DNA from: an uncultured Spirochaetales bacterium
GTDB taxonomy: Bacteria > Spirochaetota > Spirochaetia > Sphaerochaetales > Sphaerochaetaceae
Assembly (NCBI GenBank): GCA_944392695.1
Contig: CALXXN010000005.1
Coordinates: 1-64,000 of the forward strand
DNA: 64,000 bases
Direction: 5' to 3'
Positions 1 through 64,000 of this stretch are shown in pieces (the stretch's first letter is position 1; each line of letters begins with the position of its first letter). The notes under the pieces were generated by a model that was not told the DNA's origin, did not search any database, and saw only the letters and a program-made list of their open reading frames with translations. A program made the translations under genes and the position numbers.

Positions 1-111
1 CTACTTCTTCACTCTGATTCAGTACATCTCCATCCCGTCAGTGAAATACAATTCCCCTAAGAAAACGTGAAGAGCCACAAAAAACATGGAACCTGCTGTG
101 AAGGACATGAA

Positions 112-140
112 AAGGCCCTCGGTACGTTACCAAGGGCCTT
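112..140 (-). terminator. Terminator after glgA
   Basis: Inverted repeat with arms AAGGCCCT and AGGGCCTT, extended by GGTA/TACC across one mismatch. Read on the minus strand the stem is followed by TTTTC. It starts 18 bases after the glgA stop, so it is a plausible Rho-independent terminator for that gene. Confidence 0.75.
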
Positions 141-157
141 GATTTGAAGCTGAGGCC

Positions 158-1615
158 TTACATCCTGGAGTAAAGGTCCATGTAAATCTTGGATGAGTTG
201 TTCCAGGACCAATCCTCCCTCATTCCACGTTCAATCATCTGGTCCCAGTGCTCACGTTCGCTGGTGTAGACGAAGTAGGCATGGCTGATACGGCCCATCA
301 GCTCATCCGCAGAGTAACCTGCGAATGAGAAACCTGTTCCTGTATTGTTCATCGGATTGTAAGGCTTGACCGTGTCCTTGAGGCCACCTGTCTCGTGGAC
401 GATTGGAATGGAACCATAGCGCAGGCTGATCAGCTGTGTCAGCCCGCAAGGTTCGAAGGCCGAGGGTACGAGGAAGGCATCCGCAGAAGCGTAGATCTTG
501 CGGGACAACGCATCAGAGTAGCAGATGTTCGCAGACACCTTGCCAGGATACTTCCATGCATAATAGCGGAACATGTTCTCATAGTTCGCAGCGCCTGTGC
601 CTAATACGACAAGCTGCACGTTCATGCCGCAGATCCTGTCCATGACACCGTCTACCAGGTCGAGCCCCTTCTGGTCCGTGAGGCGGGATACCAGGCCAAG
701 CATCAGGGCATCCTCGTCAACAGCCAGGCCAAGCTCCTTCTGGAGGGCTGCCTTGTTCAACTTACGTTTCCCACGGAAGTCATCGACACTGTAATTGACT
801 TCAATCGCCTTGTCTGTGGCTGGATCCCAGGCCTTGTAATCAAGGCCATTGACAATACCCCACAGCCTCTCGTGACGCCACTTGAGGATGTCATCGAGCC
901 CATCACCAAAATTGGGCGTCTGGATTTCCCAGGAATAAGTGTTGCTGACTGTGGTGATGTAATCAGAATAGACCAAGCCGCCACGGAGCATGGAACAGTT
1001 CCATTCGCTCTGTGGGATTGACGTATCCTGGTAAGGACTGACAAGCTTGCCTGGGGTGAAGCACTCATCTGGCAGGCCGGAGACCCAGCGTATATGCCCG
1101 ACATTCCAAGTCCCTTGGAAGCGGAGGTTGTGGACGGTCATGATTGTACGGATACCTCGGAAGAAGGGATCCCCCTGGAAGACAGTGTTGAGATATACAG
1201 GGACCAAGGCCGCCTGCCAGTCATGACAGTGTATGATGTCAGGACGGAAGCCGATCAGTGGCAGTGCGGAAAGCACGGCCTTGCTGAAATAGGCGAAGCG
1301 TTCAAGGTCCTGGAACATATCGTAATAAGGCACCAGGCCGGAGAAGTACTGTTCATTGTCGATGAAGTAGAAGGTGATGCCATCAAGCTCCAGTTTCTTC
1401 ACACCGACATAGATGCGGTTGTCCATCTGGAAATAGTAGACAGTCTCCATCTTCTCCCTGTACTCCCACTTGATCGCATGGTAGTTGGGTATGATGACGC
1501 GGATATCGTACTCATTCTTATCGAAGGCCTTGGGAAGGGATCCGACAACGTCGGCAAGACCACCTGTCTTGACGAAGGGGACGCTCTCGGAAGCGACAAA
1601 CAGAATCTTCTTCAT
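158..1615 (-). CDS. glgA: Glycogen synthase (ADP-glucose type, GT5)
   Basis: Transfers glucose from ADP-glucose (UDP-glucose in some relatives) to the non-reducing end of an alpha-1,4-glucan in the cytoplasm. The 485-residue product has the usual GlgA length. The N-terminus carries KTGGLADVVGSLP at about residues 17-29, the glycosyl-donor loop of family GT5. HDWQAAL near residue 131 and the C-terminal SAFEPCGL and HETGGLKDTV motifs belong to the GT-B nucleotide-sugar fold. The ATG is preceded by AAAGGATGG about ten bases upstream. It is the last gene of the minus-strand run but has its own promoter-like sequence between it and the LacI-type gene, and no other glg gene is present, so it is probably transcribed separately. 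Confidence 0.95.
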   Translation of the reverse strand: MKKILFVASESVPFVKTGGLADVVGSLPKAFDKNEYDIRVIIPNYHAIKWEYREKMETVYYFQMDNRIYVGVKKLELDGITFYFIDNEQYFSGLVPYYDMFQDLERFAYFSKAVLSALPLIGFRPDIIHCHDWQAALVPVYLNTVFQGDPFFRGIRTIMTVHNLRFQGTWNVGHIRWVSGLPDECFTPGKLVSPYQDTSIPQSEWNCSMLRGGLVYSDYITTVSNTYSWEIQTPNFGDGLDDILKWRHERLWGIVNGLDYKAWDPATDKAIEVNYSVDDFRGKRKLNKAALQKELGLAVDEDALMLGLVSRLTDQKGLDLVDGVMDRICGMNVQLVVLGTGAANYENMFRYYAWKYPGKVSANICYSDALSRKIYASADAFLVPSAFEPCGLTQLISLRYGSIPIVHETGGLKDTVKPYNPMNNTGTGFSFAGYSADELMGRISHAYFVYTSEREHWDQMIERGMREDWSWNNSSKIYMDLYSRM

Positions 1616-1651
1616 TATTTAAACCATCCTTTTGTGTGGCTGAATACATAG

Positions 1652-1679
1652 ATTGTACAACCTGCCAGCCGGTTCACAA
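1652..1679 (-). promoter_or_regulatory. Promoter of glgA
   Basis: Minus-strand TTGTGA (1679-1674), 16-base spacer, TACAAT (1657-1652), about 36 bases before the glgA start. Sits in the gap between the LacI-type gene and glgA, so glgA can be transcribed on its own. Confidence 0.55.
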
Positions 1680-1689
1680 AGAGGATGTT

Positions 1690-2703
1690 TCACATGAAAG
1701 CCGCACTTGACTCCCGTATGATCAATTCAGCACTGAGGTATATTGATTTCACAAGCCCCTGGTCACGTCCGATCAGCCTCATCAACAACTCGATGGCGAC
1801 AGAACCAATCTGTGCGGTCGGCTGGCTGACAGTGCTGATCGTCGGGTTCATTATCTGGCTGATCTGTATGTCATCAAAGCCGACGACAGCCACATCCTGG
1901 GGAACCCTCAGCCCGGCTTCCAGGCAGGCTTTCACCGCGGCGCAGGCCAGTACGTCAGAAATGCAGAAGAACGCATCAGGCCGTCCAGGAAGTTGCAGCA
2001 TGCGTGCGGCATGGGCCTTGGCCACTGCGTAATCCATGTCAGCAGCCACAGAACAGAGGTAATCAGTATTGACAGGGAGTCCTTTTGAGGCGAGTGCGTT
2101 CTTATATCCCTTGTAACGGTCCTTTGCATACTTGAAATCCGAAGGACCGTTGATCATGGCGATGCGCCGGCATCCAAGGCTGAGCAGGTATTTCACAGCC
2201 CTCTCACTGGCAGCCTCGTCATCAATCGACACAAAGGGGATTGGCAAAGAAGGATTCGCCTCACAGCAGGTGACTACAGGCAACATCTCGTTGATCTTCA
2301 TGATCCGGTCAGGGTCGATCGCATTTGCACAGACGACCCCTCCCGCCTTCGTGGTCTTCAAAAGGGCAAGGAAGGATGGTAATGACTCCTCACTAATCGG
2401 GTCCTCGTTGACCAGGAGGTTGTAACCAAAGCCCTTGGCCGTACGGCGGGCGGAACTGATGATCGGTGAGTAGAAGGGGTTCTTCAGCGATGGCACGTTA
2501 AAGATGATCAGGTTGTCCTTGGCACGCGGGGTCAGGTCCAGCGTCAGGGGATCCACTCCAAGCTCGGCGATGGCCGAAATCACCTGGGAGCGCTTCTCCT
2601 CACTGACAGACTGTGACTTGTTGAAGACACGGGAGATTGTCGCAATCGAGATTCCACTCTTGTCAGCAATCTGCTGGTAGGACAACTTGGTCTTGTTGCT
2701 CAT
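1690..2703 (-). CDS. LacI-family transcriptional regulator
   Basis: DNA-binding repressor or activator of 337 residues. An N-terminal LacI helix-turn-helix (residues about 8-30, YQQIADKSGISIATISRVFN) is followed by the hinge region and a periplasmic-binding-protein-like effector domain (about 60-330) with the typical GFDDIQISQIMNPTISTVSQP stretch near the C-terminus, split by this annotation only for naming. The ATG has GAAGGAG upstream. It is the last gene of the eight-gene sugar operon that begins with the binding protein at 10020, so it probably senses the transported sugar or a derivative and controls that operon. Candidate operators are the dyads at 10094-10214. The ligand cannot be read from the sequence. 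Confidence 0.92.
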   Translation of the reverse strand: MSNKTKLSYQQIADKSGISIATISRVFNKSQSVSEEKRSQVISAIAELGVDPLTLDLTPRAKDNLIIFNVPSLKNPFYSPIISSARRTAKGFGYNLLVNEDPISEESLPSFLALLKTTKAGGVVCANAIDPDRIMKINEMLPVVTCCEANPSLPIPFVSIDDEAASERAVKYLLSLGCRRIAMINGPSDFKYAKDRYKGYKNALASKGLPVNTDYLCSVAADMDYAVAKAHAARMLQLPGRPDAFFCISDVLACAAVKACLEAGLRVPQDVAVVGFDDIQISQIMNPTISTVSQPTAQIGSVAIELLMRLIGRDQGLVKSIYLSAELIIRESSAAFM

Positions 2704-2721
2704 CGACGCTCCTTCATCCGA

Positions 2722-3699
2722 CTAGCCCTCATCAAGCGAGGAGAGGATCGTGGTCAGTTTGAGGACTTCCTCCTTCTTCACAAGCGGGGGACGCACCCCA
2801 TCAAGTTCATCAATGATATGATCCAACTCCTCATAGTACCAGCCTGTAGGCGGCACGTTTATACCAGTGGAGACAGTGACAGGATATTCGATATCCACCT
2901 GCCTTGAGGAGCCTCCAGAGGGATGGATGAACACATTTGCCCCATCATTCCCAATCACCGCCTTGTCGAAGATCACACGCCAGGTCGCAGTGAATGGGAT
3001 TGGCGCATCAAGCCATCCGGCCTCAATGCCTACATGACAACCAGGAAGCTTGAATGACAGGCGGTGGTAGTTCACACAGGGTGCGTCGACACTTCTTGTC
3101 GAGAAACGTTCCATCTCAGCCGCCTCCAAGGGGAAGAGCGACAGGGCCATGTCCAAGTCATGAACCATCAGGTCGAATGGGACGAGGCCGCTCTTGGCCT
3201 TGTCGAAGAGCCAGGAGCCCTCGCTCCAGGCCGGCATGGCGGACAGCCTGGTGAACATGGCGTCCCTGACAGCACCATAGTGTCCTGACAGCACGCATTC
3301 CCTGAGGAAGGCGTACTCCTTGGTATGGCGGCAGACGAAGGCGGGGATGAGCTTGCGTCCTGCCTCATCTGCCTTGGCATACATCTCCTCGGCATCTGCA
3401 AGCGTCAGGGCAAGAGGCTTCTCACAGATGACATCACGCTTGTACGACAAGGCCTCGATGACATCGTCATGATGGCAGTAGGAAGGCGTGCAGATGTCGA
3501 CAGTGTCCACCTCGGGATGGGCTTCAAGCGCACTCCTGATATCTTCATGGAAAGGCAGGTCCTTCGATGCGGCGAAATCCCTGTCAGCCTTGGTACGTCC
3601 GACAGCGGCTACGACCTGGGCCTTGGAACCAAGATAAGCGTAGTTGGCAACATGGACACGGCCCATTCCGCCAAGTCCGACAAGGATGATCCTCCTCAT
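2722..3699 (-). CDS. Gfo/Idh/MocA-family oxidoreductase
   Basis: NAD(P)-dependent sugar or cyclitol dehydrogenase, 325 residues. The Rossmann start is VGLGGMGRVHVANY at residues 7-20; CEKPLALTLADAEEM near residue 95 is the family signature that carries the catalytic lysine (EKP). The start ATG overlaps the stop of the upstream isomerase gene as ATGA, so the two are translationally coupled. It is the second dehydrogenase of this operon. With two isomerase-like genes between them, the context suggests stepwise oxidation and epimerisation of an inositol-like or keto-sugar substrate, but the substrate is not determined. Confidence 0.9.
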   Translation of the reverse strand: MRRIILVGLGGMGRVHVANYAYLGSKAQVVAAVGRTKADRDFAASKDLPFHEDIRSALEAHPEVDTVDICTPSYCHHDDVIEALSYKRDVICEKPLALTLADAEEMYAKADEAGRKLIPAFVCRHTKEYAFLRECVLSGHYGAVRDAMFTRLSAMPAWSEGSWLFDKAKSGLVPFDLMVHDLDMALSLFPLEAAEMERFSTRSVDAPCVNYHRLSFKLPGCHVGIEAGWLDAPIPFTATWRVIFDKAVIGNDGANVFIHPSGGSSRQVDIEYPVTVSTGINVPPTGWYYEELDHIIDELDGVRPPLVKKEEVLKLTTILSSLDEG

Positions 3700-4511
3700 A
3701 GCGTGTAACCCAGGCCTTCGAGGTAGCGGGCGCTCGTGATGAGTGCGTCATCGACCTCCTTGAGGCCCGATGGGCCATCCTTTGTGAATTCGATCTCGAC
3801 AGAGAGCGGGGCCCTGTTGCCTGCATCATCCAAGGCCTTGAGCACGGCAGGGATGTCGAGCCAACCCTGGCCAAGGGCGGGGAAGTCCCAGTCCGTACGG
3901 CCAGCTGCCTTGTCCTTGACATGAACATAGCCAATCAGGTCGGCATTCGCTTCGACATCCTCAGTACCTTTGACATCGCCATAGAAGACCGCATTGGCTG
4001 TATCATAGCAGATCCTGACAAGCGGAGACCCGGTCAACTCGATTATGGGACGGAGCCTGGATGCAGTACCATGCTCACCATGTGTCTCAAGCACGATTGA
4101 CAGGCCAAGGTCCTCGACCAATGGCAGCAAGCCCCTGATATTGGCGGCGACCTGCTCATCAGCGCCCTTCGCCCTGTCTTCGAGATGTGCCTCGCCGACG
4201 CTTGTGACGACGATACGTGCTCCTAGGAAGGCGGCCAGGCGCAGGTTCATCTTGAAGTCATCAAGGCGTGACTCATCCATCAGGTTCGTGTGTCCACTCA
4301 TCGCAGCTATCGTCAAGCCGTTCATGCGGACCATGTCACGCACATCGCATAGGCGGGAGAAGCTCATCGTGGGGAAGACATGTTCGGTCCAGCCCTTTGT
4401 GGCAGTGAGCTCGATATTCCTGAAGCCTGCATTCACAGCACCTCTGACAGCCTCCTCGATGGAGAAGCCATGATGGCAGTTCGAGTTGACAATCACTGTG
4501 CGCGGAATCAT
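3696..4511 (-). CDS. Sugar phosphate isomerase/epimerase (xylose-isomerase-like TIM barrel)
   Basis: 271-residue AP-endonuclease-2/xylose-isomerase-like barrel protein. Metal-binding positions typical of the family are visible: E in VLETHGEHG (about residue 141), D and H in CYDTANAVF and YVHVKDKA, and E in SVEIEF near the C-terminus. Such proteins isomerise or epimerise free sugars, keto-inositols or hydroxypyruvate. The ATG overlaps the stop of the upstream gene (ATGA) and its own stop overlaps the next start in the same way. It is paired with a second, divergent member of the same family just upstream in the operon. Confidence 0.88.
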   Translation of the reverse strand: MIPRTVIVNSNCHHGFSIEEAVRGAVNAGFRNIELTATKGWTEHVFPTMSFSRLCDVRDMVRMNGLTIAAMSGHTNLMDESRLDDFKMNLRLAAFLGARIVVTSVGEAHLEDRAKGADEQVAANIRGLLPLVEDLGLSIVLETHGEHGTASRLRPIIELTGSPLVRICYDTANAVFYGDVKGTEDVEANADLIGYVHVKDKAAGRTDWDFPALGQGWLDIPAVLKALDDAGNRAPLSVEIEFTKDGPSGLKEVDDALITSARYLEGLGYTL

Positions 4512-5422
4512 ATGACGAAATTCCTCATGTAACGGTATGTGAGCTGGATGGATGCCTCGATGCGTTCCCTGGAGCCCTCGAAGGCCTTGTCTTCGATTTC
4601 CACACAGGCAGGCCCATCATAACCACTTGAAGTCAGGGCTGATACGAAGGCGCCCCAGTCGACATCACCAAGCCCTGGGAGCTTTGGTTCCATGTAATCC
4701 AAGGGATAGGCCAGGACTCCACAGCGTGCCAGCTTTTCAGGATGAAGCTTGATGTCCTTGAAATGGATGTGGAAGATGCGGTCCTTGTACTCTTCAAGGA
4801 TGGCACAGTAATCCATTCCCTGCCAGACGAAGTGGCTTGGGTCGAAATTCAGCCCGAAATTGTCATAGAGCAGCCGCTTGAACATCTCATCCCAGATCAC
4901 CGGGGAGTAGAAGAGGTTCTGCCCACCAGGCCACTGGTCACGGCCGAAGAGCATGGGGCAGTTCTCAATACCAATACGGATACCACGCTCCTTGGCATAG
5001 GCGAGGATGGGATCCCAGACCGAGACCGCGAGTTCGATATTGTCCTCGACGCTGAGATGCTGGTCACGGCCGATGAAGGTGTTCACCCGGCCGACCCCGA
5101 GTTTCACAGCAGCGTCGATCAGGGCATGGATGTGCCTGACCGCCGCCTCACGCTTCACCTTGTCAGGGTCAAGGGTGTTGGGGTAATAGGCAAGTGCGGA
5201 GATCTCCATGCCATGCGAGGCCGTGTAGGAGAGGATATGGGAGACCTTGGCGTTATCAAGGGCGGTGACATCGATGTGGCTCACACCAGCATAGCGGCGC
5301 TCCGCCTTGCCGGAAGGCCAACAGGCAACCTCCACACACTCATAACCCACGCTTGATGCATGGTCGATCATCTCCTCGAAACTATATCCATCGTAAATCG
5401 CACTGAGTATTCCAAGTTTCAT
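4508..5422 (-). CDS. Sugar phosphate isomerase/epimerase (xylose-isomerase-like TIM barrel)
   Basis: 304-residue barrel protein. I place the start at the ATG at 5422, which gives MKLGILSAIYDG and has a perfect AAGGAGG eight bases upstream; an in-frame TTG six codons earlier has no ribosome site. Family metal ligands appear as E in GIENCP (about residue 158), D and H in NFDPSHF and HIHFKDIK, and E in CVEIED. It is longer than its neighbour at 3696-4511 and only distantly similar, so the pair is more likely to do two sequential steps than to be a recent duplicate. Confidence 0.88.
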   Translation of the reverse strand: MKLGILSAIYDGYSFEEMIDHASSVGYECVEVACWPSGKAERRYAGVSHIDVTALDNAKVSHILSYTASHGMEISALAYYPNTLDPDKVKREAAVRHIHALIDAAVKLGVGRVNTFIGRDQHLSVEDNIELAVSVWDPILAYAKERGIRIGIENCPMLFGRDQWPGGQNLFYSPVIWDEMFKRLLYDNFGLNFDPSHFVWQGMDYCAILEEYKDRIFHIHFKDIKLHPEKLARCGVLAYPLDYMEPKLPGLGDVDWGAFVSALTSSGYDGPACVEIEDKAFEGSRERIEASIQLTYRYMRNFVI

Positions 5423-5436
5423 TTCAAAATCCTCCT

Positions 5437-6462
5437 TCAACAGCTTACGCTGTGCCCTGTACGGGACGACTCGATTGCAGCGAAGACAGCCTTCATCGCG
5501 GGAAGGACGTCACGTCCACTCATGTCACATGACCTGGAATCAAGGGATGCCAGGAAGTGGTCGATCACCCCGCTCGAGGTCTGGTTGTCATTCGTCTGGA
5601 TCTGGTCGACGTCGTAGTATTCCTTCGTGCCATCCTTCATCTCGATGACAATCGAATGGTCCTTGTCATCGTAGATCCTCATCACACCAAGGCTGCCATA
5701 GATGATCGTGCTGTTGTCCTCACTGCCATAGTTGGTCCAGCTGGCAGTCATCGTACCTATAGCACCACCCTTCATCTTGTAGACGCAGAATGCGTTGTCA
5801 TCGACAGCAATCAATTTGTCATCTGCACCACGCTTGTCCAGTGTCGACAGCACCGCTGTGACAGAAGCGACCTCATCATCGAGCAGGAAGTCTACCAGGT
5901 CGGTCTTGTGCACACCAAGATCAGCCATGGCACCCATGACAGCGAGTTTGCTGTCGAAGAACCAGGTGTTCCTGCCTGGATCGACAGACCAGGTCTCCGG
6001 GCCGCCATGACCGAAGGTCGTCCTGAAGGATATGACACGGCCAATATGTCCGGAGTGGATCAGCTCATGGGCCCTGCGGTGGGCTCCTGTCAGGCGCTGG
6101 TTCTGGCCGATCATCAGTATGCGTCCAGCCTTGTCGGCGGCCTCGACCATGGCGAGACAGTCCTCCAGGCTTGTCGCCATTGGCTTCTCACAAAGGACGT
6201 CCAGGCCCTTCTCCAACGCCCTGATGGCCATTTCCGCATGGGTATGGTTTGCCGTGCAGACACTGACAGCATCCAATGGCATGTCCAGGAGTTCGTCAAC
6301 AGAGGAGCAGGCCTTGCCACCATGCCTGGCGGCAAGCTCCCTGGCCCTTTCAAGGTTCAGGTCATACCAGGCATCAATCCTGGCACGCCCACTTGCAAGA
6401 TACTCAGGCACATGGCGCACCTGTGCGATCTTGCCACATCCAATGATACCTATCCTGTACAT
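5437..6462 (-). CDS. Gfo/Idh/MocA-family oxidoreductase
   Basis: 341-residue NAD(P)-dependent dehydrogenase. The start is set at the ATG at 6462 (MYRIGIIGCGKIAQ), preceded by GAGGAGG; upstream in-frame sequence is low-complexity read-through of the permease gene. The Rossmann motif GIIGCGKIAQVRHV is at residues 4-17 and the catalytic CEKPMATSLEDC follows near residue 95. It sits directly after the ABC permease, 10 bases downstream, and before two isomerase-like genes. It probably acts on the sugar brought in by the transporter. Confidence 0.9.
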   Translation of the reverse strand: MYRIGIIGCGKIAQVRHVPEYLASGRARIDAWYDLNLERARELAARHGGKACSSVDELLDMPLDAVSVCTANHTHAEMAIRALEKGLDVLCEKPMATSLEDCLAMVEAADKAGRILMIGQNQRLTGAHRRAHELIHSGHIGRVISFRTTFGHGGPETWSVDPGRNTWFFDSKLAVMGAMADLGVHKTDLVDFLLDDEVASVTAVLSTLDKRGADDKLIAVDDNAFCVYKMKGGAIGTMTASWTNYGSEDNSTIIYGSLGVMRIYDDKDHSIVIEMKDGTKEYYDVDQIQTNDNQTSSGVIDHFLASLDSRSCDMSGRDVLPAMKAVFAAIESSRTGHSVSC

Positions 6463-6472
6463 CACAACCTCC

Positions 6473-7516
6473 TCAGACCTTCTCTTTCTTCTGCAGCAGG
6501 ACTGCGACGATGACGATGACACCCTTGAAGGCCTCCCTGAGGAAGGGAGGGACACCAATCAGGTTCAACAAGTTGTTCATGACAGCAATGATCAACACAC
6601 CGAGGACGGTGCCGGCGATGGATCCCTTGCCTCCAGACATGCTCGTGCCACCGACGATGACAGCGGCGATCGCATCCATCTCGTAACCACTTCCCGCATT
6701 AGCATAGTCCATAGACCCGATGCGGGAGACCTGGAGTATGGAAGCGACTGCCACCAGCAGGCCCATGATGGTGTAGACCATGCGCTTGACGCGCTGTGTG
6801 TTGATACCAGACAGCTTGGCTGCCCGCTCATTGGATCCGACAGCATATACATGACGTCCGAAGGCTGTATGACGTGAGATGTAGTACATGATGAAGGCCA
6901 GGACCAGCCAGTAGATTATAGGCATGAACATCTGGCCGCCAACCGAGAGGTTCGCTATCTGGGTGAAACCACGAGGAACAGAAGGGTTGATTGTCTGCAT
7001 GCACTGCTGGGTGACAGAGCGGCATATGTTCATCATGCCCAGTGTCGCGATGAAAGGCGGAAGCTTGCCGATTGTGATCAAGCAGCCGGTGACCTCTCCA
7101 AGCACGATGCCCATCACAAGGCCCATGATGATACCCACAAGGTAGGCAGGAGCACCTGTGATCCCGATGCTGGTCAAAAGCCCGGTCGCACTTCCATCAA
7201 TGAAGACCATGACCACCGCACCAATGGCGACAAGGGTGGAACCGACCGCCAGGTCGATGCCTCCAGTGATGATGACGAAGGTCATGCCAAGGGCTATGAT
7301 GCCGATTGTCGCATTGTTGCGCAGGATGTTGAGCCAGTTGCGCGTCCACAATGAGAGCCAGGCTCCGAACCCACCTTGGTCGAAACCGAGGGCGATCGTC
7401 TGCAACACCACCATGACAAGGAGGGCGCAGAGTGTCGAGAACAGCGGATGCGTGCTCCACTGACGGCGGAACCAAGCCAATGGCTCGATGTTGTCTATTC
7501 TTTCAATCTTGTTCAT
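6473..7516 (-). CDS. Sugar ABC transporter permease (RbsC type)
   Basis: Inner-membrane permease of 347 residues with about nine to ten hydrophobic helices. The segment GIIALGMTFVIITGGIDLAVGS (about 73-94) is the signature of the BPD_transp_2 family of ribose/galactose-type importers, and IAAVIVGGTSMSGGKGSIAGTVLG near 285 is the coupling region that meets the ATPase. The ATG overlaps the ATPase stop (ATGA). One permease gene serves as a homodimer in this transporter class. Confidence 0.94.
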   Translation of the reverse strand: MNKIERIDNIEPLAWFRRQWSTHPLFSTLCALLVMVVLQTIALGFDQGGFGAWLSLWTRNWLNILRNNATIGIIALGMTFVIITGGIDLAVGSTLVAIGAVVMVFIDGSATGLLTSIGITGAPAYLVGIIMGLVMGIVLGEVTGCLITIGKLPPFIATLGMMNICRSVTQQCMQTINPSVPRGFTQIANLSVGGQMFMPIIYWLVLAFIMYYISRHTAFGRHVYAVGSNERAAKLSGINTQRVKRMVYTIMGLLVAVASILQVSRIGSMDYANAGSGYEMDAIAAVIVGGTSMSGGKGSIAGTVLGVLIIAVMNNLLNLIGVPPFLREAFKGVIVIVAVLLQKKEKV

Positions 7517-9000
7517 TCCCCAGCTCCTGTGGCTAGACTCATGATATTGTGCTCATTCATATCACCACCTTCGAGTGAGGCGGTGATCCTTCCGTGGTAC
7601 ATGACGTAACAGCGCGAAGCGACGCGTATGACCTCCTGGGCCTCGGAAGAGAGGACCACGACAGCCACACCCTCGCCTGCAAGACGGAGGATGATCTCAT
7701 AAATCTCCTCCTTGGCTCCGACGTCGACACCCTGTGTAGGGTTGTCAAGGATCAATATCTTGGGTGATGCGCTGAGCCAGCGGGCCAGGACGACCTTCTG
7801 CTGGTTGCCTCCTGAGAGGGAGGTGATCAGGTCATCTTCCGACCCCATCTTGATGCTCAGCCCAGCCTTCTGACGTGCGAAGTCCTCTTCGAGGCGCTCA
7901 TTGTCTAGGAACGGGCCCTTCCTGCGGCTCGAGAGCGTCGCAAGGGATCCATTCTCAAAAATGCTCATGTCCTTGATGATGCCATTCTCCTTGCGGTTGC
8001 GTGGCACATAACCAAGACCAAGCTTGACAGCCTGGCTTGTCGAATGGATTGTGACGGGCCTTCCACAGACCTCCAAGGTGCCGCTTGTTAGCTTTCCTGC
8101 CCCGAAGACGGCCTGGAAGAGCTCGCTGCGGCCATCGCCAAGAAGGCCGGTGAAGCCTACGACCTCACCACTGTGGACCTCAAATGACACATCATTGAAG
8201 TAGTGCCCATCTCCAAGATGCTCACCTTTCAGGACGACCTCCCCTCGTTCGGAAGACCTGCGCTCCCTCATGATGAGCTCATGTCCGACCATGTCAGCGG
8301 CGATCTGGCGGCTGGTCGTGTCCTTCACCAGGCCGCTGGCCACCATATGGCCATCCCTGAGTACCGTATAGCTGTCACAGATCTCCATGACCTCGCCGAG
8401 CTTGTGGCTGATGAAGATCAGGCCGACACCTTGGTTGCGCAAAGTACGCATCATTGAGAAGACACGCTCGATTTCAGGGTCCGTGAGGCTCGTGGTCGGC
8501 TCATCCATGATCACAAGCTGTGCGTTCATCATCATCGCACGGCTGATTTCAACAATCTGCTTATAGGAAGCATCGAGGTCACGGACCATGACGCTTGGAT
8601 CAAGATCCAGGCCCATGCGGTCGAATACCTCCTGGGTCCGGGCCTTCATGGCCGCGTGGTCAATGGCCCCGCCCTTCTTGTGGACCTCCCTTCCTAGGAA
8701 CAGATTCTCATAGACAGCCAGGTCATTGATCAGGTTCAGCTCCTGGTGGATGAAGGCGATGCCATGGTCCAGGCTTTCACGGGGGTTGTGGAAGCTCACT
8801 TCCTGGCCATCAATCAGTATCTGCCCTCCATCAGCAGGAAGGACTCCACCAAGGATGTTCATCAGCGTGCTCTTTCCTGCACCGTTCTCACCAAGAAGGG
8901 CCTTGACCTGGCCTCCTTCAAGGGAGAAGTCGACCTTGTCCAGCACCAGGTTGGAGCCGAATGACTTGGATATCTCTTTCATCAACAGGGTCATGCTCAC
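7513..9000 (-). CDS. Sugar ABC transporter ATP-binding protein (RbsA/MglA type, two ABC domains)
   Basis: 495-residue fused double ATPase that powers import. The first domain has Walker A GENGAGKST at residues 37-45, Walker B LVIMDEPTTSL and a degenerate signature (DASYKQIVEI). The second domain has the degenerate Walker A region GLLGDGRSEL, a canonical LSGGNQQKVVLARWL signature, and ILDNPTQGVDVG in place of DEPT, a normal pattern for this family. The ATG follows the binding-protein gene by 57 bases, a gap filled by a strong stem-loop. Confidence 0.95.
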   Translation of the reverse strand: MSMTLLMKEISKSFGSNLVLDKVDFSLEGGQVKALLGENGAGKSTLMNILGGVLPADGGQILIDGQEVSFHNPRESLDHGIAFIHQELNLINDLAVYENLFLGREVHKKGGAIDHAAMKARTQEVFDRMGLDLDPSVMVRDLDASYKQIVEISRAMMMNAQLVIMDEPTTSLTDPEIERVFSMMRTLRNQGVGLIFISHKLGEVMEICDSYTVLRDGHMVASGLVKDTTSRQIAADMVGHELIMRERRSSERGEVVLKGEHLGDGHYFNDVSFEVHSGEVVGFTGLLGDGRSELFQAVFGAGKLTSGTLEVCGRPVTIHSTSQAVKLGLGYVPRNRKENGIIKDMSIFENGSLATLSSRRKGPFLDNERLEEDFARQKAGLSIKMGSEDDLITSLSGGNQQKVVLARWLSASPKILILDNPTQGVDVGAKEEIYEIILRLAGEGVAVVVLSSEAQEVIRVASRCYVMYHGRITASLEGGDMNEHNIMSLATGAGE

Positions 9001-9013
9001 CTCAGATAAAGTG

Positions 9014-9040
9014 GTGGCTGCGGGTATGCCCCGCAGCCAC
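9014..9040 (-). terminator. Stem-loop between binding-protein and ATPase genes
   Basis: Eleven-base perfect arms GTGGCTGCGGG / CCCGCAGCCAC around a five-base loop. On the minus strand it is followed by CACTTTATC, a poor U-tract, so partial termination or 3'-end protection of the binding-protein message is likelier than full stop. Confidence 0.75.
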
Positions 9041-9057
9041 AGGATTCCCCTTCCTGA

Positions 9058-10020
9058 TTAATACGGGGAGGAGGGGTCGATATAGTCGGCGACGTTCGTC
9101 TTGTCGACGATGGTCGTCGGGATGATCATGACCTGCTCGACCTCTTCACCATTGAGGACGTCGACAGCCATGTCGACAGCCTCTGTGACCATGGTCGGGC
9201 TGTAGAGGGCGCTCTGGACCCAAAGGTCATCATAGTCATCCATCATGTTGAAGTACTCCTGGCAACCACCGCCGCCAGTGATGACCTTGATGTCAGTGCG
9301 TCCAGCTTCCTGGATGGCCTGGATCGCACCGATGCTGGTCTCATCGTCCATCGAGTAGACGGCGTCGATCTGCGGGTTGGCGGTCAGGATGTCAGCCATG
9401 TCAGCAAGTCCATCCTCACGTGTGAACTGCGTGGCATAGGTCAGGATGTTGAGGTTTGGAGCGATCTCAGCGACTGTATCAAGGAAGCCAGCCTTCCTGA
9501 GGGCTGCGACAGAACCGGATGATGGGACATCGAGGATGACGACCGTACCTTCGGTTCCAATCTTGTCAACAATATAGTTGGCACCCTGGACACCCATGTC
9601 ATAGTTGTCACCAGAGACGCGGTAGACACCATCAGCAGCGATCTCGATGTCGAAGTTGACGATGACGACACCCTGGTCGATCGCGTTCTGGATTGGCACC
9701 TCCATACCAGTCCACTGCGGATAGCAGACAATCGCCTCAGCACCCCAGAGGAGGAGGTCATCAAGCTGTGACGTCATCTCCTCGGCGGAGGAAGAGGTGT
9801 AGAACCTGTAATCAATCTGGTCAGAGAGCTCCTCACACCTCTGCTCAGCATAATAAGCGACACCAGCAACCCAGCCATGAGTGACTGCCGGGGCAAGGAC
9901 ACCGACCTTGTGCTTCGCACCAGTGTCGGTGGTGGCAGCAGTGGCCTCCTCGGCTCCGCTGGCGAAGACGGAAGACATCGCCATGAGGGCGACCATCAGG
10001 ACGATCAATGCTTTCTTCAT
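9058..10020 (-). CDS. Sugar ABC transporter substrate-binding protein
   Basis: 320-residue periplasmic binding protein of the ribose/xylose type (PBP1 fold) and first gene of the operon. I use the ATG at 10020, giving MKKALIVLMVALMAMSSVFA; AAAAGGAGT lies about ten bases upstream, and the in-frame codons further upstream lie in the promoter. The signal peptide ends VFASGAEEA with no cysteine, so it should be cut by signal peptidase I and be soluble in the periplasm. EDGLADMADILTANPQIDAVYSMDDETSIGA is typical of sugar-binding members, trimmed here to its key idea: a DDETS ligand-contact loop near residue 230. The sugar is unknown. Confidence 0.93.
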   Translation of the reverse strand: MKKALIVLMVALMAMSSVFASGAEEATAATTDTGAKHKVGVLAPAVTHGWVAGVAYYAEQRCEELSDQIDYRFYTSSSAEEMTSQLDDLLLWGAEAIVCYPQWTGMEVPIQNAIDQGVVIVNFDIEIAADGVYRVSGDNYDMGVQGANYIVDKIGTEGTVVILDVPSSGSVAALRKAGFLDTVAEIAPNLNILTYATQFTREDGLADMADILTANPQIDAVYSMDDETSIGAIQAIQEAGRTDIKVITGGGGCQEYFNMMDDYDDLWVQSALYSPTMVTEAVDMAVDVLNGEEVEQVMIIPTTIVDKTNVADYIDPSSPY

Positions 10021-10054
10021 ATCCGAAAGACTCCTTTTTCGAGATTCTGGGGAA

Positions 10055-10083
10055 AGTATCAAACGGCTTTTCCACGCTGTCAA
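10055..10083 (-). promoter_or_regulatory. Sigma-70 promoter of the sugar ABC operon
   Basis: Minus-strand TTGACA (10083-10078), exactly 17 bases, then GATACT (10060-10055). Predicted start near 10048 leaves a leader of about 28 bases that carries the AAAAGGAGT ribosome site. Confidence 0.85.
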
Positions 10084-10093
10084 ACAATTTTTC

Positions 10094-10214
10094 TGAAAAT
10101 TTTTCAACAGATTCCCGCCACAAATTCCAATAACTCGAAATAAATTTCGATTACAATTGAAGTTATTTCAATAACTGGCAAAAATATTTTTCATAATTTT
10201 GTGAAAAATTTTCA
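10094..10214. promoter_or_regulatory. Cluster of inverted repeats upstream of the sugar operon
   Basis: The AT-rich gap holds four dyads: TGAAAATTTTTCA (10094-10106), TCGAAATAAATTTCGA (10135-10150), ATTGAAGTTATTTCAAT (10156-10172) and TGAAAAATTTTCA (10202-10214). The first and last are the same site with the centre base swapped. All share a TGAA...TTCA or CGAA...TTCG frame. They lie 10 to 130 bases upstream of the -35 box and may be sites for the operon's LacI-type regulator or for an activator. Confidence 0.55.
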
Positions 10215-10307
10215 ATATGTCATGAAAAGCAATAAAACATCATCCCTTCAAAGGGGAATTCATGTAGTCTTTGACACGTTTTTGGCATGTCTGGAGCGCT
10301 TTTGCTC

Positions 10308-10338
10308 TTGCACGAGTATTGCCCGGGTGTCATATAAT
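10308..10338 (+). promoter_or_regulatory. Promoter of the esterase gene
   Basis: TATAAT at 10333-10338 with a weak TTGCAC at 10308-10313 (19-base spacer). The ATG at 10347 is only eight bases past the -10 box and there is no ribosome site, so the message may be almost leaderless. Confidence 0.6.
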
Positions 10339-10346
10339 TCCCCTAT

Positions 10347-11435
10347 ATGAGCGCTGGCAAATATCCATTGTCAAGGAAGATGAAGAAGATCGTAGAGGTC
10401 TCCTCCCTCTTCATCGAACGAGATGTGGACAAGCTCACAGTTGAGAGGATCGAGGAGATGAACCAGAGGGACGTAGCTGCCACACGTCCTGCAAGGCGTT
10501 ATCTGCACAAGATGCCAAAGGACATCTCGAAGACGACCTACGTCATCCCTGTCAACGAGGGCATGGTGACTGCGTACTTCTTCAACTCCACCGAAGGGCT
10601 TACGCAGACGAGTCAGAAACCCCTGATCATCTACTTCCATGGTGGCGGCTGGGTCTTTGGCAACATGGACCTCTATGGCACCTACTGCGCCCATCTGGCA
10701 CAGATCACAGGAGCCTGCGTCCTGCTTGTCGACTACAGGCTCGCCCCCAAATACAAGTTCCCAATTCCAGTCGAAGACTGTTTCGACACCTACCTGTGGG
10801 CCTTGCAGGGGATCCGTTACTGGAAGGTCGACCCAGACAGGGTCTTCCTTGCAGGAGACAGCGCAGGAGGGACATTGGCCGCAGGTGTCAGCAGCCTCTG
10901 CCGTGACCGCAAGGCCGTACCACCATCAGGGCAGATCCTGATCTACCCCTGTACGGATGGGCGTCTGAGGACCGAGTCATTCGCGCAATACTCTGACAGT
11001 CCGACGCTGTCAGACAAGCAGATGCGCTTCTATGTCGAAAACTACCAGAGGGAGCCGAAGGACATACTCTCCCCACTCTTCTCCCCACTACTGGCAACAG
11101 ACTTGTCCAGGCTGCCAGACACACTTGTGATTGGAGCGGAGTTCGACCCATTGAAGGATGATGGACGGCTCTACGCAGAAGCCTTGAACGAGGCCGGTTC
11201 CACTGCCCAATACCTGGAGTTGAAGGACACCGTGCATGGGTTCGCGCTCTACCCCAATGCCACAGGATCAGAGGAAGCCGACTGCATGATCCGCCAGTTC
11301 ACATCAGGACGCCCTTGCCAGAAGGTCCAGGCGGTCACAGAGTCAGAGCTCAAGAAGGAAGGCCGTATCAAGATGCAGCAGGCGGCCCAGCGCATCCACG
11401 AACAGGAAGGCAGGGAAAAAGCGAAAGAGGAGTGA
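10347..11435 (+). CDS. Alpha/beta-hydrolase esterase (HSL family)
   Basis: 362-residue cytoplasmic carboxylesterase or lipase of the hormone-sensitive-lipase group. It has the oxyanion motif HGGGW near residue 98, the nucleophile elbow GDSAGG near residue 172 (serine nucleophile), an Asp in IGAEFDPLKDD and the His in VHGFALYP near 300. There is no signal peptide. A charged tail of about 40 residues follows the fold. It converges on the PARG-like gene, with only one base between the two stop codons and no obvious terminator. The ester substrate is unknown. Confidence 0.9.
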   Translation: MSAGKYPLSRKMKKIVEVSSLFIERDVDKLTVERIEEMNQRDVAATRPARRYLHKMPKDISKTTYVIPVNEGMVTAYFFNSTEGLTQTSQKPLIIYFHGGGWVFGNMDLYGTYCAHLAQITGACVLLVDYRLAPKYKFPIPVEDCFDTYLWALQGIRYWKVDPDRVFLAGDSAGGTLAAGVSSLCRDRKAVPPSGQILIYPCTDGRLRTESFAQYSDSPTLSDKQMRFYVENYQREPKDILSPLFSPLLATDLSRLPDTLVIGAEFDPLKDDGRLYAEALNEAGSTAQYLELKDTVHGFALYPNATGSEEADCMIRQFTSGRPCQKVQAVTESELKKEGRIKMQQAAQRIHEQEGREKAKEE

Positions 11436-11436
11436 T

Positions 11437-12222
11437 TCAAGCAAAGGCTTTTCGGAAAGCCTTGAGGTTCGCATCCTCCTCATCATGCGCCTTGATGGCG
11501 TATTCGACCAAGTCGAAGCCTCCAGGGCAGGTGTTCTTGAAGGCGGCAGCCACAACATGAGGATCATTCCGGAAGACACCGCAGCCGAAGGCGCCAAGGA
11601 CAAGATGCCCTGCCCCTGCAAGCCTTGCGGCTTGGAACACCCGGGCAGTCCTTTCCTCCAGCTCCACGGCACACCTTGCCCTGGCAGTCCAGTCAAGGAC
11701 CTCCCATCCACCAAGCGGCCTCAGGTTGGGCGCCGCACAGACGATGACTGTGGCCTTCCTCCACTTTTCTGCAGGAAGGAACCGGAAATCATTTTCATTA
11801 CGGAAGAAAACGACATCAGGAATGAGCATGATGTCAGCACTGTTCATCGTGTCGTGGTGTCCATGATAGAAGGGGGCGGCCTTCATGCTCTCAAGCACAG
11901 GAAGGAGTGTCGACACCCTGCAAAGACTCTCCTCCTGGGCCCTGGAACCAGTCCTCGCACCACCGCCTGGACGGCGGGCTGATGCGAAATCGAGTACAGC
12001 CACATCTGCAAAAGACGACTCAAGCACAGCAGTGGCAGAACCCTTGTTTGACACAAGCACCCTGCCCTTCCCTGTACCAGCTCCTGCTGGTGGCAGGACC
12101 TCCCCCTCGAAGAAGATCCGGATGCCATCGATTGAGGAGCGCACCGCCTCACATAGGCGCTGATCAGCCTCGATGAAGGCAAGGCTTTCATTCATTACAT
12201 TGACAAACCCATTCCTGTCCAT
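11437..12222 (-). CDS. PARG-like macrodomain protein (TIGR02452/DUF2263 type)
   Basis: 261-residue protein with the poly(ADP-ribose) glycohydrolase signature: PGGGARTGSRAQEE near residues 85-98, matching the GGG-x(6-8)-QEE loop whose glutamates cut ADP-ribose bonds. Also typical are FASARRPGG before it and GAFGCGVFRNDP near 225. The start is set at ATG 12222 (MDRNGFVNVMNE); it follows the PII-like stop by one base (TGACATG) with GAGGGG upstream, so translation is coupled. Bacterial relatives are mostly uncharacterised and may remove ADP-ribose from proteins or nucleic acids. It is co-transcribed with a transporter and a PII-like regulator, an unusual setting. Confidence 0.85.
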   Translation of the reverse strand: MDRNGFVNVMNESLAFIEADQRLCEAVRSSIDGIRIFFEGEVLPPAGAGTGKGRVLVSNKGSATAVLESSFADVAVLDFASARRPGGGARTGSRAQEESLCRVSTLLPVLESMKAAPFYHGHHDTMNSADIMLIPDVVFFRNENDFRFLPAEKWRKATVIVCAAPNLRPLGGWEVLDWTARARCAVELEERTARVFQAARLAGAGHLVLGAFGCGVFRNDPHVVAAAFKNTCPGGFDLVEYAIKAHDEEDANLKAFRKAFA

Positions 12223-12223
12223 G

Positions 12224-12892
12224 TCAGGCAAGCCCCTCGATATCAGCAATGGGCAGGGAGAAGACGATGCCATTGGCCTCGCTGTCAATGCCACAGCGCT
12301 TGTTGACAGCCTCCATGATCTCCTTCTTGCGGCTGTTACGCGCCAGGATCATCACAAGCTCCCTCTCCTCCTGGATCGAGATGTTCCACAGCTTTGTCGC
12401 CTTCCCACTCTCAAGGCGTCTCGAATGGAGGACCGTACCGCCGGTCGCACCAGCGGGCCTGGCTGCATCCATCACATCATCACTGCATCCCTGGTTCACA
12501 ATGGCCACGATCATGCAGAACTCCCTGTCCTCAGCCATGTCACGCCCTCCTTCGTCCACGACGTTCGTATCTATGAAGCCAAGCAGCCTCCTTGAAGCGC
12601 CCGAAAGCGGCATCGTGAATGCCACTCCTGTATTCGGCATGCCAAGGTAAAGCTTCTGTCGGAAGAGCCTCAGCGTACGTGAGGCGGAATCCCGGGGCAT
12701 CAATACAGCCAACAGGCCCTTGTCCGTAGTACCCAGTCCAAACATGCTCCTCAAGTCACTGGAAGCCGTCCCTTGCCCCTTCATCACATGCATTGATGCG
12801 ATATCCAGTCCCTCAAGCAAGTCCTCCGCTTTCAAGGCAAGCTCTGGCTTGGCGATAAGCATCAACAACCTGTAGCTCTTGTCCTCAGGCAT
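12224..12892 (-). CDS. Tandem PII-like regulator
   Basis: 222-residue cytoplasmic protein made of two PII-like halves. Half one (about 8-110) ends NTGVAFTMPLSGASRRLLG and half two (about 122-222) ends ANGIVFSLPIADIEGL; both match the last strands of the PII fold. T-loop-like segments (GTASSDLRSMFGLG and GGTVLHSRRLESG) sit at equivalent places. PII-like proteins sense nucleotides or small metabolites and gate membrane partners. The ATG overlaps the stop of the DUF1538 membrane gene (GAGG upstream), so the natural guess is that it gates that transporter. No Tyr known for uridylylation is evident at the T-loop tip. Confidence 0.75.
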   Translation of the reverse strand: MPEDKSYRLLMLIAKPELALKAEDLLEGLDIASMHVMKGQGTASSDLRSMFGLGTTDKGLLAVLMPRDSASRTLRLFRQKLYLGMPNTGVAFTMPLSGASRRLLGFIDTNVVDEGGRDMAEDREFCMIVAIVNQGCSDDVMDAARPAGATGGTVLHSRRLESGKATKLWNISIQEERELVMILARNSRKKEIMEAVNKRCGIDSEANGIVFSLPIADIEGLA

Positions 12893-14420
12893 ACCAGGCC
12901 TCCTCGAGTTCGATGATCTCGTCTGACATGGCAGGCACGGCTGCAGCGGCCTTGCCTGCTTTCAGACGGGCATGCAGTCCCATGAGCTGGACTGCGATCA
13001 GCGGTGTCAGGGCGACAAGCGCCACGACGCCAAAAGCATCCTTCATGACATTCCCTCCAACGGCCATGCAGGCGCCAATTGAAAGAGGCAGCAGGAAGGT
13101 CGTCGTCATAGGTCCACTTGCAACCCCACCAGAGTCGAACGCGATGCCGACAAAGATCTTAGGAACAAAGAACGAGAGCACAAGCGCCATGATGTAGCCA
13201 GGAATGATGATCCAATGGATTGGGATTCCTGTCAGGACCCGCAGCATGGCAAGTCCTACAGCAATAGACACACCAATCGAGAGGCACATGTTCATCAACG
13301 AGGCAGGGACCGCCCCGTTCGTGACAACATCGACCTGTTTGTTCAGGACCTGGATCGCAGGTTCGGCACGTACTATGCAGTAACCAATCAACATCCCGAT
13401 TGGAATCAAGAGCCATCTCCACAGCCCTGCCCCTGCTATGGCGCTGCCTATGTAGGCTCCAACTGGAGCGAAGCCTACATTGACGCCACACAGGAAGAGC
13501 ACAAGCCCTGCATAAGTATAGAAGAAGCCTATGGTGACACGCAGCGCCTGTATGCGCTTGTAGCGGCGTGTCACGAGCTGGAAGACCAGGAAGACTGCGA
13601 AGACAGGCAGCAAGGATAGTGCGACCTCGCTGAAATAATGTGGCAAGTCCACAAGGAAGACAGTGACGACATCCCTTGTGGTCACGACCTCGGAGACAGC
13701 CGCCAGCTCATAGACCGCCCCCTCTGGCTTGAAGAAGAGTCCAAGTACGAGTACGGCAAGTATCGGGCCGATACTCGAAAGCGCGACCAGGCCGAAACTG
13801 TCGTTTGATGCGTTCCGGTCACTTCGTACAGAGGCCAGGCCGACACCAAGCGCCATGATGAAGGGTACGGTCATAGGGCCTGTGGTCACACCACCGGAGT
13901 CGAAGGCGACTGCGACGAAGTCATCTGCCACAAAGAACGAAAGGCCTATGACAATGACATAGAAGAGCGTCAACAGTTTGGCCAGGCTGACCTGGAAGAG
14001 GATGCGCACTATCGCCAATGCCAGGAACATGCCGACGCCCACTGCGACTGTGAGTATCAGGATGCGGTCCGGTATGTCAGGAACCTGGTTCGCAAGAACC
14101 TGCAGGTCAGGTTCCGACACTGTGATGATGAAGCCCATCAGGAAGCCCAGTATGATCACGATCCATACATGATGGGTATGGGACATCGTCGCACCTATGC
14201 CCTCCCCGAGCGGGGTCATCGCCATCTCAGAACCCATCTGGAAGAGCGCCATGCCGAGGATCAGCAACAGCGCACCAGCCAGGAAGACTGACATCGTCCC
14301 AACATCCATTGGCACCAGTATGATGCCAAGCGCCAGGACTATGAGGGTGATTGGGAGTACGGCGGTCACCGACTCCATCAACTTGCCTTTGAACTGCTTC
14401 ACCACGTCAACGACCTTCAT
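12885..14420 (-). CDS. DUF1538-family membrane protein (putative transporter, internally duplicated)
   Basis: 511-residue inner-membrane protein with about 12 or more helices in two homologous halves. Each half has the same motif: VAFDSGGVTTGPMTVPF near residue 175 and IAFDSGGVASGPMTTTF near residue 425, plus SEPDLQVL and AEPAIQVL. This internal repeat is the mark of DUF1538, a family proposed to be ion-coupled transporters. The ATG at 14420 overlaps the tnpB stop and has no ribosome site. The in-frame ATG at 14378 (MESVTAVLPITL) has AAAGG seven bases upstream and may be the true start. The substrate is unknown. Confidence 0.82.
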   Translation of the reverse strand: MKVVDVVKQFKGKLMESVTAVLPITLIVLALGIILVPMDVGTMSVFLAGALLLILGMALFQMGSEMAMTPLGEGIGATMSHTHHVWIVIILGFLMGFIITVSEPDLQVLANQVPDIPDRILILTVAVGVGMFLALAIVRILFQVSLAKLLTLFYVIVIGLSFFVADDFVAVAFDSGGVTTGPMTVPFIMALGVGLASVRSDRNASNDSFGLVALSSIGPILAVLVLGLFFKPEGAVYELAAVSEVVTTRDVVTVFLVDLPHYFSEVALSLLPVFAVFLVFQLVTRRYKRIQALRVTIGFFYTYAGLVLFLCGVNVGFAPVGAYIGSAIAGAGLWRWLLIPIGMLIGYCIVRAEPAIQVLNKQVDVVTNGAVPASLMNMCLSIGVSIAVGLAMLRVLTGIPIHWIIIPGYIMALVLSFFVPKIFVGIAFDSGGVASGPMTTTFLLPLSIGACMAVGGNVMKDAFGVVALVALTPLIAVQLMGLHARLKAGKAAAAVPAMSDEIIELEEAWYA

Positions 14421-15652
14421 GACAAGCCTGAAAGCTTGGACGTGAGCGTTTTGCCCACAGGCTCCGTTGCCGGTTTACCAGTGGCACTCCATCCATACGG
14501 CTGATTGACTGCAGCCTGCCCGGATTGCTGGACCCGGGTAATGTAGTTGTCGCGGATGTTGATGGCGGCATTCACATCTGCATGCATGCTGTTGCCGCAA
14601 TGCCTGCAGACATATCTGTTCCCTTTCCTTGAAGCCTTGTCAATCGTCTTGCATACCGAGCACTTCTGGCTGGTGTATCTTGCATCGACGAACTCCACCC
14701 TTATGCCGTTCCTCTGGCATTTGTAGATCAGCTTGGACTCAAGATCGGAGTATGACCAGTTTGAGAGCCACTTCCTCATGGTCTTGCTGCTCTTCCCCCT
14801 GAGCCTCAGCATGTTCATGGATGACAGGTCTTCAAGGACGTATACGGAGACATCCCCATCAGTGTTGGCAAGCTTCTTGGAAATGCAGTGGTCCTGGTCA
14901 TGGACAAACCTCTTCTCGCAGCCCGAGATGGCCTTGAGCCTCCTCTTCGCGCTGCAGGTGCCTTTCTCCTGCAGCTCGGAACGCACGTGGTTGTATTTCC
15001 TCTTCACCCGCCTTGCATCCTTCGCTCCATAGTGGACTCCATCAGAGGTTGTGACAATATTGTAGACACCCCTGTCCAGACCCACTATCTTCCCATCGTT
15101 CTCGACTGTATCGTAATCAGGGCACTCGTAGATGAGATTGACGAAAACCCTTCCTTTCCTGTTTATGCCTATGTCCGCTCCCTTCAGCTTCCATCCTTCC
15201 GAACCAGGATAGCGCTCAGTGAAGAACCCAGGGATCGATATGATTGCCTTCACCCTCTTGTCGCAGGTGCTGAAGGTCAGCTGGGAGCCGCGCAACGTGA
15301 CTGTGCGCACATCATAGCGCATCGTGCACTTCTCCTTCATCGAGGGCCTTCTCATCCTCTCGGCTTTATTCGGATTCCTCTGCTTCAGCTTAGTCCTCTT
15401 CACATTCCAGGCCTTCACCGCTTCCACCGCGACATCACGGGCACACTGTATGAGTCCTGTAGGAAGAGTCGGACACTCTTCCTTCATCCTCTCATACTGC
15501 ACCTTGTGGAGGAATCTCTTAGAGGTGCTGTTATTCCTGATAAGACAGTCGACAGACATGTTGAAGGCCCTTGCATACTGCTTCCCCGTCTCCACTATTG
15601 CAGAGACTTCCTTGTCAGACAGCTTGGGGAAGACAGTGACCGACCTTCTCAT
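14417..15652 (-). CDS. tnpB: IS605-type RNA-guided nuclease TnpB
   Basis: 411-residue TnpB, full length. The RuvC triad is intact: D193 (GLDRG), E274 (YVLED) and D359 (HADVNAA). A four-cysteine zinc finger (C331, C334, C349, C352) lies between the last two. TnpB enzymes use an RNA from the element's right end to cut DNA at the donor site and keep the element in place. It is divergent from the decayed tnpA at 15700-16075. The gene has no ribosome site; its ATG is six bases past a good -10 box. Its stop overlaps the first codon of the DUF1538 gene. Confidence 0.93.
   Translation of the reverse strand: MRRSVTVFPKLSDKEVSAIVETGKQYARAFNMSVDCLIRNNSTSKRFLHKVQYERMKEECPTLPTGLIQCARDVAVEAVKAWNVKRTKLKQRNPNKAERMRRPSMKEKCTMRYDVRTVTLRGSQLTFSTCDKRVKAIISIPGFFTERYPGSEGWKLKGADIGINRKGRVFVNLIYECPDYDTVENDGKIVGLDRGVYNIVTTSDGVHYGAKDARRVKRKYNHVRSELQEKGTCSAKRRLKAISGCEKRFVHDQDHCISKKLANTDGDVSVYVLEDLSSMNMLRLRGKSSKTMRKWLSNWSYSDLESKLIYKCQRNGIRVEFVDARYTSQKCSVCKTIDKASRKGNRYVCRHCGNSMHADVNAAINIRDNYITRVQQSGQAAVNQPYGWSATGKPATEPVGKTLTSKLSGLS
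14423..14438 (-). repeat. Right-end hairpin of the IS605-type element
   Basis: Arms CAAGC / GCTTG around a six-base loop, followed on the minus strand by TCATG. This is where a subterminal right-end hairpin is expected, overlapping the tnpB 3' end and so also the 3' part of the guide RNA. Confidence 0.5.
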
Positions 15653-15658
15653 GCCTGT

Positions 15659-15687
15659 ATCATACCATGATCCATAACATCATGCAA
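15659..15687 (-). promoter_or_regulatory. Promoter of tnpB, leaderless arrangement
   Basis: Minus-strand TTGCAT (15687-15682), 17 bases, TATGAT (15664-15659) with an extended -10 TG. The ATG begins seven bases after the -10 box, so its A is the predicted first transcribed base. Confidence 0.7.
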
Positions 15688-15699
15688 TATAACAAGTAA

Positions 15700-16075
15700 T
15701 GTCGAATCTACATTTCATCACAATACCACATCACCTGATACAACAAGCACAGGCACCCCATACCCACGGGAGCGGTGGAAGTGGAGACCAAGATGATACC
15801 TGCACATGCCTGCACGGAACATGGCTGGACGCTCAAGGCGATAGAGGTGATGCCTGACCATGTACATCTTTTCCCGGAAGCCTCTCCCGATGAAGCGCCA
15901 TCGGCAATTGCAAGAACGCTGAAGTCCATTTCAGCTGTACACATCTTCACGGCTTTCCCGAAGCTTAAGGAACGCAAGTCCTGGGAATAAGGGCCCCTGG
16001 TCACGCGGCTGCTACTATGGAAGCGTTGGTGCCGTTACTGAGGATGGTGTGAAGAAGTACATTGAAAACCAGTAA
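15700..16075 (+). pseudogene. tnpA: Decayed Y1 transposase TnpA of the IS605-type element
   Basis: Reading frame 1 from about 15700 gives YHIT-stop-YNKHRHPIPTGAVE, then EHGWTLKAIEVMPDHVHLF with the HUH metal motif (HVH). A TGA at 15736-15738 interrupts it where relatives have a sense codon. The frame shifts once near 15983; beyond that, frame 2 reads WSRGCYYGSVGAVTEDG and VKKYIENQ to a TAA at 16073, including the catalytic-tyrosine helix. All parts of a roughly 125-residue transposase are recognisable but two lesions and a missing start make it dead. Confidence 0.85.
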
Positions 16076-16095
16076 TCCAACATTGGGGGCACCGG

Positions 16096-16293
16096 ATGAT
16101 GAAATGTCCGGCATGTGGCAAGGAAATGCCCAGGGGAACAGTCATATCGTCAGGGAGCATGCCATTCAGCACGAATGTCATATTCAAGTCTGAGAGGAAT
16201 GATGCGTGCCCCAACACTATTCTGGAAAAGGAAGCGGACGCTTATATCTGTATGGATTGTGGCCAGGTATTTGCAATCTACAAAGTGAAATGA
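16096..16293 (+). CDS. Small zinc-ribbon protein (PF20097-like)
   Basis: 65-residue protein with two metal-binding knuckles, CPACGKEMPRG at residues 4-14 and CMDCGQVF near residue 52. The spacing and the GTVISSGSMPF strand resemble the small PF20097/DUF6487 family of unknown function. It begins 20 bases after the tnpA remnant, so it could be just outside the insertion element's left end. A second ATG one codon downstream is equally possible as the start. Confidence 0.7.
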   Translation: MMKCPACGKEMPRGTVISSGSMPFSTNVIFKSERNDACPNTILEKEADAYICMDCGQVFAIYKVK

Positions 16294-16312
16294 TTACAGC
16301 CGCATTCATCCT

Positions 16313-16339
16313 GCAGGACAAGCCTGTCAGGTTTTCTTG
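16313..16339 (+). terminator. Possible terminator after the zinc-ribbon gene
   Basis: Imperfect stem CCT...GACA / TGTC-AGG with a four-base loop and a bulge, followed by TTTTC on the plus strand. Confidence 0.45.
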
Positions 16340-16410
16340 CGGCAACTTTTTATAAAGATAACCCAGATCTGCACTTGGGGCAAACCAAAAAGAAGAGGGC
16401 AGGAGGAAAT

Positions 16411-16445
16411 GCAAACAGGACCGGCATAAGATCCGGTCCTGTTGC
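16411..16445 (-). terminator. Terminator after feoB
   Basis: Ten-base arms ACAGGACCGG / CCGGTCCTGT, extended by GCA/TGC past a one-base bulge, around an eight-base loop. It lies 19 bases after the feoB stop and is followed on the minus strand by a T-rich stretch. Confidence 0.8.
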
Positions 16446-16463
16446 AAACGAAAGCGCTATGGA

Positions 16464-18638
16464 TCAGGCCACTGCTGGCTCTGCCATCTTCCTGCCCTCC
16501 TTGGGCTTCCTGAAAAGGAGCCAGATGAAGATGGCAAGTACGGCAAGCGCAGGAAGCAACCAGATTGAGATTGTTCCTGTGAAGAGGAGGCCCAGGTTGT
16601 AGATCACGAGTGATGCACAATAGGCGTAGAGGCACTGGTAGCCGATTGCGAACCAGAACCAGCCGGTATTGTTCATCTCCCTCTTGATCGCACCCATGGC
16701 GGCGAAGCAAGGAGCGCACAGGAGGTTGAAGACCAGGAAGCTGAATCCTGCCAGTGCCCCCATGTTGGCAGCCAGCGTCGCCCACATCTCGACACCATCC
16801 TCTGCGACCTCGGCGAAACCATATAGGATACCGAAGGTGCCAACAACGTTCTCCTTGGCGACAAGACCGGTGATCGCTGCGACAGCGCTCCTCCAGTCGC
16901 CCCAGCCAAGCGGAGTGAAAATCCAGGCGAAGGCGTTGCCGATGGTGGCAAGGAGCGAGTACTCCATCTCCTCAGCGGAAAGCATCCTGAAGCCGTCAGG
17001 CGCGAAACCAAAGTAAGTCAACGCCCAGATGACGATTGTGGAGACGAAGATGATTGTTCCAGCCTTCTTTATGAAGGACCAGCCACGCTCCCACATGCTT
17101 CGCAACACGCTGCCAACTGTTGGCAGGTGGTAAGCGGGAAGCTCCATGACAAAGGGTGCCACATCACCAGAGAAGCGCTTGGTCTTCTTCAGGATGATGC
17201 CACTTGTGACTATTGCGAAGATACCAATGAAGTAAGCAGAGGGTGCGACCCACCAGGCACCATCAAAGAGGGCTCCTGCGATGAGGGCGATGATTGGAAG
17301 CTTGGCTCCACAGGGTATGAAGGTCGTCGTCATGATCGTCATCTTGCGGTCGCGGTCCGACTCTATCGTACGGCTCGCCATGACACCGGGAACACCGCAA
17401 CCAGTACCGATCAGCATCGGGATGAAGGATTTTCCCGACAGGCCGAAGCGGCGGAATATACGGTCCATGATGAAGGCGATACGAGCCATGTAGCCACAAC
17501 CTTCGAGGAAGGCCAGGAAGAGGAAGAGGACGAACATCTGAGGCACGAAACCAAGCACGGCTCCGACACCTGCGACGACACCATCGATCAAGAGGCTCTC
17601 AAGCCAGGCTGGCAGGTGCAAGGCCTCGCACAGCATAGTGAAGAGCACTGGTATGCCTGGCACTTCGATTCCGAAGAACGACCAGGCATCTCCAAAGAGT
17701 CCATCATTGACGAAGTCAGTGACCCAGGTACCTACCGTCGTCACGGAGATGTAATAAACGATGAACATCACGATGGCGAAGATTGGCAGTGCGAGCACAC
17801 GGTTGGTGACTATGCGGTCGATTTTGTCCGAAGTGCTCAGGGCACCCTTGTCCTTCTTCTTGTATGCCGTCTTGATATGATCCGCGATGAAGTTGTAGCG
17901 CTCATTCGTGATGATGCTCTCGCCGTCATCGTCATGCGCCTTGCAAAGGGCATCAACAAGCGCATTGACCTTGGAGGACACGACATCCGGCAGTTTGACT
18001 GACTCGAGGACCTTGGAATCCTTCTCAATGAACTTGACTGCGTACCAGCGGAGGCGTTCATCAGGTACATTGCCTTTTATCACATCCTCGATGGCAAGGA
18101 CAGCCTCCTCGACATCCTTTGAGAAACCAATCACCTCAGGGGCCTTGGAGGAAGCTGCGGCTTTCAACACGGCATTGACCGCCTTGTCCACCCCATCACC
18201 CTTCAGTGCGCTGATCTCCACGAAAGGACAGCCGAAGGATGCGGAGAGCTTGTCAAGAGAAATCCTGTCTCCTGCCTTCGTGACGAGGTCCATCATGTTG
18301 ACCGCCACCACCACAGGCATGCCCAGCTCAAGAAGCTGGGTTGTGAGGTAGAGGTTCCTTTCAAGGTTCGTACCATCGACTATGTTGAGTATGGCATCAA
18401 CCTTTTCACTCAGGAGGAAGTTCCTTGCGACGACTTCCTCCAATGTGTATGGGGAAAGTGAGTAGATGCCAGGAAGGTCGACAACTGTCACATCCTTGTC
18501 AGTCTTCAGGCGGCCCTCTTTCTTCTCAACTGTGACACCCGGCCAGTTGCCTACGAACTGGTTGAGGCCGGTAAGTGCATTGAACAGTGTTGTCTTGCCG
18601 GAGTTGGGGTTTCCGGCCAGAGCGATCTTGAAATCCAT
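16464..18638 (-). CDS. feoB: Ferrous iron transporter FeoB
   Basis: 724-residue GTP-gated Fe(II) importer. The N-terminal G domain shows G1 GNPNSGKT (residues 9-16), G3 DLPG (about 55) and G4 NMMD (about 118). The membrane part carries the two Gate motifs with conserved cysteines, GTGCGVPG near residue 412 and LLCAPCFAAM near 650. The start is set at ATG 18638 (MDFKIALAG), with GGGAG about ten bases upstream; a TTG three codons earlier is less likely. It follows two feoA genes. A perfect DtxR-like palindrome sits in the gap before it. Confidence 0.97.
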   Translation of the reverse strand: MDFKIALAGNPNSGKTTLFNALTGLNQFVGNWPGVTVEKKEGRLKTDKDVTVVDLPGIYSLSPYTLEEVVARNFLLSEKVDAILNIVDGTNLERNLYLTTQLLELGMPVVVAVNMMDLVTKAGDRISLDKLSASFGCPFVEISALKGDGVDKAVNAVLKAAASSKAPEVIGFSKDVEEAVLAIEDVIKGNVPDERLRWYAVKFIEKDSKVLESVKLPDVVSSKVNALVDALCKAHDDDGESIITNERYNFIADHIKTAYKKKDKGALSTSDKIDRIVTNRVLALPIFAIVMFIVYYISVTTVGTWVTDFVNDGLFGDAWSFFGIEVPGIPVLFTMLCEALHLPAWLESLLIDGVVAGVGAVLGFVPQMFVLFLFLAFLEGCGYMARIAFIMDRIFRRFGLSGKSFIPMLIGTGCGVPGVMASRTIESDRDRKMTIMTTTFIPCGAKLPIIALIAGALFDGAWWVAPSAYFIGIFAIVTSGIILKKTKRFSGDVAPFVMELPAYHLPTVGSVLRSMWERGWSFIKKAGTIIFVSTIVIWALTYFGFAPDGFRMLSAEEMEYSLLATIGNAFAWIFTPLGWGDWRSAVAAITGLVAKENVVGTFGILYGFAEVAEDGVEMWATLAANMGALAGFSFLVFNLLCAPCFAAMGAIKREMNNTGWFWFAIGYQCLYAYCASLVIYNLGLLFTGTISIWLLPALAVLAIFIWLLFRKPKEGRKMAEPAVA

Positions 18639-18659
18639 TTGCTTCAAACTCCCATTTTG

Positions 18660-18686
18660 TTAGCCTAGGCTAATTCCTTAGGTAAA
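18660..18686 (-). promoter_or_regulatory. DtxR-like iron box between feoA and feoB
   Basis: Perfect 14-base palindrome TTAGCCTAGGCTAA, next to TTACCTAAGG on the minus strand. The half-sites resemble the DtxR/IdeR/TroR consensus (TTAGGTTAGCC). It may be an extra operator for feoB. Confidence 0.6.
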
Positions 18687-18696
18687 AAAAAGAAAC

Positions 18697-18918
18697 TCAC
18701 TCGACCATGACGAGCTCTGCGTCCTGACGTCGGATCGAGAGTTCGAAGCCACGTACAGTCAACTCAACAGGATCGCCAAGTGGTGCGACCTTGCGCACAT
18801 GCACCACTGTGTTCTTCGTGATGCCCATGTCCATGATGCGTCGCTTGAGCGCACCCTCCCCTCCTATGGCCTTGACGGTCAGCGTCTCGCCGACCTTGGC
18901 CTCTCTCAATGTCTTCAA
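18697..18918 (-). CDS. feoA: FeoA-domain protein
   Basis: 73-residue SH3-like FeoA protein that assists FeoB. It has the typical pattern LREAKVGETLTVKAI near the start, RIMDMGITKNTVVHV in the middle and GDPVELTVRGFELSIR near the end. It is the second of two adjacent feoA genes and follows the first by 11 bases. The duplicates are divergent, so they probably have distinct jobs rather than being a recent copy. Confidence 0.92.
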   Translation of the reverse strand: MKTLREAKVGETLTVKAIGGEGALKRRIMDMGITKNTVVHVRKVAPLGDPVELTVRGFELSIRRQDAELVMVE

Positions 18919-18929
18919 CTGAGACCTCC

Positions 18930-19139
18930 CTATACAGTAATCCTCATGGCCATTTCCTTGCTTATGGCCACGCGGGATTCTTTTACCTGGACTATGACAT
19001 TGCCAGCGCTCTGGCTGACCACTGTGATATCAGTGCCTGCATTGAAGCCAAGGCCTGAAAGGAACTGGCGGACCTTGTCGCCACCACCAACACGCTTGAT
19101 GGTTGAGGATGAGCCGGTTTCGAGCATTGTCAAAGGCAT
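18930..19139 (-). CDS. feoA: FeoA-domain protein, first gene of the feo operon
   Basis: 69-residue FeoA-like protein, slightly more divergent than the next copy: GGDKVRQFLSGLGFNAGTDITVV in the middle and RVAISKEMAMRITV at the end keep the SH3-like pattern. The start at ATG 19139 has AGGAGGG eight bases upstream. It is the promoter-proximal gene of feoA-feoA-feoB. Confidence 0.88.
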   Translation of the reverse strand: MPLTMLETGSSSTIKRVGGGDKVRQFLSGLGFNAGTDITVVSQSAGNVIVQVKESRVAISKEMAMRITV

Positions 19140-19159
19140 CAAATCTACCCTCCTGTCCT

Positions 19160-19212
19160 GTTAGCTCTTGCTAACCAACACAAAGTTATACCTAGCTAAC
19201 AAAACATGTCAA
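19160..19212 (-). promoter_or_regulatory. Feo promoter with two DtxR-like operators
   Basis: Minus-strand TTGACA (19212-19207), 16 bases, TATAAC (19190-19185). One dyad, GTTATACCTAGCTAAC (19185-19200), covers the spacer and -10 box. A second, GTTAGCTCTTGCTAAC (19160-19175), covers the predicted start region. Both resemble DtxR-family half-sites, so an iron-loaded repressor would block RNA polymerase directly. Confidence 0.75.
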
Positions 19213-19346
19213 TAAGAAGTTAGGAAAAACATGGAAACAAAGTGATTTGATGGCATGATTCATCAAGAAAAAGTAAGCCAAAGCTCACAATATCACATCA
19301 CATATGATGCAGATTTGTTTACCGATGCAAATCAGCTCATGCAAAA

Positions 19347-19368
19347 CCCACCCCCGGTTGGGGATGGG
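19347..19368 (-). terminator. Terminator after the beta-helix lipoprotein gene
   Basis: Arms CCCA-CCCC / GGGG-TGGG with one mismatch, followed on the minus strand by TTTTG; 25 bases past the stop. Confidence 0.65.
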
Positions 19369-19392
19369 CCTGATGAATGCGGACACTGATCA

Positions 19393-21018
19393 TCACACTG
19401 TGGTGATATCGGCATCTGATCCAGGGACAGTCAGATAATACGTTGTGTAGTCGACGGTGAAATCACCAGCCACTGTGTAATCCTCGTGATGCTCAGCAAT
19501 CTGGCTGCCATCGACCAGGGAAAGCACGCTGGCAAGAGACGCCTCATCCATTGTGAAGGAATTGTCCAGCTCCCCGTCCAGATGGTCGATCGACCCGATA
19601 TAGCCGTCCACCAAATTAAAGCCACCGATGTATTCGAATGTGCAATCTGAGAAAGAGAACGAAGAGCCCCCACCGTAAGTGTTGTTGTATTGATAGCAGA
19701 AAATCGCCATGTTGGCTGCATCCTCTGTCCCGCCAAGGATCACATGGCAATTGCCGACATCAATCGAGCAGTCCAACGAGCTGTGGATGGAGAAACAACT
19801 GAAGGCATTGCTTTCCCCCGCATTGTCAGAAATGCAATCGAAGGTCGTGCCACTGACATCAATATCAATACCCACACTACCATTGCGGATATAGAGACCA
19901 CACCAGGCCTTGATGTATGAATCTGAGATCGTGACATGACTGTCCCCATCCTCAGAACCACAGTCGTTCAACAAGATCGGATAGTGATTCCTAGGAGTCG
20001 TGATGCTTGAGCCGGTGATGTCGAGGTCGATCTGGTTGATTTCGTTAAGCAGGATGTTTATCGTCGAAATCCCAGGATCGGTGTTTCCGATGATCTCAGA
20101 GCCGGACATCACGAGTGTGAACGAGTCGAGATAGGCGTAATCAACAACACCACGGGTGTCATCGTACTTGTTGTTCACAGCAATGCCGACTGCCCTGCCA
20201 TACGAACCTCCACGCGCATATGATGTTCCGACATCTGAATCCGACAGGTCTATGACAGAGTTCCTCAGCTCCACAGAGACAGGGCTGGTGTCCACACCAT
20301 TCCCAAGCAGCGACACCTCAATGCCATAGGCCTGCCCCATCGGAACAATCCTGGAGTTCACAACCTCTACGTCGAAACCACCTGTATTGGAGAAGACAAG
20401 CCCCATGCCGCCAGTTGAGTTGACAGCCCCGCTGTCATTGGTCAATACGATGTCCTCAAGTGTCAGCGATGAGCCCTCCGCCATGACGATGCGGCCCTTC
20501 AGTTTCGCTTCCTCCTCCGCACCCTGCCCTACGTAGCCATGCAACTCAAGGTCATAGCCGTCTGTCAATGCGATGTCTTCTGTCACAGTGCCAACAACAA
20601 GCACGCTGGCACTGTCTTCTGACTCAGAAACCGCCTTGGAGATTGTCTTGTATGGTGCGGCCATGGTACCAGCACCGGTTTCATCATCACCACTTGGACT
20701 GACAACAATGTACCCAGTAACCTCATCGTATTCCCAGACAGCATATAGCCTGAAGTCATCTTCAAGCACTTCACCCCAGGCCGTGTACATCTGACTGTCA
20801 CCTTCATCCAATGACCAGCCCACAAAGACATAGCCCTCCTTGGCTGGATCTTCCGAAAGAGGAGCAGAGACAGCTGCCTTTACGACAGTCTCCTTTCCAT
20901 CGATGACATAGGTGATCGTGGTATCCAACTGCTCCAAGAGCTCATCATAAACAAGAGACTGTGAGCAACCAGCAAGCAACATCACAGCAGAAAGCAATAT
21001 CGTCAGGATCTTCTTCAT
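19393..21018 (-). CDS. Surface lipoprotein with InlB-type repeat and right-handed beta-helix
   Basis: 541-residue exported lipoprotein. The start at ATG 21018 (MKKILTILLSAVMLLAGCSQ) has TAGGAGGTGGG upstream, and LLAGC at residues 14-18 is a lipobox. Residues about 55-80 contain EGYVFVGWSLD and MYTAWG, the InlB B-repeat (Flg_new) pattern. From about 100 onward, VSPSGDDETGAGTMAAPYKT opens a pectate-lyase-like parallel beta-helix rich in short valine/isoleucine rungs. No catalytic residues are recognisable. It could be an adhesin or glycan-binding surface protein. Its ribosome site overlaps the stop of the upstream barrel gene, so the two are coupled. Confidence 0.75.
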   Translation of the reverse strand: MKKILTILLSAVMLLAGCSQSLVYDELLEQLDTTITYVIDGKETVVKAAVSAPLSEDPAKEGYVFVGWSLDEGDSQMYTAWGEVLEDDFRLYAVWEYDEVTGYIVVSPSGDDETGAGTMAAPYKTISKAVSESEDSASVLVVGTVTEDIALTDGYDLELHGYVGQGAEEEAKLKGRIVMAEGSSLTLEDIVLTNDSGAVNSTGGMGLVFSNTGGFDVEVVNSRIVPMGQAYGIEVSLLGNGVDTSPVSVELRNSVIDLSDSDVGTSYARGGSYGRAVGIAVNNKYDDTRGVVDYAYLDSFTLVMSGSEIIGNTDPGISTINILLNEINQIDLDITGSSITTPRNHYPILLNDCGSEDGDSHVTISDSYIKAWCGLYIRNGSVGIDIDVSGTTFDCISDNAGESNAFSCFSIHSSLDCSIDVGNCHVILGGTEDAANMAIFCYQYNNTYGGGSSFSFSDCTFEYIGGFNLVDGYIGSIDHLDGELDNSFTMDEASLASVLSLVDGSQIAEHHEDYTVAGDFTVDYTTYYLTVPGSDADITTV

Positions 21019-21028
21019 AGCCCACCTC

Positions 21029-21571
21029 CTAGAACAGCATGCGTGCACCGAAGACTATCGGTGTGATGGAGATGAATGTCCTGATACCGTCATCAGTGAT
21101 GCTGAAACGGGTCTCCGCCTGTGTTTTCGCATAGACAGTACAGTTGCCGATATCAGTCTCAACACCAATAGAGGCACGGGCTCCAGGACCCCAGCCGATA
21201 TCGTCACCATTACCCTCGATATAGGCGCCACCTGAAATCGTGATTGGGAAGCGGACACGGCCTCCTGGTGCGATTGTGACATCCACATAGGCAGGGACAG
21301 TCCAGAACACACCCTCTGAATAAGGTGTCTCATAGACGGACGCCCCTACACTTGCGCCCACAAAGAACCAGCGTACAGGCATGTAAGCGAAATCGAGCAT
21401 CACCTCACCACCAAGGCCAAGCATGGATGAATACTGTCCATCGACCTCTTCTCCAACTTCCATCAGTGGAGCGGTGGCGCCAAACGAGAGACCGATACCG
21501 ATGTCAGCGGCCGCAATGGACGACATGACACAAAGCAGTGATAGCACTGCCACGATGACCTTCCTAGCCAT
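21029..21571 (-). CDS. Small outer-membrane beta-barrel protein
   Basis: 180-residue exported protein. The start at ATG 21571 (MARKVIVAVLSLLCVMSSIAAA) has GGAAGGAGG upstream and opens with a signal peptide cut after AAA. The rest alternates hydrophobic and polar residues in about eight strands and ends in ARMLF, with the C-terminal phenylalanine expected of barrel proteins. No family name can be given. It is translationally coupled to the beta-helix lipoprotein, so the two may form one surface complex. Confidence 0.65.
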   Translation of the reverse strand: MARKVIVAVLSLLCVMSSIAAADIGIGLSFGATAPLMEVGEEVDGQYSSMLGLGGEVMLDFAYMPVRWFFVGASVGASVYETPYSEGVFWTVPAYVDVTIAPGGRVRFPITISGGAYIEGNGDDIGWGPGARASIGVETDIGNCTVYAKTQAETRFSITDDGIRTFISITPIVFGARMLF

Positions 21572-21595
21572 CCAACCTCCTTCCAGCAATGGCAT

Positions 21596-22112
21596 GTCCG
21601 TCCCTCTTTCTCACGCCGCACTGGCAATCTTCCAGGAAAGAATGGCAGTCCTGTTCCTTGGAATCGAGTGCATTATACACTATTCGCAACAATCAGTACG
21701 TGTTTTCTATCTATTGGACAACATATGTTTCATGAGTATTCCTCCAAATAGAACACATACACATCAATACGATGGGAACCACTGTCATCATAAACCAGAC
21801 AAGTCAGCAAACCGCGGGATAATAAAAAACCCCTTTAGCGGGAAAAAGGAGGTAAACCGCTATCAGGGGAACAAAAGGAGGTAAATTTGTAAGCGGAAAC
21901 AGTTGGTTTCCTGTTGATGGCCTTACAATACTCAAATACGAAAAACGTGTCAACATACTTTCTGGATTTTTGTATACAAATATCAGATTTTTATTCCATT
22001 AGCCGTTCACATGGTCGGATTCAATCACATACATCATTACAGCAGAACGAGATAAATCAGAAGTAAAACATTTGTCCTTTTTCTGTGAAATCAAGGTGAA
22101 GTGCACGAAAAA
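21596..22112. other. Gene-free stretch with one promoter and two orphan ribosome-site repeats
   Basis: I see no gene here. A minus-strand TATAAT (21677-21672) probably drives the barrel gene, with only a weak -35. Between 21844 and 21885 the plus strand carries a 13-base direct repeat AAAAGGAGGTAAA twice, 29 bases apart, each a perfect ribosome site without a start codon after it. A hairpin GGAAAC/GTTTCC follows at 21895-21911. The rest is AT-rich and featureless. Confidence 0.5.
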
Positions 22113-22137
22113 GGCCGGTACGCAATGCATACCGGCC
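22113..22137 (-). terminator. Terminator of the TRAP operon
   Basis: Eight-base arms GGCCGGTA / TACCGGCC, followed on the minus strand by TTTTT. It lies 22 bases after the dctM stop. Confidence 0.9.
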
Positions 22138-22158
22138 CAGATTGGCAATGGAACCAGA

Positions 22159-23601
22159 TCAATATCCGAAGAGAGGGATCTGGAAGACGTACGGGAGGTA
22201 GGTGACCAGCAGGAGGCAGACAGCCATGACGAAGAAGAGCGGAAGCATCTTCTTAGAGGTGCTCTCAAGCGAGGTCTTACCAACCGCACATCCAACGAAG
22301 AGTGCTGAACCTACAGGAGGTGTGCACAGTCCGATGGCCAGGTTGAAGATCAGGACGATACCGAAGTGGATCCTGCTCATAGGCCCAAGGACATCGACGA
22401 AGGCGGAGCTTTCGACGACTGGCAGGAGGATCGGTGTCATGATCATGATCAGCGGAGCCATATCCATGAAGCAGCCAAGGACCAGCAACAGGAGGTTTAT
22501 GACCAGCAACAGGATGTAAGGGTTGTCCGTAACGCCAATCAGCGCATTCGTGATGCCCTCTGGAATCCTGAGCCTTGTCATCATGTAGGCGAAGGCCTTG
22601 GCTGATGCGATCAGGGTGAGGACGACGGCAAGTGTCTTCAGGGAGTTCCTGAGGACCTTTCCGAAATCGCGCAGCTTCGCGGTGCGGAAAATGAAGTAAG
22701 TCAGGATGAAGGTGTAGAAACAAGCAACAGCCGAGCTCTCAGTCGCCGTGAAGATACCAACACCAGTACCAACCATGATGATGACCAGTGTGAACATCGG
22801 CAGGATGGCGACACAGAGGACCCTCATGGCCTTACCCATCTCCAGGTCGAAGGCAGGGGTTCCGAACTTGAACCAGGAGTTGGACTTGAACTCACCATAG
22901 AAGGACTTCCTTGACTTGTCGTGTCCTGAGAACTTGATCCAGCGGACCTTCTCGTCCTTGAACATCTTCTCGCCCTTCGGGAAGTTGTACTTGCTTGGGC
23001 GGCCAAGGATGAAACACATGATCATGAAACTGACACCAAGCAGGATGCCAGGTGCGAAGCCAGCATAGAAGAGCTGTCCAATCGAAACACCACCACCAGC
23101 GGCGAGTGCGTAGATGACCATGTTGTGTGATGGTGGGATCAAAACGCCCTGACAGGCCGTCGTGACAGTCAGACCGACTGCGAACTCCCTGTCATAGCCC
23201 TGCTTCTCCATCATCGGGATGACGACAGAACCAAGAGAGGAGACATCGGCGACTGCGGATCCGGAGATACCACCGAAGAACATTGAGTCAAGACAGTTGA
23301 CGTAGGCAAGACCACCGCGGAAGCGTCCGACAGCAAGGTTTGCCAGGTCGACGATCTTATCGGAAATCTCACCTACAGCCATGATCTCGCCCATGACGAT
23401 GAAGAATGGAATCGCCAACATTGTGAAGTTGTTGACGCCATCAATCATCATGCGGACCATCGTGGTCGGGTTGGTTCCAGGGATGCAAAGCATCGAGAGG
23501 AAGGTTGAGATCAACATGGCGAAGGTGACAGGCACCTTGAAAGCCATCAGGAGGAAGAAGCCTCCAATGAGGATGATTCCTGCAAGCAATGTTGTTGTCA
23601 T
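22159..23601 (-). CDS. dctM: TRAP transporter large permease (DctM type)
   Basis: 480-residue inner-membrane protein with about twelve helices that carries the transport path of a tripartite ATP-independent importer. GGISGSAVADVSSLGSVVIP near residue 96 and the C-terminal LAIGLCTPPVGSALFVG are family signatures. Residues about 205-255 form an unusually long polar cytoplasmic loop rich in Lys, Arg and Trp/Phe that most DctM proteins lack. The ATG shares its A with the dctQ stop (TGATG), so translation is coupled. Confidence 0.94.
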   Translation of the reverse strand: MTTTLLAGIILIGGFFLLMAFKVPVTFAMLISTFLSMLCIPGTNPTTMVRMMIDGVNNFTMLAIPFFIVMGEIMAVGEISDKIVDLANLAVGRFRGGLAYVNCLDSMFFGGISGSAVADVSSLGSVVIPMMEKQGYDREFAVGLTVTTACQGVLIPPSHNMVIYALAAGGGVSIGQLFYAGFAPGILLGVSFMIMCFILGRPSKYNFPKGEKMFKDEKVRWIKFSGHDKSRKSFYGEFKSNSWFKFGTPAFDLEMGKAMRVLCVAILPMFTLVIIMVGTGVGIFTATESSAVACFYTFILTYFIFRTAKLRDFGKVLRNSLKTLAVVLTLIASAKAFAYMMTRLRIPEGITNALIGVTDNPYILLLVINLLLLVLGCFMDMAPLIMIMTPILLPVVESSAFVDVLGPMSRIHFGIVLIFNLAIGLCTPPVGSALFVGCAVGKTSLESTSKKMLPLFFVMAVCLLLVTYLPYVFQIPLFGY

Positions 23602-24260
23602 CAGTTCTGTCCTCCATGAGCGGCTGCTTCAGCCTTGAACTCTGCTTCCTGCTGCTTGACGAGCTCCTGGTAATCGACTTCCTTCTCGCTGTAAAGCAGG
23701 TCTTCAGGATCCAGGATGTGGAAGATGAAGAGCAAGGAGTCAAAGATCATCAGGAATCCACCAAGCGGAGCTGGCAGGTACTGTATCCATGTAGGCCATC
23801 CAGTCATCGGGAGCGAACCCGGGCGGAGGCGTGAGATATACATGATTCCATAGTAGAAAAGGATGACGCCACAAACGAGTGTGGAGAAATCAACGAGGAA
23901 ATCCATGAACTTCCTCATCTTGCCACCCTTCTTGAAGCGGTTGTAGAGGATGGTGACAGAGATGTGCATATGATCCCTGACACCAATAGCACAAGCGAGG
24001 AAGGTGAAGAGAGTGACCAGGAGCCTGGGTACCTCTTCAGCCCACTCGATGCCTGAGTTGAAACAGAAGCGCAGGACGACATTCATGAAGACGGTACAGA
24101 GCATGATGACGACAGCAATCTGCGCGATTGTCAGGATAACCTTGTGACACCAGTGGTTCAAAAGGATGATGTACGCCTTGAAAGGCACCTTCCCTGGATA
24201 GTCGGATTTCCTGATTACGAGCTTATTCTCATAAGCCCAGTTGGAAAATTTAGAGCCCAT
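23601..24260 (-). CDS. dctQ: TRAP transporter small permease (DctQ type)
   Basis: 219-residue inner-membrane protein with four helices. The pattern CFNSGIEWAEEVPRLLVTLFTF with following GVRDHMHISVT is the DctQ hallmark (conserved E-E and H residues). It lies between the binding-protein and large-permease genes. The ATG has GGAGG upstream. A charged C-terminal tail of about 35 residues extends beyond the last helix. Confidence 0.92.
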   Translation of the reverse strand: MGSKFSNWAYENKLVIRKSDYPGKVPFKAYIILLNHWCHKVILTIAQIAVVIMLCTVFMNVVLRFCFNSGIEWAEEVPRLLVTLFTFLACAIGVRDHMHISVTILYNRFKKGGKMRKFMDFLVDFSTLVCGVILFYYGIMYISRLRPGSLPMTGWPTWIQYLPAPLGGFLMIFDSLLFIFHILDPEDLLYSEKEVDYQELVKQQEAEFKAEAAAHGGQN

Positions 24261-24284
24261 CCGGACCTCCTGTTCATATAATCA

Positions 24285-24313
24285 GTTCAAGGGGAGTCCA
24301 GCTCCCCTTGAAC
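24285..24313 (-). terminator. Stem-loop between dctP and dctQ
   Basis: Twelve-base perfect arms GTTCAAGGGGAG / CTCCCCTTGAAC around a five-base loop, with no U-tract after it on the minus strand. Likely protects the dctP message or reduces read-through into dctQM. Confidence 0.75.
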
Positions 24314-24337
24314 ATCGACCAAGTGTATGGCTTTTGC

Positions 24338-25345
24338 TCAAAGACCAGTGTTGATGATCTCCTGGATCATGTCCTCGTAGCCAGCACCGTATGTGGCATA
24401 GAGAGGAGACATGAGGTCCTGGAACTCCTGGATCTCTTCAGCAGTAGGCTCGTAGACGGTGACGCCAGCAGCGACAACCTTCTCCCTGGAAGACTCCTCG
24501 CGGAGGTTCCACTGCTCGATCTCGTACTCCTGGGTCTCCTTGGCGCACTCCTTGATGATTTCCCAATCCTCAGCAGAGACCTTGTCGATGACTGTCTCAG
24601 AAGCAAGCAGGATTTCAGGAACCCTGGTGTGGCCGTCGAGGATGAAGTAAGGAGCAGCCTCGTAGTCACCCATGGACTCATAGGTCGGCCAGTTGTTCTC
24701 AGCACCGTCGATCGTGCCCTGGCTGATTGCGGAGTAGACTTCGTTAGGACCAATACCGGTGACACCGTTACCACCAAGGAGGCGGACCATCTCAACCATC
24801 ATGGCGTTGTTCTGGAGACGGATCTTCAGTCCAGCCATGTCATCGACGCCCTGGACAGGAGTCGTGGTGTAGAAGTTACGGGAACCAGCATCGTAGTAGC
24901 ACAGGCCGACAAGACCAGAACCAGAAGCCTGGATCTCGTCAAGCATCTCCTGTCCGATAGGTCCGTTCAGGACCTGCCACATGTGGTCGGCATCCCTATA
25001 GAGGTAGGGGAGCTGGATCACGTTGAGGGCAGGAACGTAGGAAGCGACAGGGGAAGCGGAAACACGGGCGAAGTCGAGGTCACCAACCTGGAGGGCCTCG
25101 ATTGAACCGGTCTCCTCACCATAGAGGGTACCACCGGAGTAGACGGTGATGTTGACACGGCCCTCGGTCCTCTCGTTGACGAGGCGGGCGAACTCATAGT
25201 CGGCAAGTGTTGTCGGATAACCTTCAGCATGGACCTCGGACAGGACCAGCTCGACTGTGCCAGCGCCACCTTCAGCGGTACCATTGGCGAAGACGGGAAG
25301 CATAGCTGCTGCGATGATGAGAAGCAGAGCGAATACTTTCTTCAT
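24338..25345 (-). CDS. dctP: TRAP transporter substrate-binding protein (DctP type)
   Basis: 335-residue periplasmic binding protein. The signal peptide MKKVFALLLIIAAAMLPVFA ends VFANG with no lipobox. The long helix and LKIRLQNNAMMVEM near residue 178 hold the conserved Arg that grips the carboxylate of organic-acid ligands; GIGPNEVYSAISQGTIDGAEN follows, as is usual for DctP. The ligand is probably an organic or sugar acid such as a uronate, but this cannot be fixed from sequence. The ATG has GGAGG about ten bases upstream. First gene of dctPQM. Confidence 0.94.
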   Translation of the reverse strand: MKKVFALLLIIAAAMLPVFANGTAEGGAGTVELVLSEVHAEGYPTTLADYEFARLVNERTEGRVNITVYSGGTLYGEETGSIEALQVGDLDFARVSASPVASYVPALNVIQLPYLYRDADHMWQVLNGPIGQEMLDEIQASGSGLVGLCYYDAGSRNFYTTTPVQGVDDMAGLKIRLQNNAMMVEMVRLLGGNGVTGIGPNEVYSAISQGTIDGAENNWPTYESMGDYEAAPYFILDGHTRVPEILLASETVIDKVSAEDWEIIKECAKETQEYEIEQWNLREESSREKVVAAGVTVYEPTAEEIQEFQDLMSPLYATYGAGYEDMIQEIINTGL

Positions 25346-25380
25346 TTGCTTTTATTCCTCCAATTGTGAATTCACTATGT

Positions 25381-25455
25381 GCGTTATCTGAAAACGCTAT
25401 GGGCATTATAAACGCACAATGATCGTTCTTGCAAACTTTTTTTGGCGTTTCACGC
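25381..25455 (-). promoter_or_regulatory. Promoter and operators of the TRAP operon
   Basis: Minus-strand TTGCAA (25434-25429), 18 bases, TATAAT (25410-25405). A dyad GCGTT...AACGC (25381-25397) lies just downstream of the predicted start. A second, GGCGTTTCACGCC (about 25443-25455), lies just upstream of the -35, framed by A and T runs. Both share GCGT/ACGC half-sites, so one regulator may bind both. Confidence 0.6.
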
Positions 25456-25561
25456 CTTTTTTGAAACGAGGTTGCAATTTTTTGCCATTATATGAATGTA
25501 TTAGACACAGCTACGCCATAAGGTGGGACAGAACAGCCATTTTTGACCTCTGGAAAAGGCA

Positions 25562-25586
25562 GGGACGCCATCTGTAGTGGCGTCCC
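25562..25586 (-). terminator. Terminator after pfkA
   Basis: Nine-base arms GGGACGCCA / TGGCGTCCC with a seven-base loop, followed on the minus strand by GCCTTTTCC. It starts 26 bases past the pfkA stop. Confidence 0.8.
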
Positions 25587-25611
25587 CTGACCCTTTTGCT
25601 TGTTGGAAAAC

Positions 25612-26937
25612 TCAGTTCTTCATGCTGAACGGTTGCCTGGTGTTCTCAAGGACATCCCTCCAGAGGCTGCCCTCGATGTCAACATGGCTGCGCTTCGAGA
25701 CGGCCTGCTTGATTGGCAGGTAGACGAACTGGTTGTTGACGCGGCTGACGAGGCAGCGGGTCTTGCCAGCCATGGCCGCATGGACCGCATGGGCACCAAG
25801 ACGGGCGCAGTAAATCGAGTCATAGCTGTTCGCCGGGGCTGAACGGATGATGTAGGACGGATCGATATACTTCACACTGGTCGGAATACCCTCGTCCTTG
25901 AAGAACTGCTTGATCCTCTCCTTCAGGAAGATGCCGATGTCATGGTACTTGATGTTCCCACTCGCATCAGTCTCACCTGTCGGTGGGGCGAATTCCTGCC
26001 CAGCGCCTTCGGCGACAAGGATGACAGCGTGTCCACGCTCCAGTATGCGGCGTTTGAGGTTCTCAAGGAGGCCATTGGGGCCTTCGAGATCGAAGGGGCT
26101 CTCCGGGATCAGGCAGAAGTTGACGTCGCTCTGGGCCAGCGATGTATGGGCGGCGATGAAGCCGGACTCACGTCCCATGACCTTGACAAGGCCAATGCCG
26201 TTGATCGAGTTCTTGGCCTCGACGTGGGCGCCGCGGACAGAGGGCACGGCCTGGCTGACGGCGGTGTCGAAACCGAAGGACGAGTCTATGAAGCTCAGGT
26301 CGTTGTCGATTGTCTTGGGGACGCCGACAACAGAAATCTTCAAGCCACGCTTGGCGATCTCCTCTCCGATGTCGTAAGCGCCACGGAGCGTGCCATCACC
26401 ACCAATTGTGATGAGTATGTTGATGTTGAGCCTCTCCAGGCTGTCGACGATCTCCTCGACCTGCTTTCCACCACCACGGGCGCTGCCAAGGATTGTACCA
26501 CCCTTCTCCTGGATGTCATCGACCACATCTGGATCGAGGGGGATGAGTGGCCAGACGGAGTTCTCAAGAAGTCCGAGGTAACCATACTGGATGCCTGAGA
26601 TCCGACGTACACCATAGCGGTACCAGAGGCAACGTACGACTGCACGGATGACATTGTTGAGGCCTGGGCAGATGCCACCGCACGTACAAATCGCGGCATG
26701 GACATGGCTGGGGTTGAAGTAGATTTTCTCCCTGGGCCCGGCCACCTCCATGGCATCATCATAAAGCGGTTGGCGGACCCCATCGACGACCTTGGTCTCG
26801 ACAGAGAAGAGTACCCTGTCATCGTCCCTGACATAGTCGGCGAGGCCATCACCATCCTGGTGGCTCATCCTGATGGGGCTGTTCAGCTTGGCAGGCCCCA
26901 GGGTCTCGATGTCGAAATCATACAAGCGCTCACCCAT
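25612..26937 (-). CDS. pfkA: ATP-dependent 6-phosphofructokinase, long-clade type
   Basis: Phosphorylates fructose 6-phosphate in glycolysis. At 441 residues it belongs to the long PFK group with an N-terminal extension of about 80 residues. GGICPGLN near residue 86, GGDGTLRGA near 178 and PKTIDNDL near 208 form the active site. Glycine in GGDGT rather than aspartate (GGDD) points to ATP and not pyrophosphate as donor. The start ATG overlaps the end of the upstream HTH gene and has GGAGGAG four bases upstream. Last gene of a five-gene minus-strand run. Confidence 0.93.
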   Translation of the reverse strand: MGERLYDFDIETLGPAKLNSPIRMSHQDGDGLADYVRDDDRVLFSVETKVVDGVRQPLYDDAMEVAGPREKIYFNPSHVHAAICTCGGICPGLNNVIRAVVRCLWYRYGVRRISGIQYGYLGLLENSVWPLIPLDPDVVDDIQEKGGTILGSARGGGKQVEEIVDSLERLNINILITIGGDGTLRGAYDIGEEIAKRGLKISVVGVPKTIDNDLSFIDSSFGFDTAVSQAVPSVRGAHVEAKNSINGIGLVKVMGRESGFIAAHTSLAQSDVNFCLIPESPFDLEGPNGLLENLKRRILERGHAVILVAEGAGQEFAPPTGETDASGNIKYHDIGIFLKERIKQFFKDEGIPTSVKYIDPSYIIRSAPANSYDSIYCARLGAHAVHAAMAGKTRCLVSRVNNQFVYLPIKQAVSKRSHVDIEGSLWRDVLENTRQPFSMKN

Positions 26938-27295
26938 TGTTCTCCTCCATCAAAGCTTCCAGGGAGCGTGCGAAGTCCTCATAAGGGCCTCTCACCTGCT
27001 CTTTCGCCTTCCTCTGGAAGCCGTCATACAATTCAATAAGATCCTGGCCGAAGGGCGTCAAGCTCGCACCACTGCGCTCCACCCCGCCTTTGTGGCGGTC
27101 AAGCACCTCCCGTCCGAGGGCCTCCTCCAGCCGGGCGATCATGTTGAAGGCCTTGGTGTAAGAGATGGTCATGTCGGCGGCTGCCTTGCGCAGGGAACCC
27201 AGGGCCGCTGTCTTCTGCAGCAGCCACAGCACTCCTATACCCATGAACTTCTCCCCTTGGTCATCAACCAGGTAGAGCTTGATCTTCAGCTCCAT
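26930..27295 (-). CDS. ModE-like winged-helix regulator without effector domain
   Basis: 121-residue DNA-binding protein. GIGVLWLLQKTAALGSLRKAAADMTISYTKAFNMIARLEE spans residues 19-58 and matches the LysR/ModE-type winged helix, written here over two halves; key residues are the A-A-x(4)-S-Y turn. There is no molybdate-binding domain. The ATG has GAGGAG upstream and overlaps the aminotransferase stop by ten bases; its own stop overlaps the pfkA start. No target can be named. Confidence 0.8.
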   Translation of the reverse strand: MELKIKLYLVDDQGEKFMGIGVLWLLQKTAALGSLRKAAADMTISYTKAFNMIARLEEALGREVLDRHKGGVERSGASLTPFGQDLIELYDGFQRKAKEQVRGPYEDFARSLEALMEENNG

Positions 27296-28581
27296 AACTC
27301 CTCAGCAGCATGATAAATCTGATTCACCAGGTCTTCAAGCTTGTCTTCCTCGACAGAGCAGTAGGCCACACGGAGCGTGGTGCCCATGATGTTGACCGTT
27401 CCAATACTCCTGCTATCGAGGAGATGGCGGCGCAGCTCCTCTGCGTCATGCCCCTTCGTATCGAACGCCATGAAATAACCTGAATTGAAGGGATATGGTT
27501 CGATCACATGACAGGAAGCATGCTGGCTGACAGCCCTGCGGACAGCGCGGTAGCGCCTATCCATCTCATCAAAGGTCCTGGCCTTGTCCTCGGCGACGGA
27601 ACGGCCTTCCTTGTAGGCATGCAGGAGGAGAGACTGCCCAGGACGGTCACAGTTGGATACGGTGCAGCGGATCATGCCAAGCGTCTTCTTGACAAGAGCG
27701 TCCAGCTGGGCCTCATCAAGCCCCTTGGAAGCATAGGTGAGGAAGCCCACTCGGAAGCCCCAGACCATGTCCTCCTTGGTCGCTGCATCGCCTTTGATCG
27801 CGAATATGTTCTCATGGGCGTCTGCAAGACGTGCGAAGAGGGACTCCTTGGCGGTCTCCTGCTCGAAGAAAAGGCCGAAATAGGCGTCATCACAGAGGAC
27901 CATCAGCTTGCGTCCGCTCTCAGCGACCTCGACAAGGGCATCTACGATGCGGTCCATCTCACCACTGCTTGGCGTGTAGCCTGTCGGGTTGTTCGGGAAG
28001 TTCAACAGCAGGCGGACATGATCCCCCTCGTTCATCAAGGCCTCTTTCATGCCTTCGACATTGAATCTGCCATCCCTGAAGAAGGGGAAGGTGTGGAGTT
28101 CACCACCACGCATGTCATGGAAGATCAGCTCATAATTGTCCCAGAAGAGGTCGGGGAGCACCAGGCTGCAACCCTCGTCGAAGAAGAGCTGGGAGACCAT
28201 GCTGATCGCATGGGTGAGTCCAGCAGTGACCAGGCACTGCGAAGTCCTTGCATTCTTCAAAGAGGGGTTCTTGCGGACCATTTCATCCTTCCAGATGCGT
28301 CTGAGCTCCTTGTCCCCACCACCAGGTGCATAGTTGAAGACCTCTGCAGGTGTCAGCGCACCCTCACGGAACATCGACATGATATCCTCAAGGTGCATCG
28401 GCACTCCGTCCTTTGTCGCAAGACCGACTGTGGCGTTGTAGGTCTTGGCCTTCTCCTTCGCCTCATCACTCTGGGCGACTATGCCCTTCGGGAAGTACAT
28501 CCTCCGTCCCAGCGACGAGAGGAAGCCGTATGCGGCGGACCCTTCAAGGGTCTCGTTGAGCTGCTGTGCCAATATGTTCAT
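27286..28581 (-). CDS. Pyridoxal-phosphate aminotransferase (class I/II)
   Basis: 431-residue fold-type I aminotransferase. LNFPNNPTGYTP near residues 193-204, DDAYFGLF near 231 and KGDAATKED near 263-271 supply the cofactor-binding Asn, Asp/Tyr and Schiff-base Lys (K269), and WGFRVGF holds the Arg that pairs with the phosphate. The start is ATG 28581 (MNILAQQLNE), with GGAGG seven bases upstream; the open frame further upstream is read-through of ligA. The amino donor and acceptor are unknown. Confidence 0.92.
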   Translation of the reverse strand: MNILAQQLNETLEGSAAYGFLSSLGRRMYFPKGIVAQSDEAKEKAKTYNATVGLATKDGVPMHLEDIMSMFREGALTPAEVFNYAPGGGDKELRRIWKDEMVRKNPSLKNARTSQCLVTAGLTHAISMVSQLFFDEGCSLVLPDLFWDNYELIFHDMRGGELHTFPFFRDGRFNVEGMKEALMNEGDHVRLLLNFPNNPTGYTPSSGEMDRIVDALVEVAESGRKLMVLCDDAYFGLFFEQETAKESLFARLADAHENIFAIKGDAATKEDMVWGFRVGFLTYASKGLDEAQLDALVKKTLGMIRCTVSNCDRPGQSLLLHAYKEGRSVAEDKARTFDEMDRRYRAVRRAVSQHASCHVIEPYPFNSGYFMAFDTKGHDAEELRRHLLDSRSIGTVNIMGTTLRVAYCSVEEDKLEDLVNQIYHAAEELWS

Positions 28582-28606
28582 AGCAAGGCCTCCATGAATA
28601 AGGTTT

Positions 28607-30712
28607 TTAGAAATCGAAGGAGAGCTGGCCACCGGCCGGCTCCTCTGCCTTGGCTCCTCCATCCTTCCACCCAAGGAGGGAGAGGAAACCATCCTCATCG
28701 ACAATCTGGACACCCAGCTTCTCAGCCTGGGCCTTCTTGGAGCCACCGCCCTTGCCCATCAGCAGGTGTGTCGTCTTGCTTGTCACTGACGATACTGTGC
28801 GCGCTCCCCTCTTTTCAAGTTCCTGGACGGCCTTGGTTCGGGGATTGAAATGCTCAAAGGAACCTGTGACCGCCCACACCTGGCCTTCGAACACCTGTTC
28901 AGGCCTGTTGGAGGGGTCCTCCTCGACCTGGGCGAACTGGAGGCCTGCGTCCCTGAGCCGTCTTATGCGTTCCTTCATCACAGGGTCGTCCAAGGCTTCA
29001 ATGATGGCGGCAGCGGTCTGCGGTCCAATGCCGTCAATCCTCGTGAAGGCCTCCACATCACCGCGTGATGCGGCATCGAGGAGCTTGTCGATGTCGGAGA
29101 AGCCTCCTGCAATCAGTGTCTGAGCCCCCTTGATGGCGACATCAGGCAGACCGAGGGAGGAAAGCACATTTATGAAGGGCTTCTTCTTCGACTCCTCGAC
29201 GGCTGCCTTGAAGGAAGCTGTCATCTTCTCACCATAACCCTTCTCCCCGATGAGTTTGTCGAAATCACAGGTGTAGAGGTCAGGGATGTCCTTGACCAAG
29301 CCCATCTCATAGAGTTTGGCGACCGCCTTCGGCCCAATCGAATCCATGTCCATCTGGCCCTTGGCTGTGAAATAGCTGATCCTGCCCCTGACCTGGTCAG
29401 GGCAGTCCTTGTTTGGACAGAAGAGGTGGGCACCCCGCTGGACCAGGTGGCTTCCGCAGGAGGGGCAGCTGGCCGGCATCGTGTAAGTGCTGTGCCCCTC
29501 GTTGTTCTTCTCGAGCACCTCCTCGACAGCCGGTATGACATCGCCACGCTTGACAACGGAGACACTGTCCCCGATGGCGAGTTCGAGCTCGTCGATATAT
29601 TCCTGGTTGTGCAAGGTCGCACGACGGACCGTCGAACCTCCAAGGGCGACAGGCTCAAGCTCAGCCACAGGTGTGATACGGCCCGTACGTCCAACCTGGA
29701 CCGTGACACCAAGCACTGTTGTCACAGCCTGAGGGGACTCGAACTTATATGCGATCGCCCAGCGTGGATGATGCTCCGTGTAGCCAAGGACCTCCCTTAT
29801 TGGAAGCTCGTTGACCTTGGTGACCATGCCATCGATCTCATATGGAAGGTCCTTCCTCACCTTGGAAGCCTTGGCTAGATAGCCATCGAGATCGGAGAAG
29901 GCATAGGAAGGTGCATCGAGGCCAGCGGCCTCAAGCAGGCGCCGGCCATGCTCCGCGGACTGTGAGAACACGGCGAAATGAGGATTGACAGGGAAGCCAA
30001 GGCGCTTCAGGCAGGCAAGAATCGAGAGATGGTCGGCAGGAGTCTGTGACTCCTCTGACCAGAAGGCCTCGTAGGCGAAGAAGCGCAGCGGGATGGCGGC
30101 GCTCTCGCTGCTCTTCTGGCGTCTTACGGCACCAGCCGCCATGTTGCGGGGGTTCGCCACATCAGGCTGGTCCTCCTTCAAGCGCTCAAAGTCGGCTTTG
30201 GGAAGATAGACCTCTCCGCGCACTGCGATATCCAAGGCTTCTGAAAGGCGTAGTGGTATGGAACGGACTGTCCTGATGTTGGGTGTCACGTCGTTGCCGA
30301 CATGTCCGTTGCCCCTGGTCAACGCACGGACCAGCAGCCCCCCTTCGTAGTAGAGCACCATGGAGATGCCATCGATCTTCTCCTCCTCGACGAAGGACAG
30401 ATGCCCCCCGGCCGCCTTCCCTGTCTTCTCCATCCAAGACACGACCTCCTGGGCCGAATAGGCCTTGTCCAAGGAGAGGACGGGAATCGTGTGTGCGGCT
30501 TCAGGGAAATCCGAGGCGAGGTCAGAACCGACACGCTGGGTCGGCGAGTCCTCCCTCAGCAGTTCCGGGTGTTCATCCTCTATCGCCTTGAGCTCATCGA
30601 AAAGCCTGTCGTACTCAAGATCGCTGATGAAGGGCCTGCCTTCAACGTAGTAGGCCCTCTGGGCATCCAAGAGGCGCTGTGTCAGCTCCTCGACTCTCTT
30701 TTCCAGGTCCAT
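28607..30712 (-). CDS. ligA: NAD-dependent DNA ligase
   Basis: 701-residue replicative ligase that seals nicks using NAD. The adenylation site is EEEKIDGIS near residue 110 (Lys nucleophile in KIDG). Domain order is Ia, adenylation, OB-fold, four-cysteine zinc finger (CPSCG...CPNKDC near 410-432), helix-hairpin-helix repeats, and a C-terminal BRCT domain (about 605-680). The length is normal. The gene lies seven bases downstream of the GltD-like gene and is probably in the same operon. Confidence 0.97.
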   Translation of the reverse strand: MDLEKRVEELTQRLLDAQRAYYVEGRPFISDLEYDRLFDELKAIEDEHPELLREDSPTQRVGSDLASDFPEAAHTIPVLSLDKAYSAQEVVSWMEKTGKAAGGHLSFVEEEKIDGISMVLYYEGGLLVRALTRGNGHVGNDVTPNIRTVRSIPLRLSEALDIAVRGEVYLPKADFERLKEDQPDVANPRNMAAGAVRRQKSSESAAIPLRFFAYEAFWSEESQTPADHLSILACLKRLGFPVNPHFAVFSQSAEHGRRLLEAAGLDAPSYAFSDLDGYLAKASKVRKDLPYEIDGMVTKVNELPIREVLGYTEHHPRWAIAYKFESPQAVTTVLGVTVQVGRTGRITPVAELEPVALGGSTVRRATLHNQEYIDELELAIGDSVSVVKRGDVIPAVEEVLEKNNEGHSTYTMPASCPSCGSHLVQRGAHLFCPNKDCPDQVRGRISYFTAKGQMDMDSIGPKAVAKLYEMGLVKDIPDLYTCDFDKLIGEKGYGEKMTASFKAAVEESKKKPFINVLSSLGLPDVAIKGAQTLIAGGFSDIDKLLDAASRGDVEAFTRIDGIGPQTAAAIIEALDDPVMKERIRRLRDAGLQFAQVEEDPSNRPEQVFEGQVWAVTGSFEHFNPRTKAVQELEKRGARTVSSVTSKTTHLLMGKGGGSKKAQAEKLGVQIVDEDGFLSLLGWKDGGAKAEEPAGGQLSFDF

Positions 30713-30719
30713 GCCTGGA

Positions 30720-31961
30720 TCATACTCCTTTGGACGCCTCCTGTCCTAGGCCCTTGACATATTCATCCATGCTGCAAGCGACCTTCTTGGCGTAGTTGAC
30801 AGCCTCGACGACAGTACGTGCTCCGAGGACGACATCACCTGCCGCGAAGATCCCCGGATGTGTCGTCTCTCCCTTCTCATCAGTCAGGAGGAGGCCATTG
30901 CGGCTTGGCTTCAGGCCTTCTGTCGTATCAACAAGCTTGCTCTTAGGCCCTTGTGAGATCGCGATGAAGGTCGTATCAGCCTGCACCTGGATTTCCTTGC
31001 CTTCATCGCCGATGACAGAGCCGTCCTCCCCAAGTATGGTGCGCACGAAGACAGGGCCCTCAGGAGTGATCCTGACTGGACGCATCTGGAACTCGAAGCG
31101 TGTTCCTTCAAGCTTGGCGTATTCTATTTCGTCACTGGAGGCATCGCTGACGTTACGCCTTGCGTAAACCGTCACCTCATGACGTCCCGGGGAACGGAGG
31201 ATCGTACGGGCCACGTCCATGGCCGTGTTGCCTGCTCCTATGATCGCGACACGCTGTCCGACATCATAAGCTGAAGGATTGACCAGGAAGTCGATCGCGA
31301 AATGGACATTGCCGAGACTCTCACCAGGGACGGAGAGCTTCTTCGGCCTCCAGACGCCTGTCCCGATGAAGATCGCCTTGTAGCCATCACGCAGGAGGTC
31401 GTCTATGACCAGGGCGCCCCCGATTGTCGTGTTGGGCCGGATCCTGATTCCTAGATCCAGGAGGCGTTTCTTGTAACGGTCGAGTATGCTCTTTGGCAGG
31501 CGGAACTCAGGTATGCCATAGCGCATAACACCACCAATCCTGTCACGGGAGTCGAAAATCGTGACATCATAGCCACGTTTCCTCATCTCGATCGCAATCG
31601 TGATACCTGCAGGTCCAGCCCCGATGACGGCGATCATGTCGCCGTTTGGTGGCTCGCATGCGACCTCGACGCTATCGAGGCAGGTCTCGCTGATATAGTT
31701 CTCAATAGATGAGATGTGGATCCCCTGGCCTTTGCGTGAGAGCACGCAGTGGCCCTCGCACTGCCTCTGGTGGTCGCAGACCAGCGAACAGACCACGGAA
31801 AGCGGATTGTTCTCGAAAAGCATCCTGCCTGCATCAGAGACCCTGTCCTCCCTGAGCATGTGGATCATCCCAGGGATATCGGTATTGATTGGACAGCCTG
31901 TCCTGCACAAAGGCTTCTTGCACTGGAGGCAACGTTCAGCCTCCTCAATGACATGGATCAT
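30720..31961 (-). CDS. NAD(P)H oxidoreductase, glutamate-synthase small-subunit-like
   Basis: 413-residue flavoprotein like GltD or the NfnB/L subunit. The N-terminus has an iron-sulfur cysteine set, RCLQCKKPLCRTGCP at about 10-24 and VCSLVCDHQRQCEGHC near 56-71. FAD binding follows (IGAGPAGIT near 111), then NAD(P) binding (IGAGNTAMD near 237) and GIFAAGDVV near 380. The start ATG 31961 has AAGGAGG upstream. No large glutamate synthase subunit is adjacent, so it may pass electrons for another partner, possibly ferredoxin. Confidence 0.88.
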   Translation of the reverse strand: MIHVIEEAERCLQCKKPLCRTGCPINTDIPGMIHMLREDRVSDAGRMLFENNPLSVVCSLVCDHQRQCEGHCVLSRKGQGIHISSIENYISETCLDSVEVACEPPNGDMIAVIGAGPAGITIAIEMRKRGYDVTIFDSRDRIGGVMRYGIPEFRLPKSILDRYKKRLLDLGIRIRPNTTIGGALVIDDLLRDGYKAIFIGTGVWRPKKLSVPGESLGNVHFAIDFLVNPSAYDVGQRVAIIGAGNTAMDVARTILRSPGRHEVTVYARRNVSDASSDEIEYAKLEGTRFEFQMRPVRITPEGPVFVRTILGEDGSVIGDEGKEIQVQADTTFIAISQGPKSKLVDTTEGLKPSRNGLLLTDEKGETTHPGIFAAGDVVLGARTVVEAVNYAKKVACSMDEYVKGLGQEASKGV

Positions 31962-32055
31962 CCTGCCACTCCTCCTTGGACTTGATGATACCCCCACGTC
32001 AGATGGACGATGCAGACCCAGATCTGCAAAATGCTTTCTCCTTTCAGGCCCGATG

Positions 32056-32064
32056 TGCTAGACT
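32056..32064 (+). promoter_or_regulatory. Extended -10 promoter of the XDH-like operon, leaderless
   Basis: TGC-TAGACT with the ATG starting at 32071, seven bases after the box, and no ribosome site. The -35 region is poor, as is common with an extended -10. Confidence 0.6.
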
Positions 32065-32070
32065 GGGGGC

Positions 32071-34029
32071 ATGGCCGAACACATGCGCAGCAGCCTCAAC
32101 AAGAGCAGCAAGTCCTACGGGACACTGGTCTTCCCTGCCTCTGCCCCTTCGCGGATCACGGACATACGTACAGCGGAACCAGACAGCCGCTACTTCACCG
32201 TCCGCACCTCCGACTTTCCTGATGGATGCTCATTCCCCTTCCTCTCGGGGACCATTCCAGCCCTGAGCGAGGACAGGGCCCTCCATCCCGGGCAGCCCAT
32301 CATGGCCATATTCGGCCCGGACCATGAGTCCGTCATCCTGGCCCGGCGCTCTTTCAAGGTCGACGTCGTCCCACTGGCCGCAGAGGAGTACGAATCAACC
32401 TTCGCACAAGGTGCCTCGGACAGCCTCTCATGGGGGAATCCGAAGGAGGACAGGGAAGGTCTCCGGCTTGTCAGTTCCACATACAAGGACGAATTCCACT
32501 ACCATGTGAGCCCCGTGCTGATCAGCTGCGAATGCTGGATTGATGGGGAGAAGCTCCATGTAGAGGTCCCCACCCAATGGCCTGCCAACGTCAGGAGGGC
32601 TGTCGCCGCCACATGCCAGATGGCAGAAGATGCGGTCATCGTCCACCAGATGAGTGTCATGCAGCGCTATGACGAGGACCTCATATGGCCATCCATCATG
32701 GCTGTCATAACCGCCAAAGCCTGCCAGAAAGCGGGAATGCCCTGTGTGCTCCGCAGCCATGCCTACAGTGCTTCACCGACAGTTGAGATCCACCGCAACA
32801 CCTGGTGCGCCGAGGACGGCAGCCCAGTCGACGAGGAATGCGAGGCAGTCCTGCACCTTGGTGCCTGGGAACTTGACGACAGGGAGGCGATGAGGCAATG
32901 CCTGGCAGGACTGGAACCAGTCTACAACCTCCAGTCATTCAGGGCCGAGGTCTCTGTCAGACGCTCACCCACCCCGCCCTCCACCTTCTTCCGCGGTTCT
33001 CCGTTCAGCGAGGCCGCCGCATCAGCGGAGATCCATGCCACCAGGATCGCATCAAGCCTGGAGCTGCCGTTTTCAAAATGGAAGAGCTACGCCCGCACTG
33101 GCAAACGCCCCTTCACCGACTACATGCCATCCGTAGACCTTGACAGCCTGCAGGCTTTGAGCGGACCAATAATCGAAGAAAGCGACTTCAACAGGAAGTG
33201 GGCCTCCTATGCCACCCAGACAGATGACTTCTCATTGCTCTCCTTCAACAGGGGCATAGCCTTGGCCGAAGGTGTGAGCGTGGCGGGTTTCTCAACATCC
33301 TTCTCCAGGGAGCATTCCTTCCAGGCGAGGCTCACGCTGACAGAGAAGCAGAACCTGACACTGCTCACCTCCTTCCCCCAGCGCGATGCTTATGCCGCGC
33401 TGATGAAGAAAATGATCGAACTGGAAAGCGACCTCGGGGAGGACAATGAGGCGATAGTCCTCGATAATGATGCGGTCATGCTGGACAGCGGACCCGATGT
33501 CCTTGGCAGGGCCATGGGGCACTTCCCTTCCCAGCTTTCATCGGCGTGCACAAAGCTGCGCCTCCAGGAAAAGGAAGGCAATCCGCCCTTCTCCATCGTC
33601 TTCTCCGCGGACGAGGAGCTGATGCCCTGTGAGTTCGAGCCATCAGGGGCGGCCGCCCTCGTGCTTGAGCTCAGGATGGACTCTGTCAGCTTCACCCCAA
33701 CTGTCGTAGAGGCCTGGCTTGCCACCACGAAGGGCACCTTGAACAACAGGGAGGCCTGCCTTTCAACAATGAGGGAGGAGGTTGCAAGCGCCCTGGCCGA
33801 ATGCGGAGCCAAGCCATCGGAGGATCCGGCAAGGCCATTCAAGATCAACATCACACTGCAGGATGATACAGGACATACGGTGACAGATACGTCTTCTTGT
33901 GTCAGAGGACTTGTGAAGGCCGCCTTCCTTTCGGCCCTTGGGCAATGCGTATCACAGGTTGGAAACAGGTTGCCTGTCAGCGCCGCTGACATCGAAAAGG
34001 CATATAGGAACAGGGAGGGCAAGTCGTGA
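32071..34029 (+). CDS. Xanthine-dehydrogenase-like large subunit lacking molybdopterin motifs
   Basis: 652-residue protein recognised as the molybdopterin-subunit fold by FFRGSPFSEAAASAEIHATRI near residue 308 (counterpart of the MRGPG...FAxE strand), by SFNRGIALAEGV near 395 and by the C-terminal LPVSAADIEKA. It is about 100 residues shorter than usual. The GGxFGxK loop is replaced by MQRYDEDLIWP near residue 205, and the catalytic GxGE is replaced by TSSCVRG near 614. It therefore probably does not bind Moco or hydroxylate a substrate in the usual way. The iron-sulfur and FAD subunits follow in an operon, so a complex still likely forms and may move electrons for another purpose. Confidence 0.75.
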   Translation: MAEHMRSSLNKSSKSYGTLVFPASAPSRITDIRTAEPDSRYFTVRTSDFPDGCSFPFLSGTIPALSEDRALHPGQPIMAIFGPDHESVILARRSFKVDVVPLAAEEYESTFAQGASDSLSWGNPKEDREGLRLVSSTYKDEFHYHVSPVLISCECWIDGEKLHVEVPTQWPANVRRAVAATCQMAEDAVIVHQMSVMQRYDEDLIWPSIMAVITAKACQKAGMPCVLRSHAYSASPTVEIHRNTWCAEDGSPVDEECEAVLHLGAWELDDREAMRQCLAGLEPVYNLQSFRAEVSVRRSPTPPSTFFRGSPFSEAAASAEIHATRIASSLELPFSKWKSYARTGKRPFTDYMPSVDLDSLQALSGPIIEESDFNRKWASYATQTDDFSLLSFNRGIALAEGVSVAGFSTSFSREHSFQARLTLTEKQNLTLLTSFPQRDAYAALMKKMIELESDLGEDNEAIVLDNDAVMLDSGPDVLGRAMGHFPSQLSSACTKLRLQEKEGNPPFSIVFSADEELMPCEFEPSGAAALVLELRMDSVSFTPTVVEAWLATTKGTLNNREACLSTMREEVASALAECGAKPSEDPARPFKINITLQDDTGHTVTDTSSCVRGLVKAAFLSALGQCVSQVGNRLPVSAADIEKAYRNREGKS

Positions 34030-34532
34030 GGATAGAACTCACAGTCGATGGCAAGTACCTCGCGCTTTCGGTGAGCAGTGACAAGCCACTGGACCTCCTC
34101 TTGCAGGAGGATGTCGAGGTCAGGAACCTTCGTGACCACTGCGATGGTGCGATGTGTGGGCAGTGCCTCGTCCTCCTGGACGACAAGGCGGTATTCTCCT
34201 GCCTGACACCGGCCTTCATGGTGCGTGGACGCACGATCACGACCTTCGACGGCTTCCAGCGCACACGTGACTACAGGGACATAGAGAAAGCCTTTGCAAG
34301 CTGCCATATCAGGCCCTGCGAACGCTGCCTGCCAGCGCGCGTCATGTTGATAGAAAGCATAGTCAGACGCTATGAGACAGGGACAGGAGAGCTACAGGAC
34401 GCCGAGGTCCTGCAGGAGGCAGGCCTGGTGCGCTGCCACTGCCTCGACAGCGCGGCCTTCCTTGCCGTTGTCAGGGAAGCACTCGCGAACAGGAGGAAGA
34501 GGAAGAATGTACGTAGAACTAAGATCTCCTAA
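34026..34532 (+). CDS. 2Fe-2S subunit of the XDH-like complex
   Basis: 168-residue electron-transfer protein with both clusters intact. The plant-type ferredoxin cluster uses C39, C44, C47 and C59 (CDGAMCGQC...FSC). The second, helical-domain cluster uses C98, C101, C137 and C139 (CERC...CHC). The GTG start overlaps the stop of the large-subunit gene. The C-terminus ends in a basic tail and overlaps the next start by 26 bases. Retention of all eight cysteines beside a cofactor-less large subunit is notable. Confidence 0.88.
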   Translation: MRIELTVDGKYLALSVSSDKPLDLLLQEDVEVRNLRDHCDGAMCGQCLVLLDDKAVFSCLTPAFMVRGRTITTFDGFQRTRDYRDIEKAFASCHIRPCERCLPARVMLIESIVRRYETGTGELQDAEVLQEAGLVRCHCLDSAAFLAVVREALANRRKRKNVRRTKIS

Positions 34533-35421
34533 CATACATGAACCCGCAAACCTCAACGAGTACAACAACACGATCCTGAACTACCGTGACACAAAGCCCT
34601 TCCTCTGGGCGGGTGGCACCGAAATCATGTCAGAGCCAGGCTTCTACCCTGGACTCAGGGCCAATGTCGAAATCATATCCCTTGCAAAGATCGAGGAGCT
34701 GCACCACTTCCTGCGCAACGACCGTTTCGCCGAATTCGGCTCGATGGTGTCGATTGACGAGATCGCCCAGGCAGGCAAGCTCGTCCTGCCACGCATCCTC
34801 CTTGATACAATCAATGCCACAGCTTCCCGTACGCTGCGCGAGCGTATCACGGTCGGAGGCTCCTTGTGCACACAGCGCATGCGCACGGCCCTTGCCAGTA
34901 CGCTGATGATCCTGGACGCGTCAGCAGAGCTGCGCTATCAGAAGAAGAGGATGCACTCGAAGTGGTTCCAGCTTCAGAGGATTTATGACAAGAACGGCCA
35001 GCTGGACCTGCCGGAAGGGGCCCTGCTCACCAAGGTCCGCATAGCGATCCAGCAATATGACTACCAATACTTCCGCATCGCAGGCGACCCTATGAGGGAA
35101 AAGGAGGATGCCGCCGCACTCGCCATGGTGGCCCGCCTCGAACAGGGCAACATCTCCTACGCCAGGGTGATCATCACGCTGCCGGACAAGGGTTTCATCT
35201 ACAGCCGCGACATGGACAACCTCGTCTCCAGCCTCCAGCTTCCCGCAGGGGACGGACGCCACATCCAGATCGAAGGTTACATGCTGGACCAGGCCAGGGA
35301 AGGTGCAGGAGGACTCAGCCCTCTGAGGGAGGCAAGGATCCGTGGCCTGCTCCACGAACTCCTCATGGACCTCAACGACACGGTGATGAGCCAGAGCTAT
35401 GACAGGGGGCGCCAGGTCTGA
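34507..35421 (+). CDS. FAD-binding subunit of the XDH-like complex (CoxM type)
   Basis: 304-residue flavoprotein. FLWAGGTEIM near residue 36 and ITVGGSLCTQRMRT near 117 match the two FAD-contact loops of the CO-dehydrogenase/XDH medium subunit. The start is taken at ATG 34507 (MYVELRSPNIHEP), inside the end of the iron-sulfur gene, with GGAAGA upstream. The stop is 44 bases before dnaE, which has its own promoter. Confidence 0.85.
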   Translation: MYVELRSPNIHEPANLNEYNNTILNYRDTKPFLWAGGTEIMSEPGFYPGLRANVEIISLAKIEELHHFLRNDRFAEFGSMVSIDEIAQAGKLVLPRILLDTINATASRTLRERITVGGSLCTQRMRTALASTLMILDASAELRYQKKRMHSKWFQLQRIYDKNGQLDLPEGALLTKVRIAIQQYDYQYFRIAGDPMREKEDAAALAMVARLEQGNISYARVIITLPDKGFIYSRDMDNLVSSLQLPAGDGRHIQIEGYMLDQAREGAGGLSPLREARIRGLLHELLMDLNDTVMSQSYDRGRQV

Positions 35422-35448
35422 CATCTCCCAAAAACTGTCTTCCTGCGC

Positions 35449-35454
35449 TATAAT
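35449..35454 (+). promoter_or_regulatory. -10 box of dnaE
   Basis: TATAAT ending 11 bases before the dnaE ATG. Predicted leader of about four bases and no ribosome site. No good -35 box is visible. Confidence 0.5.
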
Positions 35455-35465
35455 CCCCACCATAT

Positions 35466-38400
35466 ATGAGTGAGCCTGTAACAGAAAACCAGGGCATGCC
35501 CCGTAGCGGCTTCGTGCACCTGCACAACCACACCGACTTCTCGCTTCTTGATGGCGCGGCCCAGATTCCTGCCTATATCGCCAAATGCAAGGAAATGGGC
35601 ATGGATGCCCTTGCGATCACAGACCATGGCAACATGTATGGCGCCATGAAGTTCTACAAGGCGTGCAAGGCGGCGGGGATCAAGCCCATAATCGGCTGCG
35701 AGTTCTACATGAACCCCCGCGACAGGAGGGACCAGAGCCAGCCTGCCGAAGGGCGTAACAAGAACTACCACCTGATCCTCCTGGCTATGAACGACAATGG
35801 CTACCACCACCTGATGGAGCTCAACAGCCTCGCCAACACTGAAGGTTTCTATTACAAGCCAAGGATTGACGATGAGATCCTCCAGAGCCACAGCGAGGAC
35901 CTGATCTGCCTCTCCGCCTGCCTTGGCGGAGAGATCCTGCAGCTCCTGCTGCATGACCGTTATGATGAGGCTAAGGCCAGGGCCGCCTGGTTCAAGTCCG
36001 TCTTCCCCGGACGCTACTACCTGGAGCTCCAGGACCATGGCCTGCCGGAGCAGAAGAGGACCAACCCGCTCCTGATTCAGATCGCACGCGAACTCGGAAT
36101 CCCACTCGTGTGCACGAACGACATACATTACATCAACCGCGAGGACGCGGATGCCCAGGACACGCTCCTGTGCATAGGCACGAATGCGAAGAAGAGTGAT
36201 GAGAAGCGCATGCGCTTCCCCAATGACAACTTCTACTTCAAGAGCGAGGCGGAGATGCGCTCCATCTTCTCCTACTGTCCAGAAGCGGTCGACAATACAC
36301 GCATCATCGCCGACCAGTGCAACCTGGATGTCGTCTTCCCCGGCCCCCTCCTCCCCGACTTCCAGGTCCCGGAAGGCTTCAAGGATACAGCCGCCTACCT
36401 CATCCACCTTGCTGATGAGGGTTGTGTCAGACGCTATGGTGAGATCACCCCAGCGCTGAGGGAGAGGCTGGACCATGAGCTTGATGTCATCATCAAGATG
36501 CACTTCGAGGGCTACTTCCTGATTGTCCGGGACTATATCTACTGGGCGAAGACCCATGACATCCCTGTCGGACCTGGACGAGGTTCAGGTGCAGGATCCC
36601 TGGTCGCCTACTGCATCGACATCACGGACGTCGACCCAATCAAGTACAACCTGCTCTTCGAACGCTTCCTCAACCCAGAACGTGTCTCGATGCCTGATTT
36701 CGACATCGACTTCTGCTTCGAACGCCGTGGCGAGGTCATCCAATACGTCACAGAGCACTATGGCTCAGACCGTGTCGGCCAGATCTGCACCTTCGGTACG
36801 CTCAAGGCCAAGGCCGTCGTCAAGGATGTCGCCCGGGCCTTGGACATCCCATACGACGAGGCCACGGCGATCTGCAAGCTGATTCCAGATGACACGAAGA
36901 TGACTCTTGCAAAAGCCTTCGCAGACCCCGACATGGGGCCACAGCTCAAGGCGGTCGAGGACCGTGGTGGTGTCTATGCCCAGCTCTTCGACACGGCACG
37001 CCGTCTCGAGGGTGGTGCCAGGCACACCTCCCTGCATGCCGCAGGTGTCGTCATCGGCAAGACCCCGCTGATCGACTACGTCCCCCTCTCCTACGACCCG
37101 AAGACCCACTCAGTGGCAACACAGTACACGATGGACCAGATCGAGGAATGTGGCCTGGTCAAGATGGACTTCCTGGGTCTCAAGACCCTGACACTGATCA
37201 AGCACACGGTCGACCTGATCCACAAGAAGGACCCCTCCTTTGACATCGAGAAAATCGATGAGCAGGACAAGAAGACCTTCGACATGCTCAAGCGGGGAGA
37301 AAGCGAATGCGTCTTCCAGTTTGAATCCGGAGGAATGCAGAAGGTACTCAGGGATGCGCAACCAGAGACAATAGAGGACCTTGTCGCATTGAACGCCCTC
37401 TACCGCCCTGGTCCGATGCAGTACATCGACCGCTTCGTCGCCTGTAAGAACGGACTCCAGCCAATCGAATACGCGGATCCGGAGCTCGAACCCATACTCA
37501 AGACGACCTATGGCGTCATCGTCTATCAGGAACAGGTCATGCAGGTCGCCCAGATCATCGCAGGCTACAGCCTGGGACAGGCCGACATCCTGCGGCGTAT
37601 CATGGGTAAGAAGAAGGTCGAGAAACTGGCTGAGGAGAAGGTCAAGTTCGTCGCAGCTGCCGAGAAGATCGGACGCGACCCCAAGCATGCCCAGGACATC
37701 TTCGAGATGCTGGAGCCCTTCGCCCAGTACGGCTTCAACAAGTCACATGCCGTAGCCTATTCCGTCGTCGCCTACCAGACCGCCTTCCTCAAGGCGAACT
37801 ACCCATCCGAGTTCCTTGCGGCCAACCTGACGAATGAGATGAGCAACCCTGACAAGTTCAAGGACTACCTGGCACTTGCGGATGACATGGGCATCAAGAT
37901 CCTGCCTCCTTCCATCAATGCCTCTGACATGCATTTCAATGTCGTTGGCAATGACATAGTCTACGGTCTCGCAGGCATCAAGAACGTAGGCGAGAACCTG
38001 ACCAAGATGATTGTCGCAGAGCGTGAGGAGAACGGCCCCTACAAGGACTTCATGGACTTCATCTCCCGCCAGGCCGATGGCGTTGCGAACTCCCGTGTCC
38101 TGGAAGCCCTGATCAAGTCCGGCTGCTTCGACTGCCTTGGTGAAGACAGGGCCACATTGATGGCCAACCTTGATGCAGCCCTCTCGTACGACAAGGGCTG
38201 CCGTGAGACCACGGCCTATGGCCAGATCTCCCTCTTCGGGGACGAGGTGGAGCTCGAAGGCTTCCAGTTCCGCCCTGTGGAACCATGGAGCCGCCGGGAG
38301 ATGCTCGACATGGAGAAGGAGCTCATCGGACGCTATGTCTCGGGGCACCCCCTTGATGAGTTCAAAGAGGACATACAACGCTGTGTCTGGGTAGACATCT

Positions 38401-38930
38401 CAAAGCCTGACTCATTGCCATTGGGACGGGACATCAGCCTGATCTGCCAGGTCAGCAACCTGAGGGACTTCAAGACGAAAAAGGGTGACAAGATGGCGAC
38501 GATGACACTGACGAACTACGAGGGTTCGATCGACGCTGTCGCCTTCCCAAAGTCCTATGTACGTTTCGAAGGGAGGTTACATGACGAGGAGATCATGGGC
38601 TTCATCGGACGCTTCTCAAAACGCCGTGATGGCGGGGGCATGCAGTTCGAGGTCTCCGACATCAGGATCCCTGCAGAGCTTCCAAGCGAGGCTGTCAGGC
38701 AGGTCTCCCTGTCCATAGACCCGGAGATCCTTGCCAGCCCGGATGCCGACCGCTATCTTGGAGAGGTGGTCACCTTCCTGCTGGAACATGACGGTGACGT
38801 GCCTGTCAATGCCCACATCGGTGACTCAGAGGATGCCTACGTTGCCTCGGCCTTCAGCATCGGCTACTACAACGCACTGCGCAAAGACCTGATGGCCTTC
38901 CCGATCATCAAGGGCGTCCGTATCGCATAG
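35466..38930 (+). CDS. dnaE: DNA polymerase III alpha subunit
   Basis: 1154-residue replicative polymerase. The N-terminal PHP domain starts VHLHNHTDFSLLDGA (residues 17-31) with its histidines intact. The polymerase active site shows GPGRGSGAGSLVAY near 370 and PDFDIDF near 412, with the two catalytic Asp. Helix-hairpin-helix, OB-fold (about 990-1070) and C-terminal parts follow at normal length. First gene of dnaE-yggT-recG, with ten bases to yggT. Confidence 0.97.
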   Translation: MSEPVTENQGMPRSGFVHLHNHTDFSLLDGAAQIPAYIAKCKEMGMDALAITDHGNMYGAMKFYKACKAAGIKPIIGCEFYMNPRDRRDQSQPAEGRNKNYHLILLAMNDNGYHHLMELNSLANTEGFYYKPRIDDEILQSHSEDLICLSACLGGEILQLLLHDRYDEAKARAAWFKSVFPGRYYLELQDHGLPEQKRTNPLLIQIARELGIPLVCTNDIHYINREDADAQDTLLCIGTNAKKSDEKRMRFPNDNFYFKSEAEMRSIFSYCPEAVDNTRIIADQCNLDVVFPGPLLPDFQVPEGFKDTAAYLIHLADEGCVRRYGEITPALRERLDHELDVIIKMHFEGYFLIVRDYIYWAKTHDIPVGPGRGSGAGSLVAYCIDITDVDPIKYNLLFERFLNPERVSMPDFDIDFCFERRGEVIQYVTEHYGSDRVGQICTFGTLKAKAVVKDVARALDIPYDEATAICKLIPDDTKMTLAKAFADPDMGPQLKAVEDRGGVYAQLFDTARRLEGGARHTSLHAAGVVIGKTPLIDYVPLSYDPKTHSVATQYTMDQIEECGLVKMDFLGLKTLTLIKHTVDLIHKKDPSFDIEKIDEQDKKTFDMLKRGESECVFQFESGGMQKVLRDAQPETIEDLVALNALYRPGPMQYIDRFVACKNGLQPIEYADPELEPILKTTYGVIVYQEQVMQVAQIIAGYSLGQADILRRIMGKKKVEKLAEEKVKFVAAAEKIGRDPKHAQDIFEMLEPFAQYGFNKSHAVAYSVVAYQTAFLKANYPSEFLAANLTNEMSNPDKFKDYLALADDMGIKILPPSINASDMHFNVVGNDIVYGLAGIKNVGENLTKMIVAEREENGPYKDFMDFISRQADGVANSRVLEALIKSGCFDCLGEDRATLMANLDAALSYDKGCRETTAYGQISLFGDEVELEGFQFRPVEPWSRREMLDMEKELIGRYVSGHPLDEFKEDIQRCVWVDISKPDSLPLGRDISLICQVSNLRDFKTKKGDKMATMTLTNYEGSIDAVAFPKSYVRFEGRLHDEEIMGFIGRFSKRRDGGGMQFEVSDIRIPAELPSEAVRQVSLSIDPEILASPDADRYLGEVVTFLLEHDGDVPVNAHIGDSEDAYVASAFSIGYYNALRKDLMAFPIIKGVRIA

Positions 38931-38939
38931 GAGAAGCAA

Positions 38940-39518
38940 ATGCAGACATTGGCGGCGTTATTATCAAGGTTGATCAGCCTCTACTCCTTTTTCATCTGGA
39001 TCAGGATCATCCTGAGCTGGTTCAACCCCTATCCCAGGCCCTATTCCTTCACCTGGTACTTCTCCCGCATGGTCGACCCCTACCTTGGCATCTTCCGCTC
39101 ACGGAAATTCGTCATAGGCTACTTCGACCTCTCACCACTGCTGGCGGTGGCCGTGCTCTCAGTCGTGCAGTCAGTCCTGCAGCTCTTCGCCGCCTTCGGC
39201 ACACTGCGCCTGTCTTGGATCGTCGCAGTATTCCTCCAGGCCTTCTGGAGCTATGGCCTCTCGCTTTTCTTCTGGATCGCCATCATCATGATGATCTTCA
39301 GGACGATCTCGGCATTCTCAAGAGGAGGGACCTTCTCGCGCATGTACAATGTCATGGATCCGCTTGTCAGGAAGGTCCAGAGCCTCTTCTTCCCACGCCG
39401 CCTGGTCAAGGACACGACGCTGTGCGTGCTCACACTGGCGATCCTCATCGTCCTCTACTTCGTATGCCGCTACCTGGTCAGCATGCTGATCACACTGGCC
39501 TACAGGATTCCAATCTGA
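38940..39518 (+). CDS. YggT-family membrane protein
   Basis: 192-residue inner-membrane protein with two YggT-like repeats of paired helices; WIRIILSWFNPYPRPYS (about 20-36) and FSRMVDPYLGIFR show the family pattern, echoed by NVMDPLVRKVQSLFFP in the second half. Relatives influence osmotic response or cell division in some bacteria, but the role here is unknown. The ATG has GGAGAAG upstream. The stop and the GTG of recG are separated by one base (TGACGTG). Confidence 0.85.
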   Translation: MQTLAALLSRLISLYSFFIWIRIILSWFNPYPRPYSFTWYFSRMVDPYLGIFRSRKFVIGYFDLSPLLAVAVLSVVQSVLQLFAAFGTLRLSWIVAVFLQAFWSYGLSLFFWIAIIMMIFRTISAFSRGGTFSRMYNVMDPLVRKVQSLFFPRRLVKDTTLCVLTLAILIVLYFVCRYLVSMLITLAYRIPI

Positions 39519-39519
39519 C

Positions 39520-41559
39520 GTGTTCATCCGGGACCTTTCAAATCCAGTCGAACGTCTCAAAGGCATAGGCAAGGTCAGTGCCGCCGCATATGCCTCGATG
39601 GGTGTCGAGCGGGTCTCGGACCTGATCACATTCTTCCCCCGTGCCTACGACGACAGGACAGAGGTGACAAGCCTTGCCGACCTTCCAGAAGAAGGTGGTA
39701 CGATCAACACTGTCGTAAGCATCACAGCCCACTCACACTACATGGTGGCCAAGAGGGAAAGGGTGCTGAAGATCACTGCCAAGGACCTGCATTCAGGTCG
39801 CATGTTGACACTCCACTGCTTTGGACGTGCCTTCATGGAATCCGCCTACCCTGTTGGCACGAGCTGGTTCATCAATGCATCCGTCACGAAGTACAAGGGG
39901 TCCTGGACAAGCTCATCCTTCACCCTCGGAGCCAAGGAGGAGGACGTTGGGCTTGGTTCCATACTCCCCATCTACCCTCTTTCCGGCAACCTGACACAGA
40001 AGACCGTCAGGAAGAACATCTCATCATTGCTAGCTGACCGCTTCGTCCATTTCGATGATGAAATCCCATCGGCCCTCATAAGGAAGCATGGCCTCATGGG
40101 CACTGACGAAGCCATACGTCAGATGCACTCGCCTTCATCCATGGCTGCGCAGGCCAAGGCACGCGAGAGCCTCGCCTACGCTGAGCTGCTGCTGATGGAG
40201 CTGGACCTCCTCCGCCAGAAAGGGACAGGGAACAAAAAGGAGCAGAAGAGCAAGGCGGGTCCGCTTGAGCGCAAGCTGATGGACAGTCTTCCCTTCAAGC
40301 TTACAGGAGACCAGCTCAAGTGCCTTGATGAGATCCGGCAGGATCTGGACCGAGGCCAGATGCAACGTCTCCTGCAGGGTGATGTCGGCTCTGGCAAGAC
40401 ACTGGTCGCCTGGATCAGTGCGCTGCATGTGACCGCCAAGGGAGGACAGGTCGCCTTCATGGCACCGACAGAACTACTGGCACGGCAGCATGCCGAAGGA
40501 GCGGCCAGGCTGCTCGAACCTCTTGGCATACGCGTCGCCTTCCTGACAGGCGATGTGAAGGGCAAGGGACGGGGCTACCTGCTGAAAGCGCTCAAGGAAG
40601 GCCAGGTCGACATCGCCATAGGCACCCATGCCCTCTTCTCAAAGGATGTCAACTATAAGTCTCTGTCCTATGTGATCATCGACGAGCAACACCGTTTCGG
40701 TGTGGAACAACGCGAGGCCCTGTCGCAGAAAGGCGTGAAACCCTCCGTGCTCATGATGAGTGCGACCCCGATTCCAAGAACACTTGCGATGACGGTCTAT
40801 GGCTCGATGGATGTATCAACAATCAATGAGAAGCCATCTGGACGCAAGGACATCATCACCCATATCGTCGACGAGAGGAACAGGGAAAGGATGTACCAGG
40901 CCGTGGGGGTCGAGTTCCAACGTGGACACCAGGCCTACTTCGTTTACCCGAGGATTGATGACGAGGGGGACAGCAACCTCAAGGATGTCACATCGATGCA
41001 TGCCGTCCTGAAGGAGAAGTACCCAGGAGTGCCATCGGCACTGATCCACTCACGCCTGCCAGAGGATGAGAAGATGCGCATACTCGATGAGTTCCGCGAA
41101 GGCAGGCTGATGTACCTGGTATCGACTTCTGTCGTCGAGGTGGGCATCGACATACCACAGGCGACCTGCATGGTGATCGAACATGCCGAACGTTTCGGAC
41201 TGGCCGCCTTGCACCAGTTGCGTGGACGTGTCGGTAGAAGCGACCTGCAGAGCTATTGCTTCCTCGTCTACTATGGCAAGCTGACAGATGAGGCAGTGGA
41301 GAGGTTGAAGGTGATGAGGGAGACGAACGATGGCTTCATCATCGCGGAAAAAGACCTGCAGATCCGGGGTCCTGGAGACTTCATGGGCAGCCGCCAGTCT
41401 GGCTTCCTCCGTCTCAAGGCCGCATCCCTTGTGAATGATACAGAACTCATGGCCAAGGCAAGGGAAGATGCTGGGGAAATCCTCAGGGAGGACCCGGGAC
41501 TGATCGGACTCGACCATGGCATGCTGCGCACCTTGCTTGCTGATCCTGAGCGACATTAA
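39520..41559 (+). CDS. recG: ATP-dependent DNA helicase RecG
   Basis: 679-residue branched-DNA helicase used in replication-fork rescue and recombination. The N-terminal wedge OB-fold is followed by helicase motifs I (GDVGSGKT, about 287), II (DEQHRF, about 388), III (MSATPIPRT) and VI (HQLRGRVGRSD, about 565). The start is a GTG one base after the yggT stop, so it is translated by coupling. Length is normal. Confidence 0.96.
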   Translation: MFIRDLSNPVERLKGIGKVSAAAYASMGVERVSDLITFFPRAYDDRTEVTSLADLPEEGGTINTVVSITAHSHYMVAKRERVLKITAKDLHSGRMLTLHCFGRAFMESAYPVGTSWFINASVTKYKGSWTSSSFTLGAKEEDVGLGSILPIYPLSGNLTQKTVRKNISSLLADRFVHFDDEIPSALIRKHGLMGTDEAIRQMHSPSSMAAQAKARESLAYAELLLMELDLLRQKGTGNKKEQKSKAGPLERKLMDSLPFKLTGDQLKCLDEIRQDLDRGQMQRLLQGDVGSGKTLVAWISALHVTAKGGQVAFMAPTELLARQHAEGAARLLEPLGIRVAFLTGDVKGKGRGYLLKALKEGQVDIAIGTHALFSKDVNYKSLSYVIIDEQHRFGVEQREALSQKGVKPSVLMMSATPIPRTLAMTVYGSMDVSTINEKPSGRKDIITHIVDERNRERMYQAVGVEFQRGHQAYFVYPRIDDEGDSNLKDVTSMHAVLKEKYPGVPSALIHSRLPEDEKMRILDEFREGRLMYLVSTSVVEVGIDIPQATCMVIEHAERFGLAALHQLRGRVGRSDLQSYCFLVYYGKLTDEAVERLKVMRETNDGFIIAEKDLQIRGPGDFMGSRQSGFLRLKAASLVNDTELMAKAREDAGEILREDPGLIGLDHGMLRTLLADPERH

Positions 41560-41621
41560 GACCATCTTTGCAGCTTGGAAGCACTTACCCAAGATAGCTG
41601 TTTTCCATTATCATGCGTGGT

Positions 41622-42191
41622 ATGCGAATAACTGGAGGCCAGTACTGCAGGAGGACTGTCATCTGTCCGCCTGGCATCATCCGCCCCGCCATGGACCGCA
41701 TGAGGGAGTCGCTTTTCTCAATACTCGGACCACTTGATGGCAAGTCCTTCCTGGACCTCTTCTCTGGTTCAGGTTGTGTCGCCATCGAAGCGGCGAGCAG
41801 GGGCGCCAGCCCAATCCACCTGGTCGAGATGGACAGGGGCAAGAAGAGCGTGATTGAACGCAACCTTTCATTCGTGAACGAGGAGAAGCGGCTCTTCATG
41901 ATGGACGTACGACGCTATCTCGACAGCTGTCAGAGGCGCTATGACCTGATTTACGCTGATCCGCCCTTCGCCTTGGAAGGCAAGGTGAAGCTCCTTGAGA
42001 AGGTGGCGCAGAAGGGGCTCCTGGAAGATGGAGGGCTTTTCATCATCCACTTCCCCATCGAGGAAGATGGCCAGTGGGATGGAGAGGTCGGAGGACTCGA
42101 GTTGGTCGACAGGCGCACCTATGGGCGTTCGACATTGCGCTTCTACCATAAAATCGGCAAGAGAGCTCCATCCCCTACAGGGTGGAGATGA
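41622..42191 (+). CDS. rsmD: 16S rRNA (guanine-966-N2)-methyltransferase
   Basis: 189-residue SAM-dependent RNA methyltransferase. MRITGGQY...IIRPAMDRMRESLFSIL covers the RsmD start (residues about 1-35), FLDLFSGSGCVAIEA is the SAM loop and YADPPF near 108 is the catalytic DPPY variant. I prefer ATG 41622; ATG 41613 is possible. A TATCAT box at 41609-41614 puts 41622 at the predicted transcript start. The last nine or so codons (KRAPSPTGWR) are read from the left-end hairpin of the adjacent tnpB element, so the natural C-terminus was replaced by the insertion. Confidence 0.9.
   Translation: MRITGGQYCRRTVICPPGIIRPAMDRMRESLFSILGPLDGKSFLDLFSGSGCVAIEAASRGASPIHLVEMDRGKKSVIERNLSFVNEEKRLFMMDVRRYLDSCQRRYDLIYADPPFALEGKVKLLEKVAQKGLLEDGGLFIIHFPIEEDGQWDGEVGGLELVDRRTYGRSTLRFYHKIGKRAPSPTGWR
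42166..42187 (+). repeat. Left-end hairpin of the solo tnpB element
   Basis: CTCCATCCC / GGGTGGAG with one bulged base and a five-base loop. It lies inside the last codons of rsmD. Confidence 0.65.
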
Positions 42192-42203
42192 ATTGCCGAA
42201 GTA

Positions 42204-42232
42204 TTGGTCAAATCAAGACAATATGATATAAT
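42204..42232 (+). promoter_or_regulatory. Promoter of the solo tnpB
   Basis: TTGGTC (42204-42209), 17 bases, TATAAT (42227-42232) with an extended TG. The ATG starts five bases past the box and no ribosome site exists. Confidence 0.75.
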
Positions 42233-42237
42233 GAATT

Positions 42238-43584
42238 ATGGACGAATCGGCACGCATCGGAAAGAACATGACAATCAAGGAGCACGGCAAGGAGACCCGT
42301 ATCCGTCATGCGTCGATGCGTCCGCTCTGTGTGGAGCTGAAACTCGATCTCAAGTGCCTGAACAGGAGTGAGCAGGAGAAGCTATGGCACTACTTCACAC
42401 AGTGCCGCTGGCTGTGCAACCACCTCATCTCACTTCCAGAGTCCGATTTCAAATCCTTTGATACCAAGACCAGGACAATCACATCCCTCGACAAGGACGG
42501 CAATCCTGTCGAGCGCCAGCTCACCATGCCAGCCAAGTTCATACAGTCGGTGTATTCATCCCTCAAGCGTGACATGGCCTCCCTTGCCGCGAAACGTAGG
42601 AAGACAGGAAAGAAGAACGGCAAGCTGAAGTTCAGAAGTGAGTACAAGACAATAGAGCTAAACCAGTATGGCAACACCCACTGGATCTGCCATGGCGATG
42701 ATGGCAACAGCAATGGGAAGTACAGGAATACTGTCCACATAGCAGGTATCAAAAGGCCAATAAGGGTGTTCGGGATGGAACAGATACCGAAGGATGCAGA
42801 GTTTGCCAATGCGAAGCTCGTGAAGAGGCCGTCAGGGATATACCTCATGTTGACTTGCTACATCCCGGAGCATGAGGGGAATGCGAAGCGTGAGGACAAG
42901 CCTGACATCGGCCTCGACTTCGGCATCAAGACGACTATAACGACCTCCGAAGGGGAGAAGTACGACATAACAGTCCGAGAACCAGGACGCCTCAAGGGCC
43001 TGCAGAGGAAGCTCGCCCGCCAGATGAAGGGCTCCAGGGGCTGGTATGACACGAGGCATCTCATCAGGAGGGAGTACGAGAAGCTCGCCAACAGGCGGCG
43101 GGCAAAGGCCAACCAGGCATACCATGACATCACAAAAGGGAGGAAGCTCATCGTCATCCAGGATGAGAGCATCGCAGGATGGCACAAGGGGCTCTTCGGC
43201 AGGCAGGTGCAGAACAGCGCGCTTGGAACGCTGAAGGGCAAGCTGATGTCCAATCCGAATGTGCTTGTCGTAGACAGGATCTTCCCGTCGACGAAGATGT
43301 GCCCGAGCTGTGGAGCCATCAATGAAGGCATCACGCTCTCAGACAGGGTGTTCGCATGCGGGTGCGGGTACGCTGAGGACCGTGATGTCAAGGCTGCGAA
43401 GACAGTGCTTCTTGCAGGAGAGCATGAAATGTCCTGCATCCGTGCGGAACACTCGGATCCTCCGGAGGAGCGGACGTCAGACTTCAATACCTCGTATGAG
43501 ATATGGAAGCAGTCCGCGAGACGCCCTGGAAAGGGAAAGAGCCCGGAAGCTCCATCCTCTAAGCATCAGCGAAGGATGGGGTAG
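42238..43584 (+). CDS. tnpB: Solo TnpB RNA-guided nuclease
   Basis: 448-residue TnpB with an intact RuvC triad: D227 (GLDFG), E310 (VIQDES) and D383 (DRDVKAA). The zinc finger is C355, C358, C374 and C376. It belongs to a different subfamily from the copy at 14417-15652, with little similarity outside the motifs. The ATG at 42238 is within a few bases of the predicted transcript start. The N-terminal 25 residues before RPLCVELKLDL are not conserved-looking, so translation could also begin at ATG 42268. The 3' end and the right hairpin would form the guide RNA. Confidence 0.92.
   Translation: MDESARIGKNMTIKEHGKETRIRHASMRPLCVELKLDLKCLNRSEQEKLWHYFTQCRWLCNHLISLPESDFKSFDTKTRTITSLDKDGNPVERQLTMPAKFIQSVYSSLKRDMASLAAKRRKTGKKNGKLKFRSEYKTIELNQYGNTHWICHGDDGNSNGKYRNTVHIAGIKRPIRVFGMEQIPKDAEFANAKLVKRPSGIYLMLTCYIPEHEGNAKREDKPDIGLDFGIKTTITTSEGEKYDITVREPGRLKGLQRKLARQMKGSRGWYDTRHLIRREYEKLANRRRAKANQAYHDITKGRKLIVIQDESIAGWHKGLFGRQVQNSALGTLKGKLMSNPNVLVVDRIFPSTKMCPSCGAINEGITLSDRVFACGCGYAEDRDVKAAKTVLLAGEHEMSCIRAEHSDPPEERTSDFNTSYEIWKQSARRPGKGKSPEAPSSKHQRRMG
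43552..43579 (+). repeat. Right-end hairpin of the solo tnpB element
   Basis: Seven-base arms CCATCCT / AGGATGG with a 14-base loop, extended by C-G and a wobble pair. It overlaps the last codons of tnpB and is followed by GTAGTTCAC. Expected 3' part of the guide RNA. Confidence 0.7.
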
Positions 43585-43618
43585 TTCACAAGAAGAGCCA
43601 GAAGGACGGTGGACAAGG

Positions 43619-44449
43619 ATGAACATCACAATCGACAAGGACAACAAGGCATCATTCGACTATACATTGACGAGCACTGATGTCGATGGCTTCTCTGCAG
43701 CCAGGCTGATGGCTTATGAGGACTTCGTGCAGGAAGTCGCCGCCAGGCATGCCACGGTGCGCGGACTTGGCATCTATGACCTCGTCAAGGAAGGACGTAC
43801 CTGGGTCATCGCCCGCAGCCGCATGGAAATCCAGGGCTACGCCTACTGGCTGGATGACATCACACTACGCACCTGGGCACAGGATTCAACAGGATTCAAC
43901 TGCCCCAGGCACATCGAAGCGGTACGCAGCGATGGCAAGCCGCTCTTCTCCTGTTCGACGAAGTGGGCGGTCATCGACATGAAGACAGGACGCCCCCAGA
44001 AGGCCTCATTGATTGGAGAAGCCCTCGGAGTCCCGCCAAGGGAGCTCCAGGGGGAATCCAAGCTCCCATCAATAATCGAGGAAGAAGAGAAACGCCAGTT
44101 GGTCATGACCCGCCACATACCGCAGATCCGCTACCTCGACAGCGACCTCAACAGGCATGTGAACAACATCAACTACATCAACTGGTGCCTCGACGCCCTG
44201 CCCTTCGAGTTCCGTGACGAATACAAGCCAAGCCTGGTCGATGTGCGTTGGATCAAACAGTGCCACCGCCATGACAACCTCACAGTCATCGTCAGGGCCC
44301 AGGACAACGAAGAGTTCAAGAAGGAAGAACCCTCTTTCTGGTTCGATATCATGCGCACTGATGACAGCGGGGCCTCGACGAAGGTCTTCGACGCCTTCAT
44401 CTGCTTCCGCCGCCGCAGCCTCATGAGCCTGGAACCAGCCTGGCGGTGA
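43619..44449 (+). CDS. Acyl-ACP thioesterase
   Basis: 276-residue double hot-dog thioesterase (PF01643 type) that frees fatty acids from acyl carrier protein. In the first half, RLMAYEDFVQEVAARH and SRMEIQGYAYWLDDITLRTW match the family. In the second, YLDSDLNRHVNNINYINW near 190 carries the catalytic Asn/His set. The start is ATG 43619 (MNITIDKDNK), with GAAGGA about a dozen bases upstream; the longer open frame begins inside the tnpB element and is not used. Confidence 0.9.
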   Translation: MNITIDKDNKASFDYTLTSTDVDGFSAARLMAYEDFVQEVAARHATVRGLGIYDLVKEGRTWVIARSRMEIQGYAYWLDDITLRTWAQDSTGFNCPRHIEAVRSDGKPLFSCSTKWAVIDMKTGRPQKASLIGEALGVPPRELQGESKLPSIIEEEEKRQLVMTRHIPQIRYLDSDLNRHVNNINYINWCLDALPFEFRDEYKPSLVDVRWIKQCHRHDNLTVIVRAQDNEEFKKEEPSFWFDIMRTDDSGASTKVFDAFICFRRRSLMSLEPAWR

Positions 44450-44932
44450 AAAACACCGACAGCGCATGAGACTCCACCCCAGGTCACAGGCACAGATTGG
44501 CAATGCCAAGACTGATGACCAGGGGTAGCAGGGCGTCAGTCTAAGCGCATATCAAGTACCGTCTGTCTTTTTTACCATCCTGCTGCTGTCAGGCAATCCC
44601 ATAGGAAAACTCAAAAACATCCTCTGGACAAACCAGGAGCCTATGATTCATAAACCTGCGTGTTTTCAGATAGGCCGGGAGTCTTTGCCGCGTGGATTGT
44701 CAAGATCCTCACTTTTAGATGCCTTGTCCTCAACACATATGAAGAAGAGGTTCCCAGGGCAACAAACCTCATATTCCAACAAGGAAACGGAACAGCGTCA
44801 CCAAGGACATGGCCAACATGGCCATCACACTGTACACCTTTGTCAAAGTTGGAGAGCCATATGGAAAACATTTTGCAAGTGATGGCACATGAGTCAAACA
44901 TTGCAATGGACCTGGGGAAAGCCTAGCCTGCG
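44450..44932. other. Gene-poor gap with a possible transposase scrap
   Basis: No intact gene is seen. From about 44765 to a TGA at 44890-44892 one plus frame reads RKRNSVTKDMANMAITLYTF then VKVGEPYGKHFASDGT; the GEPY tail recalls the C-terminus of IS110-like transposases. The match is short and weak. The rest of the gap shows no convincing coding or hairpin signal. It separates housekeeping genes from the restriction-modification genes, a usual place for decayed mobile DNA. Confidence 0.3.
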
Positions 44933-44961
44933 TTCACAAAAGGTATGCATTCAAGTATAGT
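44933..44961 (+). promoter_or_regulatory. Promoter of the methyltransferase gene, leaderless
   Basis: TTCACA (44933-44938), 17 bases, TATAGT (44956-44961). The ATG at 44969 is eight bases after the box end, so translation would start at the very 5' end. No ribosome site. Confidence 0.75.
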
Positions 44962-44968
44962 TCTGACG

Positions 44969-46276
44969 ATGAAAACCTCATATACAAGTATCGACCTCTT
45001 TTGTGGCCCGGGAGGGCTGGCTACAGGATTCCATTGGGCAGGCATCAAACCATTGATCGCCGTTGAATGGTCTGAGACAACAGCCAACACATACGCCTTG
45101 AACCACGAGGCAGACATCCTCCCTCTTGCCAGATACTTGGAAGACCCGGCTTCATGTGCTTCTTTCTTCGAGCCTGGTGACCGCACCTTGCTGATCCTCG
45201 GTGATATCAATCTTGTAGATGACGCACTCATCAAAAAAATACTCGAATCCAGGTTCAGCTGTTCCTCTGTTGATATAGTCACAGGAGGAGCCCCATGTGA
45301 AAGCTTCAGCATGGCAGGTGACAGGAAAGAGGATGATGACAGGAATGAACTGTTCATGAATATCCTCAGGATCGCACGTGCTGTTGATTCAAAAATGTTC
45401 CTTTTCGAGAATGTCAAAGGACTGTTCTCTAAAAAGCACAATGGTAAAGCCGGCGCGATGTACGAATATGTGTGCTCGTACTTTGAATCGAAGATACAAG
45501 GAAGACCATCTTATCATTTAGCTAGCAAGTCAAAGGATGTTGTCCTAAGAAAAGCAGTGGACTATGGAGTGCCACAGCAAAGGGAGAGGCTTTTCCTCGT
45601 AGGACTGAACGACAGGTTGCAGCTGGATTTCACATATCCCATCCCTACACATGGCCCAGGGAAGGAGTTCAATTTCATAAGCGTTGAAGATGCGCTCATG
45701 GATCTTCCCCAGATAGACATGGGACAAGAATCGACAATATATGAAGAGCCCAGATGTGAAGTGACGAAAAAAGCCCGTTGGTATCGTGATATCATGCGGG
45801 CAAGGTCCCTTCCATCAGAGCATCCAATTACATACTTGCCAAATCACAAGGCGCCGGGCCACATAAGCAAGATGCATGAAAGGATCAAGGCGATCCGGCC
45901 AGGTGAATCAATGAAAAGCGCTTATGAAAGGCTCATGGCCGAGGGTAAGGAAGACCTGGTTGCAAGAGTCTTTCCGAAGAAGATCTATGCTGCGAGGAAC
46001 AGGAGGCTGCTCCTTGATGCTCCATCATTCACTGTCACATCACACTGCCTTGATGAGATGATACACCCTGTTCTTGACCGAGGCCTCAGCCCCAGGGAAG
46101 CGGCCAGGCTGCAATCCTTCCCCGATTGGTATGAGTTCACAGGTCCGTATGTCGAATTCCATGGCAGCTTCATCCAAGACCAGTATGAACAAATCGGAGA
46201 CGCCATCCCTCCCCTGCTTGCTTACGCATTAGGGCTGGAAATCGTAAACACCTTGTCCAAGTCTGGAGGGGATTGA
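44969..46276 (+). CDS. DNA (cytosine-5) methyltransferase
   Basis: 435-residue modification enzyme of a type II restriction system. Motifs appear in order: I DLFCGPGGLATGF (9-21), IV GGAPCESFS with catalytic Cys110, VI ENVKG, VIII QQRERLFLVG, and X QIGDAIPP near the C-terminus. The start is the ATG at 44969 (MKTSYTSIDL); an ATG 24 bases upstream lies within the promoter. Its stop overlaps the restriction gene start (TGATG). The target-recognition region (about 250-360) is unlike anything I can name, so the recognised sequence is unknown. Confidence 0.93.
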   Translation: MKTSYTSIDLFCGPGGLATGFHWAGIKPLIAVEWSETTANTYALNHEADILPLARYLEDPASCASFFEPGDRTLLILGDINLVDDALIKKILESRFSCSSVDIVTGGAPCESFSMAGDRKEDDDRNELFMNILRIARAVDSKMFLFENVKGLFSKKHNGKAGAMYEYVCSYFESKIQGRPSYHLASKSKDVVLRKAVDYGVPQQRERLFLVGLNDRLQLDFTYPIPTHGPGKEFNFISVEDALMDLPQIDMGQESTIYEEPRCEVTKKARWYRDIMRARSLPSEHPITYLPNHKAPGHISKMHERIKAIRPGESMKSAYERLMAEGKEDLVARVFPKKIYAARNRRLLLDAPSFTVTSHCLDEMIHPVLDRGLSPREAARLQSFPDWYEFTGPYVEFHGSFIQDQYEQIGDAIPPLLAYALGLEIVNTLSKSGGD

Positions 46277-47448
46277 TGTCATCTGATAGCACAAAATCCG
46301 CACATGGGTATGAGGCAAGGAAGATAATCGAGCCAATCTTGTCACAATGTCAGGACCGCAAGCTCATAGGCACACCTGAATATAATGTCAGGTTGGCTTT
46401 GCCTGGATACCAGGAAGCCCAGTTCAACATCCCCTTCCTCGTCCCCCTGCAGGATTCAAGACAATATCTTTTGATTTATTCAACCACGTCCTTCAGGTCT
46501 GACAGGATCAAGATCCACGAATGGAACATACTTTTCAGTAAACGGATCTTAGCCAAAGATGCCGTTGCGGTCCTTGTCTATCCGTCCAATGTATCAGGAG
46601 CGGAAGCCCAGGCTTTCAGGGCATACCGCCATAAAATCCAGACAAGACAGCTTTACTCAAGTTTCGATGAGGTCATTCCCGACAGCGCATTGAAGGAGTA
46701 TGTCATCAAGCTGGCGGAAGGCCATGCCTCCCAAGGCTCATTGGACAACGTACGGGGAACTGCTTTTGAGGATGATGTTGAACGTATCATGACATCAGCC
46801 AAGAACCTGGAGAAAGCGAAAACAGTCAGTCCTGTCATAACAGGAGATAGTTTCCATGAGTATCTGGAGATGTGTGATTGCATAGGACTGGACCTATCCA
46901 AAGTCACAAGGATAGATTCCCTTGCAAATGAACTTGCGGAGTCACGTGAGGGGAAAGGCAAACCCAAGACCGATGTCGCACTGAATGTTGTCTTCGATGA
47001 TTCGTCAGAACGCATGATCACTATCAGCTGCAAACAGTCCCGTAAAGATGTAGTCACCCTGCACGAATACCCTGCATCCCGATTCATCTCAGTACTCAAC
47101 ATACCATCAGGCTCAGGACTTGCAAGTCTTTTACTTGAATTCCAAGCAACAGGAGGGGAAACAGCCCTGGGGGAATCAAAGAGCAAGCTCTTGACCCAAC
47201 TCCTACAGCCATACCTGCCCAGCCTTATCCGATGGGTTTATGGAGGAGCAAGTCAAAAACCCATACTGAATGCGGAGTACCTTTTTAGTAAACATATCGA
47301 TTCATCAGGGCGCAGCCGGATTTACTGCCATAAAATCGACGACTGTCTTGAGTTCCCCGCATCAGGACAATTCGGCACACCATTCCGCTGGACATACGCT
47401 TCTGGCAAGAAGGGTGTGACCATCCAGCTGAAGGGGCCCTACTTCTAA
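46276..47448 (+). CDS. Probable type II restriction endonuclease
   Basis: 390-residue protein translated from an ATG that shares bases with the methyltransferase stop, with GGAGGGG upstream. A PD-(D/E)xK-like core is visible: GTAFEDDVERI with E165 in a helix, KTDVALNVVF with D233, and ITISCKQSRKD with K253; the usual Glu before the lysine is replaced by Ser or Cys, as in several restriction enzymes. Partnership with the C5 methyltransferase is the main evidence for its function. An MspI-like relation is possible but unproven. Confidence 0.75.
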   Translation: MSSDSTKSAHGYEARKIIEPILSQCQDRKLIGTPEYNVRLALPGYQEAQFNIPFLVPLQDSRQYLLIYSTTSFRSDRIKIHEWNILFSKRILAKDAVAVLVYPSNVSGAEAQAFRAYRHKIQTRQLYSSFDEVIPDSALKEYVIKLAEGHASQGSLDNVRGTAFEDDVERIMTSAKNLEKAKTVSPVITGDSFHEYLEMCDCIGLDLSKVTRIDSLANELAESREGKGKPKTDVALNVVFDDSSERMITISCKQSRKDVVTLHEYPASRFISVLNIPSGSGLASLLLEFQATGGETALGESKSKLLTQLLQPYLPSLIRWVYGGASQKPILNAEYLFSKHIDSSGRSRIYCHKIDDCLEFPASGQFGTPFRWTYASGKKGVTIQLKGPYF

Positions 47449-47463
47449 GACATCAGGCCATTA

Positions 47464-47667
47464 TCAATAATGAGGTGGCCTGGTTGAAGGCCTGTTGGGA
47501 GTGCCAACCTCTTCAATCAAGGACTGCAGCCGCTCTGTCAGCCTCTCCACCGTGTGGTTGAGGCTGTCTATGGTCTTCTGCTGTTCGATGACGACCTCAT
47601 TGAGCTCATCCAACCCTGCTTCAAGATAGCTGACCTTGGTCTCAAGGCGCTCGATTTCTTCATTCAT
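47464..47667 (-). CDS. slyX: SlyX-family coiled-coil protein
   Basis: 67-residue protein, almost wholly a coiled coil of leucine heptads (EEIERLETKVSYLEAGLDEL), ending in RPPHY as SlyX proteins do. The function of SlyX is not known. It is divergent from the small HTH gene and converges on the restriction gene, with 15 bases between stops. The start is ATG 47667, eight bases after a -10 box and without a ribosome site. Confidence 0.85.
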   Translation of the reverse strand: MNEEIERLETKVSYLEAGLDELNEVVIEQQKTIDSLNHTVERLTERLQSLIEEVGTPNRPSTRPPHY

Positions 47668-47674
47668 GGGGCCA

Positions 47675-47744
47675 AGTCTAATTCCTTTCCAACATGCTGG
47701 CAACACAAGTTTTGATTGCACACTTCCTTATCAGGAAATATGCT
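47675..47744. promoter_or_regulatory. Divergent promoters of slyX and the small HTH gene, both leaderless
   Basis: Minus strand: TTGCCA (47703-47698), 17 bases, TAGACT (47680-47675), seven bases, slyX ATG. Plus strand: TTGCAC (47716-47721), 17 bases, TATGCT (47739-47744), six bases, HTH ATG. The two -35 boxes are 12 bases apart. Confidence 0.75.
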
Positions 47745-47750
47745 ATAGAC

Positions 47751-47963
47751 ATGCTTACGATAGATGACTATTCGACCGCAAAGGAAATGGCAGAGCGCTG
47801 GGGTGTGACCGTACGCATGGTCATACACTACTGTGACAACAACCTGATTCCAGGAGCTGTCAAGAAAGGTACGTTCTGGCTCATTCCGACAATGTCATCA
47901 AAACCTGAGGACAGGAGGTCGAAGTCTTATCGTGAGAAGAGGGAGATGGGAAAGGATGTTTGA
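47751..47963 (+). CDS. Small MerR/excisionase-like HTH protein
   Basis: 70-residue DNA-binding protein. STAKEMAERWGVTVRMVIHY (residues 8-27) is a winged HTH of the HTH_17/MerR kind, followed by NNLIPGAVKKGTFWLIP, the usual wing. A basic tail follows. The ATG at 47751 lies seven bases after a -10 box. Its last eight bases overlap the next gene, so it is likely the control protein or partner of the AlbA_2 protein. Confidence 0.78.
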   Translation: MLTIDDYSTAKEMAERWGVTVRMVIHYCDNNLIPGAVKKGTFWLIPTMSSKPEDRRSKSYREKREMGKDV

Positions 47964-49461
47964 GAGCATCACGAGGGAATTCAAACGCAAATGGAGGGAT
48001 GATTACCTGGAACATATCTGCGGAATGGCGAACGCAGAAGGAGGAATCATCTCAATCGGTCTTGATGACAATGGAAATGCAATCGGCCTGTCTGACAAAG
48101 ATGTGAAGAAGCTCCAGGAGGACATACCTAACAAGATCATCGATGGCTTGCACATGTACAACATCAAGGTCAACCTCAAGGAGCAGGCTGGTAGATACTA
48201 CATCGACATCGAGGTGCCAAAGAGCAACGAGATTATCAGCCTGAACGGAAAGTCATATATCCGCATCGGGACGACAACCCATGTCATGGACTTCAACTCA
48301 TACAAAGGCTCCCGCCTTGACCTGGGAGCAAGGTCCTGGGACGCCTTCACTATTGATGGAGTTGGCATAGATGACCTGGATGAGGACAGTTTCAGACTCT
48401 TCAAGAAGCTGGCTTACGACAATGTGGCAAATACCCCTATTCCAGGCTTCAACAGGCAGAAGATCCTTGAAGAACTGAACATGATCCGTGCTGGCAAGCT
48501 GACAAGGGCTGCCATACTGATGTTCCACCGGCGTCCTGATGAAATCATACCAGGGGCCTTTGTAAGGATTGGGAAGATGAGGTCTGAAGGCGATGTCGCC
48601 AGCAAATTCGAGCTTCATGGTTCACTTATCAAGTTGAGTCAGGACATCCTCGATGTCTTGGAGACACGTTATCTTTCCTACCTGGTATCCTACAATGGCC
48701 TCGTAAGGGTCGATACTCCTCCCTACCCGATGCTCGCCCTCCGCAAGGCCTTGCTCAATGCCCTCATGCATTGCGACTGGTCTGCTGGTGAGGAAATCAG
48801 GATAAGGGTCTTCGACCATAAGCTGGAAATCGCGAACAGGGCGGTCCTGGATCCAAAGTGGACCCTGGAAGATCACAAGTCATCCCACTGGAACGCACAG
48901 ATTGCAGAAGCCTTCGCAAAAGCAGGTCTTGTCGAGAAGTTCGGAACGGGGATAAGCAAAATCCTCAAGGACTGTGCTGATACAGACAGCCCTGTGCCTG
49001 CATTCGAGGTCACATCCAGTGGGCACATGATGTATGTCACATTCTCAGCATCCCCACTCTATCTGGCGCTGGAGGCCTACAGGAACGAAGTAGGAGACTC
49101 AGAAAGCTACATAGACTATCGGAAAGCTGTCATGATGAGTGATGACATCAAGGCAGGTCTAAATAAGCCTGATACAAATAAACAGGAAGAAAGTACCGAA
49201 TCTGACACCGGTCAGGCTGAATCTGACACCGGTAAACCAGAAAAGCATGAGAGATATCAGCCTACGTTTGAAAACTGCAAGAAGGTCTTTGCGGCTATCA
49301 AGAAAGACCCAGCAATAACTTACACCATGGTGGCGAAGACGCTTGGGTTATCCCGCAGTACTGTAAGTAGGACAGTATCTATCTTGAGAGATGGGGGATA
49401 CATCCAAGCAGCAGAGAAAAACAAGAAAGGGACTTGGAAAATCCTCAAGGATTATCCTTGA
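47956..49461 (+). CDS. AlbA_2-domain, Schlafen-like ATP-binding protein with C-terminal winged helix
   Basis: 501-residue protein. Residues about 1-115 form an AlbA_2 domain (ESITREFKRKW, GMANAEGGIISIGLDDNG, YIRIGTTTHVMD). About 225-330 form a GHKL-type ATPase-like module (PYPMLALRKALLNALMHCDW with the Asn-rich helix, EKFGTGISKILKDC). The C-terminus (about 445-495) is a winged helix (TYTMVAKTLGLSRSTVSRTV). A repeat-containing linker lies before it. Such proteins are transcription regulators or defence components. It overlaps the small HTH gene and precedes a WYL regulator. Confidence 0.85.
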   Translation: MFESITREFKRKWRDDYLEHICGMANAEGGIISIGLDDNGNAIGLSDKDVKKLQEDIPNKIIDGLHMYNIKVNLKEQAGRYYIDIEVPKSNEIISLNGKSYIRIGTTTHVMDFNSYKGSRLDLGARSWDAFTIDGVGIDDLDEDSFRLFKKLAYDNVANTPIPGFNRQKILEELNMIRAGKLTRAAILMFHRRPDEIIPGAFVRIGKMRSEGDVASKFELHGSLIKLSQDILDVLETRYLSYLVSYNGLVRVDTPPYPMLALRKALLNALMHCDWSAGEEIRIRVFDHKLEIANRAVLDPKWTLEDHKSSHWNAQIAEAFAKAGLVEKFGTGISKILKDCADTDSPVPAFEVTSSGHMMYVTFSASPLYLALEAYRNEVGDSESYIDYRKAVMMSDDIKAGLNKPDTNKQEESTESDTGQAESDTGKPEKHERYQPTFENCKKVFAAIKKDPAITYTMVAKTLGLSRSTVSRTVSILRDGGYIQAAEKNKKGTWKILKDYP

Positions 49462-49488
49462 TGGTCTTTGGTAGATGAGGAGAGAGAG

Positions 49489-50460
49489 ATGAAAGGAGAA
49501 CGTGTAGCCCAGCTGGAACTATTGCTGAGAAGTCATCCTGAAGGACTCAGGAGGGCTGAGATCGCACGCCGCCTTGGTGTGCACCGCTCGACCATCTCAC
49601 GCTATGTCGAGGACCTCTCCAGGTACACAGACATCTACGAGGAGAACAACCTGATCAAGATCCGCTCGAAGGATGACGATGACAAGATGGCGCTCTCTGT
49701 CTATGAGGGGCTCGCCTTCAACATCAGCGCGGAAGCCCTGGCATCGAATGCGGCCTTCCAAAACCCACACCTCGCCTCAGGACTGCGCAAGATCGCGATG
49801 AACATGCGTTCCTACGCACCCCGCATCAGTGACAACATACTCCTCGTCGCTGAACGCATAGACCAGGAGGTCCAGCGCAACAGGGGCCTCAACGCACGTT
49901 GCAATGCCATACTCGAGGTCTTGATAGACGCTTGGGTCACAGGACGCATGGTGCGTCTGGAACTGAACGAGGAAGAAGAGGAAGAGGAGGTCGAACTCGC
50001 CCCCTACTTCATCGGCTTCAGGGAGGAGGATGCAGGAGAGCGCCACCCCATCACTGTCACAGGACGCCTCCGTCATACCAAGGACATCATCACGCTGGAC
50101 ATCACACACATCAATGGTGCGATGATCCTCAATGAGACCTACACGATTCCTGACAACCTCAAACCTTTCAGGATGACAAAGGATGAGGATGGTTCCTACG
50201 ATGCTGTCGACATGATTCCATTGACACTACGCCTCAAGGAGAAGTCAGCACTGAACTCCTTCATCGGAATCATCCATACCCGCCCCGTCTTCTCCAAAGA
50301 CGAGGAAGGCGCACTCACGTGCACCTTCCAAGCCGAGAACTCGATCGAGCTCATGATGCGCATCTTCCAATGCGGCGATGATGTATGCATCCTCTCACCT
50401 GAAAGCTACAGGGAGAAGTACCGTGCAAGGTTGTCACAAATCCTCTCGCTGTATTCCTAG
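49489..50460 (+). CDS. WYL-type HTH transcriptional regulator
   Basis: 323-residue regulator. The N-terminal HTH (LRRAEIARRLGVHRSTISRYVEDL, about 18-41; key turn GVHRSTISR) is followed by a helical linker, a poly-glutamate stretch (EEEEEEE near 162) and a WYL-like Sm-fold domain with YFIGFRE and a C-terminal ligand region ending SPESYREKYRARLSQIL. WYL proteins sense ligands, often nucleic acids, and commonly control phage-defence genes. The ATG 49489 has GAGGAG upstream. It lies at the end of the restriction/AlbA_2 cluster. Confidence 0.82.
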   Translation: MKGERVAQLELLLRSHPEGLRRAEIARRLGVHRSTISRYVEDLSRYTDIYEENNLIKIRSKDDDDKMALSVYEGLAFNISAEALASNAAFQNPHLASGLRKIAMNMRSYAPRISDNILLVAERIDQEVQRNRGLNARCNAILEVLIDAWVTGRMVRLELNEEEEEEEVELAPYFIGFREEDAGERHPITVTGRLRHTKDIITLDITHINGAMILNETYTIPDNLKPFRMTKDEDGSYDAVDMIPLTLRLKEKSALNSFIGIIHTRPVFSKDEEGALTCTFQAENSIELMMRIFQCGDDVCILSPESYREKYRARLSQILSLYS

Positions 50461-51413
50461 GCACTTACCGCCTTCTTCTCCTCTTTCTTCCTGTTGACCA
50501 CGTAAATGCCGGCACAGACGAGGATGAGGGCGATGAGCTTGTTCACCTGCAAGGCCTGGGCAACCTCCCCAAGGAAGATCGCGGAAAGCAAGACTCCGAA
50601 GAGCGGGGTCATGAAGTTGAAGATCGAGACCCTGCTGACAGGGTTGTTCGCCATAAGCACACCCCAGACGGAGTAAGCCACTGCGGAGATCAAGGCGAGG
50701 TACAAGAGCAGGACATAGGCTGAAACCTGTGGAACCAGGGGGACACGCCCACCACAGGCGAAGCCGACGATGATCATCACAAGACCACCTACGATGAACT
50801 GGTAGCCTGAGAGCATGACAACATCGAAACGTGCCGAATACTTCTTGGCTAGTATGCCAGAGAGCGCAAGGGATATGGTCGACAGGAGCACGAGCCCCTC
50901 ACCCATGAAGCTGAATGAGAAGACGGTACCTCCATCGAATGACACATTCATGATCACCAGACCTGCGAAACCCATGATGCAGCCAACAAGCTTGGCGCTT
51001 GTCAGCTTCTCATAGCGGAAGACCAGGGATGCCAGGAGGATGGAGAAGAAGCCACTGGCCCCTGAGAGGATGGTCCCCGTGACTCCACTTGTATGAGCAA
51101 GCCCTACGTAGAAACAGAAATACTGGATGACTGTCTGCGCAAGCGAGAGCTTCAGGATCGAAGGCCAGGCGGCCTTCTCCGGCTTGATGAACTGCCCACG
51201 CATCACTGACTGGAAGATCACGACAAGGATACCTGCCAGGAAGAAGCGCAGCCCTGCGAAAAGGATGATCGAGGCCGTGTCGCTGCTTGCTATACCGAAA
51301 ACCCCGTAGCCTGTCTTGATTGCTGGAGTCGCGCTTCCCCAGAGGAAGCAGCTGAGCATGGCCAGCAGGAATACGATGTGTGGCTGTGAGAGCTTGTTCT
51401 TGTTTTCCGCCAT
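50457..51413 (-). CDS. EamA-family (DMT) exporter
   Basis: 318-residue inner-membrane protein with ten predicted helices in two EamA repeats, as in drug/metabolite exporters (LSCFLWGSATPAIKTGYGVF opens repeat one; VLLSTISLALSGILAKKY opens repeat two). The ATG has GGGAGGG upstream. Substrate unknown. Its stop overlaps the WYL gene's stop region tail to tail by four bases. Confidence 0.9.
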   Translation of the reverse strand: MAENKNKLSQPHIVFLLAMLSCFLWGSATPAIKTGYGVFGIASSDTASIILFAGLRFFLAGILVVIFQSVMRGQFIKPEKAAWPSILKLSLAQTVIQYFCFYVGLAHTSGVTGTILSGASGFFSILLASLVFRYEKLTSAKLVGCIMGFAGLVIMNVSFDGGTVFSFSFMGEGLVLLSTISLALSGILAKKYSARFDVVMLSGYQFIVGGLVMIIVGFACGGRVPLVPQVSAYVLLLYLALISAVAYSVWGVLMANNPVSRVSIFNFMTPLFGVLLSAIFLGEVAQALQVNKLIALILVCAGIYVVNRKKEEKKAVSA

Positions 51414-51493
51414 ATGGTCCCTCCCTGCGGGATGGGATGTCCCGCCTCCGCCTGATGGCGGCCCGTGGGGACATTAACACACAAGAATTGTGC

Positions 51494-51522
51494 TTGCAAG
51501 CTGTATTGGCAGGGGCTAGACT
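51494..51522 (+). promoter_or_regulatory. Promoter of the fucosidase gene
   Basis: TTGCAA (51494-51499), 17 bases, TAGACT (51517-51522). Unlike the leaderless genes, this transcript has a leader of about 33 bases with GGAGGTG before the ATG. Confidence 0.7.
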
Positions 51523-51562
51523 TGGGCCTTGTCATGGCCATGTCATGGCTGGAGGTGTACGG

Positions 51563-52873
51563 ATGTACAAATTCAAGCGCGAGGAATATGAGAAGCGCAT
51601 CACCTGGTTCAAGGAAGCCCGTTTCGGGCTCTTCATCCACTGGGGGCTCTATGCCATACCATCACGCGGCGAATGGCTACGCAGTGATGAACGTGTGAAG
51701 GCGGAAGATTACGAGCATTACATGGACGACTTCACAGCAGAGCGTTGCGATCCACGTGAGTGGGTGCGCCTCGCCAAGCAGGCAGGCATGCGCTATGCCG
51801 TGCTGACGACAAAGCACCATGACGGCTTCTGCCTCTTCGACAGCAAGCTGACGGACTTCACATCAATGCATGCCCCTGCACATAGGGACATAGTCAGGGA
51901 GTTCACAGATGCCTGCAGGGAGGAAGGGCTCAAGGTAGGGCTCTACTACTCACTCCTCGACTGGCACCACCCAGACTATCCACACCAGGACGACATGCTC
52001 CATCCGATGCGTGGCAACGCGGACTACCCTGATGATGGCAGGGATTGGAACCGCTACCTTGAGTACATGCATGGCCAGATAAAAGAATTGATGACGAACT
52101 ATGGCAAGATCGACCTCCTCTTCCTCGACTACTCCTATGGGGAGATGAAGGGTGAGAAATGGAAGGCTCAGGAACTTGTCACCATGATCCGCACCCTCCA
52201 GCCAGGCATACTGATCAACAACCGCCTTGAGGTCGGCGGTGTCGGTTATGGTTCGCTTGTGACCCGCAAGCCGCTTCCATGGCATGGTGACTATGTGACG
52301 CCAGAGCAGATCATCCCACCAAACGGCATCCAGGACGAAGATGGGCGCCCTGTCCTCTGGGAATCCTGTGTGACAATCAACCGCCACTGGGGACATTGTG
52401 AGAAGGACCCATTCAGCAAGAGCTCCAAGACCCTTGTGCGCAAGCTGGTCGAATGCGTGTCCAAGGGTGGAAACATGATCCTCAACATCGGTCCTGACGC
52501 CTATGGAGGCGTGACCAAAGTACAGCGCGAGGTCCTGGAAGGCATTGGCCGCTGGATGGCGGCAAACAGCAAGAGCATCTACGGCTGTGGAAATGCGTTT
52601 ATTCCAAAACCGGAGTACGGCCGCTACACGAAAAATGGGTCCAGATACTACTTCCACGTGCTCGAAACCCCAGTCGGGGCTGTGCCTATCACAGGAATCG
52701 ACCGGAAGAAGATAAAAGATGTCAGGCTGCTTTCGACAGGTACGGTCGTCCCCATCGTCAGCCACTTCACCTACAGCGACTACCCTGATGTCACCTTTGC
52801 TGACCTCGGCCCAATGGCTGAGCTTCCAGATGACATCGACACCGTCCTGGAGATACGCACTACGGAGGAATGA
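51563..52873 (+). CDS. Alpha-L-fucosidase (GH29)
   Basis: 436-residue glycosidase that removes alpha-L-fucose from glycans. FGLFIHWGLYAIPSRGEW (21-38) and TTKHHDGFCLF (82-92) are the GH29 substrate pocket. LLFLDYS (about 185-191) puts D189 at the nucleophile place. There is no signal peptide, so it probably acts in the cytoplasm on imported oligosaccharides. The start ATG 51563 has GGAGGTG. First gene of the glycan-use region and convergent with the GH2 gene. Confidence 0.93.
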   Translation: MYKFKREEYEKRITWFKEARFGLFIHWGLYAIPSRGEWLRSDERVKAEDYEHYMDDFTAERCDPREWVRLAKQAGMRYAVLTTKHHDGFCLFDSKLTDFTSMHAPAHRDIVREFTDACREEGLKVGLYYSLLDWHHPDYPHQDDMLHPMRGNADYPDDGRDWNRYLEYMHGQIKELMTNYGKIDLLFLDYSYGEMKGEKWKAQELVTMIRTLQPGILINNRLEVGGVGYGSLVTRKPLPWHGDYVTPEQIIPPNGIQDEDGRPVLWESCVTINRHWGHCEKDPFSKSSKTLVRKLVECVSKGGNMILNIGPDAYGGVTKVQREVLEGIGRWMAANSKSIYGCGNAFIPKPEYGRYTKNGSRYYFHVLETPVGAVPITGIDRKKIKDVRLLSTGTVVPIVSHFTYSDYPDVTFADLGPMAELPDDIDTVLEIRTTEE

Positions 52874-52914
52874 CGGATGAGGGGAGGCCTTGCAGCCTCC
52901 CCCATCACTCATCT

Positions 52915-54690
52915 TCAATCAATCGACTTGTAGAAGTCCGCAAGGACATCGAAGGCCAGCTTGCGGTGGATGCGGTCAGCATCAATCAAGCCCTTCCTGT
53001 TGAAGCCCTCCTGCCAGATGTTCTGCCTCCTGGCCGCACGGAAGTCGTAGAGGAGCCAGGGGGTCATGCCACGCACATAGGGACACTTCGACAATGTGGC
53101 ACACTGCTTCCTGTAGACCTCGGCCTGGTATTCCTCGCACCACTTGGTGTTGATCGTGCCATGATGGCCATAGCGGGCATCAGCACCAGTTTCAGTGATG
53201 ACCAAGGGCTTGCCAGGGTCTGAATTCTCCAGGAGGCGGACAAGGCCGTTGAAATCAGGCTTGTACCAGCCGTAGTACTCATTGAGACCGACGATGTCGA
53301 GGACGGACTCGAGGCGGTCCTCGATCTTCAACTCCACCTCGTTCACCAGGCAGGCCGCGCTGATCATGCGGGTGCCATCCAGCTCACGGGCCTTGGTGGC
53401 AAGACGCGTCATGAAGCTGAGACGCTCATCAGTGTCTGGGTTCTCGTTGCCAACCGACCAGATGATCACGGAAGCACGGTTACGGTCGCGGATGACGAGC
53501 TCACAGAGCTGGTTCTCCGCATCCTTGTAAGTCTCTTCATTGCCGAAGTCGATCGCCCAATAGACAGGGACCTCCTCCCACAGCAGGATGCCCATCTCAT
53601 CAGCAAGGCGGCTGAAGAGGCGGCTGTGAGGATAATGGGCCAGGCGGATGAAGTTGCCCCCCAGGTCCTCCTTGACGGTACGGATCGTACGACGGATCTC
53701 ATCCTCGTTGGTGCACTTGCCAAGCTTGATATGGTCCTCATGCACACAGATGCCCTTGAGGAAGATGGAAGCGCCATTCAGCTTGATGTCATAGCCATCC
53801 ACCCGGATTTCACGGAAACCAATGCGGCCACTGACCGCATTCCCATCGGTGGAGAGGCTGTAATCGTAGAGTTTTGGATTGTCTGGAGACCAAAGCTCCG
53901 GAGAGGCTTCGATGATGGCATCACCCTTGCCTTCCTTGAAGGGGATGTCCTTGCATACGCCAAGTCCTGGAATCTCAAGCCCCACCTCACCCTTGCTGAC
54001 GCCATCGACTTCAAAAGAGACCTGTATCTTCGAGAAGGTGCCATCAGGAACCAGCCGGATGAAATGATCCTTGATGAAGGACTTGGGCAACCTGACAAGG
54101 TTCACTGAGCGGTAGATGCCACCATAGTTGAACCAGTCGGTGTTCGACATCGGTACCCTGCTGTCACTGCGGGAGGCGTCGACTGAGACGATCAGGCGGT
54201 TGTCCAGCTTCAAGAGCTCCGTCACTTCGACCGAGAAGGGTGTCGAGGCACCATCATGCATCGCGACCTGGACTCCATTGAGGAAGACATAGGTGCGGTA
54301 GGATGCACCTTCGAATTCCAGGAAGACACGTTCCCCCTCCCTCTCCGGCTTGTAGCGGAAGGTCCTGGAGTACACACCCATGCCTTCGAAATGGAAGAGC
54401 TCAGGACGCTCCATGTTCCAACAAGAAGGCACACTGATGCGCTCTCCACGGTCGAAGTCATAGTCGACGGGAAGCTCCTCCCCACTCTCATCATAACGCT
54501 TCTCAAGATGCCACTTGGACCTCAATGAAGTCTCATAAGGGTCTGTGATGAAGACCCAGCTGCCATCAAGGGACTCCGCGGTGCGTCCATCGATGTTGAT
54601 CAAGGAATCTGAACCTACACGCTTGTCCTCATACCAGGACCTGTAGGACCTCTCATGCATGTTCGCTGCGAAATTCGCCGCCTTTGCCAT
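52915..54690 (-). CDS. GH2 glycosidase (beta-glucuronidase/beta-galactosidase type)
   Basis: 591-residue retaining glycosidase with the GH2 order: sugar-binding jelly roll (about 30-200), immunoglobulin-like domain (about 200-295) and TIM barrel. The acid/base is E416 in SVGNENPDT, the nucleophile E500 in VITETGAD; the TETGADA form resembles beta-glucuronidases. No signal peptide, so probably cytoplasmic. The ATG has AAGGAGG upstream. It neighbours fucosidase and sulfatase genes. Glucuronidase is favoured over galactosidase but not certain. Confidence 0.88.
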   Translation of the reverse strand: MAKAANFAANMHERSYRSWYEDKRVGSDSLINIDGRTAESLDGSWVFITDPYETSLRSKWHLEKRYDESGEELPVDYDFDRGERISVPSCWNMERPELFHFEGMGVYSRTFRYKPEREGERVFLEFEGASYRTYVFLNGVQVAMHDGASTPFSVEVTELLKLDNRLIVSVDASRSDSRVPMSNTDWFNYGGIYRSVNLVRLPKSFIKDHFIRLVPDGTFSKIQVSFEVDGVSKGEVGLEIPGLGVCKDIPFKEGKGDAIIEASPELWSPDNPKLYDYSLSTDGNAVSGRIGFREIRVDGYDIKLNGASIFLKGICVHEDHIKLGKCTNEDEIRRTIRTVKEDLGGNFIRLAHYPHSRLFSRLADEMGILLWEEVPVYWAIDFGNEETYKDAENQLCELVIRDRNRASVIIWSVGNENPDTDERLSFMTRLATKARELDGTRMISAACLVNEVELKIEDRLESVLDIVGLNEYYGWYKPDFNGLVRLLENSDPGKPLVITETGADARYGHHGTINTKWCEEYQAEVYRKQCATLSKCPYVRGMTPWLLYDFRAARRQNIWQEGFNRKGLIDADRIHRKLAFDVLADFYKSID

Positions 54691-54714
54691 GTCCGCCTCC
54701 TTACCCTAGTTCTC

Positions 54715-54789
54715 CTTGTCTTCAGCCATCCGCCTGGACTGAGGCAGATAAGCATTTGAAGACCTTTGGAAGAATATTAAATACTGTCA
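54715..54789 (-). pseudogene. Remnant of an AraC-type response regulator C-terminus
   Basis: About 70 bases that align with the last codons of the response-regulator gene at 56553-58127 (CTTCAGCCA...TTTGAAGACCT...ATACTGTC), at very roughly 70 percent identity by eye. The equivalent of IYYFSKVFKRVTG...SEWLK is broken by an in-frame TAA and an extra A in CCAAAGG. Only the 3' tip of the gene survives. Confidence 0.65.
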
Positions 54790-55107
54790 TGGATTAATAC
54801 CAGTGAGTATCCACGGAGAGACTGAGATGAGGAGGTGGACAAGCCGGAACAGCGTGGCGACCACCCGGTACATTTGGTACAGGGTTTCCAGCATAAGCTT
54901 GCTCAAAGCCACACAGGTGTTATAAGTTGGTCGCAGGCCGTTGAAAAAAAGGATGGCAAAGCCAGAACGGAGACGGTGACATCATCATCTCCCCCTGCCA
55001 CAACATGCCGGCGAAGATCCTGGCAAGTAATGCGGACTCCATACCAGGCGGGGTAGGACCGCAATGAACATGCACGACATACCCGCCTTACATGAAGGAG
55101 ATGGGAA
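54790..55107. other. Gene-free stretch with possible gene debris upstream of the sulfatase
   Basis: No intact gene. From about 54975 to a TGA at 55065 one plus frame reads GDIIISPCHNMPAKILASNA then DSIPGGVGPQ, faintly like the C-terminal SP-H-N region of uroporphyrinogen-decarboxylase-like methyltransferases; this is a weak match. With the regulator scrap just before it, the stretch looks like a decayed join. No clear promoter for the sulfatase was found; its ribosome site GAAGGAGATGG is at 55091-55101. Confidence 0.3.
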
Positions 55108-56556
55108 ATGAGCACAAGACCGAATGTCCTTTTCATCTGTACTGACGAATGGCCCGGTGCCTTGCTTGGCTGCCATGGTGACAGCGCAAGCCAGACTCCG
55201 ACGATAGACTTCCTTGCAAGAAACGGACTGGACATGCGCAAGGCCTACAGCGAATGCCCCGTCTGCATACCGGCCCGCCGCTGCCTCATGACAGGACTCA
55301 GTCCACGCTCACATGGGGACCGCGTCTACAGCGACACGATGAAGATGCCTGAGGCGACCACCATGGCAAAGGCCTTCTCGCAGGCAGGATGGCAGACCAT
55401 GGCCGTCGGCAAGCTGCATGTCTACCCCCAGCGAGACAGGATAGGCTTCGATGATGTCTCCCTGCTGGAAGAAGGACGCTGCGAGTTTGGTGTCAGCGAC
55501 GACTACGAGATCTGGCTTGGTGAGAGGGGCCGCGCAGGACAGGAGTTCCTGCACGGCATGGGGAACAACACCTACTATACACGCCCCTGGCATCTTGCCG
55601 ATGAAGAGCATGAGACAAGCTGGACGACCATGGAGGCCATGAGGCAGATCGCACGCAGGGATCCTACCCGTCCCTTCTTCCTCTATGTGTCATACTGCTA
55701 TCCTCATCCGCCACTGGTCCCGCTGCAGACCTTCCTCGACAAGCACAAGGATGACGAGCTGGGCGCTCCTCTGGCAGATGACTGGCCAGATGAGTGGGTC
55801 ATAAGGCATTTCCGGGATATCGCGGCATGCTACAGCAAGAAGGAGGTAGAGGATGCGAGGAAGGCCTTCCTGGCCCAGTGCACCCATATCGACTACTCAA
55901 TCAGGCTCCTGATAGGCTCGATGAGGGAACAAGGGCTCATTGACAACACGGTCATTGTCTTCATGAGCGACCATGGCGACATGCTCTTCGACCACGGCAT
56001 GGTGGCCAAACGCCTATTCTATGAGGGCAGCGCGCATATCCCACTCATCTTCTCCGGCCGTCCCGTACGCCAGTACACCGGCCTGGGCTTGGAAGACCGG
56101 CTTGTCACGATCGAGGATGTGATGCCGACCCTCATGGACATCTGCGGGATCTGGGACTCGGTTCCAGATGGAATTGATGGAGTATCGGTCCTGCGCCAGG
56201 AGCATGAACACATCTATGGTGAAATCAGCGAGGGGCCGCTCGCCACGCGCATGGTGCACGATGGCCGGTACAAGCTCATCTACTACCCGGCAGGCAACCT
56301 CTTCCAGCTGTTCGACCTTGAGACAGACCCAGGTGAGTCGCATGACCTGGCCAGGGAACAGTGTCATAAAGCTGACCTGGAAAGGCTGAAGGGGATCCTG
56401 GCAAGCGAGCTATACGCAGAAGAGGACCTCAACTGGATCAAGAATGGGGAGTTCACCGGTTTCAATCCTCCTGCCACACCCGCGGAGCCGAACTTCGGCC
56501 TCCTCAACCAGCGTGGCCTCCACTGGCCACAGCCACCTGCAGGGTACAGCCACTAA
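55108..56556 (+). CDS. Sulfatase (S1 family, formylglycine type)
   Basis: 482-residue sulfate-ester hydrolase. CIPARRCLMTG at residues 53-63 is the sulfatase signature with Cys53, to be oxidised to formylglycine. NVLFICTDEWPG at the N-terminus supplies metal-binding Asp, and FMSDHGDML near 285 the second metal site. There is no signal peptide, so it would act in the cytoplasm on imported sulfated sugars, as with the two glycosidases. It needs a formylglycine-generating or anaerobic sulfatase-maturing enzyme, not in this window. Its stop overlaps the response-regulator stop by four bases. Confidence 0.92.
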   Translation: MSTRPNVLFICTDEWPGALLGCHGDSASQTPTIDFLARNGLDMRKAYSECPVCIPARRCLMTGLSPRSHGDRVYSDTMKMPEATTMAKAFSQAGWQTMAVGKLHVYPQRDRIGFDDVSLLEEGRCEFGVSDDYEIWLGERGRAGQEFLHGMGNNTYYTRPWHLADEEHETSWTTMEAMRQIARRDPTRPFFLYVSYCYPHPPLVPLQTFLDKHKDDELGAPLADDWPDEWVIRHFRDIAACYSKKEVEDARKAFLAQCTHIDYSIRLLIGSMREQGLIDNTVIVFMSDHGDMLFDHGMVAKRLFYEGSAHIPLIFSGRPVRQYTGLGLEDRLVTIEDVMPTLMDICGIWDSVPDGIDGVSVLRQEHEHIYGEISEGPLATRMVHDGRYKLIYYPAGNLFQLFDLETDPGESHDLAREQCHKADLERLKGILASELYAEEDLNWIKNGEFTGFNPPATPAEPNFGLLNQRGLHWPQPPAGYSH

Positions 56557-58127
56557 GCCTGGTCCTGTGTCTTCAGCCACTCGCTCGGACTGAGTCCGGT
56601 GACGCGTTTGAAGACCTTGGAGAAATAATAGATATTGTCGAAGCCCAAGGCCAAGGCCAGCTCGCTGACACGCTGGGCTCCGCCAGAACGGGCCATCATG
56701 GCCTTGGCCCTTTCGACTTTCAAGGAGTTCACGTAATCAACCATGCTACGTCCCATGACCTTCTTGAAGCTCTTGGACAAGTAACCAGGAGACACTCCTG
56801 CATAGGAAGCGACATCAGTCAGGCTTATCCTCTCTTCGACATGGGCGATGATGTACTCACGGGCCTTGTCTATCATGACTGACGATGGACTTCCCGTGAC
56901 TTCACGGACCTGCTCTCCTACTGCGGCATCGACATCATCAAGCACCTGCAGCACGGCCTCACGCCTTGATATGAAGGGGACGGAGGCGAAAAGCTCGGAA
57001 ATGGCCTTGTCATCACCGAGTCCTGCCCCACCTAGCCCCGCCCTTACCGCTGACTCCAAGGCCCGTAGCATGAAGATGGCCTGGCTGAGGCTGTGGTCAT
57101 GCTTGCCTACAGCCTCATACATTATCCTGATACAGGTTGAGAAGGCATTGACGTTCTTGGATTTCAACGACTGTTCGATACGTACGTAAATCCCATCAAG
57201 GTCCAGGGGTGATGGGGCATAGTCATCCTTGCCAAGATAGAACGCCGTCATACGGGCCTCCATCTCATGCCGGCACTCCTCAAGGCCTCCACCTCCATCA
57301 TGGACCGCCGTGCTGACAAGTACAGGTGAAAGGCTCGTCACCATCTGCGATGCCTTGGCCACACGTTGGCCAAGACGTGAGAGCGAGGCCTTCCACAAGG
57401 CCGGGTCCTGCCCATGGACGTAGTACAAGAGGCAGCAAAAACGTGACACCTGAGGGGTCACCGCGACCGCATCAGGAAAGAGGGATGCGAGGATTTTACC
57501 AACGACATCCTTCTGCCACTCGAAGAGGCGCTTGTAGTCATCGACCGACCAATCTGTGTCAAGTGTTCCTATTGGATATTCAATCAGGAAGCCAATCATG
57601 GCATGCCCATCAAGGAGGCCCTTCTTGCTGAGGCGGAGGACCAGTGAAGGCTCTATCTGGCGCATCAGCATAAGGTTGGACAAAAGGCCTTCGAGCCCAG
57701 GATTCCCATCAACAGCCCTCTCATCCACCCCCTTGTACAAGGCATGCCGCCTGTCGACTTCCTTTTTAACCTTCTCCATCACCATGGCCATTGAAGAAGC
57801 ATCGAGCTCTGTCTTGACCATGTACTCACAGACCGAGTACTTGATCGCCTCCTTGACGAGGCGGAATTCCTCAAGGCTTGAGAGTATGACGAAGGCGATC
57901 TCAGGGTGCTCCTTGGCACAGGCTTTCACCAGCTCAAGGCCATCCATCACAGGCATCTTGATGTCAGTGATCACGACATCGACAGGTGTCGTGGCGATGG
58001 CGTTCAACGCATCCTGCCCATTGCGGAAACAACCTGTGATCGTACAGTCAATAGAATTCCAATCAAGGAGATGGGTGATACCAGAGAGGATGATCGGCTC
58101 ATCATCCACAACGAAAATCCTATACAT
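56553..58127 (-). CDS. AraC-type response regulator (YesN-like)
   Basis: 524-residue transcription factor. The receiver domain (1-120) shows VVDDEPIILSG, DVVITDIKMP with the phospho-acceptor Asp near residue 54, and ILSSLEEF. A middle region of about 290 residues of unknown role follows. The C-terminal AraC double HTH (about 415-515) has YAGVSPGYLSKSFKKVMG and LALGFDNIYYFSKVFKRV. The start ATG 58127 overlaps the 3' end of the kinase gene. It probably controls the adjacent ABC transporter and glycan genes. Confidence 0.93.
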   Translation of the reverse strand: MYRIFVVDDEPIILSGITHLLDWNSIDCTITGCFRNGQDALNAIATTPVDVVITDIKMPVMDGLELVKACAKEHPEIAFVILSSLEEFRLVKEAIKYSVCEYMVKTELDASSMAMVMEKVKKEVDRRHALYKGVDERAVDGNPGLEGLLSNLMLMRQIEPSLVLRLSKKGLLDGHAMIGFLIEYPIGTLDTDWSVDDYKRLFEWQKDVVGKILASLFPDAVAVTPQVSRFCCLLYYVHGQDPALWKASLSRLGQRVAKASQMVTSLSPVLVSTAVHDGGGGLEECRHEMEARMTAFYLGKDDYAPSPLDLDGIYVRIEQSLKSKNVNAFSTCIRIMYEAVGKHDHSLSQAIFMLRALESAVRAGLGGAGLGDDKAISELFASVPFISRREAVLQVLDDVDAAVGEQVREVTGSPSSVMIDKAREYIIAHVEERISLTDVASYAGVSPGYLSKSFKKVMGRSMVDYVNSLKVERAKAMMARSGGAQRVSELALALGFDNIYYFSKVFKRVTGLSPSEWLKTQDQA

Positions 58128-59838
58128 CGCCAAGTCCACCATCCTTGGCCCTTTCGAGCCTTATCTTGACCATGGCCTTAGTACCCTGGCCTGGCGCGGA
58201 CGTGAAGGAAAGCCCGCAGTCCTGCCCATAATAAAGCCGTATGCGCTCATCAATGTTCCTCACCCCAACACCAGTCATGTTACCCTTGAAATGACTCTGC
58301 CCGTTCCACACCCGGCGCAGGGCCTCCTCATCCATGCCGACGCCATCATCAGCGACAACGACATAGAGGTACTGTCCATCATCATGGGCTGTGATGCTGA
58401 TCGTCCCATAACCTCCACCTGGCTCGATGCCATGGAAGATCGCGTTCTCGACAAGGGGCTGCAGGGTGAACTCCTGGATCAGGCAGTCCATGTATTTCGC
58501 ATCGACAGCGACGATCAGCTCATACATGCCCATGTAACGCACCTGCTGGATCTCATCGTATTCACGCACGAGGTCCAGCTCATCAGAAAGAGGAATCATG
58601 CGTCCACGCCCCTTTGCGATTGACTTCAAAAGATGGGACAACCCACGCGACATGCTGGCGATTCCATCAGCCTTCTGGACCTGGGCGAGGTAATGGATCG
58701 ACTCCAGCGTGTTGTAAAGGAAGTGGGGGTTCACCTGCATCTGCAGCATCGAGAGCTCGGTCTCCTTTTTCTCCTCGTACAGCCGGTCGTTGCGCTCCAG
58801 GAGACTGCTGATCGAGAGGCTCATCTTGTTGACAGTGCGCCCTATATCGGCGATCTCATCACCACCCTCCTCGATCGTAGGATCCGTGTAACCATAGTTG
58901 CCACTCTCACTGAGCTGGTTGATGTGCTTTACAAGACGCCTGGTCGAGCGTGTCAGTTGGCGGCTGGTGATTATCGAGACGACCACGATCAGCAGGAAGG
59001 AGCCGCCAAGCAACAGGAGGAAGGCCCCAAGACCATAGATGGAACCAAGGGAAATCGGACGCTTGTCCTCGAAGTAGACAAGCTCAAGCCCATCTATGCC
59101 CAGTTCGTATGTGTTCATATCCCAGGCGGCATCATCAAAGAAGGCTTCAGGTACTGTCCCAGGATAGGAGAACGAGCCATCAAGACTCCTTATATAGAGG
59201 TTTTCGACAGCCCCGTCATCATAAACAGGGTCGAAAACCGACATGTCCACCTCAGCATAGACGTAGGCGTCTATGTCATCCATACGGCCATATGCGATGA
59301 GGGCATCCTCATAGGGTTCGTTCAGCGTACGCCCCACCCTCATCGCGACATAGCTGCCAACAGGATAATCAATCTGACTATATTCGTGCTCCAAGCGTAG
59401 CAAATCGACATCTGACAATGTGCCATAGCGGTTCTTGGTGAACGTGAACGAGACCCCGTCCTCATTGAAGACGATCATCTTGTTCAGATGATCCCAGGCG
59501 GGAGAGCCTGCCATGTAGGCAGAGAGGCTGTCCTGGGCCGAGAAGACATCAAGGGTCTGGCCACTCTGGAGAGGGGCGCTGTAATGCATGACTGTCTTGA
59601 TGTTGTCATTCAGGCAGGCCCAGGAGACAGCATCGATGACAGCGCCCAGCGTATCGTTCACTTCATCAACAGCATCGGCGACGAAGTTGTGGTTCACTCT
59701 TGCGACCTGGTCGAAGACCAGTCCATTCATATATGAGTAGAGGATGATCAAGGAAGGGAAGCCGACCAGCATGTAGCATGCCAGTACAGCGAAAACCAAC
59801 TTCGACTTCAACGTGGCAAGGAAGCGCCTCTTCTTCAT
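58120..59838 (-). CDS. Sensor histidine kinase (YesM-like)
   Basis: 572-residue membrane kinase. One helix at about 12-32 and another near 275-297 flank an extracytoplasmic sensor of about 240 residues. HAMP (about 300-350) and the His_kinase motif QVNPHFLYNTLESIHYL (phospho-His near 383) come next, then an ATPase domain with LVENAIFHG and GVGVRNIDERI. The partner regulator overlaps its 3' end. The ATG lies seven bases past an extended -10 (TGC-TAAAGT), with at most a too-close GGTGG, so this message may be leaderless. Confidence 0.93.
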   Translation of the reverse strand: MKKRRFLATLKSKLVFAVLACYMLVGFPSLIILYSYMNGLVFDQVARVNHNFVADAVDEVNDTLGAVIDAVSWACLNDNIKTVMHYSAPLQSGQTLDVFSAQDSLSAYMAGSPAWDHLNKMIVFNEDGVSFTFTKNRYGTLSDVDLLRLEHEYSQIDYPVGSYVAMRVGRTLNEPYEDALIAYGRMDDIDAYVYAEVDMSVFDPVYDDGAVENLYIRSLDGSFSYPGTVPEAFFDDAAWDMNTYELGIDGLELVYFEDKRPISLGSIYGLGAFLLLLGGSFLLIVVVSIITSRQLTRSTRRLVKHINQLSESGNYGYTDPTIEEGGDEIADIGRTVNKMSLSISSLLERNDRLYEEKKETELSMLQMQVNPHFLYNTLESIHYLAQVQKADGIASMSRGLSHLLKSIAKGRGRMIPLSDELDLVREYDEIQQVRYMGMYELIVAVDAKYMDCLIQEFTLQPLVENAIFHGIEPGGGYGTISITAHDDGQYLYVVVADDGVGMDEEALRRVWNGQSHFKGNMTGVGVRNIDERIRLYYGQDCGLSFTSAPGQGTKAMVKIRLERAKDGGLGDV

Positions 59839-59868
59839 GCCACCACTTTAGCACAAAATAGTACTGTA

Positions 59869-59906
59869 TGAGTGCATTATTTTACCAATACGCTCCATGT
59901 GAGTGC
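59869..59906. promoter_or_regulatory. Direct repeats in the kinase/ABC divergent promoter region
   Basis: TGAGTGC occurs at 59869-59875 and 59900-59906, 31 bases apart (about three helical turns), each followed by a T-rich run. AraC-type regulators often bind direct repeats on one helix face. Candidate sites for the neighbouring response regulator, placed to act on the binding-protein gene. Confidence 0.5.
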
Positions 59907-59997
59907 GTTTTTTTCCTGATCAAAGCCAATTTTATCCATTTCTGCGGCCAAGATGTCATGGTGAAATTCTTGTGAAAGACAAGAAAAGGAGAATCAA

Positions 59998-61263
59998 ATG
60001 AGAAAAACACTCTCTATTCTTCTCATTGCGCTCATCGCAATGACCAGCGTCTTCGCAAACGGTTCATCAGAAACCAGCGCGGACGGCACAACCACACTGA
60101 CCTTTGCGGTCTGGGATTATTCACAAAACTCATATCTCTCTGCTGTCATCTCCGCCTTTGAGGCACAGCATCCCGATGTCAAGATCGAGGTCCAGGACAG
60201 CCCTGCAGCCGACTACATCACAAAGCTCAACACACAGCTCAACGGTGGTGACGATGTCGACCTCTTCCTGATCAAGGAAGCCGACAAGTCGAAGGTCTTT
60301 TATGACAGGGGCCAGCTGACCAACCTCACTCCCTACATCGAGGCTGATGGCATCGACATGAGCACTTACAACGGCACAGACGCCAACTTCATCTTCGACG
60401 GCAACACCTACGCCATGCCTGTCAGGACCGACCAGTATGTCCTCTTCTACAACAAGGACATCTTCGACGCTGCTGGCGTTCCTTATCCTGACAACGACAT
60501 GACCTGGACCGAGTTCGAAGAGCTCGCAGCCCAGCTGACAAGCGGTGAAGGTGCCACCAAGAAGTATGGTGCCTACTTCCACTCTTGGAACGCCTGTGTC
60601 CAGAACTGGGGTGTCCAGGACGGCAAGCACACCATCATGGATGGCGAGTACTCCTTCTTCAAGCCCTACTACGAGATGGTCCTGAGGATGCAGGAAGCTG
60701 GCACATGCATGTCCTTCGCCCAGATCCAGGCTTCCGGACTGTCCTACACCGACATCTTCGCACAGGGCAACATCGCAATGCTGCCGATGGGTTCATGGCT
60801 GATCCAGACCATGATCCAGCGCAACAGGTCCGGTGAGTCCAGTGTCAACTGGGGCGTTGCAGTCATCCCACACGCAGAGGATGTCCCCAACGGATACACA
60901 GTCGGTGCCACAACCCCGATCTGCATCAACAACGCCAGCCAGAACAAGGACCTCGCATGGGAGTTCGTCAAGTTCATGACTGGTCCCGAAGGTGCCCAGA
61001 TCCTCGCTGAGAACGGACAGGTCCCTGCCCTCTCTGGTGAAGGCTACCTTGAGACTTATGCGGCCACCCCAGGAATGCCTGAGGACATCATCGAGGGGCT
61101 GTACGCATCACACATCTCACCCGACCGCCCTGCAATGGACAAGGTCACCGAGATCGACCAGATGCTCCTTGCCGAGCACCAGCTGATCCTCCTTGGCGAA
61201 CAGAGCGTTAATGAAGGCATCGCCAACATGAACGCCAGGTACGCCGAGATCATGGGTAACTGA
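59998..61263 (+). CDS. Sugar ABC transporter substrate-binding protein (family 1)
   Basis: 421-residue periplasmic binding protein of the maltose/oligosaccharide group. The signal peptide MRKTLSILLIALIAMTSVFA ends VFANG without a lipobox. LTFAVWDYSQNSYLSAVISAFEA opens the mature fold (shown in part only), and aromatic residues such as those in FHSWNACVQNWG line the sugar site. The ATG has AAAAGGAG upstream. First gene of an ABC operon next to the two-component genes. The sugar is probably an oligosaccharide from the local glycosidases' substrate. Confidence 0.93.
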   Translation: MRKTLSILLIALIAMTSVFANGSSETSADGTTTLTFAVWDYSQNSYLSAVISAFEAQHPDVKIEVQDSPAADYITKLNTQLNGGDDVDLFLIKEADKSKVFYDRGQLTNLTPYIEADGIDMSTYNGTDANFIFDGNTYAMPVRTDQYVLFYNKDIFDAAGVPYPDNDMTWTEFEELAAQLTSGEGATKKYGAYFHSWNACVQNWGVQDGKHTIMDGEYSFFKPYYEMVLRMQEAGTCMSFAQIQASGLSYTDIFAQGNIAMLPMGSWLIQTMIQRNRSGESSVNWGVAVIPHAEDVPNGYTVGATTPICINNASQNKDLAWEFVKFMTGPEGAQILAENGQVPALSGEGYLETYAATPGMPEDIIEGLYASHISPDRPAMDKVTEIDQMLLAEHQLILLGEQSVNEGIANMNARYAEIMGN

Positions 61264-61283
61264 TCCCCCTTGGATCAGAAACA

Positions 61284-61309
61284 AGGGCTGCTCTCGGGCA
61301 GCCCTTTTT
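61284..61309 (+). terminator. Stem-loop and T-run between binding protein and permeases
   Basis: Eight-base arms AGGGCTGC / GCAGCCCT with a six-base loop followed by TTTTT. It has a true terminator form but lies inside the operon, so most transcripts would end after the binding-protein gene. Confidence 0.85.
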
Positions 61310-61333
61310 CAGACTTGTTAAAAGGAGATGGAA

Positions 61334-62245
61334 ATGGCACAGACTGAAACCGCAACCAGGAAGGCCGGGTCCCTCAAGTTCCGAAAGGCCCTCATTGGTT
61401 ACTCATTCATAGCGCCGAACTTCATTGGCTTCGCCATCTTCATCCTGATTCCCGTCATCTTCACCATCGTGTTGTCTGTGATGGATTGGGATGGATTCAA
61501 CGCGATGACCTTCGCAGGAATCGACAACTTCCGTCAGATCTTCCGCGACAGGGTCTTCCGTTCAGCCTTCTGGAAAACGCTCCTCTATGTCGTGTTCACC
61601 GTGGCCCTGACGCTTCTCGCGTCCCTTGGGCTCGCATGTGCGTTGAACAAGAACATAAAAGGGCGCAATGCATTCCGTTCAGCAATCTTCTTCCCCTATG
61701 TCGCATCGATGATCGCCATTGGTGCTGTCTGGAAGCAGCTCTTCGAAGCGAACTACGGACCTATCAACAACTTCCTGCGCAGTATCGGCATCGCCAATCC
61801 TCCAGGATGGTTCGCCTCCACTGACTGGGCCATCTGGGGCGTCATCATTGTCTCAATCTGGAAGTACATGGGCTATTACATGCTGATCTACCTCGCAGGA
61901 TTGCAGGACATCCCTGTCCAGCTCTATGAGGCCGCCACGCTCGATGGCGCATCTGGCTGGCAGCGCTTCATGAAGATCACACTGCCCATGCTGACCCCAA
62001 GCACCTTCTTCGTCTTCATCATGCTGACGATCAACAGCTTCAAGAGCTTCGACCTGATCTACGCATTGACCCAGGGCGGACCTGGCACCAGTACGACGCT
62101 GCTTGCCAACTACATCTACAACCAGACCTTCGTCTATTGGGATTACGGCAAGTCCGCAGCGGCTTCGATCATACTCTTCGTCATCGTCCTTGCTGTCACC
62201 ATCGTGCAGTTCCGCGGTGAGAAGAAGTTCACCGATTACCTATAA
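61334..62245 (+). CDS. Sugar ABC transporter permease (MalF type)
   Basis: 303-residue inner-membrane permease with six helices. EAATLDGASGWQRFMKITLPML near residue 200 is the EAA loop that contacts the ATPase (EAA---G---------I-LP). The start is ATG 61334 (MAQTETATRK), with AAAGGAG about six bases upstream; an ATG two codons earlier overlaps that site. No ATPase gene is next to it, so it probably borrows a shared MsmX/UgpC-like ATPase encoded elsewhere. Confidence 0.93.
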   Translation: MAQTETATRKAGSLKFRKALIGYSFIAPNFIGFAIFILIPVIFTIVLSVMDWDGFNAMTFAGIDNFRQIFRDRVFRSAFWKTLLYVVFTVALTLLASLGLACALNKNIKGRNAFRSAIFFPYVASMIAIGAVWKQLFEANYGPINNFLRSIGIANPPGWFASTDWAIWGVIIVSIWKYMGYYMLIYLAGLQDIPVQLYEAATLDGASGWQRFMKITLPMLTPSTFFVFIMLTINSFKSFDLIYALTQGGPGTSTTLLANYIYNQTFVYWDYGKSAAASIILFVIVLAVTIVQFRGEKKFTDYL

Positions 62246-62256
62246 GGAGGCCCTGC

Positions 62257-63090
62257 ATGATGATTGAAAAACGCAGCCCAGTCAAAACTGTGCTCATCTA
62301 TGTGATGCTGATCGTCCTGACCGTGGTCACCCTCCTCCCGCTTGTCTGGATGGTCTCATCCTCATTGAAGCTGTCCACCGAGGTCTTCACCTTCCCAATC
62401 AAGTGGATCCCAGAGACCTTCCACTGGGAGAACTATGTGACAATCTGGGAGAAGATCAACCTGGCGACCTACACCTTCAACTCCTTCAAGCTGTCGATCA
62501 TCATAACCTTGATCCAGCTGATTACGAGTTCCTTCGCCGCCTACGGCTTCTCAAAGTGCCAGTTCCCGGGCCGCAACGCCCTCTTCCTGGCATATATCGC
62601 GACAATCGCCATCCCATGGCAGGTCTACATGCTTCCGCAGTACATCATGATGCAGAGGATGCATCTGATCGACACCCACCTGGCCATCATACTCCTGCAG
62701 AGCTTCACGGCCTTTGGCGTCTTCCTGCTGAGGCAGTTCTACATCTCAATTCCTGATGAACTCCTTGAAGCCGCCAGGATTGACGGACTCTCGGAGTATG
62801 GGACCTTCGCAAGGATCGTCATGCCATTGACAAAGCCCGCCATGGCCACCTTGGTCATCATGAGCTTCGTCACGGTCTGGAACGACTACATGGGACCGAT
62901 GATCTACTTCACGAGTGATAGGAACAAGACGATCCAGCTTGGTGTCCAGCTCTTCGTCGGCCAGTACTCGGCAGAGTACGGCCTGATCATGGCCACCAGC
63001 GTCTTCGCCCTGATCCCTGTCCTCGTCGTATTCCTCGCCTTCCAGCGCTTCTTCGTTGAAGGCATCGCATCAAGTGGACTGAAAGGATGA
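62257..63090 (+). CDS. Sugar ABC transporter permease (MalG type)
   Basis: 277-residue inner-membrane permease with six helices. LLEAARIDGLSEYGTFARIVMP near residue 168 is its EAA loop. It starts 11 bases after the partner permease with AAGGAGG upstream; ATG 62257 or 62260 can serve. It forms the heterodimer with the MalF-type protein. Confidence 0.93.
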   Translation: MMIEKRSPVKTVLIYVMLIVLTVVTLLPLVWMVSSSLKLSTEVFTFPIKWIPETFHWENYVTIWEKINLATYTFNSFKLSIIITLIQLITSSFAAYGFSKCQFPGRNALFLAYIATIAIPWQVYMLPQYIMMQRMHLIDTHLAIILLQSFTAFGVFLLRQFYISIPDELLEAARIDGLSEYGTFARIVMPLTKPAMATLVIMSFVTVWNDYMGPMIYFTSDRNKTIQLGVQLFVGQYSAEYGLIMATSVFALIPVLVVFLAFQRFFVEGIASSGLKG

Positions 63091-63103
63091 TAGTATCAAA
63101 GGC

Positions 63104-64000
63104 ATGAAACGTTTCTACCTTGAAGATACACAGGCCTACATCCAGCACTGCCAGGAGGACCACTCTTGGCAGCTTCATATCCTGGACCTGGCAGACAAGG
63201 CCTGTGGGAACACATTCGTATTCACAGACAAGTATGAGATGGAGCGCTGTGTGACCCCGGTCACACTGACCACCCCGATTGACTGGGACCACATCCCCTT
63301 CGGTGACGAGGAGTGGTGCTTCGCCCTCTCCCGCCTTACCTTCCTTACCAACCTCGCCATGGCCTTCGCTGCCACTGGCAAGGAGGATTACAGGGAAGCC
63401 TGGATCAGGCTCTTCATGGACTTCCATGGGCGCAACAAGCGCAATGAGGTGAACAGCAAGCGTTCCTGGAGGAGCCTTGAGTGTGGCATAAGGGTCTCCA
63501 ACATCATCCGCAGTGTCGAATTCTTCGAAGACACAAAGCCACTGCCTGCAGATGTCATGTCCGCAATAGATGACTTCTTCGCAGAGCATGTGTCCTGGTT
63601 GATGGAATCGCACACCGCCTTCCACAGGCTCTCCAACTGGGGTGTGCTCCAAGACCATGGCCTCCTTGCAGCAGGATTATGGCTTGGCGACAGGAAGGCT
63701 GTCATGACAGCCCTCTCAAGACTTGAGGAGGAGATCCACTTCCAGACGATGGAAGATGGGGCGCACTGGGAGCAGAGCACGATGTACCATGCCGAAGTCC
63801 TTGACGCGGCCCTGGACAGCATCCTGATCGCAAGGCGCTTCGACATCCCACTCCCGCTTGGCCTTGTCACTGACACACACCGTCTCGCCAAGGGGCTTGC
63901 CGCCATGCTCAGGCCAGATGGGTACAGCCACCTGTTCGGAGACAGCGACCTCATCGACATGAGGGACCTGGTCGCCAAGGCAGCAGTGCTCTTCAATGAC
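63104..64000 (+). CDS. Heparinase II/III-like protein, partial at the window edge
   Basis: Reads open from ATG 63104 (MKRFYLEDTQAYIQHCQEDH) to the last base: 299 codons with no stop. An N-terminal all-helical toroid is indicated by RSWRSLECGIRVSNIIRSVE near 120-140 and by HRLSNWGVLQDHGLLAAGLW near 180, the pattern of heparinase II/III and related alginate or oligo-uronide lyases (W-R-x-L-E and N-H-like helices). The catalytic sheet domain would lie beyond the window. There is no signal peptide at this start. It follows the permeases by 13 bases and is in the same operon, so it probably cleaves the imported uronic-acid oligosaccharide. Confidence 0.8.
   Translation, partial: MKRFYLEDTQAYIQHCQEDHSWQLHILDLADKACGNTFVFTDKYEMERCVTPVTLTTPIDWDHIPFGDEEWCFALSRLTFLTNLAMAFAATGKEDYREAWIRLFMDFHGRNKRNEVNSKRSWRSLECGIRVSNIIRSVEFFEDTKPLPADVMSAIDDFFAEHVSWLMESHTAFHRLSNWGVLQDHGLLAAGLWLGDRKAVMTALSRLEEEIHFQTMEDGAHWEQSTMYHAEVLDAALDSILIARRFDIPLPLGLVTDTHRLAKGLAAMLRPDGYSHLFGDSDLIDMRDLVAKAAVLFND

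Follow-up and report, generated by a model that had tools for sequence, protein, structure and literature searches.

What can a complex built like a xanthine dehydrogenase (XDH) do once its large subunit has lost the molybdopterin site? The question is raised by three overlapping genes, encoding a large subunit (LS), an iron–sulfur subunit (FeS) and an FAD subunit (FAD), in the window, the whole 64,000-nucleotide stretch of DNA from an uncultured Spirochaetales bacterium analysed here. Taken on its sequences, the trio is a class-wide, misannotated branch of the XDH family without the molybdenum cofactor (Moco). The locus comprises the following features:

30720–31997, minus strand: GltD-like flavoprotein, a divergent neighbour
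32071–34029, plus strand: LS, XDH-like large subunit without a Moco site, 652 residues (PDB profile match, AlphaFold2 and Foldseek, motifs absent)
32659–32691, plus strand: LS residues 197–207, MQRYDEDLIWP, replacing the GGxFGGK Moco loop (alignment with genuine XDHs)
33889–33909, plus strand: LS residues 607–613, TSSCVRG, replacing the catalytic GxGE motif (alignment)
34026–34532, plus strand: FeS, two-cluster [2Fe-2S] subunit, 168 residues, with eight cysteines intact and a basic C-terminal tail
34507–35421, plus strand: FAD, FAD_binding_5 subunit, 304 residues (Pfam, AlphaFold2 model, Foldseek)
35466–38930, plus strand: dnaE, a conserved downstream neighbour outside the complex (synteny, Pfam)

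The FeS gene starts with GTG and meets LS in a GTGA overlap, read directly from the sequence, and FAD (ATG start at 34507, stop at 35421) overlaps FeS by 26 bases. These tight junctions, described in an earlier sequence-only reading of the locus, hold up, and the three genes form an overlapping plus-strand operon. A 349-residue FAD reading frame beginning at 34372 was rejected as an over-extension because the relatives start at the later ATG. A scan of the plus strand between FAD and dnaE found no terminator-like site.

In Pfam, LS matched only MoCoBD_1, weakly (36.7 bits), FAD matched FAD_binding_5 (62.6 bits, 5e-17, run on the longer reading frame) with no CO_deh_flav_C domain found, and the ferredoxin matches of FeS fell below the cut-off. 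A profile of 61 LS sequences retrieved aldehyde oxidase and XDH large subunits from the PDB (E = 1.9e-62), the best matches spanning most of LS, and an FeS profile retrieved small subunits, with 4zoh_C the best at 7.9e-39; at these values the likeness of LS and FeS to XDH is therefore homology and not chance. The AlphaFold2 model of LS (pLDDT 89, pTM 0.91) aligned in Foldseek with XDH and CO dehydrogenase large subunits at a TM-score of about 0.77–0.81, and the FAD model (pLDDT 91, pTM 0.88) matched the medium subunits of quinoline 2-oxidoreductase and CO dehydrogenase. The profile and the models agree with the earlier statement that the large-subunit fold is kept.

The folded LS comprises both halves of the Moco domain, FeS carries two [2Fe-2S] cysteine motifs and the FAD_binding_5 subunit has two glycine loops. 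We regard the trio, on sequence and predicted fold, as a member of the XDH family by descent that fails as a molybdenum hydroxylase. Subunit count, folds, FAD loops and the two [2Fe-2S] motifs are common to the trio and the three-subunit members of the family (quinoline 2-oxidoreductase, CoxLSM, glyceraldehyde oxidoreductase and 4-hydroxybenzoyl-CoA reductase), whereas the trio LS lacks their Moco-binding and catalytic residues.

Alignment with genuine XDHs placed the window’s HQMSVMQRYDEDLIWPSIM opposite TTGGAFGGKEHFPDVL, and DTSSCVRGLVKAAF opposite GMGELVFNGADAAY, bearing out the proposed replacement of the GGxFGxK loop by MQRYDEDLIWP and of the catalytic GxGE by TSSCVRG. Residue conservation was compared between 82 trio LS and 20 genuine XDHs, in which the lost residues are invariant. 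The second glycine of the GGxFGGK loop (198) is kept in 1% of the trio LS and the loop phenylalanine in 7%, the FRG arginine (308) in 2%, the glycine (565) and glutamine (566) of the GQxxGG motif in 1% and 5%, and the catalytic glutamate of GxGE (609) in 21%. The window LS has neither the GGxFGGK loop with the FRG arginine nor the catalytic glutamate expected of a molybdenum hydroxylase, and the absence of a molybdopterin site, claimed for this locus, extends to essentially all family members. Structural positions G264, Y285, E320, G397 and P635 are kept in 91–100% of trio LS (for example G264 in 100%, E320 in 93% and P635 in 94%). Newly conserved residues include W170 (85%), D201 (77%), E272 and Q625. 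D201 stands where genuine XDHs have a loop glycine; it and W170 are inferred, from the motifs that they replace, to point toward the former cofactor pocket. A relic GxGE, as GIGE or GVGE, occurs in some LS of a deep clade (L065, L074, L089, L095, L127 and L132), which fits the descent of LS from a working enzyme.

The two other cofactor sites of the window are intact, as first reported: FeS has all eight cysteines (C39, C44, C47, C59, C98, C101, C137 and C139) and FAD has both loops, AGGT and TVGG. Across the family, 72 of 80 FeS subunits keep all eight cysteines and 8 of 80 lack some or nearly all of them, with the trio still kept. N-terminal cluster ligands are lost in L123 (a Treponema pallidum-like locus) and L131, the C-terminal motif is partly lost in L072, L080 and L129, and most ligands are gone from L065, L066 and L069. 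The glycine loop TxGG of FAD is almost universal in the family, and, judging by the residues retained, no other cofactor site of the trio has changed as little as that for FAD. The FeS subunits also tend to end in a basic tail; in 70 of 80 the last 16 residues carry a net charge of +4 or more.

Cofactor supply was considered next to the loss of the site. The sequence-only reading had called for a look at moa, moe and mob genes and at spirochaetes lacking Moco synthesis. In the genome that carries the window (96.5% complete), MoaC, MoaE and MoeA were not found, nor was MoaA above the cut-off; the Moco biosynthesis that a molybdenum hydroxylase requires is thus missing from this search. Among 101 relatives, MoaC was present in 25, MoeA in 17 and MoaA above the cut-off in 11. 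LS was found in 68 of 76 MoaC-negative and in 22 of 25 MoaC-positive genomes, so retention of the trio does not hinge on Moco synthesis.

About 80 loci, spread over the class Spirochaetia, were read with the order LS–FeS–FAD. An LS homologue is present in 90 of the 101 relatives and, in 123 of 128 genera, in 351 of 391 near-complete Spirochaetia genomes, a figure that counts LS homologues, the Moco loss itself having been read in 82 sequences. Most of the listed absences belong to one family, read as Borreliaceae. High-scoring matches elsewhere in the phylum were rejected as further trios; these are genuine XDHs with intact Moco motifs that score up to 1e-129 with the LS profile, and E-value alone therefore cannot separate the trio from genuine XDHs. 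In the tree, a 100/100 branch separates trio LS from genuine XDHs. Because the trio LS form one branch, Moco was probably lost only once, long ago, provided that the tree is rooted among the genuine XDHs. The closest genuine large subunits by score are a Moco XDH subfamily (L003 and L136–L142) from the window’s own genome and elsewhere in the phylum; it shares side motifs with trio LS, P207, K376 and W549 among them, but keeps GGxFGGK and FRGFG and falls on the opposite side of the 100/100 branch.

Selection on the operon, which had been presumed from its overlaps, is evident in dN/dS values of 0.02–0.2 for LS, FeS and FAD across six species pairs. LS is 45–50% identical to its closest relatives, compared with 62–72% for FeS and FAD, a faster change that is as expected for a loose scaffold. 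In the best explanation, the trio became fixed a single time, in the common ancestor of Spirochaetia or close to it, and selection has maintained it ever since; the class-wide spread makes a core spirochaete function likely.

The trio is also held by genome G129 (1,139,633 bp), which was read as T. pallidum, and in which the locus order is CapD–DegT–LS–FeS–FAD; the syphilis bacterium is apparently among the carriers. Two T. pallidum genes, TPASS_0079 and TPASS_0081, are annotated ‘Xanthine dehydrogenase’ (PMC4403809). That name implies a molybdoenzyme, whereas the Moco motifs are absent from the G129 trio and its FeS also lacks the N-terminal Fe–S ligands. The ‘xanthine dehydrogenase’ names found in many genomes are misleading, as they point to purine metabolism and a molybdenum requirement. 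A literature search on TP0077–TP0081, spirochaete XDH and Moco-free XDH relatives returned annotations only, and no description of Moco loss in these proteins was found in it. The label ‘undescribed’ given to the system fits this literature, in which the homologues are known as genome annotations.

Several readings of the trio’s function were weighed. The one that we favour, tentatively and at something short of an even chance, is a Moco-less XDH offshoot in which FAD and the Fe–S clusters transfer electrons by way of an LS turned scaffold. The three subunits would probably still assemble as in XDH. A small donor, probably NAD(P)H, would reduce the FAD of the medium subunit, from which electrons would run by way of both [2Fe-2S] clusters to the side of LS that formerly held Moco, the direction of flow being predicted. 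LS would no longer catalyse hydroxylation, and its remodelled pocket, with W170, D201 and nearby residues, may serve as a scaffold or as a docking site for an acceptor. Electron transfer had been suggested from the first, and it remains plausible. The kept fold, the Moco loss, selection and the missing Moco genes are the parts of that first interpretation that hold up. The cysteines retained in 72 of 80 FeS subunits and the nearly universal TxGG loop speak for electron transfer; its simple version is opposed by the 8 of 80 FeS subunits without full ligands, and the lack of a CO_deh_flav_C match in FAD also counts against it. As the trio is kept in those lineages, the Fe–S wire is not needed everywhere. 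The same losses of ligands, nearly complete in L065, L066 and L069 and confined to the N-terminal cluster in L123, with all genes staying in place, speak for a non-redox pseudoenzyme acting as a scaffold, ligand sensor or regulatory flavoprotein, with a structural FAD and leftover Fe–S clusters. The mostly structural nature of the conserved LS residues and the rapid divergence of LS point the same way, but retention of eight cysteines in 72 of 80 subunits over deep time would be difficult to account for if they had no redox role, and dN/dS is as low for FeS as for FAD; we consider this pseudoenzyme rather unlikely. That the trio is a decaying remnant without function is scarcely credible. Active-site motifs and, in places, cluster ligands have been lost, but the frames are open with no internal stops across the class, gene order is kept and the dN/dS values are low. 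An LS that still binds Moco or another pterin through an altered site is very improbable: the relic GxGE of some deep-clade LS and the genuine Moco XDHs of many Spirochaetia would allow it, but virtually no member retains the GGxFGGK loop, the FRG arginine or the GQG motif, and the trio is kept equally with and without MoaC.

The neighbouring genes bear on a further reading, in which the trio would carry out novel chemistry on nucleotide sugars or related metabolites together with a CapD-like nucleotide-sugar dehydratase and a DegT aminotransferase. Deep-clade loci have NusG-like, CapD-like and DegT genes ahead of LS, often with a DegT/LS overlap of about 4 bases, and the close DegT orthologues found there adjoin LS; the T. 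pallidum-like genome keeps CapD and DegT ahead of LS. Against this, Sphaerochaetaceae loci, the window included, have neither the dehydratase nor that DegT orthologue beside the trio, and the trio therefore does not need DegT there. Even within the deep clade DegT can be missing, as in L076, where only NusG precedes LS, or shortened to 301 residues, as upstream of LS in L070 (9389–10294, minus strand; G065), where LS, FeS and FAD stay open. Such chemistry is, in our view, unlikely. A bolder reading is possible though doubtful: an ancient spirochaete XDH complex would have lost molybdenum once, remodelled its pocket around the TQWP tryptophan and the D201 motif to accommodate another acceptor or substrate, and been kept class-wide, including in a minimal-genome pathogen. 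If true, a molybdoenzyme scaffold has been converted to molybdenum-free chemistry. It is surprising that a whole molybdoenzyme architecture has been kept for so long after losing its catalytic cofactor. Lineages that also lack Fe–S ligands form a ready-made set of comparisons for finding out on which cofactor the function depends.

Many loci of both clades have dnaE, a YggT-like gene and recG downstream of the trio. The GltD-like flavoprotein was set aside as a partner; it adjoins LS in the closest relatives only. A partnership of DegT with a radical 3-dehydrase of the E1/E3 type was likewise dropped, the PLP lysine motif, read directly, being kept. In several loci among L061–L095, the NusG-like gene heads the CapD–DegT–trio operon and is possibly an operon-specific antiterminator.

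Besides the trio, the window’s own genome encodes three more proteins of XDH type, and in two of these the Moco motifs are intact. These two proteins lie, together with XdhC_CoxI domains, on contigs C18 and C25 of G000 (L002, L003, L101 and L102). The genome accordingly holds molybdoenzymes without visible cofactor synthesis, a situation also suggested in relatives. At L001 (397–3300, minus strand), a fused XDH-like protein of 967 residues has an N-terminal Fe–S domain without cysteines; its GxGE motif reads SISE and GGGYGSK is kept.
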